Shown: positions 1 to 64,000 of the stretch, in pieces
Position numbering within the stretch: the stretch's first letter is position 1
Layout of the letters: each line of letters begins with the position of its first letter
Assembly (NCBI RefSeq): GCF_000001735.4
Contig: NC_003071.7
Coordinates: 9,479,151-9,543,150 of the forward strand
Origin: Arabidopsis thaliana
Taxonomy: Eukaryota; Streptophyta; Magnoliopsida; Brassicales; Brassicaceae
Length of the DNA stretch: 64,000 bases
Direction of reading: 5' to 3'
Notes under the pieces: generated by a model
Seen by the model: the letters and a program-made list of their open reading frames with translations, nothing else
Told to the model about the DNA's origin: nothing
Databases searched by the model: none
Translations under genes and position numbers: made by a program

Positions 1-945
1 TTAGATAAAAGTCAATTTTCTTTCATGTCAATGCTTCAAGAAATATATAATTTCATCTAGCTCTAAGTTAATAATTATGCATATATATATATATATATAT
101 ATATTACAAGAAAAATATGTGTTGGAGAATGCCAAGTCTTAAGATTGACTTGACTAACCTTAATTTATCTACTTAGTTTTACCTTTTTTTAAACCATATT
201 TTTGTCTTCAAGTTTTTTTTTTTTCACCAATCTTCAAGTGTTTTGGATTGTAATGTTATGGAATAATAATAAACTTTTCATAACCACAGCTAAATAAAAC
301 AAGATGACCAAAAAACAAAGACCATTAAAACTATCTAATTCTGTGATAGGGATTTTAAGAGAGAGCGAAATGTCAATTATTCTTTGGATGTCGCTATTCT
401 GCGGTATTATTCTTTGACATTTTTCTTAAAACGATCACAAAAGAAAATCAAGAACATGTATGGCTAAATACCATTTTTATTTTATTCTTGTATTCGCGTG
501 AGTGAGATCAATTTGTGTGTATGTTACTATGTTTAGTTACGCTGTAATTAATTTGAATAGTTTAATAGATCACTAAGATGAGTAAGGGCTAAAGAAGATT
601 AATATTACTACTACTTTCAATCTGCAAATGGTCTTCTCTTCAACTTTGAGAGAGCGTCACGAGAATGTTGTTGTTCATATTGTTTTTCGTTCAATGTATT
701 TTTTGTCAACCAAAGTATTTGACAATTAAAATTCAATCCAGACGGTTTGATTTTTGAACATTTCACGTGATATCTTTTGGTAATGAATTCAGAGGAGAAG
801 CCAGCGAACCGCACGTCCGTACATGCCTATATATAGTAAGGTCATTAGCCACACGTACCTACTCATCAGAGAAGAAGTAGAACTCAAAAGGTTCCAAGAA
901 AATATTAACAAAGCAAACTACATTTTAAGATCACTTTCTAATTTT
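1..945. other. Intergenic, AT-rich
   Basis: No gene is supported here. It holds an (AT)n microsatellite at about 80-104 and several T and A runs. A TATA-like stretch (TATATATAG) at about 829-837 lies some 110 bases ahead of the ATG at 946 and could serve the small ORF that follows. A short reverse-strand frame at 617-814 has no recognisable feature. Confidence 0.5.
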
Positions 946-1290
946 ATGGGTTCGATGGAGGCTTTAGCGATGGCGGGAGTGGATTATCAAGAATGGGGAC
1001 TTAGTATTGAGGAGTGGGAGCTTCAAGAATCCGTAGTTCCGCTCCATTTGCTTGCTGATGATTTTAAAGAAGAAGAACAAGAAGAAGATCATCAAGACAA
1101 TGATGATGATGATAGAGTTTTAGATGGCTTAGCGGTTAAACAATCTGTCACTCGTGACATTAGAGCTTCGGTTGGGAAATTTATTGAGCAATCTATGTCA
1201 CATATGATTGTTCACCTCAAACAGCTTAAGTTCTTAACACTTCTTCTTGAGAACTTTTTGTTTACCCATGTTCTTGATTTTCTTTTGTAA
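946..1290 (+). CDS. Small acidic hypothetical protein
   Basis: This open frame of 114 codons starts at the ATG at 946 (MGSMEALAMAGVDYQEWG). An in-frame ATG exists at 823, but a TATA-like element at 829-837 sits inside that longer reading, so 946 is the better start. The middle is strongly acidic (runs of E and D around residues 48-62) and the C-terminus is leucine-rich and hydrophobic (LLLENFLFTHVLDFLL). No catalytic motif or signal peptide is visible. I do not recognise the family; it resembles short plant proteins of unknown function. It stands alone, with no neighbour within 4 kb, and could be a genuine short gene or the end of a decayed one. No function is assigned. Confidence 0.5.
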   Translation: MGSMEALAMAGVDYQEWGLSIEEWELQESVVPLHLLADDFKEEEQEEDHQDNDDDDRVLDGLAVKQSVTRDIRASVGKFIEQSMSHMIVHLKQLKFLTLLLENFLFTHVLDFLL

Positions 1291-2435
1291 TCGTTTTAAG
1301 AAGTCTTTTTTTTTTGGGTCAACCAGTTTAAGAATAAGAGGTTTTGTTTTCATAAAAAGAGCGAATTAATTAACACAATGCAAGTATTTTATTTTCTCAT
1401 CGCAGAAAAATGTATTGTAAGTACTTGTATTCAGTTTTGATAAATTATATAGATCTAGCATTATTTGTTCTATCAGAAAGATCAAAATTAGTACCAAAGA
1501 ACAAAAGAAATATCGAATTGGAATCTGACATCTCTTTCAATAACTTAAGAAAAAAAAAAGATCAAAGCAAACTCGAATTATCAACCATATTATATACTCT
1601 GTTATATAATTTTACAAAAATATGTTGACTCTTAAAATTGGGTTCTATTTAAGATGAGGGCCAAATTAGGTTTTACTTATCATAAATTACATAAAACACA
1701 CAAAAAATGTATTCGTTTTTAATAAAAAAAAAATTCTAAGAAAGATATGTATCTTAAATTAGTATGGGGAGATCATTAAACTATCCTAATTACAAGTATT
1801 TGGTGACTATGTTCTGAATGATCACATACATATGTTAATGTTTGTTATATGCATTCATGTTTATCGTTTATGTAAGAGCGCAAAAGGGGAAAGTCTTGTT
1901 TTCACGTTCCATCTTTCAAATGAAAGGATAAAAACAAAAAAACATTTTGTATCTTTAAAGTTCACGAGAATCTTGATGTTGTTACGGTTTGACCAATAAA
2001 AAAAAAAAAAACAACTTGACGTTGTTAGTTGTTACGAAGGGTTTCTATTATGAACACACCATGACGTTTGCATCCATACGTAATATCTTACGCTTATGAA
2101 CTGGTACCATTTTACATTTCAAATCTCGTGTGCCACATTGAAATATTAGGTTATTGATTGGATTCAAATTTAGCTAACATAGATCTCGATAATTATTAAT
2201 CTTATACTTCAATTTTTTTGTTCGCTACAGTTTGGTACATTGGGTTTGATTAATTTGCCCATGCCTAGTTCTAACCAAAAAGTTTGGATATTTTCGGATG
2301 GTTTCAAGGGGGTTTCAAGTATTTTGGATATTTTCGATTCGGGTATTTTGGATTTTTGGATTTTTTTTTCTGTTGGTTTGATTATGTTCACGCGCTGGAT
2401 GAGAATAGTCAAATCTTTTTCTTCTCAACAAGGCG
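1291..2435. other. Intergenic, AT-rich
   Basis: No supported gene. At 2240-2370 there is a T- and G-rich stretch in which the phrase TTTGGATATTTTCG recurs, giving open frames in two phases that look like low complexity, not coding sequence. Confidence 0.5.
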
Positions 2436-2925
2436 TTGTTGCTTTATGACAACCGGATCAAGTCTAACCCAGAAAATAGAAACGATTGGGTTTTATTTGA
2501 GGCATTATTATATTCTGATGTGGTATGTCCGGGAAAATACTGTGGCGTTTTCCAGAGGAAACTGATTGGAAGGAAGTCAAGGGTTTGGAAGATTTGCAGC
2601 AGCGACACTCTAACTCTGGTGGTGACGTGCTTCTTTTAATATCATTAAACTTTGCGCCTTCTCTGCTCAGAGGTTGACCATCTTCTGGGAAGCCCGGCGG
2701 CCTGATCACATTTTGGAGCTTTGGTATGCCGAGCTTTCTCTGACCAGACGCCATAGACCCGAGGGATGGGGGAGGTTTCAGCGAACATTGAGTGGTCCGG
2801 TGCTGTCCTCTAGCATAGTAGTGGTGCCGGCCTTAACTTGTTATATGCTGATTCTATCTATGCATGAATCCTTCCTTGTTTTTATTTTATATAGCTTGTC
2901 TTTTCTACTAGTGAGATTGATATAA
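2436..2925 (+). repeat. Unexplained GC-richer block, possible repeat relic
   Basis: Base composition rises sharply at about 2540-2835, unlike the AT-rich flanks, and short frames are open on both strands, but no protein family is recognisable. It has the look of a decayed dispersed element or retroposed fragment. No terminal repeats or target duplications were found by eye. Class unknown. Confidence 0.3.
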
Positions 2926-5390
2926 CTCTCATGGAATCTAAGTATTTTTCTCATTGAAACACATAATAGATCGCAACATGTTGTTATTGATTTTTGGCTC
3001 ATCCCTCCAATCTTTTTGTATTAGATTACTTTTCCATTGACAATGAGAGTCTATCAAGAATGATACATGCCAATCTAATCAAAACCAAATCGGATGAACA
3101 AAGGAGAAAGGAAAGGAAAAAAATAGAACAGACATTTCAATTTCAACTCTCTCTTAGACCTAAATTCATATAGAGATTTTGTCATCAACTTTCAACCATT
3201 AACAATATTTCCAATCTATCTCTTTTATCGTCAAAAACAATCCAAGTGCAGCAGATGGCTTCTATTCAAAATGTGGACAGCATATTGTACTGCTTCAGGC
3301 CAGAATCTTCTTGGTACTGACATTCCCAAGAAGATTAAGGATATGGATAATAGTCCTTAGAGCCTGCCCAGTAATGGCTTTGGTAGTCTCGAAATCATCT
3401 CAACAATGTAACAGACAGCCCATCTCGAAATCATAATAATTTCAGGTTTGGTAGGAAACAAAAATAGTGAATTGTTTTTTTCTTCTTTTGGTAAAGAAAT
3501 ATCCAGTGAAATGTGATAGGTGGGCTTTGGTAGTTGGAGCACGTTTACTTCATTCTTACACGTACGTGTATATAAAGACAATTGTATCTACTATTGTTGT
3601 TACCTTACATGTTTGCCGTCCATATAAACCCATATATTCAAAGAATGCAATCTATATGCACTTTTTTTTTTATCAAACCTTGATACTTGTGTGTGAATGA
3701 TTTATGCTATCTTTCTGCTTTTTTCTTTCTTTATGTCGTTGTGGATGTTGAGATCTGGTTATGGTGACTGGTGAGTATAAATGGTGAAAGAACAAACTGG
3801 AATCAAAGTTTTTCGTTGATTAGCACAAAATTGGACTAAAATAAACAAAAAAGAGATAAAAATATGTTGAAAATGTCATTTGTAAGATTTAACGTATGTA
3901 AGCTGATTAGCTGAATTACTTTTTGATAACTAAAAATAATGATCACTCATAATTTCGACATTTAAAAGATTCAACTGCTTTCTACCGATGCAACGGTTTT
4001 TGAAGTGCTATGACTCGAGATTGGTGATCAGGGCTTCCTCGCCAGTTCGTATGGGCTCTATTCTTCACTTGTCTAATGTAATCTTATTGTGTTGGATGTG
4101 TGCAAAATTGTACAACAAGAATATGCCCTCAGTTTTGCAAACTGCTATATATGCTCGGAAAACTAATAATTGCTTAGCTGAAATCATATCGTATCAAATG
4201 TTAGAATCCTGCGAATCCATCTCTTCAAACTAAACGATTGCAATTTCGACAGAAGCTTGACAATTTTTCAATGTTAATGTGCACATGTGCTTCTCGTCTC
4301 TCGAGACATATTTCCATAAAAGAAGCATGTATGTCTTCGAAACTCTGTGAAGGTAATCAATCACTCTATATATGCTTCACTTGTTCGTTTGTCGTTACAA
4401 ATTGTGTTTACTGATTTAATTTGATTGGTGTTCTAAGTACTAAGAGTAAAAATGTTTACATGCACAACAACATTAATATTTTAAACCACTATTAGACTAC
4501 ATGCTCTGTTCGGAATCCTTAATTATCAATTTTATAACTCCTTTGTCGCAGTGTGAGGTAACAAAACTCTCAAAATTGTTTGCCTTTAGTCCATAACTAC
4601 CAGCAAGGCTAGCATGTGGCATACTTCAGTATCTATTACATCTTTTTATGTAATAACTTTTCTGTTTTCTAAAAAGAGGTTTTGGGATAAATCTTCTTAT
4701 CAAGAAACAATTAGCTCATTTTGAATTTTCTACAGTAGAGAAAATTATTTACTAATCACGTGCCATATCTTTCAACCTGTGTAGGTTGGTACTTGGTAGG
4801 TAAAAAGACCTAGAATAAGCGACCATATATTATTTAATTTCCGTAAGTTGGACTGTTTGGTTTTAAATCTCGTTTTGCTGCGCCGGTTAGCACAATGTTT
4901 GTTGTAGATGAAAGATATCGTGTTACGATATTATGATTTGAATACAATAATCTATAAATTAGCTCGGAAGGTCAAACGAATATAATAATATGGCAGATCA
5001 AAAGTTTGTAAAGTATATTGGAACACACAACAAAATTGTCAACTATTGGAATAAAATGTAAGATTTAAATTGTACCTTAATGAATCGGCCTATATAGGAT
5101 CAGTTTTTGTATAATCAGTTAATTAAGCTGATCAGATTTGTTTTTCTTTTTGTTAGTCAGAGAATCTCAGGCCGAAGCGCAAATTAGTCCCCGTCTACGA
5201 ATGATCAAGCTGCATATATTTTTTTTCTTTTTGATCAACCGTAATACTGGGAGCAAAAAAATCTGATGAAAATAAGAAACAGAGAAGCTAAAGAAAATGA
5301 AAAGATATAGGAGAAAAAACGATTTGTTTTATATTTAAAATGATTAACTACCAAAATTACAAATTAAATTATAGGTGGTTTGATTATTCC
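2926..5390. other. Intergenic, AT-rich
   Basis: No supported gene. Short frames at 3467-3700 and 3988-4233 have no recognisable domain and lie in sequence with no splice or promoter context that I can defend. Confidence 0.45.
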
Positions 5391-5394
5391 CTGA

Positions 5395-6300
5395 TATTAG
5401 TTGGAAGACATTTCAATTTCGGATTAGACAGTGTGGTGGCCCAATTTTACATGGATCGAGAGAAGTTCTGATAAGATCCTAGTGAGGAATGAATCCCAAT
5501 TTCGGCACTTGGAAGATCTGGAGTGGATATTCTCGAAATAGAGACGACACACGACTCAAAGACGAGATGATGGATTGAATGACGCCACAAAAGGATGCGG
5601 AAAAGCCTTTTGATAAGTCGAGAAAGATCAAAATTCGGCATACGAAAATGGACCCATGATCTATTTTTAAGAGAGAGTTTTTGATAAAAAGATAGATGAA
5701 TTCTCATAAGAGATTACAAGAGGTTTATAAAGAAGAAGGAAGTCTTGGAACAAACTCACAAGACTACCTTGGAAAATAAAAAGAAATAAAGACTAGTTTG
5801 AAAGTTTAAAAATAACCCTTCCACTTCTTGGCTCCAAAATGACTCTTGAAATGCTATTTTCGTCACTCCTCTTGACCAGCAAATTACCCACTTGGTTTGG
5901 GCTTTTCTTGGGTTTGTGATGGTCATAAAATTGGCTGGACTTCATATATATTCCATTGGGCCAACTTCTGAATGTTATACCATAGTTTGGATCATCAAAT
6001 GGGTGATTTGAATGTGAATCATTTGCCTCATTAAAAAGAAAACCCATTGGGACAAAACTTGACAAGGGAAAAAGAGTACAAATGAGACACATGCCCATTT
6101 GATGATCATGTATCAAAACCAATGAGGTTAAGATAACATCTTTCCCATACTCTTTCTCCGGTATAAGTTCATTTTCTGCTTCAAAATGCTCCTCAGGTTT
6201 AAGTTGCTCCTCTGCTTCAAGTTCTTCTTCGGCTACAAGCTCTTGATCAAATTCCAAGTCCTTTGTGCTTTCCATGATCACATCAAGTCCACTCTGTACT
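5395..6300 (-). mobile_element. Probable relic of an LTR retrotransposon (Ty3/gypsy-like), broken
   Basis: On the minus strand, a frame with an acidic, E-rich repeat region near its N-terminus (about 6275 down to 5793) is followed by a sequence resembling an LTR with a promoter and polyadenylation region (TTTATAAACCTCTTGTAATC-like, about 5730) and a further LTR-like stretch to about 5400. This arrangement is typical of the 3' end of Arabidopsis gypsy-type elements. The element is a fragment and looks broken and old; no complete element or matching second LTR is visible. Family assignment is an inference from layout and style only. Confidence 0.35.
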
Positions 6301-7111
6301 ATTTCGGTGCGTTCTTACTAAAACTAATCGGATCACCTGATAGGTTAAAAAAATAAAATTACAAACTAGATTAGCTGGCTAGACCGTCTAAGCCAATTCA
6401 TAACATTCATAATTGCAACGCAATCTTCGTCTTGCTTTTCATAGTTAAACATGCGCATCCACAAAATATTTAGGTATATTAACGTACGATAATCATGCAC
6501 ATGTGTATCTGTATGGACCAGGATGTATACTCGATATTGGGTATTTATCTATCAATATGTATAGACAAGCATTAATGCATGCATGCAGTTAGGTTTTTAT
6601 AGTTGCTACGGTTTGATCAACGATTGTTGTTTAGTGGTGTTTATGAGTGATTTATTTGGAGTTAGGAACTAAAGTTTGAATCTCTTCCACATAGAAGTTT
6701 AGAAGATTTAAAGTAATAATATATAAGAACATGAGTTAATTCACTAATTGTCAACTGATTTTTGAGTTTGAAATTTATAAAACTTAATTAACTTACTATC
6801 AGAGAACAACTTATCAAGTAGGATATATTTATTGCTATTCTCCAAACGGACCGATAAGTATCATCATCTCGATAATATTTATTGGGATCCTAGTATCCTA
6901 CATAGGAAATTAATAGAAACAACATAAAAATAAAAATAAAAATAAAAATAAAAACTATATAATATATTGTCCATTAGTATTAGTTTGAGGTTGGAGCTTA
7001 TGAAACTTAACAAAAGTCTTAAATTGTAAAATTATATAACGTTACAAAATAGTAGTATTTTTTTCTGCCATGAATTCAGAAATACTATTTAAACCATACA
7101 TCTAAAAAATA
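6301..7111. other. Intergenic with an (ATAAAA)n tract
   Basis: No gene. A simple repeat of AAAAT/ATAAAA units lies at about 6923-6954. The rest is ordinary AT-rich intergenic DNA. Confidence 0.5.
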
Positions 7112-7114
7112 TAA

Positions 7115-7337
7115 GAGCACCTCCATTGGTGTATCTTAGATGTATCTTAGGCTAATATCTTAGAATTAAATTCTGAAAAATAAATCAAAATAAATAGAAA
7201 ACTAAGATTTGTTTCTTAGTTAAGATATTTTTATTAATGAAAAAAGCAGCCACATGTCATGTTTCAAAATTTTAGTTTAAATAATTGTTAAGATACAAGA
7301 TTAAGAACTAATTGGTTCTTAACCATTGAGGATGATC
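7115..7337. mobile_element. PIF/Harbinger-type MITE with TAA target duplication
   Basis: A 223-bp non-coding element starts GAGCACCTCCATTGGTG and ends AACCATTGAGGATGATC, whose reverse complement (GATCATCCTCAATGG) pairs with the start at 10 of 15 positions. It is flanked on both sides by the trinucleotide TAA (7112-7114 and 7338-7340), the TWA target-site duplication expected of Harbinger/Tourist elements. The interior is AT-rich with no frame. The degenerate inverted repeats suggest an old insertion. Confidence 0.65.
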
Positions 7338-7340
7338 TAA

Positions 7341-9329
7341 CTTATCTTGGATAAAAATTTCTTCTCTCAAAAAACTACTGAACTTTATATTGAAATCCCT
7401 AGTTATATAAAAACCATATTATTAATATATTATATCATTTGATGCGTTTTCCTCTGACGAAGAATTAAAATGTACATGTTTGATTCACTTCAATACTCCT
7501 GTGATTTTATCCAAATATGAACCTCCATCCAGGAGCGGATCTAGGTGTATGGAAGATGGGACACGTGCCCTACACTAAATTATAAATATTAGCTTGTAAA
7601 TATATGGAGTTTAAATGATTCAGCACAAATGGTTAAGTGTTTTCAATATTCGTCTTTCTTTACACAGGTCCGAAACTAGTTGAAGTAACTTTTTTCTTTT
7701 TTTAACTTTTTTTTTTCTTCCCCACTTTTATCAATTAAATCACTTGTATTTCTTCTTTTCATTTATGAACATTCACTTTTAACTTTCTTTTAAATTTTCT
7801 TTATTAATTGATTAAATAGTATGTCTGCTGATATATTTCTAAAATGTTTGATATATATATATACGTTTACTTTTATGTAAAAATGAATAACAAAATTATA
7901 TGTACACAATTTCATAGTTTTTCCTTGGATACCTATATAAATTGTGAGAAATAAATTACAGATTTGTTGAACTACATATTCTATCACAAATTTATAGTTT
8001 AGTAACGAATAGTATATGTAATAATTTTGATAAAACAATAATATATAATAAGTAAATTAATAGTGCCTTAAACTAAATGTTTTTCTAGATAAGCAGCTGC
8101 CTCCATCAAAGAGTTTTTACATGGGGTTCTAACTTCTAAACAATCCTGTTTAAAGAATATGTTGAGAATTTACATACCACTTTTGAGAATTCTATGGATG
8201 GAGATGTGAAACTCGTTCCATATCTGGTATATCCGTCACGTGAAGCTCATGATTTTTGGATAATCGATATGTGTAGGGCCCACCACTATATTTGACATTC
8301 ATATGGTTAGTAGTAAACTCCTTCCTTCTCCAACGACCAAAACATCAATTCCACGAGGCATTTTGGCAGGTGAAGTGTACCAATATTTTCATTTGTAACC
8401 AAATTTGTTTAATATATATTTTCACCCTTTTCAAATAAGTAGACTAAATATCAAAAAGATTTTTGATGATAAAACATCTTATACTTTTGCTTATCTCATT
8501 CTATTGTTTTGTACATCAATGTAATTCTGTTTATTTTGATGATTAAGTAAAACAATTATGTACTTATGGTTTCAAATTAATATATCGAAACAGATTTTTT
8601 AAACACTTACTCGACTATAAGAATTCGACACATATTTTACCAAAACAAAATCGACATATTTTTAAAAGTATCTGACACCCCTAATATCATATAATTTCAA
8701 ATTTACACATTGTATAACGATATGAGATTTACATAAAATATTTTCATATATTTGTTCATTTTAAGAGTTCACACCACGGATAAATTATCGATATATAGGA
8801 AAGACTTGGCTATAACTACAAAAAGCTGAAGGGACATTTATTATTATCCCCCAAAAAAAGCAACATCATGTTCGTATTGATTATTGAATATGACATATTG
8901 TAGAGACGAATCATTTATGAAGATAAATCAAACGACCTACCAAAATAAGATATACTCAAAAGAGATATAATGTAAGTTCAATCAGTTAAAGCTACTATTA
9001 TGGCTCTGTTAGATATGAGAGTAGTGCTAAGATAAAGAGACTACCAATTCATATTACCGAGAAAAAAAAAAACTGTCTTGTTAGTTTAGAGTACATATAT
9101 AACACGAGGATTTTTGGCAGGTCACCAACAAAATAATTTTAAAATATATTATGAATGAATTATTATACATGATTATTATCTTTTATGTACATTTTTTGAA
9201 AGTTAGCCCTACAAAATTCAAAATATGGTGACACTCCTCACTAGAGACCAAGTTGGTCCAACTCTAGCTATACCTTCCACACTGCTTCCTCCCCCACCAC
9301 AAAAGGGGTACTATCGTCATTTCACACGT
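7341..9329. other. Intergenic, upstream region of CYP79B3
   Basis: No supported gene. At about 7530-7570 a phrase like GCGGATCTAGG followed by GACACGTGCCCTA recalls dispersed plant repeats, but I could not define ends. Close to CYP79B3 an interrupted palindrome, CTAGAG...AGTTGGTCCAACT..CTAG, spans 9241-9268. Confidence 0.4.
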
Positions 9330-9360
9330 ACCTACCTGTAATTAATGTGACATTATAAAT
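9330..9360 (+). promoter_or_regulatory. CYP79B3 core promoter: AC element and TATA box
   Basis: ACCTACC at 9330-9336 matches the AC element bound by R2R3-MYB proteins. TATAAAT at 9354-9360 is the likely TATA box, about 90 bases ahead of the ATG at 9451. MYB34, MYB51 and MYB122 are known activators of indole glucosinolate genes including CYP79B3, so a MYB site just upstream of the TATA box is plausible. Binding at this copy is inferred. Confidence 0.5.
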
Positions 9361-9450
9361 AACAACGTGAAAGAAGGATCCATGCAGAAACAATTAGCAT
9401 ATATTACAAAACACATACTAATTGTTTCTCCTTCTCCTTCTTCCTTGCAA

Positions 9451-11833
9451 ATGGATACTTTAGCTTCAAACTCTTCGGATCTCACGACCAAGTCAAGTCT
9501 CGGAATGTCGTCGTTTACCAACATGTATCTCCTCACAACGCTTCAAGCCCTTGCGGCCCTTTGCTTCTTGATGATTCTCAACAAAATAAAGTCATCTTCA
9601 CGAAACAAGAAGTTGCATCCTCTCCCGCCAGGACCCACCGGTTTTCCAATTGTTGGAATGATTCCGGCGATGCTTAAAAACCGTCCAGTTTTCCGGTGGC
9701 TCCACAGCCTCATGAAGGAGCTTAACACGGAGATAGCTTGTGTGCGTCTAGGAAACACTCACGTGATCCCTGTGACATGTCCTAAGATTGCACGTGAGAT
9801 CTTCAAGCAACAAGACGCACTCTTTGCGTCAAGACCACTCACTTATGCTCAAAAGATTCTCTCTAACGGCTACAAAACCTGCGTGATCACACCGTTTGGC
9901 GAACAATTCAAGAAGATGAGGAAAGTGATCATGACAGAGATTGTTTGTCCAGCGAGACACCGTTGGCTACACGACAATAGAGCTGAGGAAACCGATCACT
10001 TGACCGCTTGGCTCTACAACATGGTTAAGAACTCTGAACCAGTCGATCTCCGTTTTGTTACGAGGCATTATTGTGGAAATGCAATCAAGAGGCTTATGTT
10101 CGGGACGAGGACGTTCTCGGAGAAAACCGAAGCCGATGGTGGACCGACTTTGGAAGATATCGAGCATATGGATGCTATGTTCGAGGGGTTAGGGTTTACG
10201 TTTGCGTTTTGTATATCGGATTATCTACCGATGCTTACGGGATTGGATCTAAACGGACATGAAAAGATTATGAGAGAATCCAGTGCAATTATGGATAAAT
10301 ATCACGATCCTATAATTGATGAGAGGATTAAGATGTGGAGAGAAGGTAAGAGAACTCAGATCGAAGATTTTCTAGACATTTTCATCTCTATCAAGGACGA
10401 AGCTGGCCAGCCTTTGCTTACCGCTGATGAAATCAAACCAACCATTAAGGTACATAGCTTTTTAATATACTTTTCATATGTTACATTTATACATATTTAA
10501 AAAATTAAACCAACTGTTACGTTCGATATATAATAATATATGACATAGTATTTATATATAGTATCGACGAGTAAATAGTTTGACATTCTTTGAGTTGAAA
10601 TAGTGGAGATTTCTAATATTCTTTAGAAAAATATGCGTTGAAAGAGTAATATTTCACTTTTGGCAGAGAAAATGCCATAACATCTATTACAAAGTATCTT
10701 TGCTAAAAAAAACAAGGCAATCCACCAATATCCGTCAGATTCAGACGTATTTTTTGTTTAATATAAGAAAGTTAAATATGGTGAAAGCGAAACATAACGT
10801 CAAATATCCATGTTGACTCGTGAGTCATGAGTCCACTCATGGAAAAAGGGTTTGGCTTTTTTGGAGTTAAAATGGCAGAAACTTATTAGGAAGGAAATAG
10901 TGGAGACACAACATCTATAAAATAAAAGAAAAAAAAAAACTGATTGTGACTCTATTTTGCTGTCCACAAATTAAAAGAACAAAAACAATTGTCTTAGCAA
11001 TTTTGGGAGAAAAGGTTAAACACCAAACAATCTATATCCAACAAAATCTTATGTGTAGCATAAAGCATGTTGACCACGAGTCCATGCATAGAACAGTAAA
11101 CCGATAAGAATCTTTATCTTTTTGGTTATAAGATAAGAATCATTTATTAATTGTCAACTTGCTTAAACTAATGAAAATATTTTACATATTAATTTTATAG
11201 GAACTTGTAATGGCGGCGCCAGACAACCCATCAAACGCCGTGGAATGGGCCATTGCGGAGATGATAAACAAACCGGAGATCCTCCACAAAGCTATGGAAG
11301 AGATCGATAGAGTCGTCGGAAAAGAAAGATTCGTCCAAGAATCCGATATACCAAAACTTAACTATGTTAAAGCTATTATCCGAGAAGCTTTCCGTCTTCA
11401 TCCCGTCGCCGCCTTCAACCTCCCACACGTGGCACTCTCTGATACGACCGTCGCAGGTTACCATATTCCTAAAGGAAGTCAAGTTTTACTTAGCCGTTAC
11501 GGTCTTGGTCGTAACCCCAAGGTTTGGTCTGATCCACTTAGCTTCAAACCAGAAAGGCATCTCAATGAGTGTTCGGAAGTGACTTTGACGGAGAATGATC
11601 TCCGTTTTATCTCGTTTAGTACCGGAAAGAGAGGATGTGCTGCTCCGGCGTTAGGTACGGCGATAACGACCATGATGCTAGCGAGGCTTTTGCAAGGGTT
11701 TAAGTGGAAACTAGCAGGAAGTGAGACACGTGTCGAGCTTATGGAATCGAGTCATGATATGTTTCTTTCGAAGCCTTTGGTGTTGGTCGGAGAATTGAGA
11801 TTGTCGGAGGACCTTTACCCAATGGTGAAGTGA
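9451..11833 (+). CDS. CYP79B3: Tryptophan N-monooxygenase CYP79B3
   Basis: This cytochrome P450 converts tryptophan to indole-3-acetaldoxime, the entry step to indole glucosinolates, camalexin and an auxin branch, at the ER membrane. Two coding exons, 9451-10449 and 11201-11833, joined at a phase-0 GT-AG intron, give 543 residues, the expected CYP79B length. Visible features are an N-terminal membrane segment (about 23-42), the proline-rich hinge LPPGPTGFP, the CYP79-type I-helix APDNPSNA in place of the usual AGxDT, the ExxR triad (EAFR), the PERH motif and the heme loop [10 protein letters not shown] with Cys479. The start at 9451 is preferred because it gives the known N-terminus MDTLASNSS; the open frame upstream lacks another good ATG. 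The protein closely resembles CYP79B2, its duplicate on chromosome 4. A decayed partial copy lies downstream. Confidence 0.97.
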
Positions 11834-12536
11834 GGCGACGGTGACGTACGGCGAGGATAATTCCGTATATACTATGGATAACCCAAAGTTTAGTGAATCA
11901 CAAACCAAACTTTGTTCGGTTTTGGTCCTTTTGGAAACACTTGATCTGTGTTTTCTCTTGCTTTTTTCTATATGTATGTATTAATTTTGGTTTTGTTTTG
12001 ATGATTAATAAGAAGGTATTCACATCGAGTATCTCTTGACAATTGTCTTTTTTTTTTTCTCGTCAATGATTGGGTCGCGACAAAATACTACATATTACCA
12101 CGGCCCTATATGATTGAACTCGAATAGAAAATGACGACTTTCAGGCCATAAGCCACTTTACCATGTTTTCTTAACCTGGTTTTAGCAAAATTAGATTCAG
12201 TTCTTACAGAATAGCCTTTTCGGACAAAAATGTCCCTACAATCGAACGAATGTACAGTTAGTTAGGAAATTTTAGGTACAGAAATCTTGTTAGCTACATA
12301 GTCCGTGTTTTGTTGATTTTATCGATGCTACATTGTAAAGAAGAAGAAATTAAAGAATTAAAAAGATGCTGTTAAATAAGGTTTAACAGCTAAAACGTTT
12401 ACATGAACATGACCATTAATTACCAACTCTAATTAATGCAAACTTAATTATTATATATTGTATACGTATAAGAGTGTTTTAAATAAAGAAACTTAAAAAA
12501 ACAAATTCATATGAACGAAGGAGATGGTGAAGAATA
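11834..12536. other. Intergenic, CYP79B3 3' region
   Basis: This holds the likely 3' UTR and polyadenylation region of CYP79B3 (about 11834-12040), then AT-rich spacer with nothing recognisable before the P450 relic. Confidence 0.5.
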
Positions 12537-13303
12537 TTGATCTTGTTTGGTACTGGAAAGAGAGGATGTGCTTCTCTGGCCTTAGGCATGGTGATAACCA
12601 CCATGATATTTGTGAGGCTTTTGCAATGCTTTAAGTGGAAATTAAACTAGCAGATTGTGAGACACTGTTGAACCAAGAATTCACACAATATATTTGTTTA
12701 AAAAAGGGAAAAGAAATCTAATCAATTCTCTTGCTGTTGATTTGGTCTAAAACTTGATTCAACGAGATTAGAGATTGCTTTGAAAACAAGTTAGGGTTTG
12801 CTAAAGAACAATAAATAATATTAAGTTTTTTTTGTATTAAGTTGCATATCCTTTGAATAGAGGACAAATTCCCTCTATTTAATTATACTACTAAAAGACG
12901 GTTCAGCGATAAACTCAACTTCCTTACTCTTCGAGTTTGAATCTTTGATTTTTGTTCGCTTCTCAGAATAGGTAGTTTTACTTTCTTACGAGTTTAGAAG
13001 TCGGTTAAGCGACCTCCCAAACGGGAAACAGGCCAAAGGCGACCTGTTATTGGGGTTTTGCTCACCAGCCCATTAACATGCTTCGTCGGGATTCTCCGGT
13101 CTTTCCGAACTGTTTAGTTTTTTTTATTTGAATCCTTCTCTGTTTAGGTCAGAGATGTTGGAGAGTGTTTAACCCTGCACTAACAAACACATGTCGAGCT
13201 TATGGAATCGAGTCTTGATATAATTCTTTCGAAGCCTTTGGTTATGGTTGGAGAATTGAGATTGTCGGACAGCCAGATGATCTTTACCCAATGGTCATCG
13301 TAA
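12537..13303 (+). pseudogene. CYP79B3 3'-end pseudogene, split by a solo LTR
   Basis: Two pieces match the end of the CYP79B3 coding exon. The first (12537-12665) begins at the heme-loop codons (GTACTGGAAAGAGAGGATG) and runs to the GAGACAC that precedes the RVELMES codons. The second (13191-13303) resumes at ATGTCGAGCTTATGG and continues to the CTTTACCCAATGGT near the C-terminus. Only about the last 75 codons are represented. The copy carries substitutions, a small insertion before the CTTTACCC segment, and frame-breaking changes such as the stop in AAATTAAACTAG. It is a partial tandem duplication of the neighbouring gene, about 700 bp downstream of it, and cannot encode a P450. Confidence 0.9.
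12666..13185. mobile_element. Solo LTR inside the P450 pseudogene
   Basis: A 520-bp block interrupts the pseudogene exactly between two stretches contiguous in CYP79B3. It starts TGTTGA and ends CTAACA, the TG...CA inverted termini of an LTR, and is flanked by near-identical 5-bp repeats, GACAC on the left and AACAC on the right, consistent with a target-site duplication. There is no internal coding region, so this is a solo LTR left by recombination between the two LTRs of an inserted element. Copia-type is likely from size and the 5-bp duplication, but family is not certain. The insertion is younger than the gene duplication. Confidence 0.8.
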
Positions 13304-13728
13304 AATGTATGGCAACACACGTTGGAAGTAATGGAATTATACAAGTTATTGATTGTGAACGAAACCTATTCCAATTTTAATTAGAGTTAAAGATTGATCC
13401 ATGGTATATCGTGGAACGTTATTTTTACTAAAAAATTAAAAAAAAAATATTTTAATAAACATTATCTATATATATAATCTATTCGAGAGGCATATATAAT
13501 TTGGATCTTATACATTTAGCGTGTGTAAATTACGTATTATTGTATATTATTGTATGTTGTTTGTTGTATATTGGAGTATAATTGAAATTATCTATGTAGA
13601 TTTTCCAAATCTCTAAATTAATAAGTCGACTATAGAAAATAAATAATGTTTGGCAATAAATATTACGAAAATAAAGAAATAATTATATTATTCGACTTTT
13701 TTTTTTTTTTTTTCAGCAATCAAATCTA
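13304..13728. other. Intergenic, AT-rich
   Basis: No gene. A T run at 13698-13714 lies just past the end of the minus-strand ORF that follows. Several ATTGTAT-type short repeats occur at about 13535-13580. Confidence 0.5.
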
Positions 13729-14805
13729 TTATATCATAAAAAGTTTTACAAGATATATAAACCACTCATATACAACCATTGACACAAATAAAAGAAATTG
13801 ATAACAATTTCGATAAAGAAGTGGAATTGACCATGCTTGCCGATCGGAAGCCTTACAGGCTAACAGATAAAATCTGTTACGTCCCTCCTTTACATACTCA
13901 TAATTGGCTATCACCATATAGATGAAACTCCAAAATGCTTTTCGCATTACTTTAGTTAAAAGAAAAACCTGAATTGTTGCTTGATATGATTCTGCTTCTT
14001 GTCTTTTGAAACTCAATATGATATGCTGGAAACACCTAACGCATCGTTGCCTATTTGTGATCTTGATTTCTCCTTTCATTGCAGTTAAATTTTCCAACAA
14101 AGAGAAAGAGAGAACATCACTATCACAGTCACTTGAGGCCATCTTCCGTCCCATCACGCTCGTGTCTTCTTTGGGTTTATACCAAAGACAATTCAATTGA
14201 ATAAAACAATCTCCTTCCGGTAAAAGAGAGGCTTCCGTCCATGAAAAGTAATGAACATCATCATCCTCAAAGAAAATTGCCACCTTCATTTTAGAACCAT
14301 ATACTCCACATCCCATAGAATCAATAGACGAGAGCAAATATTCCAACCATGGTAATGAGTAAACATCACCATCTTTAGACAATGTTAGCGTCATAAGAAA
14401 TTCAATTCGATCTAGAATTCTGATTCCATCAAGTAGATTGATTCCTCCATTGATTCCGGGATCAAAAACCCATGTAGAAACTCCATACCATTGGGTAAGA
14501 GTACATTCACCGGTTAATAGCCGGAAATTCCACCGGCAATGAACAAGCACACCGGAAACAAACTTTCTATGAAGAAAGACAACTTGGTTCCATCGGATCA
14601 ACATTATAAGATGGGAGCGGCAACGGATGTGGGATGACTCTATCATATTAATCACTGAAATCCAAAAAAAATGAGAAATGAACCAAACCACGAATGGCCC
14701 CAAAAGCGTGACCAAAGTCTGATTTGGAATTGACAGGGTCAGTTCCTGAAATCCCACCGTCGCGTAGAGGCAAGTTACGTAGGTTTGACAATCTAGATTT
14801 GCCAT
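13729..14805 (-). CDS. Hypothetical protein, 358 codons
   Basis: This uninterrupted minus-strand frame starts with an ATG at 14805 (MANLDCQTYVTC). It probably corresponds to the predicted gene At2g22340. Hydrophobic stretches occur near residues 30-55 (LLGPFVVWFISHFFW) and at the C-terminus (FLLFVSMVVYEWFIYLVKLFMI). The central part is soluble-looking, with an acidic patch FFEDDDVHYFSW. I recognise no family. An intron is possible near the 5' end: the phrase TTTTTTTTGGATTTCAG occurs at about 14650, and if it is an acceptor the N-terminus would be shorter. The true exon structure is therefore uncertain. An open frame this long in AT-rich DNA argues for a real or recently real gene. Confidence 0.55.
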   Translation of the reverse strand: MANLDCQTYVTCLYATVGFQELTLSIPNQTLVTLLGPFVVWFISHFFWISVINMIESSHIRCRSHLIMLIRWNQVVFLHRKFVSGVLVHCRWNFRLLTGECTLTQWYGVSTWVFDPGINGGINLLDGIRILDRIEFLMTLTLSKDGDVYSLPWLEYLLSSIDSMGCGVYGSKMKVAIFFEDDDVHYFSWTEASLLPEGDCFIQLNCLWYKPKEDTSVMGRKMASSDCDSDVLSFSLLENLTAMKGEIKITNRQRCVRCFQHIILSFKRQEAESYQATIQVFLLTKVMRKAFWSFIYMVIANYEYVKEGRNRFYLLACKASDRQAWSIPLLYRNCYQFLLFVSMVVYEWFIYLVKLFMI

Positions 14806-14880
14806 TATTAATTACTGAAAGTATAAAATTGTACAATAATTAGAGGAAATAAAACAACTAAATGGAGAAACGACAATGGC

Positions 14881-14920
14881 CGACGCCGGAGAGGCCGACG
14901 CCGGAGAGGCCGACGCCGGC
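14881..14920. repeat. GC-rich 15-bp tandem repeat
   Basis: The unit CGACGCCGGAGAGGC is repeated 2.67 times without change. It lies inside a short plus-strand frame (14862-15059) that would read ERPTPERPTPA, but nothing else supports that frame as a gene. It is a sharp GC island close to the start of the minus-strand ORF at 14805. Confidence 0.8.
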
Positions 14921-16408
14921 CGAAAATGGTGGAGAAAAGAAGGTTTTCCTGTATTGTATTGTAATAAAACAAATCATCATTGATCATATTAGAGGCGAAA
15001 CACTTGTGCCCACGTGTGAAATCAACAAATATCTTAGTTTAATATTTTTATTAATTTAATTCTACTATATATATTAGATATATTTTATAGAATAACTATT
15101 TTTATCATACTAACACCAATTGCTAAACAATCTGAAGAATCCTAATTTTGCCAAAAAAATAGTTATTCCAAAATTCAAATTTAGTTCTTACCACTAACTG
15201 TGAACAATTGTTTAATATATAAACTAAAATTTAATGCATTTAAACTACAAAAATTACTTTCCTAAAATTAAATATCTATTAAAAACATTATTAAAGTTTT
15301 CCACATAAAATTAAAATAAATTATCAATACAAAATACTTTTTCAGCAATCCTCTATTGAATAAACATAAGATCATATTTTCCCCCAAAAAAATAAACATA
15401 AGATCATACAAATCAAAAAAATTGTTAATTTTCAAACAATCCAGATTTTACAAAACTATCTATAGAATAAAACAAAATACAACAATTTTATAGTTGACTG
15501 AAAAAAAAATTGTAGTCTTTATATTATTAAAGAGGATAATTGGTTGGGCTGTAGGACCTATCTACAACCTAATTTTTCTTCTACAGTAAAAATATATTAC
15601 CAGTTTTTTTTGGGCTTTTGTTCAATTAGGCATATTTAAGTCCAAAAAATAATGAGAAAGCACATTTTGGGTGTGCTTACAAGGCTGGGAACTTTTTGAC
15701 GTTTGAAATAACGAGTTTGCCCTCAATTTTGTTGTTGACAAACCAATCTCTTCATCGTCTTCTCCGTAGCGTCCGACCAACAACCGTCGTTTCCACCATT
15801 GGCACTTGCTTTAGCAACGCCAAAAATCCAATGAATCCAATTAAACGAGCTTTGATTAAAGAAATCTAAACCTTAAAGATAATATCTAGGGAACCCAAAA
15901 GCTCTAGTCTTTAGACAAGAATTATATAAATTATTCTTCAATTTATCAAAATTCAAAAGCAAAGGGGAAATAACTTTTCATTGAAGCTTCAAAAAAGTGA
16001 TGGTCGGTTTGTACCACCGGAGATTAAAAGGGGAAATCACTTTCATAGGATGGCCAGTTTGGGCTTCACACTGCAATTTTCATTTAAGCTTCGAAATCGG
16101 AGATTCATGAAACGTTTGGCCGGAGTTTCGAGCAAAATAAAATAAAATTATAGGATCGATTAATTGACAGAGATGGTGTTGTTCAGCTAAGAAAATCACA
16201 ATTCTAGAGCTGTGTAAAAGTTCTCGAGAAAAAATGTACGGTCAATGCTTTTAATTGGATTGAAACTTGTTTATGTGATTAAGGAAAATAATGTATTTTC
16301 AATAAAATGAAATTGTCTATTCTTGTTAAGGCAATGAAAAGTTCTACTTTTAGCAATGATAATCAGTAAAAGGGAGTTTTTCCTAATTGATCCATGTTTT
16401 CTAAAGCT

Positions 16409-16449
<41 letters not shown>

Positions 16450-16545
16450 GGTTGTATATATGCCATGTAATACAGAAACCGATAGAAGCGTTGCTAAGTG
16501 TAGGATTTTTCATTTTTGACTCAAAAGTTAACTATATTATTTGCA
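14921..16545. other. Intergenic, possible Helitron-derived DNA and a (TA)n tract
   Basis: At about 15518 the phrase TCTTTATATTATTAAAGAGG resembles the 5' ends of Arabidopsis ATREP Helitrons, and the GC-richer following sequence (to about 16200) is of that style, but I could not find a defensible 3' hairpin with CTRR. A (TA)n microsatellite lies at about 16411-16443, 5' of the defensin-like exon. No complete gene is seen. Confidence 0.3.
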
Positions 16546-16698
16546 GGAAACAATGGATTTAGATATGATTATTGCATTGCAGAATGTTCAGAACATTTTT
16601 TAGATGATGTATGCAAGCCAGTGTGTATAGACAAGGGGTACTCGGATGGAGGATGTATTGGTTTAGCACCAAATTTTAAATGTTGTTGTAAGAAATGA
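16546..16698 (+). CDS. Defensin-like cysteine-rich peptide, mature-domain exon
   Basis: After a splice-acceptor-like TTTGCAG at about 16540-16546, a frame encodes about 50 residues with eight cysteines (DYC, AEC, DVC, PVC, GGC and a terminal CCC), ending at TGA 16696-16698. Eight cysteines, a CxxxC (CKPVC) and a cysteine cluster at the C-terminus fit the plant DEFL superfamily, which are secreted small peptides. DEFL genes normally have a first exon for a signal peptide. I could not find a convincing one in the 500 bp upstream, so either it lies farther away or this copy is broken. The location fits the predicted gene At2g22345. Confidence 0.65.
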   Translation, partial: GNNGFRYDYCIAECSEHFLDDVCKPVCIDKGYSDGGCIGLAPNFKCCCKK

Positions 16699-16892
16699 TA
16701 GAAACCAATAATCTTTATAGTAAAACGGTGATGGTGATTTGATATCTTGTATGTTCTTCGATGAAATAAAGCTAATCTTATCTTTGATAAGCTTCAGAAG
16801 TCTTAATAATTTCACAAAAGCTTAGCATTATCGATATCCTAGAGATAAGAAGGTATAAAAAAGAGTAAAATTTATATTGAACCAAACAATTC

Positions 16893-17953
16893 ATGGGACT
16901 GTTTTATCAGAGGATTTGGCGAGTAATGGCACCGGAACGAGTCCGTGTTTTTCTCTGGTTAGTGGTGCAGCAAGTGATCATAACTAATGTGGAAAGATAT
17001 CGAAGACACTTGAGTGATACGAGGGTGTGTCAGATTTGTCAAGGCGGGGAGGAGACGATTCTACATGTTCTCCGCGACTGTCCCGCAATGGCAGGGATAT
17101 GGAGCCGGTTAGTCCCTCGTGATCAAATACGACAATTCTTCACTGCTTCTTTGCTGGAGTGGATCTACAAGAACTTACGGGAACGTGGATCATGGCCGAC
17201 GGTGTTTGTAATGGCAGTATGGTGGGGATGGAAATGGAGGTGTGGCAACATCTTTGGCGGGAATGGTAAGTGTAGGGACCGTGTTAAGTTTATTAAGGAT
17301 TTGGCGGAGGAAGTGGCGATAGCGAATGCTTTTGTGAAGGGGAATGAGGTGCGGGTGAGTAGAGTTGAGCGGTTGGTGTCTTGGGTATCGCCGGAAGATG
17401 GTTGGGTAAAGTTGAACACGGATGGGGCTTCGCGGGGTAATCCGGGGTTTGCAACGGCGGGTGGGGTTTTACGGGATCATAATGGAGCGTGGATTGGAGG
17501 TTTTGCGGTTAATATAGGTGTTTGTTCCGCACCCTTGGCTGAGTTGTGGGGTGTCTACTATGGGTTATTCATCGCTTGGGGGAGGGGAGCTCGGCGGGTT
17601 GAATTAGAAGTAGACTCGAAGATGGTGGTTGGGTTTCTCACGACAGGGATTGCGGATTCTCATCCCTTGTCATTCCTATTACGCTTGTGCTATGACTTTT
17701 TATCGAAGGGCTGGATAGTCCGAATCTCTCATGTGTATAGGGAAGCTAATCGTCTTGCTGATGGATTAGCGAACTATGCTTTCTCGTTATCCCTAGGTTT
17801 GCATTTGTTGGAGTCTAGACCCGATGTTGTTAGTTCTATTTTGTTAGATGATGTAGCGGGGGTTTCGTACCCGAGACATGTCCAAGTGTAATTTTTTTAT
17901 TTTCTTTTAATAAAACGGGAGACGCAGTCTCCCTCATTCTACCAAAAAAAAAA
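16893..17953 (+). mobile_element. 5'-truncated LINE (L1-type) with intact RNase H ORF
   Basis: An uninterrupted frame of 332 codons (16893-17891) carries the C-terminal end of a plant non-LTR retrotransposon polyprotein. It has a zinc-binding reverse-transcriptase-associated region (CQICQGGEETILHVLRDC) and then an RNase H fold with all four acidic residues visible in context (LNTDGASRGNPG, AELWGVYYGL, EVDSKMVV, ANRLADGLAN). A short 3' UTR and an A run at 17944-17953 end the element. The reverse transcriptase and endonuclease are absent, as in a 5'-truncated insertion. It corresponds to the predicted gene At2g22350. The frame has not decayed, so the insertion may be young or the domain may be retained. 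Confidence 0.85.
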
Positions 17954-19011
17954 CAATGCAGATATTTGCAAATTTTTCTTCTTTTTAGATACAGAGTATA
18001 TGTAGGCATGTAGCTAAAGATACTTGATTTGGTGTGATTTTGATCATCTGGATGTAAAAGGTATGGTGATGCGTCTAGTGTTGGAGCACTTGAGGCTTTG
18101 GTTATTGGTGTTGTGGTCATTGTTAATTAGTACCAATGTGAAGCACCTTTATCGATTTCACAGGGACTGGACCATAGTGATGCTTGAGTGACGACTCTTA
18201 TTCGTCGTGGTCTAAGCCGCCTCTTTATCATTTTTAGGGCTCTTTGGTCGACTAATTTTATTTTATTTTTCCCTTTCACTAGGGTTTCCTGACTTGTTAA
18301 ACAAGCTTTAGCTCTCCGATTAACAGCTAACAGCTCTTTTACCACTCAGACCCTTTATTTTTTTATCCCGGCCACCTATTATTTATTTTGCTTGATTTTA
18401 TTTCATTAATAAAATTTATAGGAAAAAAGAAAAAATTTAAAAATAAGAAACAAGAGGTAGGCTCTTCTAGCGAACTCCTTTCATACGTTTTCTCTCTACT
18501 CTCATCGCTTTTCTTATCTCTCTCGGAGCTCTTCCGTCGTCCACCATTGATTACGGTAAGATTCACCTTCTCCTACTCAATTTCATAACTATAGATAAAT
18601 AAATCTCTGTCTTCTCTGCCTCTGTTAGTTTTTTTCTACGATTGAAACCATCAAATCAATTCAAGGTTTTACACAGTTTCTTATGCTTGTCCTGATTGTT
18701 TCGTTCCCGGAGAGGGAGAAATTACGGCTTTTGGAATCCGCCCAGAAAATTTCCCGCCCAGCTCGGATTTTGATAGAAATGTTTTGCCTTTTTGGTTTCT
18801 GTAAAATTGATATTCTTATTGTACTTTGATTGAAGTATGTGTGTTCAATTGAAATTGATGTTGTGTATTTCTTAAGTTTGAATCTTTGTGTAAGGATTGG
18901 GGGTTTAGGGTTTTGACTCATGATTGCTTTCTGCATTTTTAAAGTTAAAAAGCCAGACTTTGAGGCTTAGAGCTACTTATATTGTGTTGCAGGGAGTGTA
19001 TTGAGCTAAAT
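17954..19011. other. Spacer and DJA6 5' leader with an intron
   Basis: From 17954 to about 18440 the DNA is non-coding; 18120-18350 looks like decayed repeat (CTTTCACTAGGGTTTCC). A pyrimidine-rich leader begins around 18470. A donor ACG|GTAAG at 18556 and an acceptor TTGCAG ending at 18992 suggest a 437-bp intron in the 5' UTR of the DnaJ gene, with the ATG 19 bases beyond the acceptor. Confidence 0.55.
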
Positions 19012-21309
19012 ATGGCTATAATACAACTTGGAAGTACATGTGTTGCTCAATGGAGTATTCGTCCTCAATTTGCAGTCAGAGCTTATTATCCCAGCAGAAT
19101 CGAATCAACTCGCCATCAAAAGTATGATTTTTAAGTCTCTGGATTGCATTCAGTTCTGTGGCTTTAAGCCTTTCAAGTATTTTGATTTGTTCACATTGCA
19201 CATCTTAAGATTAGTCTTCGTAGAATGAAGTTTGTATTATGTGATTTCTACACTGAGAGTTTTATATATGAAATAGCATTAAAGGTTTTCCTTTTCACAA
19301 CTTTTACAGTTCCAGTAGCCAAGTAAATTGTTTGGGAGCTTCAAAGTCGAGTATGTTCTCACATGGGTCATTGCCCTTCTTGTCCATGACGGGAATGTCC
19401 AGAAATATGCATCCTCCTCGCAGAGGATCTCGCTTCACTGTTAGAGCTGATGCAGTACGTGTTCCTATTTTCTTCCCTTTGCTGAATGCGTATATCTCAG
19501 CTTCACTATTTATTATGATCTTGATTGCTTTTTGTGTGATTGTGTGCAATTCTAGGATTACTATTCGGTACTCGGAGTTTCGAAAAATGCAACCAAAGCT
19601 GAGATTAAAAGCGGTATGTTTCTGTTTTTCTGTGTGTGAGAGATTCCCTTGTATATATAGATGGTTTGCATATGTTAAAATGCATGATCAAACCCGTGAT
19701 GTGAATTCTTTGCTTGGCGTTTCTTTTTTTTTCTTGACTTGGTACTTTTTGGTATGACATTGATTCGCTCTTCCTTGCTCTTGTTTCAGCTTATCGGAAG
19801 CTGGCTAGGAATTACCATCCGGATGTGAACAAGTAAGTGAAAAACTTCACTTGATGACGATAGTGGATGTATATCTTGAGAATAAGAAGATAGGATCGAC
19901 AGTCAAGTAGAGATAAGAAGCTTAATATCTGTTAGCCAAATGTTAGATATGCCAAAAACAAGATGACTGCAAACCTTGGATTATGTTGTTCCCCAAATTA
20001 GGGAAACCAGTTATTTTAAGAACTCATAGCCCTTAGCAAAATACAGACCGGGAAATATGAAATGCTCAGAAACCGCTTTTTTCCTTTCAAGACTGACACT
20101 TCTAAGTTAGAAAAGTGTTACCGTCTTGTTTACATGTTTATTATGTGCTTACAGGGATCCTGGCGCAGAAGAGAAATTCAAAGAAATAAGTAACGCATAT
20201 GAGGTGAAATGAAACCCAGTTTCTCCTTTGTTTCTACTATGCAAGTTCGTACTTTTAGTGACTAAAGAACAAAATTGCAGGTTTTATCAGATGATGAAAA
20301 GAAATCTCTTTACGATAGGTATGGTGAGGCCGGACTTAAAGGCGCTGCTGGATTTGGCAATGGGGTACGTTGTTCAAAACACAGATGCACAGATTTATTC
20401 TTTATAGACACTCGAAGTTAACTCTCTGATCACTTCTTGGTTTGGTTTTTTGTTATTAAATTTCATTAGGATTTTAGTAATCCGTTCGATCTATTCGACT
20501 CATTATTCGAAGGCTTCGGTGGTGGGATGGGTAGAGGTTCAAGAAGCAGAGCTGTGGATGGTCAAGACGAGTATTACACGCTAATCTTAAACTTCAAAGA
20601 AGCGGTTTTCGGAATGGAGAAAGAAATAGAGATATCCCGGCTCGAGAGCTGTGGGACATGTGAAGGTTCAGGTGCAAAACCTGGAACCAAACCGACCAAA
20701 TGCACCACGTGTGGCGGACAAGGCCAAGTGGTTTCAGCAGCTAGAACTCCTCTGGGCGTGTTCCAACAAGTCATGACTTGCTCGTCCTGTAATGGCACTG
20801 GAGAGATCTCGACGCCGTGTGGTACTTGCTCTGGAGACGGACGCGTGAGGAAGACAAAACGGATAAGTCTCAAAGTACCAGCCGGGGTTGATTCAGGTAG
20901 CCGGTTGAGAGTGAGAGGAGAAGGCAATGCCGGGAAGAGAGGCGGATCACCAGGCGATCTGTTTGTTGTTATAGAAGTTATCCCAGACCCGATTTTGAAA
21001 CGAGACGATACAAATATTCTCTACACTTGCAAGATATCGTATATCGATGCGATTTTAGGGACGACACTGAAAGTACCAACAGTGGATGGGACAGTAGATT
21101 TGAAAGTTCCAGCTGGGACACAACCTAGCACGACGCTTGTGATGGCGAAAAAAGGAGTTCCGGTATTGAACAAGAGTAATATGAGAGGAGATCAGTTGGT
21201 GAGAGTACAAGTGGAGATACCTAAGAGATTGAGCAAAGAGGAGAAAAAACTTATTGAAGAGCTTGCTGATATGAGCAAGAACAAGACTGCTAATAGCACC
21301 AGTAGATGA
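19012..21309 (+). CDS. DJA6: Chloroplast DnaJ (Hsp40) protein DJA6
   Basis: This type I (DnaJA) co-chaperone delivers clients to plastid Hsp70; DJA5 and DJA6 are known to support plastid iron-sulfur cluster biogenesis. Seven coding exons are readable: 19012-19121, 19310-19454, 19556-19613, 19790-19832, 20155-20203, 20281-20364 and 20470-21309. All have GT-AG borders and together give 442 residues in one frame. The first 80 or so residues are rich in S and R and lack acids, as in a transit peptide. The J domain follows ([16 protein letters not shown]) with HPD at 114-116, then a short G/F region, then four CxxCxGxG zinc motifs ([32 protein letters not shown]) at about 224-287, then the C-terminal substrate-binding domain. 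It is a close homologue of bacterial DnaJ and the duplicate of DJA5. Confidence 0.95.
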
Positions 21310-21868
21310 TTAGAAACACGAAAATTTTGACATTGAAATTATGAATCTCTCTATACATATACATTTTTCTACTCTGGCTTGTGATATTTAGAATGGCTCT
21401 TGAAAAAAGAAGAAGCAAGTGGAGGAAGATGATTATTGTTGTGGAAATGGAAGAATTTTAGAATTCATTTTTTTGTGGTTCAAATTTTTAATATGTTAGG
21501 TTTTAATAGGCTTTCAAATTGGAATTTATTAGTGATTGAATGATAAATAAAATAGTATGTAATTCCACAAAGACATTCACATTATTTTAATCATGTTCGA
21601 AGCTTCATAAACTATCAATCTACTGACAAGTGACAACAATGAAACATCATAATACCAAAAGGTTGAGAGAAGAGCAAAGATCATATGCAAGTTGTGATTT
21701 ATAAAGAATATTTATTAAAGATCCCTTACTGATTCTCATTAAATAATACTTAACTCTAATGGTTCACAAGATTTCACAACCATTGTGTAATCTGGAAAAT
21801 TGACTAGATTGGACCAAAAGATCTAACAAGAGAGAACACAAGAACAGTTGTTTTTAACTTCAAACTTC
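21310..21868. other. Convergent 3' regions of DJA6 and MED18
   Basis: DJA6 ends at 21309 and MED18 ends, on the other strand, at 21869. The 559 bases between hold their 3' UTRs, AT-rich, with nothing else seen. Confidence 0.6.
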
Positions 21869-22922
21869 TTACAATGTAGTACCTCCTCCATCCGACATAA
21901 GAGATGCAGCCGCCGCAGCAGCGGTTGGCACAACCCCCGTGGAGATAGACGGTTTCGACAAGTGAACAAGCCTGAAAACACAAGGAATCATATCACTGAT
22001 GAAGCTTATATCAAAGACACTATCACAGGTGCTGTAAAATATATCAGATGAACTTACGGAGCAAGAAATTCACAGAAAGATGAAACAGCAGCAGCGACTT
22101 CACTGTAATTCTCAGAAGTTGCAGGAGCAGTTACATCAACAATCTGCATACCAGGTGTTACAGGAACAGCCTCATCTATAGCATGAACTTTAGGCATCTT
22201 ATTAACAGAAGATACAGAAACACTTATGTGCGCAGTCCGTTGGAAATGAAAGGCGAATCCGACTTTGAGAAGCTCATGGTCTAGTTTGTAACCGAGTGCA
22301 TAGAACATACGCAAAGCATTCTTGCTTACTTTACTTTCAATCATATTTCTAACCAAAACAGAGATTTGATCAGCTCCTGCACCTCTCATCGCACCACCAA
22401 CATGTTTAACCGTCCTATGGTTCTTAAATTAGCTTCCTTTGAATGAAACAAGAACATATACAACAACAACAACAACAAGAAGAAGCTGTACCATGTGGGT
22501 TCGGGTTGATCAAGATCACATAATAGCCTAACTTCTGATGACACAACTCCTGAAAAAGTGAAGATTTCACAAATGTGAATCATGTATGATTCATAGGAAG
22601 CTTCAAGTTTCTGAATTTAACAAAAGGAATTGGCTTTACCAAGATTTGGGCCGCTTCTTAAGCATAACTCATGAACTCTTAAACGTTCGCGTTGAACACC
22701 ACAAAGACCTTGAAGAAGAATCTCAAGAGCTTCAACATGCTGCAAAATCCAGTAGAAAATCTAATCAAATTCTAATAAAAATTCAAGCCTAGGGTTTATC
22801 AATTGGACATCATAAGAAAGCTAAAAGCTGATCCATGAACTCGAAAAACTTGGGATTTGTTCGTCAATCAAAAAATACAAACGAACCTGTGTCTCGATGA
22901 TTCCTTGAACCACACACTCCAT
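21869..22922 (-). CDS. MED18: Mediator subunit 18
   Basis: MED18 is a head-module subunit of the Mediator coactivator that links transcription factors to RNA polymerase II in the nucleus. The minus-strand coding exons are 22887-22922, 22640-22739, 22492-22549, 22058-22414 and 21869-21971, all with GT-AG borders, giving about 217 residues. The start MECVVQGIIETQ is clear. The sequence holds the conserved MED18 beta-strand segments, with phrases such as EVRLLCDLDQPEPTW, FHFQRTAHISVSVSS and VTPGMQIVDVTAP. The C-terminus is an alanine-rich tail (PTAAAAAASLMSDGGG). The family matches yeast Srb5/Med18. In Arabidopsis it affects flowering time, immunity and ABA response. Confidence 0.93.
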
Positions 22923-23129
22923 TGACATTGAGCTATCACAAAATCTCTCAATTAAAATCGTAAATATATTCTCAACAAGACCAAATCCGAAATTGGAAAA
23001 ACTAACGAAAGCTTCCTAAATCGTCCTCGGGAGCGAATCTGAGATTTTTTAACACCGGAGAATTTTAGCTAGTTACTAGAATCACTTGTGTAGTTGTTAT
23101 ATAGTAGTTAGCTGTAGATAAAGCAAGAT
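22923..23129. other. MED18 5' region
   Basis: The minus-strand leader of MED18 (about 22923-23080) faces the tRNA gene; a leader intron is possible but not defended. Confidence 0.4.
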
Positions 23130-23203
23130 GGCCTATTAGCTCAGTTGGTTAGAGCGTCGTGCTAATAACGCGAAGGTCACAGGTTCGATCCCTGTATAGG
23201 CCA
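23130..23203 (+). tRNA. tRNA-Ile, anticodon AAU
   Basis: The 74-base cloverleaf runs GGCCTAT...ATAGGCC plus discriminator A, with no encoded CCA needed. The acceptor stem is fully paired (7 bp). The D arm is GCTC/GAGC, the anticodon stem TCGTG/CGCGA includes one G-T pair, the loop CTAATAA places anticodon AAT at 23164-23166, and the T arm is ACAGG-TTCGATC-CCTGT. The internal promoters (A box TAGCTCAGTTGG, B box GGTTCGATCC) are intact. A T-rich stretch beginning at about 23209 can terminate RNA polymerase III. There is no intron. Confidence 0.97.
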
Positions 23204-23208
23204 TTTCG

Positions 23209-23214
23209 TTTTTT
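23209..23214 (+). terminator. RNA polymerase III terminator of tRNA-Ile
   Basis: A run of T residues starts 6 bases after the 3' end of the tRNA, as expected for a class III terminator. Confidence 0.7.
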
Positions 23215-23291
23215 CTTGTTGCCCCTTTTTTGGGAACTCGATCATAATAAAAACTCTAGTGCATCTCGGTCATTGATTAGTGATCACCAAA

Positions 23292-23311
23292 TAGCCCATT
23301 AGCTTAGTTGG
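23292..23311 (+). pseudogene. tRNA-Ile 5'-half relic
   Basis: The phrase AGCCCATTAGCTTAGTTGG matches the first 19 bases of the tRNA-Ile gene at 16 positions. It lies 90 bp downstream of that gene in the same orientation. The rest of a cloverleaf cannot be folded after it. It looks like a partial duplicate that lost its 3' half, or the head of a tRNA-derived retroposon. Confidence 0.5.
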
Positions 23312-23914
23312 CCGCATGATGAGAACATAACCACCGGTTAACCGGAGTAAACCGTCATTAGTTAGGTTGAAGATAGAATTTAGTTTGTGCTATCTTTGCT
23401 AAAAAGTTCATGAACCCTAACCTAATTAGTTGGCATTTTAAGAAGTCAACTAGTTTCGATAAAGTTTATGAACATAGCAAATGATATTTATATATGGTTA
23501 TTTCATCTTGGTTGTGATTACTGTAAATGTCTACTAAGTAGAATGTGTTAATTCCTTATAATTGTTGACAAGAAATATGTAGAAAATTTTGTCAAAATTA
23601 TTGCGATGTTGTGTAGATTAAGTGGCCACTACATCACCACAATCCTTTAAATTATTAGATAAAAAGTTCAAAAATAAGTCAAATAACCATGTTTACGAAA
23701 AGTTTGGAGGAGAATAGGAAAAATGTAAATATATTTATTTTAGCCTCAAACAATTCTTCTCTATTTCAATAGACGAATGAATCCTCAATTTTGCATTAAC
23801 TAAACCATTTTAGTTTCTTCATTCGTCAATAATATCCTCAAGTGTGTAATCATGTTAATGCTCGTCTAATATACCGGTAACTCAAACCGGCCTCATTTTA
23901 ACCTACCTCACCAA
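23312..23914. other. Intergenic, AT-rich
   Basis: Nothing recognisable. The sequence is ordinary spacer before the PPR-like relic. Confidence 0.5.
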
Positions 23915-24230
23915 ATTTGTAGAGGTAGCATAATACACGGGCCAAGTTGAATATCCAAGTTGATATTTATGCTTATAATGCATCATTTATGAATTGCCAA
24001 TTGTCAAATGCCAAGCATGCTTTTGTGGGAAGGCTTATGAATTGTTTACAATGATACAAGATGCAAATGTAAAACCAAATATCATCAGGATATATTAATA
24101 CAAGAGTCTATGGACTTGTTTCAGAGGATGAAAAATATAAAAACAAAAAGGTGTTCAACAAAAATAGGTCAAGCTTTGGGTTGTATCCAAGTTTATGTAT
24201 TAGTGATCCGAGCAAGAGAACCTATCAATG
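23915..24230 (+). pseudogene. PPR-protein pseudogene fragment
   Basis: Frames here read pieces typical of a pentatricopeptide repeat: AYELFTMIQDANVKPNIIR near 24030-24090, then KKGVQ-type lysine-rich pieces. Stops interrupt the frame on both sides, so no protein of useful length can be made. It probably matches the annotated pseudogene At2g22380. The chromosome 4 duplicate of this block carries a PPR gene next to CYP79B2, so this may be its decayed counterpart. Confidence 0.5.
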
Positions 24231-24420
24231 CGATACACGTGTAGCAATCATTAATCAAATCCACGTATGACGACTTTGACTACCATACACTCTAGTACTC
24301 TCTACCGTAGAGGATTACATTTTAACCCTACGATTAGTTTAATCTCTCAGTCCACCGGAGAGTGTAAAAACAGCGAGAAAATCGACGTCGTTCGATCGCC
24401 GACTGCGAGCGAAGAAGAAG

Positions 24421-25407
24421 ATGGCTGAAGAAGAGGTTGACTACGTATTCAAGGTTGTTTTGAACGGAGATTCAGCGGTTGGGAAGTCACAGCTACGAGC
24501 TCGGTTCACAAGAGACGAATTCAGTATGGATTCCAAAGCCACAATTCGGTGTCGATTTCAATACTCGAACGCTCGTTATTGACGATAAGAACATCAAAGC
24601 TCAGATCTGGGACATCGCAGGCCAGAAACGGTACTATATCCTTCTCCGATCTTAGTTCTATCTTCTCTGATTTAACAATGGATAAAATATTGCTTCGAAC
24701 TCGATGATGTTACAGTGTTGCTGTTCAATTTCGATTTTGATCTTCGTGTGTACCTGAGAGTGACCTCATTTTGACTAGAGAGTAATCGACTCTTTTAGAA
24801 GTTGGACCATTAGTGTTGGAATTGTTCGATTTTGTTCTTCGGCAACATTGTAATGTGTTGTTATAGCATTCTCCTGAAGAATCAAATTATGTAGTGATGA
24901 TCACATTCACATCCAAGTGGCTAATCATTGTGCATGGCATGTTTTCTCCATTGTACATAGCAATGTGGTTGGTTTGATTAGTGACATTCTTGTTCTTTTG
25001 CTGTGAGTAGACACAGAGCTATTACATAAGCCTACTACAAAGGTGCTGTTGGTGCAATGTTAGTTTACGATATGACAATACGTGAAAGCTTTGAGCACAT
25101 TCCTCAGTGGTTGGAAGAACTACGAGTGCACGCGGATAAGAACATTGTCATCATCTTGATTGGTAACAAGACGGATTTAGAGAACCAGAGATCGGTTCCT
25201 GTGGAAGATGCCAAGGAATTTGCAGAGAAGGAAGGGCTTTTTTTCCTTGAGACTTCAGCACTAAACTCCACAAATGTCGAGAACTCTTTCAACACTCTCT
25301 TGACTGAGATCTTCAACAAGGTGAACAAGAAGAATCTCGCTAAGACCACCGTGTCTTGCAGCTCACAAGTCAGTCTTCTAAGACCACCGTGTGTTGCAGC
25401 TCAATAA
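24421..25407 (+). pseudogene. RABA4E: Rab GTPase RABA4E, decayed
   Basis: The region encodes a RAB11/RABA-type small GTPase, a family acting in post-Golgi and tip-growth trafficking. Exon 1 starts at 24421 ([14 protein letters not shown]) with the P-loop GDSAVGKS. Exon 2 (about 25010-25407) carries NKTD (nucleotide base) and ETSAL. The gene looks non-functional. There is an extra base at about 24546, after ACAATT, that shifts the frame. The switch II DTAGQE has become DIAGQK. The acceptor of the second exon is not well formed, and a TAA at 25027-25029 replaces the serine of ITSAYY. The C-terminus lacks a double-cysteine prenylation motif and is altered by a 38-39 bp tandem duplication. A protein could still start at the ATG at 25057, but it would lack the P-loop. 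RABA4B on chromosome 4 is the intact duplicate. Confidence 0.85.
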
Positions 25408-25418
25408 GTCAGTCTTCT
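25342..25418 (+). repeat. 38/39-bp tandem duplication in RABA4E
   Basis: The unit beginning AAGACCACCGTGTCTTGCAG (25342-25379) recurs with three differences at 25380-25418. The first copy is coding (KTTVSCSS); the second carries the end of the frame (RPPCVAAQ). This rearranges the region that normally carries the C-terminal cysteines needed for prenylation. Confidence 0.9.
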
Positions 25419-25672
25419 CGATTTGGTCCATTACAGTTTAGAATAAAATAAACCATTTCATATACTTCAAAAATATTGTTTTGATTTGGTTTTTAGATAG
25501 TGAGTTTTGTGTAGTGTACGTTGATTTTTAGAACAAAATCTTTCATTTTTTTTATGTCGTTCCAACAAAAGTCATCATGATTATGCTTATATGAAAAATA
25601 ATTTGGAGGTAGTAAGGGAATAGTCAAACCACAACAAAGGAGTACAATTTGAAGTTATGAAGAAGGGAGGGC

Positions 25673-28600
25673 TTAAGTCTCCATAGCTAGTGGACCGTCC
25701 GAATCGCCGTTGCTTCCATTTACCGAACCACCTTCTGTTTTTGGTGTTTTCTCGGCAAATCTCTCTAGCAGCTCCTGGCAATCTGCGACAGTGGCCATAA
25801 CAGCCAAACTAGCCTTCCCTCTCCAGCAACTGATGGCAATTGTTGATGCATCCGCTTTCACCGGTACTTCACCTGAAGCACCAGTAAAACCATATAAATC
25901 ACATCCTGCATGATCAAATTCAAATGTATATCTATGAAGACCAATCAATACGCACCATCGCTGAGAATCACCACGCAGCTTCCCATAACAAGGTCAGTTG
26001 CTTTCTGGGCCAACTGTGGATTGACAAAATCGTGAAACTTGATTGATTTGTCTTGCAGGAGAAGTTTGAAGTCTGCCATTGGAGTATAAAGTACTTGTTT
26101 GGTAATGTATGGAAGAATCACAGGTAGTCCCTCGGATGATATACGGAATGGGCACAGCGTGCTTGAACCTTCTTTTGCCGATTGTCTCTCCTGCGTTTCA
26201 ATTAGTTGCAAATATTCTTAAGTTTCACTTCTGGAGCTTGTGCTTAATCAACCGAAATGATAAGTGGGGAAAAGAATTTTTTACTTACAAACATTTTGAG
26301 GCCAACAGAAGCGATCTTAAGCTGCTGCCCGACTGCAAAATTCAACTGAAGAACTTCCTTAACTGATTTTGAAACATAGTAAATCCTCTTAACGCTGCTT
26401 GTGTCGGTGTTTCTTGCCACGAGATGACCATGTAATGGAAATGATTCATCTTTGATACCGTAGAATTCCTTGATGCCATTGATTACTGTTTCATCTTTCA
26501 CGAAAACAACTGGGTCAAAGCCTTTCCACTTCCCTTGCATCGGTACTTTTCTCTTGCCTCCCGCATTACTCGAATTGGCCTCTTTATCTTCCGTGATGCT
26601 TTCTCCTTCTGTGATTTTCTTCTCAGGCTCCAAGCTATCATTTTTCTCAATGTTTGAATCTGCTTCAATAACTTTCTCCACTGCACTCTCATCTGGTACA
26701 CCAGCATCCACTGTAACAACAGATTCTTTACTCGGAGACTTTTCTGTCGAGTCAGTAGACTTAGCAGTTGAGTTCCTTTTCGTATTTGGTTTCTCCTGAA
26801 ATTCTGTGAGTAAACTATTTATAAGTTCTACAGAACCATAGCTGTTAATGTAAGAATCTGAAGTTCACCAAGAAAAAAAGAAAGTTCACCTGGTAAGGGA
26901 GATTTTTTTTGAAGGACCGCAATGAAGAAGGCTCCGGTGTTCTGATCATGAGGTATTATCCTCATGCAACGTTCAAGTGGAAGATCAGAGACTTCCTCAG
27001 CTTGTTCTTCAGGAGTAGCATCCACCACAGAAATATCTGTTTCTTTGAGTCCATCCTCACAGCCATTAACATCACCATTCTCGTTCTTTTCCGTGGTTTC
27101 AGTTGAGTCCTTGAGGTATTTCCCAGAAGGAAACATGCTCACAAGAACTCCACCTCTCCGGTTTTGTGGAACATCTTTGTAAGAAGTAAACCACCCACCT
27201 TTATCACGCACCTAGATTTAACAAAGACAAGGAAAAAAAAGATGAGTAATCCCATTAGATTCTAGAGCTGAGGGTTTGTTCACTCGTTAATGAAGGTAGA
27301 AACCGACCTTCCATGCCTTAAGTCCTGGTCTTCGTATAAGTTCAGGAAGCTTATCGGAAACATCTAAAAGTTCAACAGAGTCTCCACACCTCCTTAGAAT
27401 CTGAATTTAAGCAAGAGTTATTACACGGTTAAAGCTATAACGGGTTTCTAGTGAAAGGTGAAGAAGTTATTTGAAAATTACCTCAGCAACAACAGCTTCA
27501 TCCTCCACTGGGTTCATTGAGCAGGTTGAGTATATCATCTTCCCACCAACTTTCAACAGAGATAAACCTGGACAAGACCAAACAGACATATTTACGATAG
27601 GCGGATCATTCTACAAGCAATTTCATGGAAATTAGTTGAGACATATAAGAAAGAAAAAAAGTACCTCTCATAGCAAGAATAATCTGAAGGCTATGAAGTC
27701 CATTGCCCATACCAGAGTTCCTGTACATAAACCAAAAGGAATAAGAAATTCAAGAACCAATGAAAAACAATATAATGCATTCACAACATTGCCAATAGGT
27801 AAAACATGCCAAAGGTGAAAATACCATTTGCGCCAGATATCTGGAGCCTTGCGCAGTGTACCATCACCACTGCACGGAACATCGCATAGAACACGGTCAA
27901 AGGCAAGTTGATTAATAGGCATATTTTCACTTATTCCTTTCTCAGAAGCTCGGGATTTGTTCAAACGGCAACCAGGAAACTGTTGCCCTTCATGATTTGT
28001 CACTATCAAGTTGGATGTGCACATTCTCTTTGTTTGGTGAATGAGAAGGTTAGATCTTTTAAAATCAACATCATTAGCCACCACCTGGTTATTTAGGGAA
28101 GAACAATCAAATTATCTATCTACCTAAAATCAGATTTAGAAAATAGTAGATATAAAATAGAAACACAAACCAATCCATTAGGAAGAGATCCTGGTTCTGA
28201 TGCTTCATGTATAATCTCAAGCAGCTGAAATGTTTTGGAACCCGGTGCAGCACACACTACAAAGATAATAGATTAGTCTCCATTGACCTCTTACTTTCCC
28301 AAAAAGCGGATATAGTCATGGTCGTTACTTCCTTTTGCAAAGCGGGTACTTCTTCGAGCCCTTTAGAAATTTTCTAGGTCTCAAAACAATATCAAATAAA
28401 AAATTCACTCACTGTCAAGTACGAAATGATCTGGATGTACGTCTAGGAAGAGAGGAGGTACCTGCATGATTAAATTTAACAACGGTTTATAAGTTCACTT
28501 GTAACAACAAAGAAGTACTAAAGGCGGAAGCGAGTTTGAAGGTATCTTACCATGCTAACAGCTTCCTGCCTAGTAATATTTCCAACTTCATTTTCTAACT

Positions 28601-29638
28601 TCAGAAACTCATGAAACCTGAATAGACCACAAAGAAGAACCCATCATGTGTATAGCACAACAAACACACTAGTTCCTTAACCGTTCACAGAGTCTCTATA
28701 ATTGCCTAAGTAACCTGAATAGGTCATTCTAATAATATAAAGTGACTAGAAGCATTCATATGTCAGTGAAAACGTACCTCTCAAGTGTCTGATTTTTTCT
28801 TATCTCCTTTCGAGAAAAATTAGAATGCCAAGCGAGATTCTTTGGATACCAAGGCAAGGGCTTAATAGCCTCCAATTCACCACCTTCTATGGCCTGGAAA
28901 ACAAAACCAATGAGAGATACATATATAGCTTTTAAATTACAAAAGAAACAGAGACTATAAAATACAGAATTTACCTCAGCCTGAAGTGATTTCATAAAGT
29001 CATTCTCCAAGATCGATATAATCTCATCGCAAAATTGGCCACTGCAATTCATAGAAGAGGGGGAAAGAAGCATCTGGTTAGCAATTACAATATTGAGCCA
29101 ATCCTAAGATATAAACTTTAACTCAACCATAAACCCTAAACCTCATTGAAACTACCAACAAATACCAAAGTGAAGAGAAAAGAAAAAGAACATTACTTGG
29201 AGTTAACCCTAAACGCAGCAGGTAAAGGCTTACGAAGAATCTCCATGAACAAATCCCACTCTTCAGCTTTCACTATCCCTTGTTTCTACAACACAAACAC
29301 AAGTATTAGAATCACAATAATAACTAAATGATATCCATTATCTAAATCAAAAACCCTAAACCCCCAATAACAAGTTACTGAGAGTAGACAATGAAAATAC
29401 GTAAAGACATCATAAATGAACTGTCTCAAACCAATACAGAAGCCCATGTTACCTTGTAATATTCCTCGAAGTTAGGGTTAACAGTGACAATAGGTTCCCA
29501 AGTGGGTTTTTGTTCCGGTACGGCGTTGTCGGAACCATCAACGGAAGCATCGGATTTGGGTCGTTTCCAAACATTCTCTCTGCTTTCTTTGAAATCTTTT
29601 CTCTGAGTACGACCTCTATGTCTTCCTCCTCTTCCCAT
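25673..29638 (-). CDS. TRM4B: tRNA (cytosine-5) methyltransferase TRM4B (NSUN2-like)
   Basis: TRM4B places 5-methylcytosine in tRNAs, and in some mRNAs, in the nucleus. Fifteen coding exons are readable on the minus strand: 29453-29638, 29197-29285, 28975-29041, 28778-28893, 28551-28617, 28413-28461, 28171-28256, 27825-28084, 27665-27720, 27482-27567, 27308-27400, 26890-27211, 26289-26803, 25956-26190 and 25673-25872. They join in frame to about 808 residues. Key features are a basic N-terminus, the SAM motif [11 protein letters not shown] at about 190-200, DVPCSGDG with Cys291 (motif IV) and the catalytic YSTCSMNP with Cys341 (motif VI), as in NOP2/Sun enzymes. An acidic, lysine- and glutamate-rich linker (exons 12-13) precedes a C-terminal domain. 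Exon 13 offers two AG acceptors 8 bp apart, and only the upstream one keeps frame. The start is shared, head to head, with SLO1. Confidence 0.94.
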
Positions 29639-29884
29639 TTTTCGTAGCTTCCGTCGAAGAAACCAAAAAGTTCAATATCCGCCGCCGGATTCGAAAAAAT
29701 CTCTGGGAAAAAATCTACAAGAACTGAAGAAGTGAGAGCTGTTTCTTCTCCGTTTTACTTCTCAAATTTGTTCATGGCTTTTTAATTGGGCTTTAGGGTT
29801 TTGGTTTTTGGGCCGTATAAAGCCCATTAGACTGATAATTAAGGTTCTTCTCCCGGCAAATTCGCCGATGACGCGCAACGGCCG
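29639..29884. promoter_or_regulatory. Shared divergent promoter of TRM4B and SLO1
   Basis: Only 246 bases separate the two start codons, which point away from each other. The strip must hold both leaders and both core promoters. It includes AAGCCCATTAGAC and TGGGCCG phrases at about 29810-29825, like the TCP/telo-type GGCCCA sites common in housekeeping plant promoters. No clear TATA box is seen. Confidence 0.6.
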
Positions 29885-31930
29885 ATGAACATATCGAAGG
29901 CCAAGCTTCTTCTTCTTCCTCCTCCTCTTACACCAAAACTGAATCGTTCTCTGTATTCTCATTCTCAGCGTCGTACTCGATCACTTCCTCATCACAGAGA
30001 CAAACCCATAAACTGGAACTCTACTCACAGTTTCGTTCTACACAATCCTCTACTTTCATTGCTCGAAAAATGCAAACTTTTGTTACATTTGAAGCAAATT
30101 CAAGCTCAGATGATAATAAATGGTTTGATTCTGGACCCATTTGCTTCAAGCCGGTTAATTGCTTTCTGTGCATTATCGGAATCTCGATATCTCGATTACT
30201 CTGTGAAGATTCTTAAAGGTATTGAGAACCCTAACATATTCTCTTGGAATGTAACGATTAGAGGATTCTCTGAGAGTGAGAATCCTAAAGAATCGTTTTT
30301 GCTCTATAAGCAGATGCTTAGACATGGTTGTTGTGAGTCCAGACCGGATCATTTCACTTACCCTGTTTTGTTTAAGGTTTGTGCTGATCTTAGGTTGAGT
30401 AGTTTAGGTCATATGATTCTTGGGCATGTTCTTAAGCTAAGATTGGAATTGGTTAGTCATGTGCATAATGCGTCGATTCATATGTTTGCTTCTTGTGGTG
30501 ATATGGAAAATGCGAGGAAGGTGTTCGATGAAAGTCCTGTGAGGGATTTGGTTTCTTGGAATTGTTTGATTAATGGGTATAAGAAGATTGGTGAGGCGGA
30601 GAAGGCGATATATGTATATAAGCTAATGGAATCTGAAGGAGTTAAGCCGGATGATGTGACGATGATTGGGTTGGTTTCTTCGTGTTCAATGTTGGGAGAT
30701 TTGAATCGTGGGAAAGAGTTTTATGAATACGTAAAAGAAAATGGACTGAGAATGACGATTCCTCTTGTAAATGCTTTGATGGATATGTTCTCGAAATGCG
30801 GAGATATTCACGAGGCACGAAGGATATTTGATAACTTGGAAAAGAGAACAATTGTGTCGTGGACTACAATGATTTCAGGATATGCTAGATGTGGTTTGCT
30901 TGATGTTTCAAGGAAGCTTTTTGATGATATGGAAGAAAAAGATGTTGTACTGTGGAATGCAATGATCGGTGGATCAGTCCAAGCCAAGCGTGGTCAAGAC
31001 GCTTTGGCATTGTTCCAGGAGATGCAAACAAGTAACACTAAGCCTGACGAAATCACCATGATACATTGCCTATCTGCTTGTTCTCAGCTTGGTGCTCTTG
31101 ATGTTGGCATTTGGATTCATCGTTACATCGAGAAATACAGTCTTAGTCTCAATGTTGCGCTAGGAACTTCATTGGTTGACATGTACGCCAAATGTGGTAA
31201 CATCTCAGAAGCTCTCAGTGTTTTTCACGGAATTCAAACAAGAAACTCGCTTACATACACAGCGATAATCGGAGGTTTAGCCCTTCATGGAGATGCATCC
31301 ACTGCTATATCATACTTCAACGAAATGATTGATGCAGGGATTGCCCCAGACGAGATCACTTTCATAGGACTATTATCAGCATGTTGCCATGGTGGAATGA
31401 TCCAAACAGGCCGTGATTATTTCTCTCAGATGAAGTCTAGATTCAACCTAAACCCTCAATTGAAACATTACTCTATAATGGTAGATCTGCTAGGGAGAGC
31501 CGGGCTATTAGAAGAAGCAGACAGGCTCATGGAAAGTATGCCAATGGAGGCAGATGCTGCGGTTTGGGGAGCATTATTATTCGGTTGCAGGATGCACGGT
31601 AATGTTGAGCTGGGAGAGAAAGCGGCTAAGAAACTTCTCGAACTTGATCCCAGTGATAGCGGGATCTATGTGTTGTTGGATGGCATGTATGGAGAGGCTA
31701 ATATGTGGGAAGATGCAAAGAGAGCGAGGAGGATGATGAACGAGAGAGGTGTAGAGAAGATTCCTGGTTGTAGTTCCATTGAGGTTAATGGAATTGTCTG
31801 TGAGTTCATCGTTAGGGATAAATCGAGACCGGAATCTGAGAAAATTTATGATCGCTTACATTGTCTTGGAAGGCATATGAGGAGCTCGTTGAGTGTACTA
31901 TTTTCGGAATATGAGATTACTAATAACTAA
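29885..31930 (+). CDS. SLO1: Mitochondrial PPR protein SLO1 (RNA editing)
   Basis: This intronless frame encodes 681 residues and is a PLS-class pentatricopeptide repeat protein. SLOW GROWTH 1 is a mitochondrial protein with an E motif needed to edit nad4 and nad9 transcripts. The N-terminus is S- and R-rich (LNRSLYSHSQRRTR), as in an organelle-targeting peptide. Repeats run from about residue 100, with characteristic helices such as VSWNCLINGYKKIG, VVLWNAMIGG and ALVDMYAKCGN-type phrases (LGTSLVDMYAKCGN at about 430). The end carries an E-type tail (CSSIEVNGIVCEFIV). There is no DYW catalytic triad at the C-terminus, so editing would need a partner in trans. The gene is divergent from TRM4B. 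Lack of introns is normal in this family. Confidence 0.95.
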   Translation: MNISKAKLLLLPPPLTPKLNRSLYSHSQRRTRSLPHHRDKPINWNSTHSFVLHNPLLSLLEKCKLLLHLKQIQAQMIINGLILDPFASSRLIAFCALSESRYLDYSVKILKGIENPNIFSWNVTIRGFSESENPKESFLLYKQMLRHGCCESRPDHFTYPVLFKVCADLRLSSLGHMILGHVLKLRLELVSHVHNASIHMFASCGDMENARKVFDESPVRDLVSWNCLINGYKKIGEAEKAIYVYKLMESEGVKPDDVTMIGLVSSCSMLGDLNRGKEFYEYVKENGLRMTIPLVNALMDMFSKCGDIHEARRIFDNLEKRTIVSWTTMISGYARCGLLDVSRKLFDDMEEKDVVLWNAMIGGSVQAKRGQDALALFQEMQTSNTKPDEITMIHCLSACSQLGALDVGIWIHRYIEKYSLSLNVALGTSLVDMYAKCGNISEALSVFHGIQTRNSLTYTAIIGGLALHGDASTAISYFNEMIDAGIAPDEITFIGLLSACCHGGMIQTGRDYFSQMKSRFNLNPQLKHYSIMVDLLGRAGLLEEADRLMESMPMEADAAVWGALLFGCRMHGNVELGEKAAKKLLELDPSDSGIYVLLDGMYGEANMWEDAKRARRMMNERGVEKIPGCSSIEVNGIVCEFIVRDKSRPESEKIYDRLHCLGRHMRSSLSVLFSEYEITNN

Positions 31931-34190
31931 TGGGACTGAATGAAACTGCTGAGTTTTGTATTAAGGCATCTTTGGTCTAAACTAGTATAGAAATGGGTTT
32001 GAGGGCAAAAAAAAACTCAAATGACATCTCCTGTGTATTAATTGGCCAGTTTAATAAAAACATAGTAACATTAAGAGTGTCATTTTACATTTTTCAACAT
32101 GATTTATACACTGAGTTTTTTTGATTTAACATTAACCTAAAACTAATAAATTATTTATTATTTGTTAAACAGAAACAAATATATACATAATTAAAAAAAA
32201 TTGTGTGAATATGTCAAAATGATACTCTTTATTAAACGGAAGGAATATTAAAAAACCCATATTTAATGAATTAAAATGTGGGTCAATATTTATTGATATC
32301 CTCTCTTCTTTTGGTAAGGATTGGTTTGGTGAACCTCAAATACAATGACCTCCATGTGCGTCCCATTTCCTGATTTCGAATTCTATAAATTTCTTAGGAA
32401 ACTAGATACCTTCCGAGTCCTATGTATTAATTAATTGTGACCGTTTCTCCGAAGTGTAATAAATTTGCATACGAAAATTGACAACCTCTTTTTTTGGTTC
32501 AACCAAAAATTGACAACTAAAGATGGGGACAACATAATCTCTTAAAAACGGCAACGTATCAGTACCTTTTAGAGTTTCAGAACGCAAGGTCATGATGATG
32601 ACGACTTCCGTAGTGTCAGTCACTTTTCGAGTTTCAGATAATTTCTTGTTTGATTGCTAAAAAATATGAACCAATGGCCTGAAATTGTTGCCTCCCTTTC
32701 TCACAACAATTCTCTTATCTCAAGACACCAACTCACTATAATATTTTATCCACTAAAGTGTTGTTATATAACAAAATACAAAAAATCAAAACAAAAATTG
32801 ACATCTAAATTTTAAGTAAATTATGCATAATTTAGAATTATATTGCTAATCTTTTTATCTTAATTTATTAATTTTATCCTTAAATTATTAGCCGTAGAGT
32901 AACTATAGCATTGAGCACTACGACGACACTGATCACATTAAAGTATTAAACAATAAATGAATAAAAGATGCATGCTTTTTTGTAAAAAAAAATATAGTAT
33001 GAATTATTTGGCCAACCAACGTGAATGTGAAGATAAGGTTTTGTATGCTTTTTACAAAGTCAAAAAGTGCCTTGACCATACGTTAGGTTTAAAATCAAGA
33101 GTTGAATAATTCACTCACAAATTCATCGTGACCTTTAAAAGCCTATCAATAAATGTGTGTTAGTTACACTATTTGATTATGAACATTGACCAGGATTAAT
33201 GTTTGGTTCTAGCTAGATCATTCGCATTTCATAAATAGTACAATTTTTTCATTATTGTTATCAATAGTATTAATTATAGCATTATTTCTTGTATACGTTA
33301 CATAAACAAAATTCTTGTATAAATATTTAACTAGTTGTTGAATACAATAACAAAAATCTAACTATTCATATTATACAAAAATAATCACTATTAGTATTAA
33401 TGTATCTTATTAATATGGAGTAGTAATTATTTTTGTATGTTATGAATATATATTTAGATTTTTCTTAAGATGTTTTTAATAGTAATTATTTTTCATAAGA
33501 TGTTTCTTATTAATGTATTTTTAGGATTTTCACACATCTTAAAAAACATATTAAAAGTTGATTAGAAATATATTATTCTTCTTGAAGTTTACACATCAAT
33601 AATAACTAGTAATAAATATTGCATAGAAATTTTAAAAATGACTATCTTTTCGAATCAAAAAAATTTCCTACAAAATACAATAATAAACAAAGAGAGTAGT
33701 ACTGTTCATCTAAATACTGTATAATGGATGTTTTACCAATTTTAACAATTACGTACAAAAGTTTCACACCTTTATAAAAAAAATTTGATCAATTATCCTT
33801 TTATCTTCTTTATTTTTGCCAGCTAATATACACTGCAATAATCCAAACTTAACAAACATTTAACATTACTTCAGATTCATCATTCAATAATTTCACAAAC
33901 CCATAATTTTACCAAATTACTACACTAATCCCCCATTGGCACCAATTCTATAATTAGAAAATTTATTTCTTTATTTATTTATTTATTTATTTCTATTTAT
34001 TAAAGAAATAAATTATAGAAATTGGAATGCCCACCACCACCAGAGACCACACTTGCACAAATTCCATCTATAAACACAAAAGCCTTTAGTATCATTCTCG
34101 AAAACCACCAAAAACCTCTTTATAACCCAACAAACAAAGTCTCTACTTCTTCTTCAATCACTGAAACACAACACCAAAAAAGAAAAAAGT
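31931..34190. other. Intergenic, AT-rich, with a (TTTA)n tract
   Basis: No gene supported. A short reverse-strand frame at 32420-32623 looks random. A (TTTA)n microsatellite lies at about 33961-33992, just upstream of the PRX17 leader. The leader is pyrimidine-rich from about 34130. Confidence 0.55.
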
Positions 34191-35334
<1,144 letters not shown>

Positions 35335-35928
35335 ATTATCATTAGTAAAGAGAAGAAATCTTAATTATGACTTCTAAATTGATGCAAATCTTTTTAGCTA
35401 CATGCCATGGATCTTGGTTCTCCAAAACTTTGATTTTGGTTTATGAATACTGGTCACTGCTAAAGCTACAATCTGGTCACACCAGTCTATAAAATAGTAA
35501 ACATTATCTAATCACTGAAGTTGTTGTCCCAATAAACAAATTATGGACTGGACAAGTAGCAACATTCTAATTCTGAGGTACACACAAAGAAACTTAAATG
35601 TAAATATTCCTTGTTTCAAGGTTTCAGAATTTGCACATATACAAAATCTCGAAATAATTAAGGCACATTAAAAACCGCCGGTTCACCCGGTTATAGAGTA
35701 ATCTGACCGTCCACTTTATCCGGTTTACTTTTAAACCGATTTTGTGGTCTTAGCTCATAAATGTCAAGAGTCCTTTCTTTTCTTCCCCATTGTTGAAAAT
35801 CAGGTTTACAGATTCAGTGAGAGATCAGATCGCTAAAGGTTTGTGCAATTAGGGTTCTCAGATTCTCTCTTTTGTTTAACTTTGGATTCAAATCGCTAAT
35901 GGTTTTTGATTTCGTTGTGTAGAAGAAA
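35335..35928. other. PRX17 3' region and SPC12 leader
   Basis: No gene. Just upstream of the next ORF, AAAG|GTTTGTGC at about 35838 and TGTGTAG ending at 35922 suggest a short leader intron for SPC12. Confidence 0.5.
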
Positions 35929-36207
35929 ATGGATTGGCAAGGACAGAAACTGGTGGAGCAGCTGATGCAGATCTTACTGGTGATCTCCGGCGTTGTAGCG
36001 GTGGTTGTTGGCTACACAACGGAATCGTTCAGGACGATGATGCTGATCTATGCCGGTGGTGTTGTTCTCACGACTTTGGTTACTGTACCTAATTGGCCTT
36101 TCTACAATCTTCATCCTCTCAAATGGTTAGATCCGAGCGAAGCCGAGAAGCATCCCAAACCAGAAGTTGTCAGTGTTGCTTCGAAGAAGAAATTCTCTAA
36201 GAAATAG
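35929..36207 (+). CDS. Signal peptidase complex subunit 1 (SPC12-like)
   Basis: This 92-residue frame (MDWQGQKLVEQLMQILL) encodes the small non-catalytic 12-kDa subunit of the ER signal peptidase. Two membrane segments are visible, at about residues 12-30 (LMQILLVISGVVAVVVGYT) and 36-52 (MLIYAGGVVLTTLVTVP). The N-terminal region faces the cytosol in this family, and the tail is lysine-rich (ASKKKFSKK), consistent with ER membrane topology. The family WP-motif neighbourhood (PNWPFYNLHPLKWLDP) is intact. In Arabidopsis it has a duplicate on chromosome 4. A (TC)n tract in its 3' UTR follows at about 36220-36252. Confidence 0.92.
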   Translation: MDWQGQKLVEQLMQILLVISGVVAVVVGYTTESFRTMMLIYAGGVVLTTLVTVPNWPFYNLHPLKWLDPSEAEKHPKPEVVSVASKKKFSKK

Positions 36208-36217
36208 GTCTGATTCT

Positions 36218-36218
36218 G

Positions 36219-36252
<34 letters not shown>
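36218..36252. repeat. (TC)n microsatellite in SPC12 3' UTR
   Basis: An uninterrupted run of TC units follows the SPC12 stop codon by about 13 bases, so it lies in the likely 3' UTR. Confidence 0.9.
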
Positions 36253-36254
<2 letters not shown>

Positions 36255-36786
36255 AATTGTTTGTATGAGATATTTGTGGATCGGAATCTTAATTATGAAT
36301 TGAATATTCTGGGTTGATTCTTATAATTATCTGTTTTTGCCAAAGGAATTTGCTTTTGAATCAATGGCTATGGCTGTAATCTGGCAATTTCACTGAATTG
36401 TGTAGATTATCTATCATCAGAGAGTTTTAGATGAAAAAGTCTTATGAATCACAAAAGTCTCAGTTTTTATGAAAATGGTACATAAATATCACACCATCCA
36501 TTTACACTCTGTGTTAAGCTTGTGTGCAAAAACCAATGCTAGTCTTTGATGCTTTGCTCCTTCTTATTTTCTTGAGTCGAAGTAGAAATAGTTTGTGTGA
36601 TTCCAAACTGTTCCGCTAGTCGCTGGTCAGAGGATTTGCACGGGTTCATATTCCGGGAGATTCGAGTCATCTGGCGAACGCGAACGCTTAAAGGTAGGTC
36701 ATAGGCTTATGAAACGAAATGACAGTTGAATCAGCGAACGCGTACAGGTTTGGAATCAGAATTTGAGAGAACCAACATTTGGCAGG

Positions 36787-37227
36787 ATGCTTGTAAATGA
36801 GCTGTGGAGAAAAAGGAGTGGTTTAGTTAGGTCAGCATTAGGAAGAAGCAGAGGATATGAAAAGTATACCTTCACCAGAAGGATGAAGCAAATTCACAAA
36901 CAAAGAGAGAGCTCTCCGGAAGTAGCAATAGCCAAAATCTACATGGTATCGCAAAAAAAATACATCATGTGGATAAACAATAGAGGAAAATTCAGTGATT
37001 GTAAGAAACTAGTCAACTCTAGAGACAAAATCAAATACAAGGTATATATGACAAACGTATATCTTGAATGCTCGGCTAGTGTCATTACCAATGTGGTCAA
37101 GAAAAGAGGTTTCTGTGTGAATTGGGTAAAAGGTTGTGAACCTGAAAAACCATACAATAAGCATATTACTCTAATACTCCATAAGAGAATAGGACAAGAA
37201 AATTTGGGAAACATACGCAAGACATAA
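36787..37227 (+). CDS. Hypothetical protein, 146 codons
   Basis: This frame starts at an ATG at 36787 (MLVNELWRKRSG) after a possible splice acceptor TTTGGCAG, so an unseen upstream exon is possible. It is basic, with many K and R residues (about 20 percent), and shows no signal peptide, membrane segment or motif I recognise. It may match the annotated hypothetical gene At2g22426. The frame continues upstream without an ATG to 36763. Evidence for a gene is length plus position only, so it stays tentative. No function is assigned. Confidence 0.4.
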   Translation: MLVNELWRKRSGLVRSALGRSRGYEKYTFTRRMKQIHKQRESSPEVAIAKIYMVSQKKYIMWINNRGKFSDCKKLVNSRDKIKYKVYMTNVYLECSASVITNVVKKRGFCVNWVKGCEPEKPYNKHITLILHKRIGQENLGNIRKT

Positions 37228-38100
37228 CAAGTTGACTCCATAATTCTTCATTGGACATTGAGAAGTCTTTTCTGTTTGGTTTTGTCTGTTCATTTGGATC
37301 TTATTTGAGCTTCAGCCCATCAATAAATATGAAAGGGCCTGTTTAAAGCCCATCAAATAATTGTTTTACGATACCACATTTTTGTGTCCAACATTCAACA
37401 CAATAAAGGTTTTGTGATTTCTCACACACAATTAATATAAAAAAAAAGTTTACAAGACTGATATATTCATGAGATAATAGACACGTTTACTAGATCCGTG
37501 TTTAACGTAGATCTTCTGTTGTCCTCTGTGTTATTCACTCATTAAGTAACTTTGTTGCATTCACTGAGACTGTGAGACATTGACCATCGAAGCATTTTTG
37601 GGGATTGACGAATATATCTATATGCTTATCCTAACTTCGATGAGATTATACATTATAGTAGTTTATACGTAAATCTAAGCATAAGTATTGATATAACAAT
37701 TAAGAAAACGATAATCAATCAAGATACATAAATTTACAGAATCTGACCTAAGATACCAGTGAAAAGTGAAAACATAAAAAAATTCAATTTTGTAATTGTT
37801 TTATATGTTTATACTTTTTTCCGCAAGATAGTAAACAAAATTTGTAAGTTCTTTTTATTTTTTAAAATGCATATAAAAAAGAGGTGGAAAAGTCAAAGAA
37901 ATCAACGGATAGAAAAGAGAGATATTGGCGTGGCGTGTGGGAAGCGGGAAGTGTTGATGGAGACAGCAAAGGGAAGTAGCATTCTCAAGCACGAGACATC
38001 GCCGCTCTCAGACAAATCCTCACCGGAGCGACAGCGACTCTTCTTCTTTCTTCTTTCTTCTTTTCTCTATAATGTATAGTACTTGTTAAAATACTGAATT
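37228..38100. other. Intergenic with a GC-richer patch
   Basis: At 37905-38050 composition rises, and a frame (37759-38079) reads METAKGSSILKHETS-like sequence without a recognisable domain. It may be an old exon or transcription-start region. Nothing else is supported. Confidence 0.35.
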
Positions 38101-39281
38101 TGCGGTGGAATTATACAACTAAATTGATAAAAATATATTGGATGTTAAAGTAAAAAAAAAAAAGTAGAAAGAATTTAATCACGTCTAACTCTTAGTAAAT
38201 CTCTACATATAAAGTAAACTGGTTGTGTGCATATGTAAAGACACATGCATATGATAAAGTTTTTATCTTTTTTCTTAGCCAGCAATAAAGTTTTCTTTTT
38301 GGCCAAAAATGTTTTTTTTATTAAAAGGCCGAATTTTTTGACTTTGAATATCTGCAAACAAAAAAAGAGATAGGTCCCATTAATTGCTGACTCGTTCTAT
38401 TCCCTCTGGACCACTTGCAATAACCGACACGTGCCATATACTTCGAGACAAGACAAATTATACTATACTTAGCTAATCTTTTAAGCCGATACGAGCCGTA
38501 TAAGCTGTCTCCTTCAATGGGTCTTACTAATCGTATTCAATTTTTTTTAACACTTACCTAAACTTTGTGATTAATCATTTTTTTTTGTATTTTAACTTAG
38601 ATTGAGTTGTATATTAAATAACAAGAAACTAAAAAAATAAATTCGATGAAAATTGACTGTGAATTAAGCAATTTAGAGAATATTTGCAACTAAGTCTAAA
38701 TTTCCCAAATTAGAATTTTGAAAGTTTTCAGAGTTAAAAGTCTTGAAAGAGACCATTGGTACGATCACATCTCAAATTTTCTAATTTGATAAATTAATGT
38801 GACTGCAAAGCTGTATATCTTTATCTTTGAATAAAATATACAATCATCTTTGAAAATTTAGGACAATATGCTTTTTTAAATATTACTATATGATATTAGT
38901 TGAAATATTGAAAACGTTTCACCATCGATGCTATTGTGAGCTTTTGATTTTCTACAAGCGGGCCCTCGAAAACACGGGTGTCTAAAATATTTGGAAATCT
39001 TATTCTGCAAATAAGTACACTAAAACTGTCAAATTTTAATTTAACTATAGCATAATGCAAAATTTGTAATTAAGTAATAATCCGATTGGACGAAAATATC
39101 TTGTTAATTCTATAAATGTATTTTCTTTTTTTTTGATAAAAATTAAAGCTTTCTTCAAGAAAAAAACGAAAAAATAATCTACACAAAACTGTAACACTAA
39201 ATTTAAGATTACTACCAGACTCAAATTTAGTTTTATGGTTTTAGTTATAATGTAGTTTTAAGCGGTCGATTTATACTAAAA

Positions 39282-39350
39282 CCTCATTGGACTAGTGGTA
39301 AAATCCTTCATCTCTCATAAGGTAAATATTTTGAACCTTCCAAGCATCAT
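39282..39350 (+). repeat. tRNA-like (SINE-type) relic
   Basis: The stretch CCTCATTGGACTAGTGGTAA followed 30 bases later by TTTTGAACCTTCC resembles a pol III A box and B box in spacing, as in tRNA-derived SINEs. The flanks show no clear 3' tail. It is a weak candidate. Confidence 0.3.
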
Positions 39351-42300
39351 TTTCTTATTTTAATTTTTAATTTTTAAATCCACTTCTAAGTTCTAACCGA
39401 ACCTAAAAATCCTTCATCGCTCATATTGGGCGTGACTTCTTTCTTTGAAAATCATATTACCAGTAAACATTTGCATACACGTTGACAACTTGACATGTTG
39501 TGTTAGATTTAAGTTTCCCTTTCTTTTCAGTAACCATGCTGTTTTTTTATGTGTTAATTAGATACAAGTTTCTCAACTCTTTCTTCTTTGTTTTTTCTTG
39601 CTAGTAATAGTTTAGTGCTATTAAATAATAGTTTAGGTCTCGATAGTCTTTATACGAAAGTTACAGAATATATAAAAAAGGGTCGCTAAAAGTCTTTGCA
39701 GTAGCTAGTTAACAACGTATTTTCTTGCTGCGATTTTATATTTCATTAAATTAAGTTTGGTTAACTTAGATTTAGTCTCTTAAACCATTTCCAACGTGTT
39801 TTCCTATTTTTGTTCTAAAATAGAAGAATTCTATAACAGAAGTGGTTTTACTCCAAATTATTCCTCTAAAAAAATATTTCAATTTTTTTTTTTAGTTTAG
39901 TATTAATACTTTTGTTTTAAAAATTGCAACTTAAACCATTTACTTTAATTTTTACAAAACTTTCATATATTATGTACTTATAAGTTGCAGGTTTGGAAAC
40001 AACACCACAACACCTGATTTTGTTTTTTTTTAGTTGCTTAATTGGATTCCAAAAATAAAATAGAAATGGTGGAAAATAGAGCAAATAAGATTAATATCTT
40101 TGATAAACTTTTTCTTCACAAGATTGCATAATTTTGTTCCAAAAGATATATAGCTATATCTCCATTACTTCATGTTGATTACGTACATTGTAACAAATTT
40201 AAATCAATAAATATTTAGATGTCTAAAAACACACCACAACGAATTAAACTGTCAGCATCTCTGTTGGGCTATTTTGGTTTATAAATTATAATGGGCTTCT
40301 CCAACGAAGGAATCAAATTAAGTATGAGTACTTGAGTAGATAAGATTTGTTTTCACTACTAATTAACAAGATTTGTTATGATGCGAATTTAATAACACCA
40401 TGCAAAAGCATGAATCACGTAGAAACAATAGCTAGTGGATGGAATACACTTTATTGGTTCTTTTTAGGTACTAATTAACTATATAAGCCATGAAAACCTA
40501 CCAAATGATCATTATAACTTTTATTTAAATAATCAAATCTAAGATGCTTTGCTATAAAAATAAGAAAAAGGGTTCATAGAGATCCTACGATTCTCAGTGT
40601 TCATTTGCCAAGAGAAAGTGAAACACATAACGCAAGTGTTCGCCACCTAAAACTTAAAGTGAATAAAAAATAACTTAACACTATAAAATCAGCAAATATA
40701 AAACATTTAAAATTACTAAAGCATATCGAAAACCAAGACACCATAAAGAAATTAATCGGTTACTTTTAAACCGGTTTTGGGTTTTATAGGTTTTTTTTTA
40801 TCAACATGATATAAACTATAGAAAGATTAAAAAAAAAATTATAGAAAGAATGCATGAACCACAATCTTTGTCTAAGAATAGAGCTTTAGACTATAAGAAG
40901 AAAGAAAGGCAAGATTATTTATAACAACAAGGGTCATCAAATAAAGATAAATTCACAATGCAATATGTTCAATCAAATGCTTCAACGAGAATCAGATCAT
41001 TTTTATATGACTGACGTCGAATTCAACATTCCAATTATAAAAGACTATTTCTTGGATCTATTCTACTGCTTAATTAATTTAGTGTCATTTTAGAAACTTC
41101 TATATACGATCATTTTAGAATTATACACGACACGGTTTGACAAAAATAAGGGTTCTCTTTTGGATTTTGTTATAATTAGTCAATTATGATTTTTTTAGTT
41201 GGATTAATACAATAAAACTAATTGTATGTTTTTCTATATATCGGGTAAGAACTGGTTAATTTTCGACAAAAAAAAAGTTGTAATTAATTTACTCTGAAAT
41301 TTGTAAGCAAAACTCGTTTTTGACAATCGTATGATTTTATTTTCACATTAAAACCTTTAAGAAAAAAACTTTGGTTTGACATAAAAAAATGATAGTTCAT
41401 AATTTGGATTGAATAAACCAAATTATGAATTATTTCTCATGCCATCAACTATTAAACTTCATTTTTAGTATTTGACACAAAAAAGAAAGAAAACAAAAAT
41501 AAATCATTTAATAATATATACATATACATACATACAAAAGTATTGATCTACGTCAACAGTAGAAGAGTAGTCTGTTTTCTTCTTTTTTATATGAGGTGTC
41601 AGGAGATGACTGGATAAATAAAGTGGTGAAATGGACGGCTGTGAATAGTTAGTTTAGTTGAGCTGTCGACAATCGGAACGATAAACAAGAGGGGACCGTA
41701 CACGTGCCTATCATCCTCCTCTCCTTATAGCCTTCCTGCGATGTTTATTTATTTTATTTAAACTATAATCAAATAAATATACATAAAATATATTAAAATG
41801 TAAGATTTACAAAAGTGATAGTGACAAATGGCTACGAAGAAAACGACATCTTCTTGATGCGTTTAAGGTCCCACGTCACATGGGTATGTGGACCCCCTAT
41901 TTTTCTCATTTAGTTTTCGTATAAAGAAAGAAGCTACAGTGTGGGCCCTCATTTTGGCAATTTGTCAGTATACAATAAAAAGGAAATTTTATTTTATTTT
42001 ATTTTATTATTATATTAGAAACATATATTATATCACAAAATTTGGAATCATATTTTTGTATTTTATTTTGAGGTGTAACAATAGAGTAGCAGACTAGAAA
42101 CTATAGGATCAATCCGGTTCAATATTTTTGGGTTGTGAGACTTTCGATTTACTAATTAAGGTTAAAACCTAATGTAGAATTGATAGTTTGGTGATGAGAG
42201 AGCATCTTCTTAATCCGTTTTGCTGTATTTTTGTTTTGAGTTCTCATATTTAACTATATTTTTTGGTAGATTAGGACTTGTTCTGCTAATTCCTAATCTT

Positions 42301-44756
42301 TTTTTATATTGGTTGTGTCAAGATTGATGTGTATTGAAGTGAAACAAACTCTTAAACATCAATATATTTTACACAAAAATGAATAGTTTGGTACATTTCA
42401 ATCTATTTAAGTATATTTCAGTTCAAAATGGATTAGTTTGTCTGGATTGAACAACTTTAGTATGCAGTCGTAACAAAGAAATCAATTTGTGTCACCATTC
42501 ATTTAGTTAGAACTTAGAAACGCTTGAATTGGACAGTCAGTTGCCGAACATCTCCAATTATTTTTATTTATGTCACCACACGAATGAAGTCAACTACGTT
42601 CTTCAAATACTTTTAATCGCAATGTATAATAATCAAATTTGATAAACTTTTTTTAATATTTTTTTTGTCTACAATGGATGAACTATTTTGATATTTTAAT
42701 TCATCATTAAATAATTTTGTTGTATGGCAGGGATTATTTAACAAGTGTATGTATCTAAAATTAATTAAGTATATTTATTTCGAAAACAACAATATTTTAC
42801 TACAAACTATTATGATACAAATCCCAATCCTTGTTAACTACTCTTACTAGTGTGCTAGAAAAACAATTCAAGTATGGTAAAAGAAAAATGATATAAATAG
42901 TGCTAGAAAAACTGTGTAAAATTGTTAAGATGAGATTGCATCAATTTCAGAGGCTATTCATGACGTGAGAAAAGCTTCTGAATTTGTCAGAAGGTTTCAT
43001 CATCTTTATTTCTGTAAAAAAATTACTTGGATAGATTCACTAAAAATGATGCTTCATGCTTCCACTTCACGTACGCGCACAATCACGACTGACGACCTTT
43101 TTCTCTAAAAAGCACCTTCATGATTTATCCTTCCCATCCACCAATTACTGTATTTTATTCCCTTATTTTATCCATGGAACAAATATATACAAAAAATGGA
43201 ATCACTTTTTATTTATTTCTTGGAGTTCTTTCTTTCTTTTTTCTTGGGGGCAAGTTTCTTTCAAATCTGATTTTTTTTGTTATTATTTTCTGCTACCATA
43301 TTAAATTTATACACTTTAGAGGTTCTTACACAATTTGGATTCTGATCTTATAAATTTTGATTATCTATTATCAATATGTTATCATCTACATAATTTTCTT
43401 ATAATTATAGTTTTCTGGTTTATATCTATTCTTAGAATTGATGCTAAGTTACTTCTCAATATGATGTTTCACATTGGTTTGTGAACCATTATAGATTGTG
43501 CAAATTGTTTTTCTGTTTAATTTTTTTTTTTTTGAGGGTTGGCTTTTTGGATTAAAAAAACATCTTATATTATGCAAAAACATATGAAAGTTACGATGGA
43601 TTAACTCTAGTACCATATGTACGTTTACTTGGACTTTAATTGCGATGGAATAACTAACAATTATGAATTATTTGATTCCTATTTGTCATTAATAATAGTG
43701 AAATGACTAAAACATACTGTCCATTTTCAATTCAACAAAATTATAAATGGCAAAGCCATCACTATACTTGACCTTCAATGGTTTAAGACTTGAAGTGGTA
43801 AGATATTCAAACTAAAATAAATATCCGATCGATTCATATATATTTCATAGTTGTTGGTCTTTCATTATTTATTTTTTTGACTTCTCCATATATATCTAAA
43901 AATGGAAAAATTACTTTAGATGCTTTCTATAAACGAAGAAAAAATAGAAGAGATATGTCGTGTCGTGGGATTAGGAAAGAAAAGATGTATATGATGTCCA
44001 ATCACGTGTTCCCTTTCTCTTCTTCCTCCTTTTGTCATATTACTTTTATCCTTCAATGTTTTTCTACAACCCTAAATTCAATCCCTACTTTAACAAATTT
44101 CACTTTTTTGGCCGCAAAATCTATAGGCTATCCCATATCATACTCTAACATTGTATATAGTCATTCTAATTCGACCAGTGTTCGCCATAGACATTGTAAA
44201 CCATTTGTATTATGAAACATGCATATGAACATCATTCCAAGTTAGGATTGAGCACTAAAACTTGTTATACTTTCATGTGTTATATATTTTATTATCCAAT
44301 GCGTTGAGAAACTTGGATCCGTTAGATCTATTTTCTTGCTTAAATGTTATGGAACGTGTAAATGTAAAATATCCAAATCACATTCACGTGGTCTTTAATA
44401 TATGAATAGTGAAATACCTAACTCAAAATATCAGAATGCTGAGTTATATTATAAAAACATATCTTATCAATCCATTTAAAAATAGGTGAAAAGCTAAATA
44501 TCTGATTCAAAATAAATATCTCAATATCTTAAAAAAATAAAAAATTAAGTTGCAAACCAAACCAAAAACTATTTTTCGGATATCAAAACTTTTATCGAGT
44601 ATCAACATCTCGGTTATGCATAATCTTTAAACCTACACACAAAAATATATTTGAATAAACATAAAACCAAACTAATTAGGTATTTGGTTTTGTTGTTGAT
44701 TTGTAACCTGTTCGATTTCACAATCCCCTGGTTGGACCACATGCAAATTTTTCTTA

Positions 44757-44880
44757 GATGATCTCCGATCTATCTCCATGTTTATCTCAAAACTTTATTT
44801 TGAGTAAAACCCAAACTCCAAATTAAAATTACTCTATTTTGGAAAAAAATAAAATATAGTGATATGAGTTGGAAATGCTC
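44757..44880. mobile_element. Harbinger-type MITE with TTA target duplication
   Basis: A 124-bp element begins GATGATCTCCGATCTATCTCC and ends GAGTTGGAAATGCTC, imperfect inverted repeats of each other. The flanking trinucleotide TTA (44754-44756 and 44881-44883) fits the TWA preference of PIF/Harbinger elements. It has no coding capacity and resembles a common Brassicaceae MITE style (GAGCATCTCCAATC ends). Confidence 0.6.
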
Positions 44881-46003
44881 TTAGAGAAAGAAAAACAGAA
44901 AGATTAGAAAAAAATCTATTACAAAAAAATTTCTACAATGAGGTCGAGATTTAGGTATTCTTTCAGAAGTAGTTAATATCGAAATCAAGTTTTTTCTTCA
45001 TTTTTATTTCATTATTTTTAGTGAGTGATTATAAGTGCTAATTTGATGTAACTTTGAGTCGGGATTTCAACAATTTAGATATTCAAAATTTGAAGATAGT
45101 TGGTCCATAATGATTTAATAGTCTAAATTGATTATCTATGTTCCTCGATGTAGCATGTACTATAGTATCTCTTAGCTAGACTCTATTCCCTATCTTCGAC
45201 TCTAGGTATATTGGGATATATTGTATGCGTTGAGCAAACAATTCACAACATAAATGTGTCTTTAGCCCAATCACAAGAAACCTGCTTTGTGATTAAACTA
45301 TAGAAAGGTGAATAACTGAATATAAAACACAGGAAATTATATACATCGTACTGTTAAATCTAACACAGTAATGTTATAGGAAGATCTGATCATCGACATG
45401 TTTTAGTTGATCTAACAGTAAAAAAGATATAAAGAATCAAAGATGCATTAAGAATTCTAATTAATTAGAAGATTCCGGTATTATTATTATAATGATCTTA
45501 TTCGAGGTGGTCCAAAGCTTTGCCGGTTTACCTTTAAGCATAATTAGTTTTCTTTAACAATCAATACACTGTTGGTTACACAAACCGAGACAACTCGAAT
45601 TCGAATCAAATCAAATCTGAACAGCAAACCTAATGATAGTGTTTAAATAATAACATTATACAGTTTTGAGGAATTTAACCTCTATAATGAAGTAGTTTTT
45701 AGGTTTTTACTAATGAAGTCATTGTGTTACTACATCAATTTAAATCTGTATAATGCATATTGTTAAGAAAAAAAACTTATCACTATAAGATGCTAAGAGG
45801 TATACCCCAAATTATTTTTTACTTTTTTGAATTTAGTGTTAAATTATATTCAAAAAAATACACATTTTTACAAATAATTACCAATTACTTGAAACATTTT
45901 AAATGAGACACAACTTCTTTCACTAGTGCATAGACGCAAACCAGACTTAAATTTTGCTTGTATGCATTTCTACTCTAACACACTTCATGGTACTTAGACG
46001 GTT

Positions 46004-46228
46004 TCAAACATGTTTATCTATTATCTTTGCTAGCATCTCCAGATGGGAAGTTTGCTCTCCATGTCTTTTTTTTTTGTTTCGCTCATTTCTGATGGCATAA
46101 ATCGCATTTTGGAAGCTGTATCTTAGCAACAACTTTTTCGTCTTGTCAATGTTTTTTCTCCAAAAATCTTCATAACCTCGTGCCAATTCTCTTGTCAAAG
46201 TTTCTCCCCCAAATAAATTATCAATCAA
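46004..46228 (-). mobile_element. LINE fragment (C-terminal zinc-region)
   Basis: On the minus strand a 74-codon frame reads ...LLLRYSFQNAIYAIRNERNKKKRHGEQ..., the segment that ends many Arabidopsis Ta11-type LINE polyproteins (consensus FxxAxYxIWRERNxRxH). No reverse transcriptase, RNase H or A-tail was found next to it. It is a small, old 3' fragment of a non-LTR element. Confidence 0.65.
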
Positions 46229-47319
46229 AGCTATAGTAAATAACAGTGGTATTGAATTATATTATAAATCTAGGTCTTATAAATCATAAAAAAACTGACG
46301 GTACAAAGTCTTGTATTATTGGCTTTTTACTATATTATGTTGAGGTTTTGGTAAGAAAATATTAAAACAAATTTCTTTTTATTTTATGATTATTTAAAAT
46401 ATTATTAAAACTTATTGTACAATCTATTTTTTATTTATCACATCTTTTTTTTGGTCGGATTCTTATTATCATCTTTTACCGCCTTTAAGTATATATCTTC
46501 ATCTTTTATTTGTTGTCATTACTGCTAAGTTTCACCTTATATCACTAATTAAAGTATATAAGTTAGTAATTATAAATTAGTGGTACATGACAATACCTTT
46601 TTAAGCTAAATTAGATTTTATAGGTCAAATAAGACAGAATGAAATAAAAAAATTAGTTTGAACTAAATAAACCTTAATGACATGAATACTTTCCGGTAAT
46701 CGAAAATGTAATAAATTGATTTATACTAAAGTTTTAATTCAAATCACAAAACAAACTACACTAAAAGTATATTTAACAGATTCAAAAAAAAAAAAAAAGT
46801 GTATAACACATCTATTTTGTTTTTTCTATCAAGAGGTTTTGGATCTGAAGTTCGGTGTGTTTTTTACCCAAACATTAGACTTAAAGCTGAGACTTTGAGG
46901 TGCATTCTCTTTGAAAAAAATCCCATAATACACTAGAACTAAATACACGAAGTCACACTGTAGTTTTATGATTCAAAAATTGATTTAAGGGTCAGAAGTG
47001 GTATAATTTAGGTTTCAAGGGTCAATTGTAATTTAAAGAGCCCATGCTGAATTTTTGCCTTTGACATGTTAACCCCTTCTCAATTTCTCTTTGATCTGAT
47101 GATCCTTAATTACAAGAAGTGCACGAAAATCACTAGAGAAAAAGCATAATTACAAATTCACCCTAAATCATTATTCCCGCCCAGACTTAACCCTTCCTTA
47201 ATTGCCCTTTCACCCTTCAATTTTAACTTTATTCCCATTTTGCCCTCCTCTGTTTTTTCCACAGAGAAGAAAAGAGCATCTAATCCAATCCAAAATCTCT
47301 TCCGGTGGTGTTTTCAGCT
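46229..47319. other. Intergenic, AT-rich
   Basis: No gene. The 3' UTR of ATHB6 begins within the last few hundred bases. Confidence 0.5.
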
Positions 47320-48462
47320 TCAATTCCAATGATCAACGGTGGAGTACCAGTGTAGAGACGGCGGTTGTTCATCGGAAAAGAATTCACAAGCTTCTTCTCC
47401 ACTCAGAAAGTCCTCATGATCCTCCGTCTGCTCCATTTTCACAAACTGGAAGAAATTACCTCCTGGAACCGTCACCGGAGCCGCCACAGTGACATTAGAG
47501 CTGCTTTCTTCATTCAGCAGAGCGCTTGAATCGCTACTGTCTGAAGATCCAGCTGCGGCGGCGAATGAAGAAGCCGCCGCCTTTAATGGAAGAAGATCAC
47601 GTAGATCTGTGAAACTCCGGTAATTAAGACCATCAGAATGTTCAAGAAACTGTGGAGGAGACGACGGTGCCTCTGTAATCTTCTCCGGCAACGAAACTTC
47701 TTCCTCCTTGACCGAAATATCACTCTCCGTTGTCACCGCCGCGTTGTTCTCTTCTTCTTCTTCTTCTCCTCCTCCTCCATTAAGCTTCGTTTTCAGTTTA
47801 CTAATCTGCATCAAACCAAAACCATAAGTTTCAATTCTCTTGTAAATCTCAAGATTGGTAAAAAGTTTCAATTTTTTTAACTTTGAATCAACAAAAGTTT
47901 CAATCTTTTATCAAAAAGGTTGAATTTTTATACCTCTTGAAGGAGAGATTCATTGTCACGGCGGAGGGAATCAAAGTTATGACGGAGAGAATCGTACTGG
48001 GTTTTAAGAACACCGTAATCTTTCTCAAGCTGTTTTGTCTTCCACCGAGCACGACGGTTTTGAAACCAAACAGCAACTTGACGAGGTTGAAGACCAAGTT
48101 CTTGAGCTAACTTAACTTTCCTCTCAGGCTCAAGCTTATTCTCTAACTCAAAATTCTTCTCCAAAGCTTTAACTTGGTTAATGCTTAACCTTCTCTTCTT
48201 CTCCGACAAGCCCACGTGTCCTCTTTCTTCTACTATAGCTTCTTCTTCTTCCTCGTATCCTTCAAGCATCGACTGAAACTCTCTCCCACCGTATCTCCTC
48301 GGACTCTGCTCATCTGTAATTCCATAAGAAGAACAATTAGCAAACAAAGATGAGATTAATTAAAGGACTTGTTTAGAAAATTAGCTAAGTACCTGTGGAA
48401 GTTGTAGGACATAAAGAGATGAGACCACCCACTGAATCTGAACTACTTAATCTCTTCATCAT
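47320..48462 (-). CDS. ATHB6: Homeodomain-leucine zipper class I factor ATHB6
   Basis: ATHB6 is a nuclear transcription factor and a target of the ABA-signalling phosphatase ABI1. The minus-strand exons are 48393-48462 ([14 protein letters not shown]), 47934-48313 and 47320-47805, with GT-AG borders and total 311 residues. The homeodomain lies at about 60-118, with the helix-3 signature [13 protein letters not shown]. It is followed directly by a leucine zipper ([21 protein letters not shown]) that defines HD-Zip proteins. The acidic, S-rich C-terminal half fits an activation region, ending [20 protein letters not shown]16 is the duplicate on chromosome 4. The gene stands between the large gap and a LINE relic. 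Confidence 0.96.
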
Positions 48463-49689
48463 CAACAATCTTTAATTACTTTCGAAATTTTTAATAACTT
48501 CTCAATTTAATGCATAGTACTTGATGATCTTTACTCTCTTAAACCCATCAAGAAAAGAGAAAACTTTGAAGGAAGAGAGAAAGAGAAATGGAGAGAAATT
48601 AAAGACAATGGAGATTCTTCTATATACAGAGAGAGAGAGGAGAGAGATTGTTGAGGTTGATGAGCGTTTTCCATATGAACAAGCTTGGTTTCACACTTTC
48701 TCTCAGTTTAAATAAACTCAAAGGTTGGGTTAGAAAGTAACCATGGTTAAGTAGATATTGTCTTGGGTGTTTTCTTTTGTAAATGATTTTTTTTTTTTTG
48801 TTAAAATAAATTTGAGGGGGTCCACCGGCTATACCCAGTTACCTCCAGGTTTCTTCCGGTATCACTGGAACTCGTGTAAGAGAAGATTAAAAAATCAATT
48901 AAAATAAAATTAATCTCAAACGGATATAATATGGCTCGGCTTATACTAATCGGCTCAGCTCCACTCAAGCTATACGTGGAAAGGAATCTCTGTGTTAAAT
49001 TAATAATCTATTTTTAAAAATTGAATAATCGAGTTTTCTTTTTATTAATCTTTTGAAATTGTCTATTCACCATGTAAAAGTTATTATAACATCACAATAT
49101 TGTGTTTAGAAGTTTTATAGTAGTGTGTAACAAAATTGGTTATCAGAATTATTTTGTTAAATGCTAAAATCATGAATGCTTTAGAGATATTTTTTTGACA
49201 ACATTTTACAAAATATGTTTGTCTTATTCGCATGGTAATCTAATCATCATGTCTTCTTTAATTTGTTAAAGTTGTAATAATTGGATTATATGCGTTTTTT
49301 ATTTTCTCTAACCCATTAAAAAATTTATAAATTAAAGTTATAGGGTGATGACTTTCGTGGCAATGCAAAAATGAGACAAGAGCTGTTGGGCCTCGATGAC
49401 AGCAACAAGAGTGAGTTTTTTGCTTTCTTTTTATTTGGGTTAGGTTCTTTTGATTCTCCAAAACATATTTATATTCTCTTATATATTTGGAAAGTTTTTG
49501 GGTTTTTGGTTCTTTGATTTTTTTCACCTTATAAGTTCCTATATCCGGTATCATCCATTGATAATATAATTAGTTTGTTTTCTTTATAAAATGTAAATTA
49601 TATTTTTTAGGTATAACATCATCTTAACTATAGTCAAAATAATTCTTTTGGATCGAAACTAACAACCTTAATATCAACATGAAATTGTG
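48463..49689. other. ATHB6 upstream region
   Basis: The leader and promoter of ATHB6 (reverse strand) occupy the first few hundred bases, with a GAGAGA-rich patch at about 48625-48655. The rest is AT-rich with no gene supported. Confidence 0.5.
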
Positions 49690-51103
49690 TTTATTTTAGA
49701 GGTGAAAATGCGCCAAACCTCTTCTTGTCTTTGGATTTCGGAGGACCATAGGTTCTGGAATGCTGACTCGCGTATGGAAAGATCCATGGATTCCCACTAT
49801 CCTAGCGCGGCCTGCAAAGAGCATTCTTAACATAAGAGATTCTCTACTCTATGTCAATGATTTAATTGACCAAAACACAAATTTGTGGAAATTGGACCGT
49901 CTCCAAGCACTGATCGATCCCGTTGATATTCCACTCATTTTAGGGATTCGCCCAAGTCGTACCTACTTGAGTGATGGCTTTAGCTGGTCTCACACTAAAT
50001 CCGGTAATTATACTGTTAAGTCAGGATATTGGGTCGCGAGAGATCTTTCTCGTCCTACTTGTGACCCCCCTTTTCAGGGACCAGGTGTTTCGGCACTTCA
50101 GGCACAAGTATGAAAGCTTAAAACTACGCGGAAGCTTATGCATTTCGTGTGGCAATGTATCTCGGGTTGTTTAGCCACTTGTCAAAGATTGACATATCGC
50201 CATATGGGTACAGATAAAGGTTGTCCCCGTTGCGAAGAAGTAGAAGAGACAATCAACCATCTATTGTTTCATTGTCCACCTTCGAGACAGATTTGGGCTT
50301 TATCGCCTATTCCTACCTCAGGGAATATTTTCCCTAGAAACTCTCTCTTCTATAATTTCGACTTCCTTTTTTGGCGTGACCGAGAATTTGGAATTGGAGA
50401 AAAGGTGTTGGAACTCTTTCCATGGATAATTTGGTATATCTGGAAAAGTAAAAATCGTTTTGTTTTTGAGAACTTCAGGGAACCTCCCCCTGAAACTTTG
50501 GTTTTGGCACTTCAAGAGACAGCTGTTTGGAAACAAGCAACTCTAAAAGAGGATGATTCCACTCGTCCAATCGTGTTCGTAGGTTCTTCTCAGACCCCGT
50601 CCACCTTGCTCCCTGAATGTCAACTCGATGCATCATGGCATGTAGATGACACATTGAGCGGGCATGGTTGGGTACTTGTTCGACAAGACTTGGTCATCCA
50701 CCTTGGCCTTAAGAGCACTCGTCGAAATTTATCACCGCTTCATGCGGAATTTAACTCTTTGTTATAGGCAATGGAGTGCATGATCTCTATTGGTGATACT
50801 TCTGGTACTTTTGCTTCGGATTGCTCAGACTTGATTGCTATCCTTGATAACCAAGACGATTGGCTGACTTTTGCAGCGGAATTGGCTTCATATCGTTCTT
50901 TAGTTTGTTTTTTCCCTTCTTTTCGTATTAGATTTCTTTCTCGTAGTTCTAATACTCGAGCAGATTGTTTAGCTAAGAAAGCTCGGGCTCGCAATAGCCT
51001 TTTTTCCCATGTAAGCACATTGGTTCCTAAATGGCTCTCTCTAGCGGAGAGTCTCTTCCCGATAACTTAATATAAATGGTGTTTGAAGAAAAAAAAAAAA
51101 AAA
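49690..51103 (+). mobile_element. 5'-truncated LINE relic with RNase H
   Basis: A second non-LTR retrotransposon 3' part, distinct from that at 16.9 kb. The frame at 49760 reads RVWKDPWIPTILARP, a LINE signature near the end of the reverse transcriptase. It continues through a zinc region (CPRCEEVEETINHLLFHC) and an RNase H-like end (CQLDASWHVDD, LHAEFNSLL, ASDCSDLI, NTRADCLAKK). One frame would run the whole 435-residue length but is interrupted by two stops, a TGA at 50111-50113 where a Trp codon is expected and a TAG at 50765-50767. A run of A at 51089-51103 marks the 3' end. It may match the predicted gene At2g22440. It is old or moderately old and cannot make a full protein. Confidence 0.8.
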
Positions 51104-51503
51104 TGCAACAAAATCTACTCGATTTTCTATTTTGATACAATGCTCCATTCTTATAAAAAAAAATAAAAGAGGAAAACTGTAAAGTAAGGTGTAAATTTGG
51201 TGAAGAAAATCATTATCCAATCAAAAACGTTTTGTGTAATAGAAACGTAAATAAAACGAGTCAAGGCACCGACACAAGATGATCTCAATGGGGATTTGTG
51301 TTTCCACCTAATACGACATCGTATTCAATTCCTAAACGACGCCGTTCCGCTCGTGCTTACCCATAAATGGAAAAATATCTATACAACTGCCACGTCAGCA
51401 CACCAAAAAATATCACCGGCGAAAAACACACACAGTGATATTCTACGGCGGTGGTTCAGTCTCTTCGAAGCTCGTCGTCTCTCTCTTCAAAACTCCGGTG
51501 AAA
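51104..51503. other. RIBA2 upstream region
   Basis: Spacer and leader of RIBA2. The leader is pyrimidine-rich (CTTCGAAGCTCGTCGTCTCT) just before the ATG. Confidence 0.5.
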
Positions 51504-53541
51504 ATGGCGTCGCTTACTCTCCGGTGCGATTCGACGCATCTTTTGCCTTCCCGGTAATCAAATTGAATTGTATTTCTCTCTGTTTCACTGAATTTGAATT
51601 GATAGTTTTTGATTAGATCTGTTTATCATTCGGAATTTGAAATTACGTTTGCTTATGATTCGATTTTGGATTCAATTGAAACACATATCTATGTATTTAG
51701 GTTTTGATGGTTATGTTGTCTTCATGGGTTTTTCAGTGATGTTGTCAAGGGAACAAAACCATTTGGAACGAGCTTGGTGTATCCTAGGATCATATCGAAG
51801 AAGTTTAATGTTAGAATGAGAGTGATACCTGAGGAAGGAGATGTGTTCTCTTCTTCTAAGAGTAATGGATCATCAATGGGGATTGAGTTACAGCCAGATT
51901 TGGTTTCGTTTGGAACATTAGCAGCTGAAATGATTCCTACAACAATGGATTCTCCTGAAGTTGAGGATGAAGAGTTTGATTTAGATCGACCTACTGATGG
52001 ATTTGCGTCTATTCCTCAAGCTATTGAAGATATTCGACATGGCAAGGTTTGTAATAGTAGCATCGTGTCTGCTTACTGTCTTATTAGAAGGGGAAGGTCT
52101 TAAGTGAGAAAGCTTTGCGTTTTTCTTGCAGATGGTAGTTGTTGTAGATGATGAAGATAGAGAAAACGAAGGAGATTTGATAATGGCGGCATCTTTGGCT
52201 ACACCTGAAGCTATGGCTTTTGTTGTAAAGCATGGGACTGGAATCGTGTGTGTGAGCATGAAAGGCGAAGACTTGGAGAGGTTAGAGCTTCCTTTAATGG
52301 TAACGCGTAAGGATAACGAGGAAAAACTCCGCACGGCCTTCACGGTTTCAGTGGTGAGTAAAAGTATGTTTTTCTTTGGTGTTGAGAAAACCACAAGACT
52401 CTTAGTGGTGTGTGATGAAAAGAATGTTGAAAATATTTGCCAGGACGCAAAAAAGGGAACATCCACAGGTGTCTCAGCTCGTGATAGGGCGCAAACAATA
52501 TTAACCCTTGCATCAAAAGATTCAAAACCTGAAGATTTCAATCGTCCTGGTCATATTTTTCCTTTGAGATACAGAGAAGGTGGTGTTCTTAAAAGAGCAG
52601 GGCATACAGAAGCCTCTGTTGACTTGACTGTGTTGGCCGGTTTAGAACCAGTATCTGTTTTATGTGAGATTGTAGATGATGATGGTTCCATGGCTAGATT
52701 ACCAAGACTCCGCCAATTCGCTCAAGAGAACAACTTGAAATTAATTTCAATCGCTGATTTAATCAGGTACAATACATTCAATTCAAGATCAGCTACTGGT
52801 GTTTGGATTAAGAACACTCAACTCCCTCTGTTACTGATGTTTTCCTCTTGATTTCTGGTAGATACCGAAGGAAAAGAGAGAGACTGGTTGAGTTTACTGC
52901 GGTTGCGCCTATACCGACAATGTGGGGACCATTCAAAGCACATTGCTTTAAGTCATTACTTGATGGAGTTGAGCACATTGCAATGGTCAAGGTAAGAATA
53001 AACCCTATTTGAAACCATGAGAGACTTCCGTTTCTTATAAACCATATTATGATTAAAATACAGGGAGAAATCGGAGATGGGAAGGATATTCTCGTGAGAG
53101 TACACGCGGAGTGTATCACAGATGATATATTCGGAAATAGCTCTGGTGGAAAACAGTTAGCGATTGCAATGAGACTGATTGAAGAAAATGGGAGAGGTGT
53201 TTTTGTCTACTTACGTGGTCCTGAAAGTAAAGGCATTGATCTAAGCCACAAGCCTCGTACTTACAACACCAATTCAGATCAAGCCGAGGGTGTTTCATTT
53301 CCCGTTGCTTCACGGGAATACGGCATTGGAGCACAAGTAATAACAAAAACATTGAATCTTTACTATGTTTACTGTTTATTTTAAAAAGCAAAAGTGTGAT
53401 CAAAGATTGGTAATGCAGATTCTAAGGGATCTTGGAGTTAGAGAGATGAAGGTGATGACGAATAATCCAGCACATTACGTTGGTCTTAAAGGCTATGGTT
53501 TATCAATTTCTGGTAAGGTTCCACTCATTACTACTCCTTAA
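51504..53541 (+). CDS. RIBA2: Plastid riboflavin biosynthesis protein RIBA2
   Basis: RIBA proteins carry DHBP synthase (3,4-dihydroxy-2-butanone 4-phosphate) and GTP cyclohydrolase II. Seven coding exons are 51504-51553, 51737-52046, 52132-52353, 52444-52766, 52862-52991, 53064-53336 and 53419-53541, giving 476 residues with a plastid-type N-terminus. The DHBPS half is intact: [30 protein letters not shown] and HTEASVDL. In the cyclohydrolase half the zinc site is degraded: the first cysteine remains (HAEC, Cys362) but the CxC pair is replaced by Gly373 and Lys375 (GNSSGGKQL). This agrees with published work that RIBA2 keeps DHBPS activity and has lost cyclohydrolase activity. Confidence 0.96.
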
Positions 53542-54203
53542 GTGTTGTTTTGACCGTTGTTTGATTACGTTAAGAGACGACACGTGTCGGCTTCTTGAGT
53601 GACTTAGTTTGTTGTTTAGTTGTGGTTTTGGCGCCTAAATCATGTGATCTGATATTGTGTTTTTTGACCTCCATAATTATCATTAGAATTATTTTAAATG
53701 GCATTTTCTCTGCAAATTTTACTTGAGAATTCGTTTTCTAGTAATCAAGTGATCGTTACTAACATTTACGTTGTGTAATTAAGAGAATTCCAGTCACGAA
53801 AAAAACAAATTTGTTTGGAATATTTTGAGAGTAACATTTATTTGTTTTTCCTTCTTTGTCAACTACTACTTATTTTAGTCTATTAATTGCATTATGAACA
53901 TTAGTATAATAGTATCTATTTTTTGCCGAATTATTCTCATTTTGTCTCTAAATAATCAGTTTTTTTAAAGACAAGACCATTATTTATGTAGTACAGAAAT
54001 GATAGCAACAAGATAAAAAAATTAAAACTCAAATCAATGGACTATCGAAATGGTATGTAAATTACATACAAAGCCAGAGCTAAAACCAAAAGCTTTAGCA
54101 CGACTCAAAAACAAGTTCTTTTCTCTAGACCCAAGGAAAAAATAAAAGGAAAGAAACTTGAAAACAGAACTCTTATGTACGAGCATCTCCACGGGTAATC
54201 AAA
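53542..54203. other. Convergent 3' regions
   Basis: RIBA2 ends at 53541 and the next gene ends at 54204 on the other strand. The interval holds both 3' UTRs and AT-rich spacer. Confidence 0.55.
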
Positions 54204-54941
54204 TCAGACTGATGATGGGACAATGAAGATACTGAGTTCTTGTCCAATATTCCCAGCTGGATCAATCAAATGGAAAGATTCAGATTCTTTCGAACCATTA
54301 ACTCGTCTGAAACTAGCTCTCAAATACATCAATTCATCATCGAACCGGCCAAGTTCTTTCCCAGTCACAACTCCTGCTCCAACCACCACTTTACTAAGAG
54401 CGGTCAACGCCGTCATGTCATCCTGAGAGGGACTGCGTTTTCTCGCATAACCAACTCTTTTTCCATTGCAATACATGTTCCAAAATGGCTTTGACAAAAA
54501 AGAGTCGTCGTCTTGTTTTTCGTTGTTACGTTCTAACACTATACGCAACGCTCCTTCTCTCATTTCTCGAGCTAAAACCGTCGTTGGAACTGCTAGCTCG
54601 AGGAGAAGATCAAGGTTTGTCGATTTTCTTGGTGTTTGGATACAGAAATTGATTTTTCCTTTTCGGTATCCGAAGATTGTTCCTGTGACTGTAGATGAAG
54701 AAAGGGACGAAGAGGAGCGAAAGGAAGACGTGCGTGATTTGATGTCATTGTAGAGTTTCTTGCCTCTCAAGTTAGTGTTATCTTGTTCGAGTTCTTGGAC
54801 TAATGTGCAGTTGCAAGTTGGGATTAAAAGCTGAATGAATGAGCGGAGGAGACGCCATGACCGGACTTGTTTCTGGCAGTCTACGGTTGCTACCACCGTC
54901 GATTGAAACTCCATTGAAGCTATGACTTTGCTCTTTGACAT
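54204..54941 (-). CDS. MIZU-KUSSEI1-like (DUF617) protein
   Basis: A single-exon frame of 245 residues starts at an ATG at 54941 (MSKSKVIASMEFQ). A longer reading to 54971 lacks an ATG. The MIZ domain spans about residues 80 to the end: TVTGTIFGYRKGKINFCIQ opens it, and WNMYCNGKRVGYARKR and GNIGQELSIFIVPS follow. This family includes MIZ1, which is needed for root hydrotropism. MIZ1-like proteins are soluble or membrane-associated and of unknown biochemical activity. The N-terminal third is serine-rich (SFRSSSSLSSS), a usual trait in the family. It matches the predicted gene At2g22460. Confidence 0.85.
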   Translation of the reverse strand: MSKSKVIASMEFQSTVVATVDCQKQVRSWRLLRSFIQLLIPTCNCTLVQELEQDNTNLRGKKLYNDIKSRTSSFRSSSSLSSSTVTGTIFGYRKGKINFCIQTPRKSTNLDLLLELAVPTTVLAREMREGALRIVLERNNEKQDDDSFLSKPFWNMYCNGKRVGYARKRSPSQDDMTALTALSKVVVGAGVVTGKELGRFDDELMYLRASFRRVNGSKESESFHLIDPAGNIGQELSIFIVPSSV

Positions 54942-57900
54942 TGTTAATACTTCTGATGAAGCAAAAAACAAGAGAAAAAAAAGTGGAAAAAGATGAAGAA
55001 AAAGCAGAAGCTTGAGGATTTGGTGTTCAAGTGTTATAGGGTTTATATAGGGCGACAGAGGAGGGTTTACGTACGAGTATCTTTTTTTAGAATATTACTA
55101 TTTAATTGTTTAAAATTCGCTTTTGGTTTTATTTTGATTTTTAAAATATTTATGTTTGGGTAATGAGAGGCAATTTATGAGCTCTGATTTGTAAAGTATG
55201 ATGCGTGTTGGGTTTTTGTCACTCACCCTAAAAGATTCTTTCGGAATAGGTGGAACTACTATTTAGTAATTTGTATTTTTATTATTGCAATAAAGCATAT
55301 AAAATTTAGATGTTAAATAATTGGGGTTTCTGAGCTTGAATAATTGTTTGACATTCGTATATATATTCACTTTTTAGGAGGAATGTTACTTGAGAATATT
55401 GAGGCCTAAATCAACTATATACATACAAACGTATTTGTAGTATCAAACTATCAATCTTGTTCATGATGGACTTAGTAATAAAAAAAACAAATATTTCATG
55501 ATCGGTAAAAAGAATAAAGGAATGCAAATGTTAAACCTCTCTCAATGACTTATAATAATTTAAACTTGAAAAATGGGCAAATAAATTACAAGGTTTTTAT
55601 TTTTCTATGTAAATTCGTTTGGTTTTTGATTGACACTTATATACTAAATAAGATTACAAGTATTAAACTATATACAAGTATATGAATTATACACTATCCC
55701 CTCTAATAACTCTCTATAGGAACATTAACATACAGAATTGATGCTAAAAGATATATGTTCATACGATGCGCACGCGTTTCCTTAACATCATTGATCTAGT
55801 TCATTTTATATGTGGAACTGTATACACATACGTATGAATGTGAAAACTAAACTAAACTTTTGATACCACATCTATCGAACTACGGGTGACGTTGGAGTAT
55901 AATTTAAATATTAAAATAAAAAGAGAAAAAGAGAACAATAATCCAAAAAAATACAGATTGGATGAAATTATTCTCAAATAATTATACAACATTCCCGCTT
56001 TTTGCCTTTTCAACTGCTAAAAATCATTTAAAGAAAAACAAATTTTACTTATACAATAATAAAAAAGAAAGCAAACATAATATGTATATTAATAATATCC
56101 GTACGACAGAAAGAGTTGTATAATTGCATAATGATTACACCATTAGATCTCTACCACTTTCATTAGACTCCAAATTTTTCATATTAAATAAATCTGATTT
56201 CTATCTATTGGAAGATTAACAAATAAAGTTCCCACAAAATAAATACTAAAAGAATTCTCCATTTTATCTAATACTAGATTCCTCGTTACAGCTCGTGCAT
56301 GTTATTTCACTAATCTTTTTCAAAAAATATTTAAAGATTGTAATTTAACTACAAATACCTCTTGCCTTTTCCAATTTCAATTACTCTAGGGTCATCAATT
56401 ATATGTTGATTCTAAAACAAAAAGAAGAGAGAAGAAACAAAAATAAAGCATGAGCTATGACACTAGATATATATCTTTTTTCTTTTGGCCCTCTTGTATC
56501 TCTTATTATGTTTATAAATTTATAGTAAGTTAACAAAAACAAAAGAAGAAAAGCAAGAAATGAGCTTTTATAAATCATTTACCAAATAAAAGGAAATAAT
56601 CTTTTATATTAAAATTACAACAACAACCAAAAAGTGCATTTGGGTCCAAAATCCAACAAAAAGGAAAACTAGTTTATTATGGTGTGTCTAAGCTAGCCTG
56701 GTTTCTCCACTCATGTCGTTTTGGTATTTTTCCTTCACCTTTATTTTGTTCTCTACTTGTATATATGTGCTCCATGTTAGTCATATACAAAATCATTTTA
56801 TTTAATTATATATGATACTGATATATCATTTTATTTTAGAAATATCTTAACCATTAACCCGAAGAAACGATGGTCTATATATATGAAAACACTAAGAAAA
56901 TGAAGAAATTCAAAACACCAAAATTCCACACTACTACATATTTTTCAAACCTACAAATCATTTTTTTCTGTGCTAAAGAATCTCATACTGAAGTTTCAAA
57001 CAAATGTCCCACATTTTTGGAAGGGTTGGATAGTCTTGCTATGTACATGTAAAACATTCACAACAACCAGTAATGATTGAAACCGCAAAGCAATAACATT
57101 AAACCGTAAAAACCTTTACTAAGTTTTTTCACATATATTCATGTTAAAGTAACACTAAAGCACAACTTATTTTACCACCAATCTATCTGTAGAATACTCT
57201 AAAACACAACTTAATTTTCCACCAATTAACCAATCTGTAGAATGCTCGAAAATTTGGACTTCCCATATACACTAGTACACTACTAATCTTTTTGCACCCA
57301 AACTTTCCATATCATAACAAACAAGTACTCTCTCAAATATTTAAAATACTACTAATGTTTTGCTATGTTCGGCCAACCAATTCACTCACGACTATGACTA
57401 CTAAATCTTTAGAAGGTCATCATAATGGTAACAATATTCTCATCCGGAATTTCGTGTGTCTATCAAGCACTTAACCTAAAGAGATTGATTACTTACCAAA
57501 GAAGATATGTAAATTCAAAGTTACATACATATATAGTGAAATTAATCTTATTCGTTTGAGAACTATATATATATTTATTTGTTCTTTGGTTTTATTAGTT
57601 GTTTTTTGTTTTTTTGTTAACTCAAGGTAAATTCTGAACCTATGAAAGGGCTAAGGCCTAAGAGAGAGGGAAAAAATTGAGGTGTGACATCCCATAGTCT
57701 GAACTTTTGGTCGGTAATTCCATGGGCAAACTTAGCTGTTCTTGTTCCTTGCCTTTTTACTCATCAATCATCAAGGCTTTTGTTACAATTATATTCCCTT
57801 TTAACATACATATTAATATACGTCCAAAATTATATATGATTCATATTTCATTACCTGAAAACTTGTATCAAAGACCTCACAAAACTTTTATGCCATCCTA

Positions 57901-58185
57901 ATTAACTTTAAAAATAAATATCTTTTGTGGCGGCTATACAATTATTAACTAAATTATTTGGTATCAAAGATTAGTTTTTCGTTCACCATGACGCATGGTG
58001 TAGATACTTTAGTTAGAGAAAACAACATCGAACTACACAAAATTCATATATGAAAAAAAATCTCAAATGTAACATTTTAATTTGTTTTGTTTTGTTTATG
58101 TTGCATGTAAACAAAAGTGTGAAGTAACTTCCTAAATTCGTAGAAGGAAGAAATAAAGAAACTTAGAATCCACAAAATATGATGT
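54942..58185. other. Intergenic, AT-rich
   Basis: No gene supported. Short frames such as 56870-57052 and 57292-57474 look random. The minus-strand leader of the MIZ-like gene ends in the first 100-150 bases. Confidence 0.5.
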
Positions 58186-58730
58186 TGGTGTTGGTGGTTC
58201 GATGTTGGTGTTTTTTCATTTTCTGTAACAGTTTTGAATGTGTGCGTTTTCTCTGAGTGAAGTCTTCAAGGGACGAATAGAGGCGGCGCATTGGTTTTTG
58301 TGGCATCACTTGTCCGTGAGAGATGGTTCCTGTTTTGTAATAAGAATGGTGACTAGAGGTGGTTTCTTTGGTTACCCGTAGATGCTTTTGTAACTGTCGG
58401 GTTTGTGCATTAGTCTACTGTTGTCATCGTATTTTTGCATTAGTTTGTGGAGAAGTTATAGACACCTTATCTAGAAGCTTTGAGTACTGACCTCTGTTAG
58501 GGTTTGCTCGTGGCAAATAGGATGAAATCCCAGCTTCTTGGTAACTTGAAGTTGTGGAAATCACGCAAATTTCTGAATTTGATATTTTAGAATCGATGTT
58601 TCTTCTCTCGTTTCTGTTTTAGATTTCCGTTTTTGCTAATTCTATAGTTTTTTTTTTTCTGCTACTTGTTTATCTTATAGTTCTGTCAAAATTTAATGAT
58701 ATAAATGTTTCACATTTTACCAAAAAAACA
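58186..58730 (+). mobile_element. Retroposon-like block with A-rich end
   Basis: Composition jumps to GC-richer sequence at about 58190-58530 (GACGAATAGAGGCGGCGC), then grades into T-rich DNA and ends in TTTACCAAAAAAAC, a 3' tail of the kind seen on Arabidopsis retroposons such as Sadhu or RathE. No frame of note and no target duplication could be found by eye. Class is uncertain. Confidence 0.35.
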
Positions 58731-59249
58731 TTAATACGGAATGAAAGATGTGCGAGTCCTCTTTTTAAGCCCACTAGAATATAATGGGCTATTTACTAAC
58801 GAGCTTGTGTTGGTTGACGAACATGAGCAAGCCTCTACATGAGCAAGACAATATCAGTTCAATATATGGGCCAACGACAATTTAGGCATCCCGTATATTA
58901 AAGATGAGGATTTAACCCAAATCCTAGTTTTAAAGGTTGGATCGACTTAGTTTCGGACATGTTACTTGGAAGGGCCTGGCATGGTTACAACGACCCATCT
59001 ACGCTCTTAAAATTTGTTATTGAAAAACACATAACAAAGCGAAAGTACATATAAAAGAATTATTTTGATTTATATAAAAGAATAGATATTACACCATATT
59101 GTCTCTATGTTCATCTCATCCCCAACAACAACAAGTGTCCACGTCAAAATGATAATAGTAGTAAATAACAAATATGAACGAGAAGAAGTAATTAAAATAA
59201 AACAGTAATAGAAAGCAGAGGATCCAAATCCACCAAACTCAAAAGCTCT
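58731..59249. other. Intergenic, AGP2 3' region
   Basis: AT-rich spacer plus the 3' UTR of AGP2 in the last 200 bases; nothing else seen. Confidence 0.5.
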
Positions 59250-59645
59250 CTAAGCCAAAACGACAGCGTATAAAGCTCCGGCAACAGCTGTTCCCACAAG
59301 GAAAGCTTTGTTAGCCCATGCGGCACTTGGTGCATCAGCAGCACCGTCTGGTCCTGGAGCTGGAGACGAAGTTGGAGTTAATCCAGCGGAAGGACCGGGA
59401 GCAGGAGCATCGGTCTGAGGAGGAGAAGCAACCGGGGATGTTGTTGGAGAAGTGGTAGGAGCTGGAGTTGGCTCGTTAACTGGAACAGGCGGTGAAGCAA
59501 TTGGTGAAGGTGTTTCTGCTGTCACTGGAGGAAGCGCCGTTGGTGGAGGAGTAACGGTGGTTGGTGCTGGTGCAGGAGCTTGAGCGAGACATGAAGTGGC
59601 CAAGAAACCAAGAAAGATCAAAGCTTGCATTGCCTTAGAATTCAT
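59250..59645 (-). CDS. AGP2: Classical arabinogalactan protein AGP2
   Basis: A 131-residue single-exon frame begins with a signal peptide (about 1-21, QALIFLGFLATSCLA) that exposes an N-terminal Gln after cleavage. The body is rich in P, A, S and T with the Ala-Pro, Ser-Pro and Thr-Pro pairs (APAPAPTT, SPVASPP) that carry arabinogalactan glycans after hydroxylation. The C-terminus has a small-residue cleavage region (PSAAWANKA) and a hydrophobic tail (FLVGTAVAGALYAVVLA) typical of a GPI-anchor signal. The mature protein is a cell-surface proteoglycan. A TATA-like stretch (TATATATAG) lies about 110 bases upstream on the minus strand at 59752-59760. Confidence 0.96.
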   Translation of the reverse strand: MNSKAMQALIFLGFLATSCLAQAPAPAPTTVTPPPTALPPVTAETPSPIASPPVPVNEPTPAPTTSPTTSPVASPPQTDAPAPGPSAGLTPTSSPAPGPDGAADAPSAAWANKAFLVGTAVAGALYAVVLA

Positions 59646-59751
59646 TTTTAGATTATCTCTTCTTTGTCTGAATCTTGAAACTCTCTCTGTTTAATGTTAT
59701 AAACTCTTCTTTATTTTTGTTGATGGTGTAGAACAATGAGAGAAGAGAGCT

Positions 59752-59760
59752 CTATATATA
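59752..59760 (-). promoter_or_regulatory. AGP2 TATA box
   Basis: On the minus strand TATATATAGA sits about 110 bases before the ATG at 59645, in the correct orientation for AGP2. Confidence 0.6.
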
Positions 59761-61636
59761 CGCGATGGTTGGGAAATAGTTAATAATTAATTATTGGTGT
59801 GACACTAATCATGCGAACCACATACAAAAATACAACATGGCTTAGCTTTTCAATGGCGGTTTAAAATAATTGTTGTCTTTTTTCTTTCTTAAACTTGACG
59901 TGTTTGAGTTTTTGAAGTTTTCTTGAAGAATCATCTACATGAAGGAGCACCAAACGGATACACAGATCTCTGCCACGTGTTTTCTCTTAACGATGTTAAT
60001 TCTGAGATCAGTTAAGTATTGACACGTGTTATGTTTATATTGGTTTTTAGATATGATTTGACTCTGCGTAATTTGCTTTTTGGTTAACCGCGTTACAATG
60101 CCAGGCGTAAATTAACTTGAGTTTTGCCTAATGTTTCGTGGAAATAACGCGTTTACGAGTAAATAATTAACATTATACGAAAAATGGGTCATTATTTAAG
60201 TTCATATTCATATATAGTATGTCTATCAAAATTTTCAACTGTTAATTATTTTAGATGTATATTATAATCGTTTCTGTTGAAAAAAGTTATTTTATATGTT
60301 TCGTTGTAATGTGTTATCTGGACTGATTATACGAGCAAGGGCTGGCAAAAGCTGTCATATTTTCATGTTAATTAAATTAATAAATTAGTAGATCATTATA
60401 GTTATATTTATGGTTTTTATTTTGTTGCAATATTCTAGTGACAGATTACTTGGTGGCCATTATTGTTACAAACTTACAACGAAACAGTCAAGCAAACGCG
60501 CATTGTTCATATTCTACAGCTATATCATTATTACGGTGTGAAATGCTTCATTTCAATAAGAACCTACCTAACAATTATTTATATTCCTTGAATAATAAAT
60601 TGTTAGACTCTTGCTTTGACCTTAATATGCATTGTATCAGTATCTTCTTCATAAGAAAATTATAAGTTGAAAACTTTTTTCCTGCCAGCTTTGACCAAAT
60701 GAATATATTAAAAAGTTACCAATAAAGAAATTTTAATTAATTTGATTAGTAGTACAAGTTTGGACGAGGCCTTGGCAGGCCTCTCTTTCTAGCTTTTCGT
60801 GGATGTGGCCTAACCTCGTAACTTTTCGTATTTTATCAAGCCCAAAGTAGCTTTCCGTTATCACTTATATGAAAAAATCTAAGATCTAAGGGGAGTTATT
60901 GATTAGTATTTTAATTTATAATCTATATACATTAAAGAAAATAGAACATCTTGAAACCTCTAAATAAATACACCGTGCTTAAAAAACTTCACGAGATATT
61001 CAATTGATTTTTTTTTGTTTAGAATATTAAATAATCAATACTCCATTAGATGTCATTTACCCAAAAAAAAAAAAAAAAAACTCCATTAGATGTTATTATT
61101 GTAGATTGTACCAATAAACTCTGATATATAAGTCCAACAAAACTCCATTAGCAGTAGTGTTGGTAAGCTCCCCATATTCTTGGGCTTTAGTTTCAGAAGA
61201 TTTCATGTTATCCGTCGGCTTAGTTTATGGAATTATCTTGTTAATCGCCACTTTTATATAATTTCATATATAATCTATCTTTTAGTGCAAAAAAAGTAAA
61301 AAAAATAATTTCAACGAAACTCAAGTTTGGAACCGCAATCCAATTATTTTAATCAAATCATTGACTACCGAAATATTTTTCCACCTTCAAACAATCTAAA
61401 AAGAAAAATAATTTTTTTGATCAATTCACCAACGTTATTTAGTTTATAAAACATGATAAAAGATCCTCCAAAAATATAAAACCTAGACTTTCCTTAAATT
61501 TTAAGAAGTGTACTTTTGTTCACTCAATTTATTATTTCTCTGCCAAATTCTCTATATTCTTCACACGTAATTACTATCTAGTTCTCGTCCATTTCCTTTA
61601 TCATTTTCTCATTGTCTTGTAAATTGACCACTCTAA
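59761..61636. other. Intergenic, AT-rich
   Basis: No gene. A short phrase, ACTCCATTAG, recurs at about 61040, 61080 and 61142, one copy next to a long A run at 61062-61080. Confidence 0.5.
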
Positions 61637-61810
61637 TGATCTCTATTATTTCCTCTAGAATAGAGTATGATTTATCTCCAATCTATCACTCTATATATAG
61701 AGTAATCCTACAATTTTCTCTATTTTAAAGTAACATATAGAATGAGGATGGAGAGAATGTACTATATCATAGAGTTTTAGAGGACAAAATTAAAGTGGGA
61801 TTGGAGATGC
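61637..61810. mobile_element. Harbinger-type MITE with TAA target duplication
   Basis: A 174-bp element flanked by TAA (61634-61636 and 61811-61813) ends GATTGGAGATGC; the reverse complement, GCATCTCCAATC, is the common MITE end and is echoed by TGATCTCTATT at the left side. The interior is AT-rich and non-coding. The right end is better preserved than the left. Confidence 0.55.
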
Positions 61811-62372
61811 TAAGTATGTAAATTTGGTTCGGTTAGCTATCATAAGGGACCGAGTGCTATATGACAATGTATTATAGGTAAAAGAAGTGATATTGTCTCC
61901 TGTAGATTTAGTGTCCTTAACCGTTCATCAAATCTATGTGAATCTCAGTAGTAGGTAGTTGGGTGAAGAACGTGTGAAGTCTATACAACTCATATTACTC
62001 CTCAAACATTTTCTGATAATATATTGCATACATTGAACCTCTTTTTAAATTCAAAACATCAAAGGTATTGATCTTACATAGAAAAAAACATAGACTCTTA
62101 TGTTCATGTCCCTATTGATCTTAGTCATACCTCATAATTGTCTAACAAAGAAAATCAAAGGTATCATAATTATCATCATATGTAATGTAGGGAACAAATC
62201 TGTATTTACTGGTATATATATATAACACAAAAAAAATTACCAAAGAAAAAAAAAGAGCAAAGGGAACGATACCATTAGTCCCAATACCAATCCTTGCAAA
62301 ATTCAAACTCAAACAAACCGTTTATCTCACGCGCCGCCGTACTCGCCACGATCCGTCTTTGGAGACCAATTT
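61811..62372. other. GEM upstream region
   Basis: Spacer and GEM leader. The leader begins around 62270, with CGCGCCGCCGTACTCGCC just ahead of the ATG. Confidence 0.5.
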
Positions 62373-64000
62373 ATGGAGCCGCCGAAGGGAGATACCGTAG
62401 TGAAGACTGAGGTCCCGGTGAAGGATCCATCGCTAAGCGTCGTCGATTCGAAAACGAAGGGAGTCGAGGATGCGAACACTGAGATAGCCTTGTCCGATGA
62501 GGTTGAAATCGAGACGAAGGGAAGCGATTCGACACCGGTGAAAGCTCCGAGTCGAACATCGTCTGGATCGAAGAAATCTGTACATTGGAGCCCCGAATTG
62601 GTGTCTGGATCTCAGGAACCGGATCAGAAAGCTGCATCGTCTTCTTCGGCTGGATCTAATCCGTATATTGCTCGTTCTCCAGCTGAGACTTCAGATGCTT
62701 CGTTGAAAGGTAAGAGTGTTGTGATCGTAGCGGTGAGAATTGAGATTGTGTATTGTAGCCTTATTTACCTTTTTGTGGATCTCTCTCTGTGTCTGTGAAT
62801 TGGATTCAGATACGATGGAGACTGTGAAAGGAGTGCTTGGTAGATGGGGAAAGAGGGTTGCAGAAGCAGCAAAGAAGACGGAGAGCCTTGCCGGGAACAC
62901 ATGGCAACACCGTAAGTTTTCGTTTTTTTTTAATATCAATTTGTAATCAAATTCAATGCTTAGAGTTCTGTGGAATCAAGAATTGTTCATAGGGTATTGT
63001 TAAAAGTAGCTTGTTCTACTCAAAGTCTACATTTTTTTAGAGAAACATAAAAGATTTTTTTTGCTGTATTATGGTTTTCTTCCTTTGTTGTATGTTGGTG
63101 TTTAGGTTAGTACTGGTTTTAGGATTGAGTAACTATCATCATATTCGATAGTGCTCAAGTGTATTTTTATGATCTTCAATTCTTTGATCTCTTTTCAACA
63201 TGTTGTTGCTATAAAATGGGACGTTCTTACTGGCTTGTGTTGATAAATTTTCTTAATTACAAACAGAACACTCCCCTGAATTTCAGTCTTTAGGCAGTAC
63301 ATTAAAAGACAATGACCTTTGATCTTGTTGAGTTCTTGCTAAGAATAGTAAACGGACTATTTTAGTTATGGAATCATATTGTGTTGGAAGAAATATCTCG
63401 GTTTTTCTCAGGTTTATCTTCATAAATAGTTTAGAATCACAATTGTTCTACGTGGATCTCTTGCCTTCGATTTGTCTCCAGAACCAAGATTAATACCACA
63501 TCTGCTCGGTATTAGAGGATGATCTTTTGATATTGTCAAGTTTGTGATCACAGTAATTAAAAAATCTCTGTCTTGGATTTGAACAAGAAGATTCTCCCAG
63601 TTTCAGTCTGTCAAACTTTGTAGCTTGACCCATGACAAGTGTTTATAAGAGAGTCGGAATAACCTTAAAGCTGTTTTTTCTCTGTGTGATGTTTGCAGTC
63701 AAGTTTTTAGTAGATTGTCTGGTAACAAATAAAATATCAGATTGAAATTAGGTGCTCTGGATTAGGTATTAGTTGCCATGTTACTTCTTTGGAACTTGGA
63801 ATTTTAATGCCTTTGGTGAACATTAATCAAAAACGCCATTTGACGAATTAAGAGCTGGATATTAGTTTGACCTTCGGACATGGTCATTCGTGATGTAGTC
63901 TAAGTAGTAGGGAATTAGCTCCTAGTTTTGAGATCAAAAAGCCTTTTTGCGGACTGAAGAATTACCACTCTAATCAAGTGATGTTCTTGGTGGTTTGGTG
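62373..64000 (+). CDS. GEM: GEM (GL2-EXPRESSION MODULATOR), 5' part only
   Basis: Exon 1 (62373-62709) starts [14 protein letters not shown] and exon 2 (62810-62911) encodes [20 protein letters not shown]. Both junctions are GT-AG. After the donor CACC|GTAAG at 62912 I find no convincing further exon, so the rest of this stretch reads as intron and the gene continues past the window. GEM is a GRAM-domain protein that binds the replication factor CDT1 and the TTG1 pathway, coupling cell division to root hair patterning. The part seen is the disordered acidic N-terminus and the start of the helix that precedes the GRAM domain. The GRAM domain itself lies outside the window. Confidence 0.88.

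Follow-up and report, generated by a model that had tools for sequence, protein, structure and literature searches.

The window analysed here, a stretch of 64,000 bp from Arabidopsis thaliana (C2:9479151-9543150), carries on its plus strand a P450 gene of two exons at 9508..11833, which runs from an in-frame ATG to a stop codon and matches the Pfam p450 family in both exons (E 1.9e-21 and 2.2e-52). Following the initial annotation, which had already named it so, we take this gene to be CYP79B3 (At2g22330); its true start probably lies upstream of the ATG used here. Genome searches covered 119.66 Mb in 7 contigs, and the numbers of matches that they returned are lower bounds. They placed at C4:18526652 a paralogue (L010), likely to be CYP79B2, whose last exon is 84% identical to that of CYP79B3 along 634 bp.

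Approximately 710 bp downstream of CYP79B3, and in the same orientation, a second version of a 221-bp segment of its last exon (11606..11826, plus strand, delimited by local alignment) is present at 87% identity and in two pieces. A genome search with 12537-13303 returned two separate matches in the last CYP79B3 exon. The left piece, at 12537..12665 on the plus strand (E 3.5e-26, 81%), aligns locally with parent positions 11606-11729, and the right piece, at 13187..13295 on the plus strand (E 8.6e-27, 84%), with 11726-11826. The duplication of the gene end and the contiguity of the two pieces in the parent, both proposed in the initial annotation, are thus borne out. Of its coordinates, those of the left piece stand, whereas the right piece starts at 13187 and not 13191, and its homology ends at 13295 and not 13303. 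The parent coordinates of the two pieces overlap by 4 bp, ACAC, and these bases form the core of a target-site duplication described below. In comparison with CYP79B3, the left piece has an insertion of 5 bp and the right piece has 8 extra bp (6 + 2) near its end.

Over the 221 shared columns, 28 differences separate the copy from CYP79B3, 60 separate it from CYP79B2 and 46 separate the two genes from each other. Since the copy is nearer to CYP79B3 than to CYP79B2, it most likely originated in the CYP79B3 lineage, after the split of the two genes. A three-way comparison with CYP79B2 as the third sequence assigned 19 private changes to the copy, 5 to CYP79B3 and 37 to CYP79B2, with 4 sites differing in all three. 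By codon position (1/2/3), the private changes are distributed 6/7/6 in the copy and 8/3/26 in CYP79B2; the spread found in the copy points to neutral drift, without visible coding constraint. The copy is a frame-broken and apparently non-functional fragment of CYP79B3. Other P450 pseudogene fragments in Arabidopsis are likewise truncated and frame-broken beside their parent, but this one differs in being just 221 bp long. The 19 changes found only in the copy and up to 4 ambiguous sites, over 221 sites, correspond to roughly 0.09-0.10 per site; at a neutral rate of 0.7-1.5e-8 per site per year, the age of the copy would be, very roughly, 6-15 million years, close to the split between A. thaliana and A. 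lyrata.

The two halves of the copy are the immediate neighbours, on both sides, of a 520-bp block at 12666..13185 which reads TGTTGA...CTAACA. Read directly from the sequence, the block is flanked on the left by GACAC (12661..12665), identical to parent 11725-11729, and on the right by AACAC (13186..13190), which has one mismatch. The TG...CA ends and near-matching 5-bp flanks of the initial annotation are therefore as described, and the duplication agrees at 4/5 bases, with a single GACAC in CYP79B3 itself. In a survey of plant elements, 5-bp duplications were recorded in 93.4% (PMC6317226).

A genome search with the block recovered the block itself and at least 20 other places, with E values from 1.2e-35 to 4.1e-7; one further listed match (E 4.81) is best taken as chance. 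Sensitive alignment of the 20 listed places, among which the row labelled L030 is the place of L029, extended over block positions 1-520 in six cases, was nearly full in two (13-520 and 1-514) and partial in 12. Identity to these relatives is ~63-74%, and ~65% end to end against LTRs of ~512 bp, so the exact family is not fixed by a close sibling. Among the genome matches listed, none represents a second related LTR within 1 Mb of the block.

The most informative relative, L031 (C2:51500-60500), has two LTRs in the same orientation, 5.5 kb apart and 99.6% identical over 506 bp, and the block aligns over its full length (1-520) to L031 6676-7187 at 65%. This element is damaged: the outer end of its left LTR is altered, no target-site duplication was seen around the LTR pair, and part of its internal sequence is repeated beside it. 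Ten stop-to-stop pieces of the internal region contained no retrotransposon domain, with two weak matches far below the cut-off. Related LTR stretches occur at ~49.8, 52.7 and 58.2 kb of C2 (L031 and L023), together with repeated internal sequence, which suggests a tandem or recombined array of the LTR element. A Ty3/gypsy pol piece borders this region; it was rejected as part of L031, as all of it falls beyond that element except for 15 bp shared with the LTR edge. The open reading frames beside other relatives were also set aside, as they belong to host genes or other elements (PPR, RING, glutaredoxin, LINE, a P450 piece, DUF223) or are unmatched. Two further relatives are solo analogues of the block: L040, flanked by ATGTT on both sides (a perfect 5-bp duplication), and L039, flanked by ATAGG and ATAGA, with no second LTR in either 9-kb stretch.

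The orientation of the block can be read through its relatives. In L031, CCCCCTACCTGGCGCGCCA-AT immediately precedes the LTR as read on the plus strand, placing the primer site 2 bp from the LTR. A genome-wide count of the 14-base core of this site gives 20 places. In 5/20, ARAGORN predicted a tRNA-Arg gene with anticodon CCT ending at the core (exactly in four, one base beyond in one), and at the remaining displayed places, 14 of them distinct (the L051 row repeats the place of L050), the core is followed by CCA. The relatives thus have a primer-binding site for tRNA-Arg(CCU), matching the 3' terminus of this tRNA with its CCA and read on the minus strand, from which it follows that the sense strand of the element is the minus strand. 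Moreover, 7/8 relative LTRs tested have TATAAATAG on their minus strand, at position 297-298, and TATA[AT]A was found on the plus strand in none of the eight. The primer site preceding the LTR on the plus strand and the restriction of TATA[AT]A to the minus strand rule out a plus-strand LTR. In the block, the TATA-box position (12875..12887, minus strand) is interrupted, with TATAATTAAATAG in place of the TATAAATAG of the relatives. Through these relatives the sense strand of the LTR is shown to run antisense to CYP79B3, an orientation which the initial annotation did not contain.

The lineage of the element was approached through other elements with the same primer site. Half of the ten open reading frame pieces taken from them had a retrotransposon domain, among them Retrotrans_gag in L047, L043 and L044; the other five had no gag, RT or RNase H domain. 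L058 encodes RT_RNaseH and then an RNase-H-like RVT_3 domain, with RVT_1 below the Pfam cut-off. Copia had been considered for the 5.5-kb LTR pair of the relatives and was dropped, as the gag and RT/RNase H domains of elements sharing the primer site are of gypsy type. In the sections available from a classification of plant elements (Neumann 2019, PMC6317226), the arrangement seen in L058, in which another RNase-H-like domain comes after the RNase H, is that given for Ogre/Retand, and the Tat lineage (Ogre/Retand-like) resembles the present group in the tRNA-Arg primer site of the relatives and in the gag encoded by elements with that site. Unlike the Tat elements of those sections, the locus at 12666-13185 is without coding sequence and is linked to them by weak LTR similarity and the common primer site. 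The LTRs of the coding elements resemble the block weakly in L047 (57%, E 0.005) and L055 (E 0.033), and those of L043, L044 and L058 gave no match at E 0.1. Since these LTRs match weakly or not, the assignment of the element to Ty3/gypsy, with a fit to the Tat lineage, is made through its relatives and with moderate confidence.

With its TG...CA ends, near-perfect target-site duplication and end-to-end homology to LTRs, the block is supported as a solo LTR, on the minus strand, as the primer site and TATA box of the relatives indicate; the LTR identity claimed in the initial annotation is thus matched by genomic LTRs with the correct ends. It would be highly improbable for the block to be an insertion of another type (TRIM, MITE or filler DNA, for example). 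In favour of such a reading, no full-length relative above 80% identity is among the matches listed in two genome searches. Against it, the homology of the block extends from end to end of LTRs which occur as a pair enclosing 5 kb of internal sequence, next to a tRNA-Arg primer site, and its TG...CA ends are accompanied by a 5-bp target duplication in which one base differs. For A. thaliana, the accessible portion of Pereira 2004 (PMC545599) tabulates 1,237 solo LTRs, or about two for each complete element, and gives recombination between the LTRs of an element as the mechanism. Like those described there, the present one is a single LTR with no second found nearby, and nothing essential sets it apart; it sits inside a gene fragment. 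Because the two pieces are contiguous in the parent and the parent is without the block, copying came before insertion, unless the parent lost the block precisely. The proposed history would therefore begin with a 221-bp piece of the last CYP79B3 exon being copied ~710 bp downstream and drifting as a non-functional fragment. A Ty3/gypsy-like LTR retrotransposon on the minus strand would then have inserted into the copy, duplicating GACAC (5 bp), and recombination between its LTRs, a step that we infer, would have deleted one of them along with the body, so that the 520-bp solo LTR is what persists. This sequence of copying, LTR-element insertion and body loss to a solo LTR, which is the order first suggested for the locus and follows from the contiguity of the pieces together with the LTR match, is very probably correct. 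The manner of copying is another matter. That the fragment is the remnant of a longer, mostly deleted tandem duplicate of CYP79B3, and not a stand-alone insertion of 221 bp, is conceivable but doubtful. Its orientation and proximity to the gene are those of a tandem duplicate, and a simple tandem duplication would be expected to place the 3' flank of the parent after the copy; the match between that flank and the 3' flank of the copy (13296-14800) is weak, if slightly suggestive, with a score of 32 reached by 4/100 shuffles. Against such a remnant, anchored extension beyond the homology ends performed about as chance (its score was reached by 86/300 shuffles on the left and 207/300 on the right), and in local tests of shorter flanks the observed score was reached by 122/500 shuffles on the 3' side and 46/500 on the 5' side. 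The term tandem copy used in the initial annotation hence holds as far as a partial copy is concerned, and a strict tandem origin is unproven; the fragment may have arisen by repair-templated insertion or through the decay of a longer duplication.

No function is indicated, on the grounds of sequence, for either the copy or the solo LTR. An active role could be imagined, in which the LTR drives antisense RNA through the left piece and on toward the CYP79B3 3' end, or in which small RNAs from the copy tune the gene, and this must be rated as extremely improbable. The LTR sense strand does run antisense to CYP79B3, and 23 consecutive nt of the right piece are identical to the gene (13192-13214 vs 11731-11753); on the other hand, the LTR TATA box is interrupted, readout from the LTR would head away from the 23-nt run, which is on its opposite side, and the longest run of the left piece identical to CYP79B3 is 18 nt. 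There is equally the slightest of chances that the LTR acts, or once acted, as an antisense or small-RNA source dampening CYP79B3, in which case LTR-derived RNA would dampen the supply of indolic glucosinolates and camalexin through this gene. The copy and the solo LTR are better regarded as ordinary genome debris, which leaves the understanding of such loci unchanged. The presence of a tail-only copy near a P450 gene of a defence pathway, pointed out in the initial annotation, is real, and the link to defence looks incidental. Three events are nevertheless readable at one locus, which could be a dating marker beside a defence-pathway gene.

P450 nomenclature includes a CYP79B4P; no mention of CYP79B4P or CYP79B4 in Arabidopsis was found in the literature searched. 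The excerpted literature on pseudogenes, duplication and transposons around CYP79B3 and CYP79B2, including PMC3546934, PMC2383897 and PMC6671987, yielded no description of the copy, and the available part of PMC6671987 deals with a LINE at CYP82C2, a different locus. Farther along the window, an open reading frame of 358 aa at 13729-14805 on the minus strand has no Pfam match. The qPCR primers for At2g22340 in the consulted part of PMC3546934 map to 14610 and 14740, within this minus-strand frame, which rules out the copied fragment as At2g22340. A table of that source, as excerpted, records At2g22340 as a hypothetical protein with a change of -141.79 fold in agp6 agp11, a magnitude that may make it worth looking for an insertion or a difference between accessions at that locus. 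Upstream of the same minus-strand frame, some 70 bp from its start, positions 14878-14919 hold a tandem repeat in which the 15-mer GGCCGACGCCGGAGA recurs perfectly over 2.8 copies. An open reading frame of 332 aa at 16893-17891 on the plus strand has zf-RVT and RVT_3 domains, as a LINE-type element of which probably just the tail is represented. Finally, a tRNA-Ile gene with anticodon AAT was predicted by ARAGORN at 23129-23204 on the plus strand, where Rfam reports a tRNA at 23130-23203.
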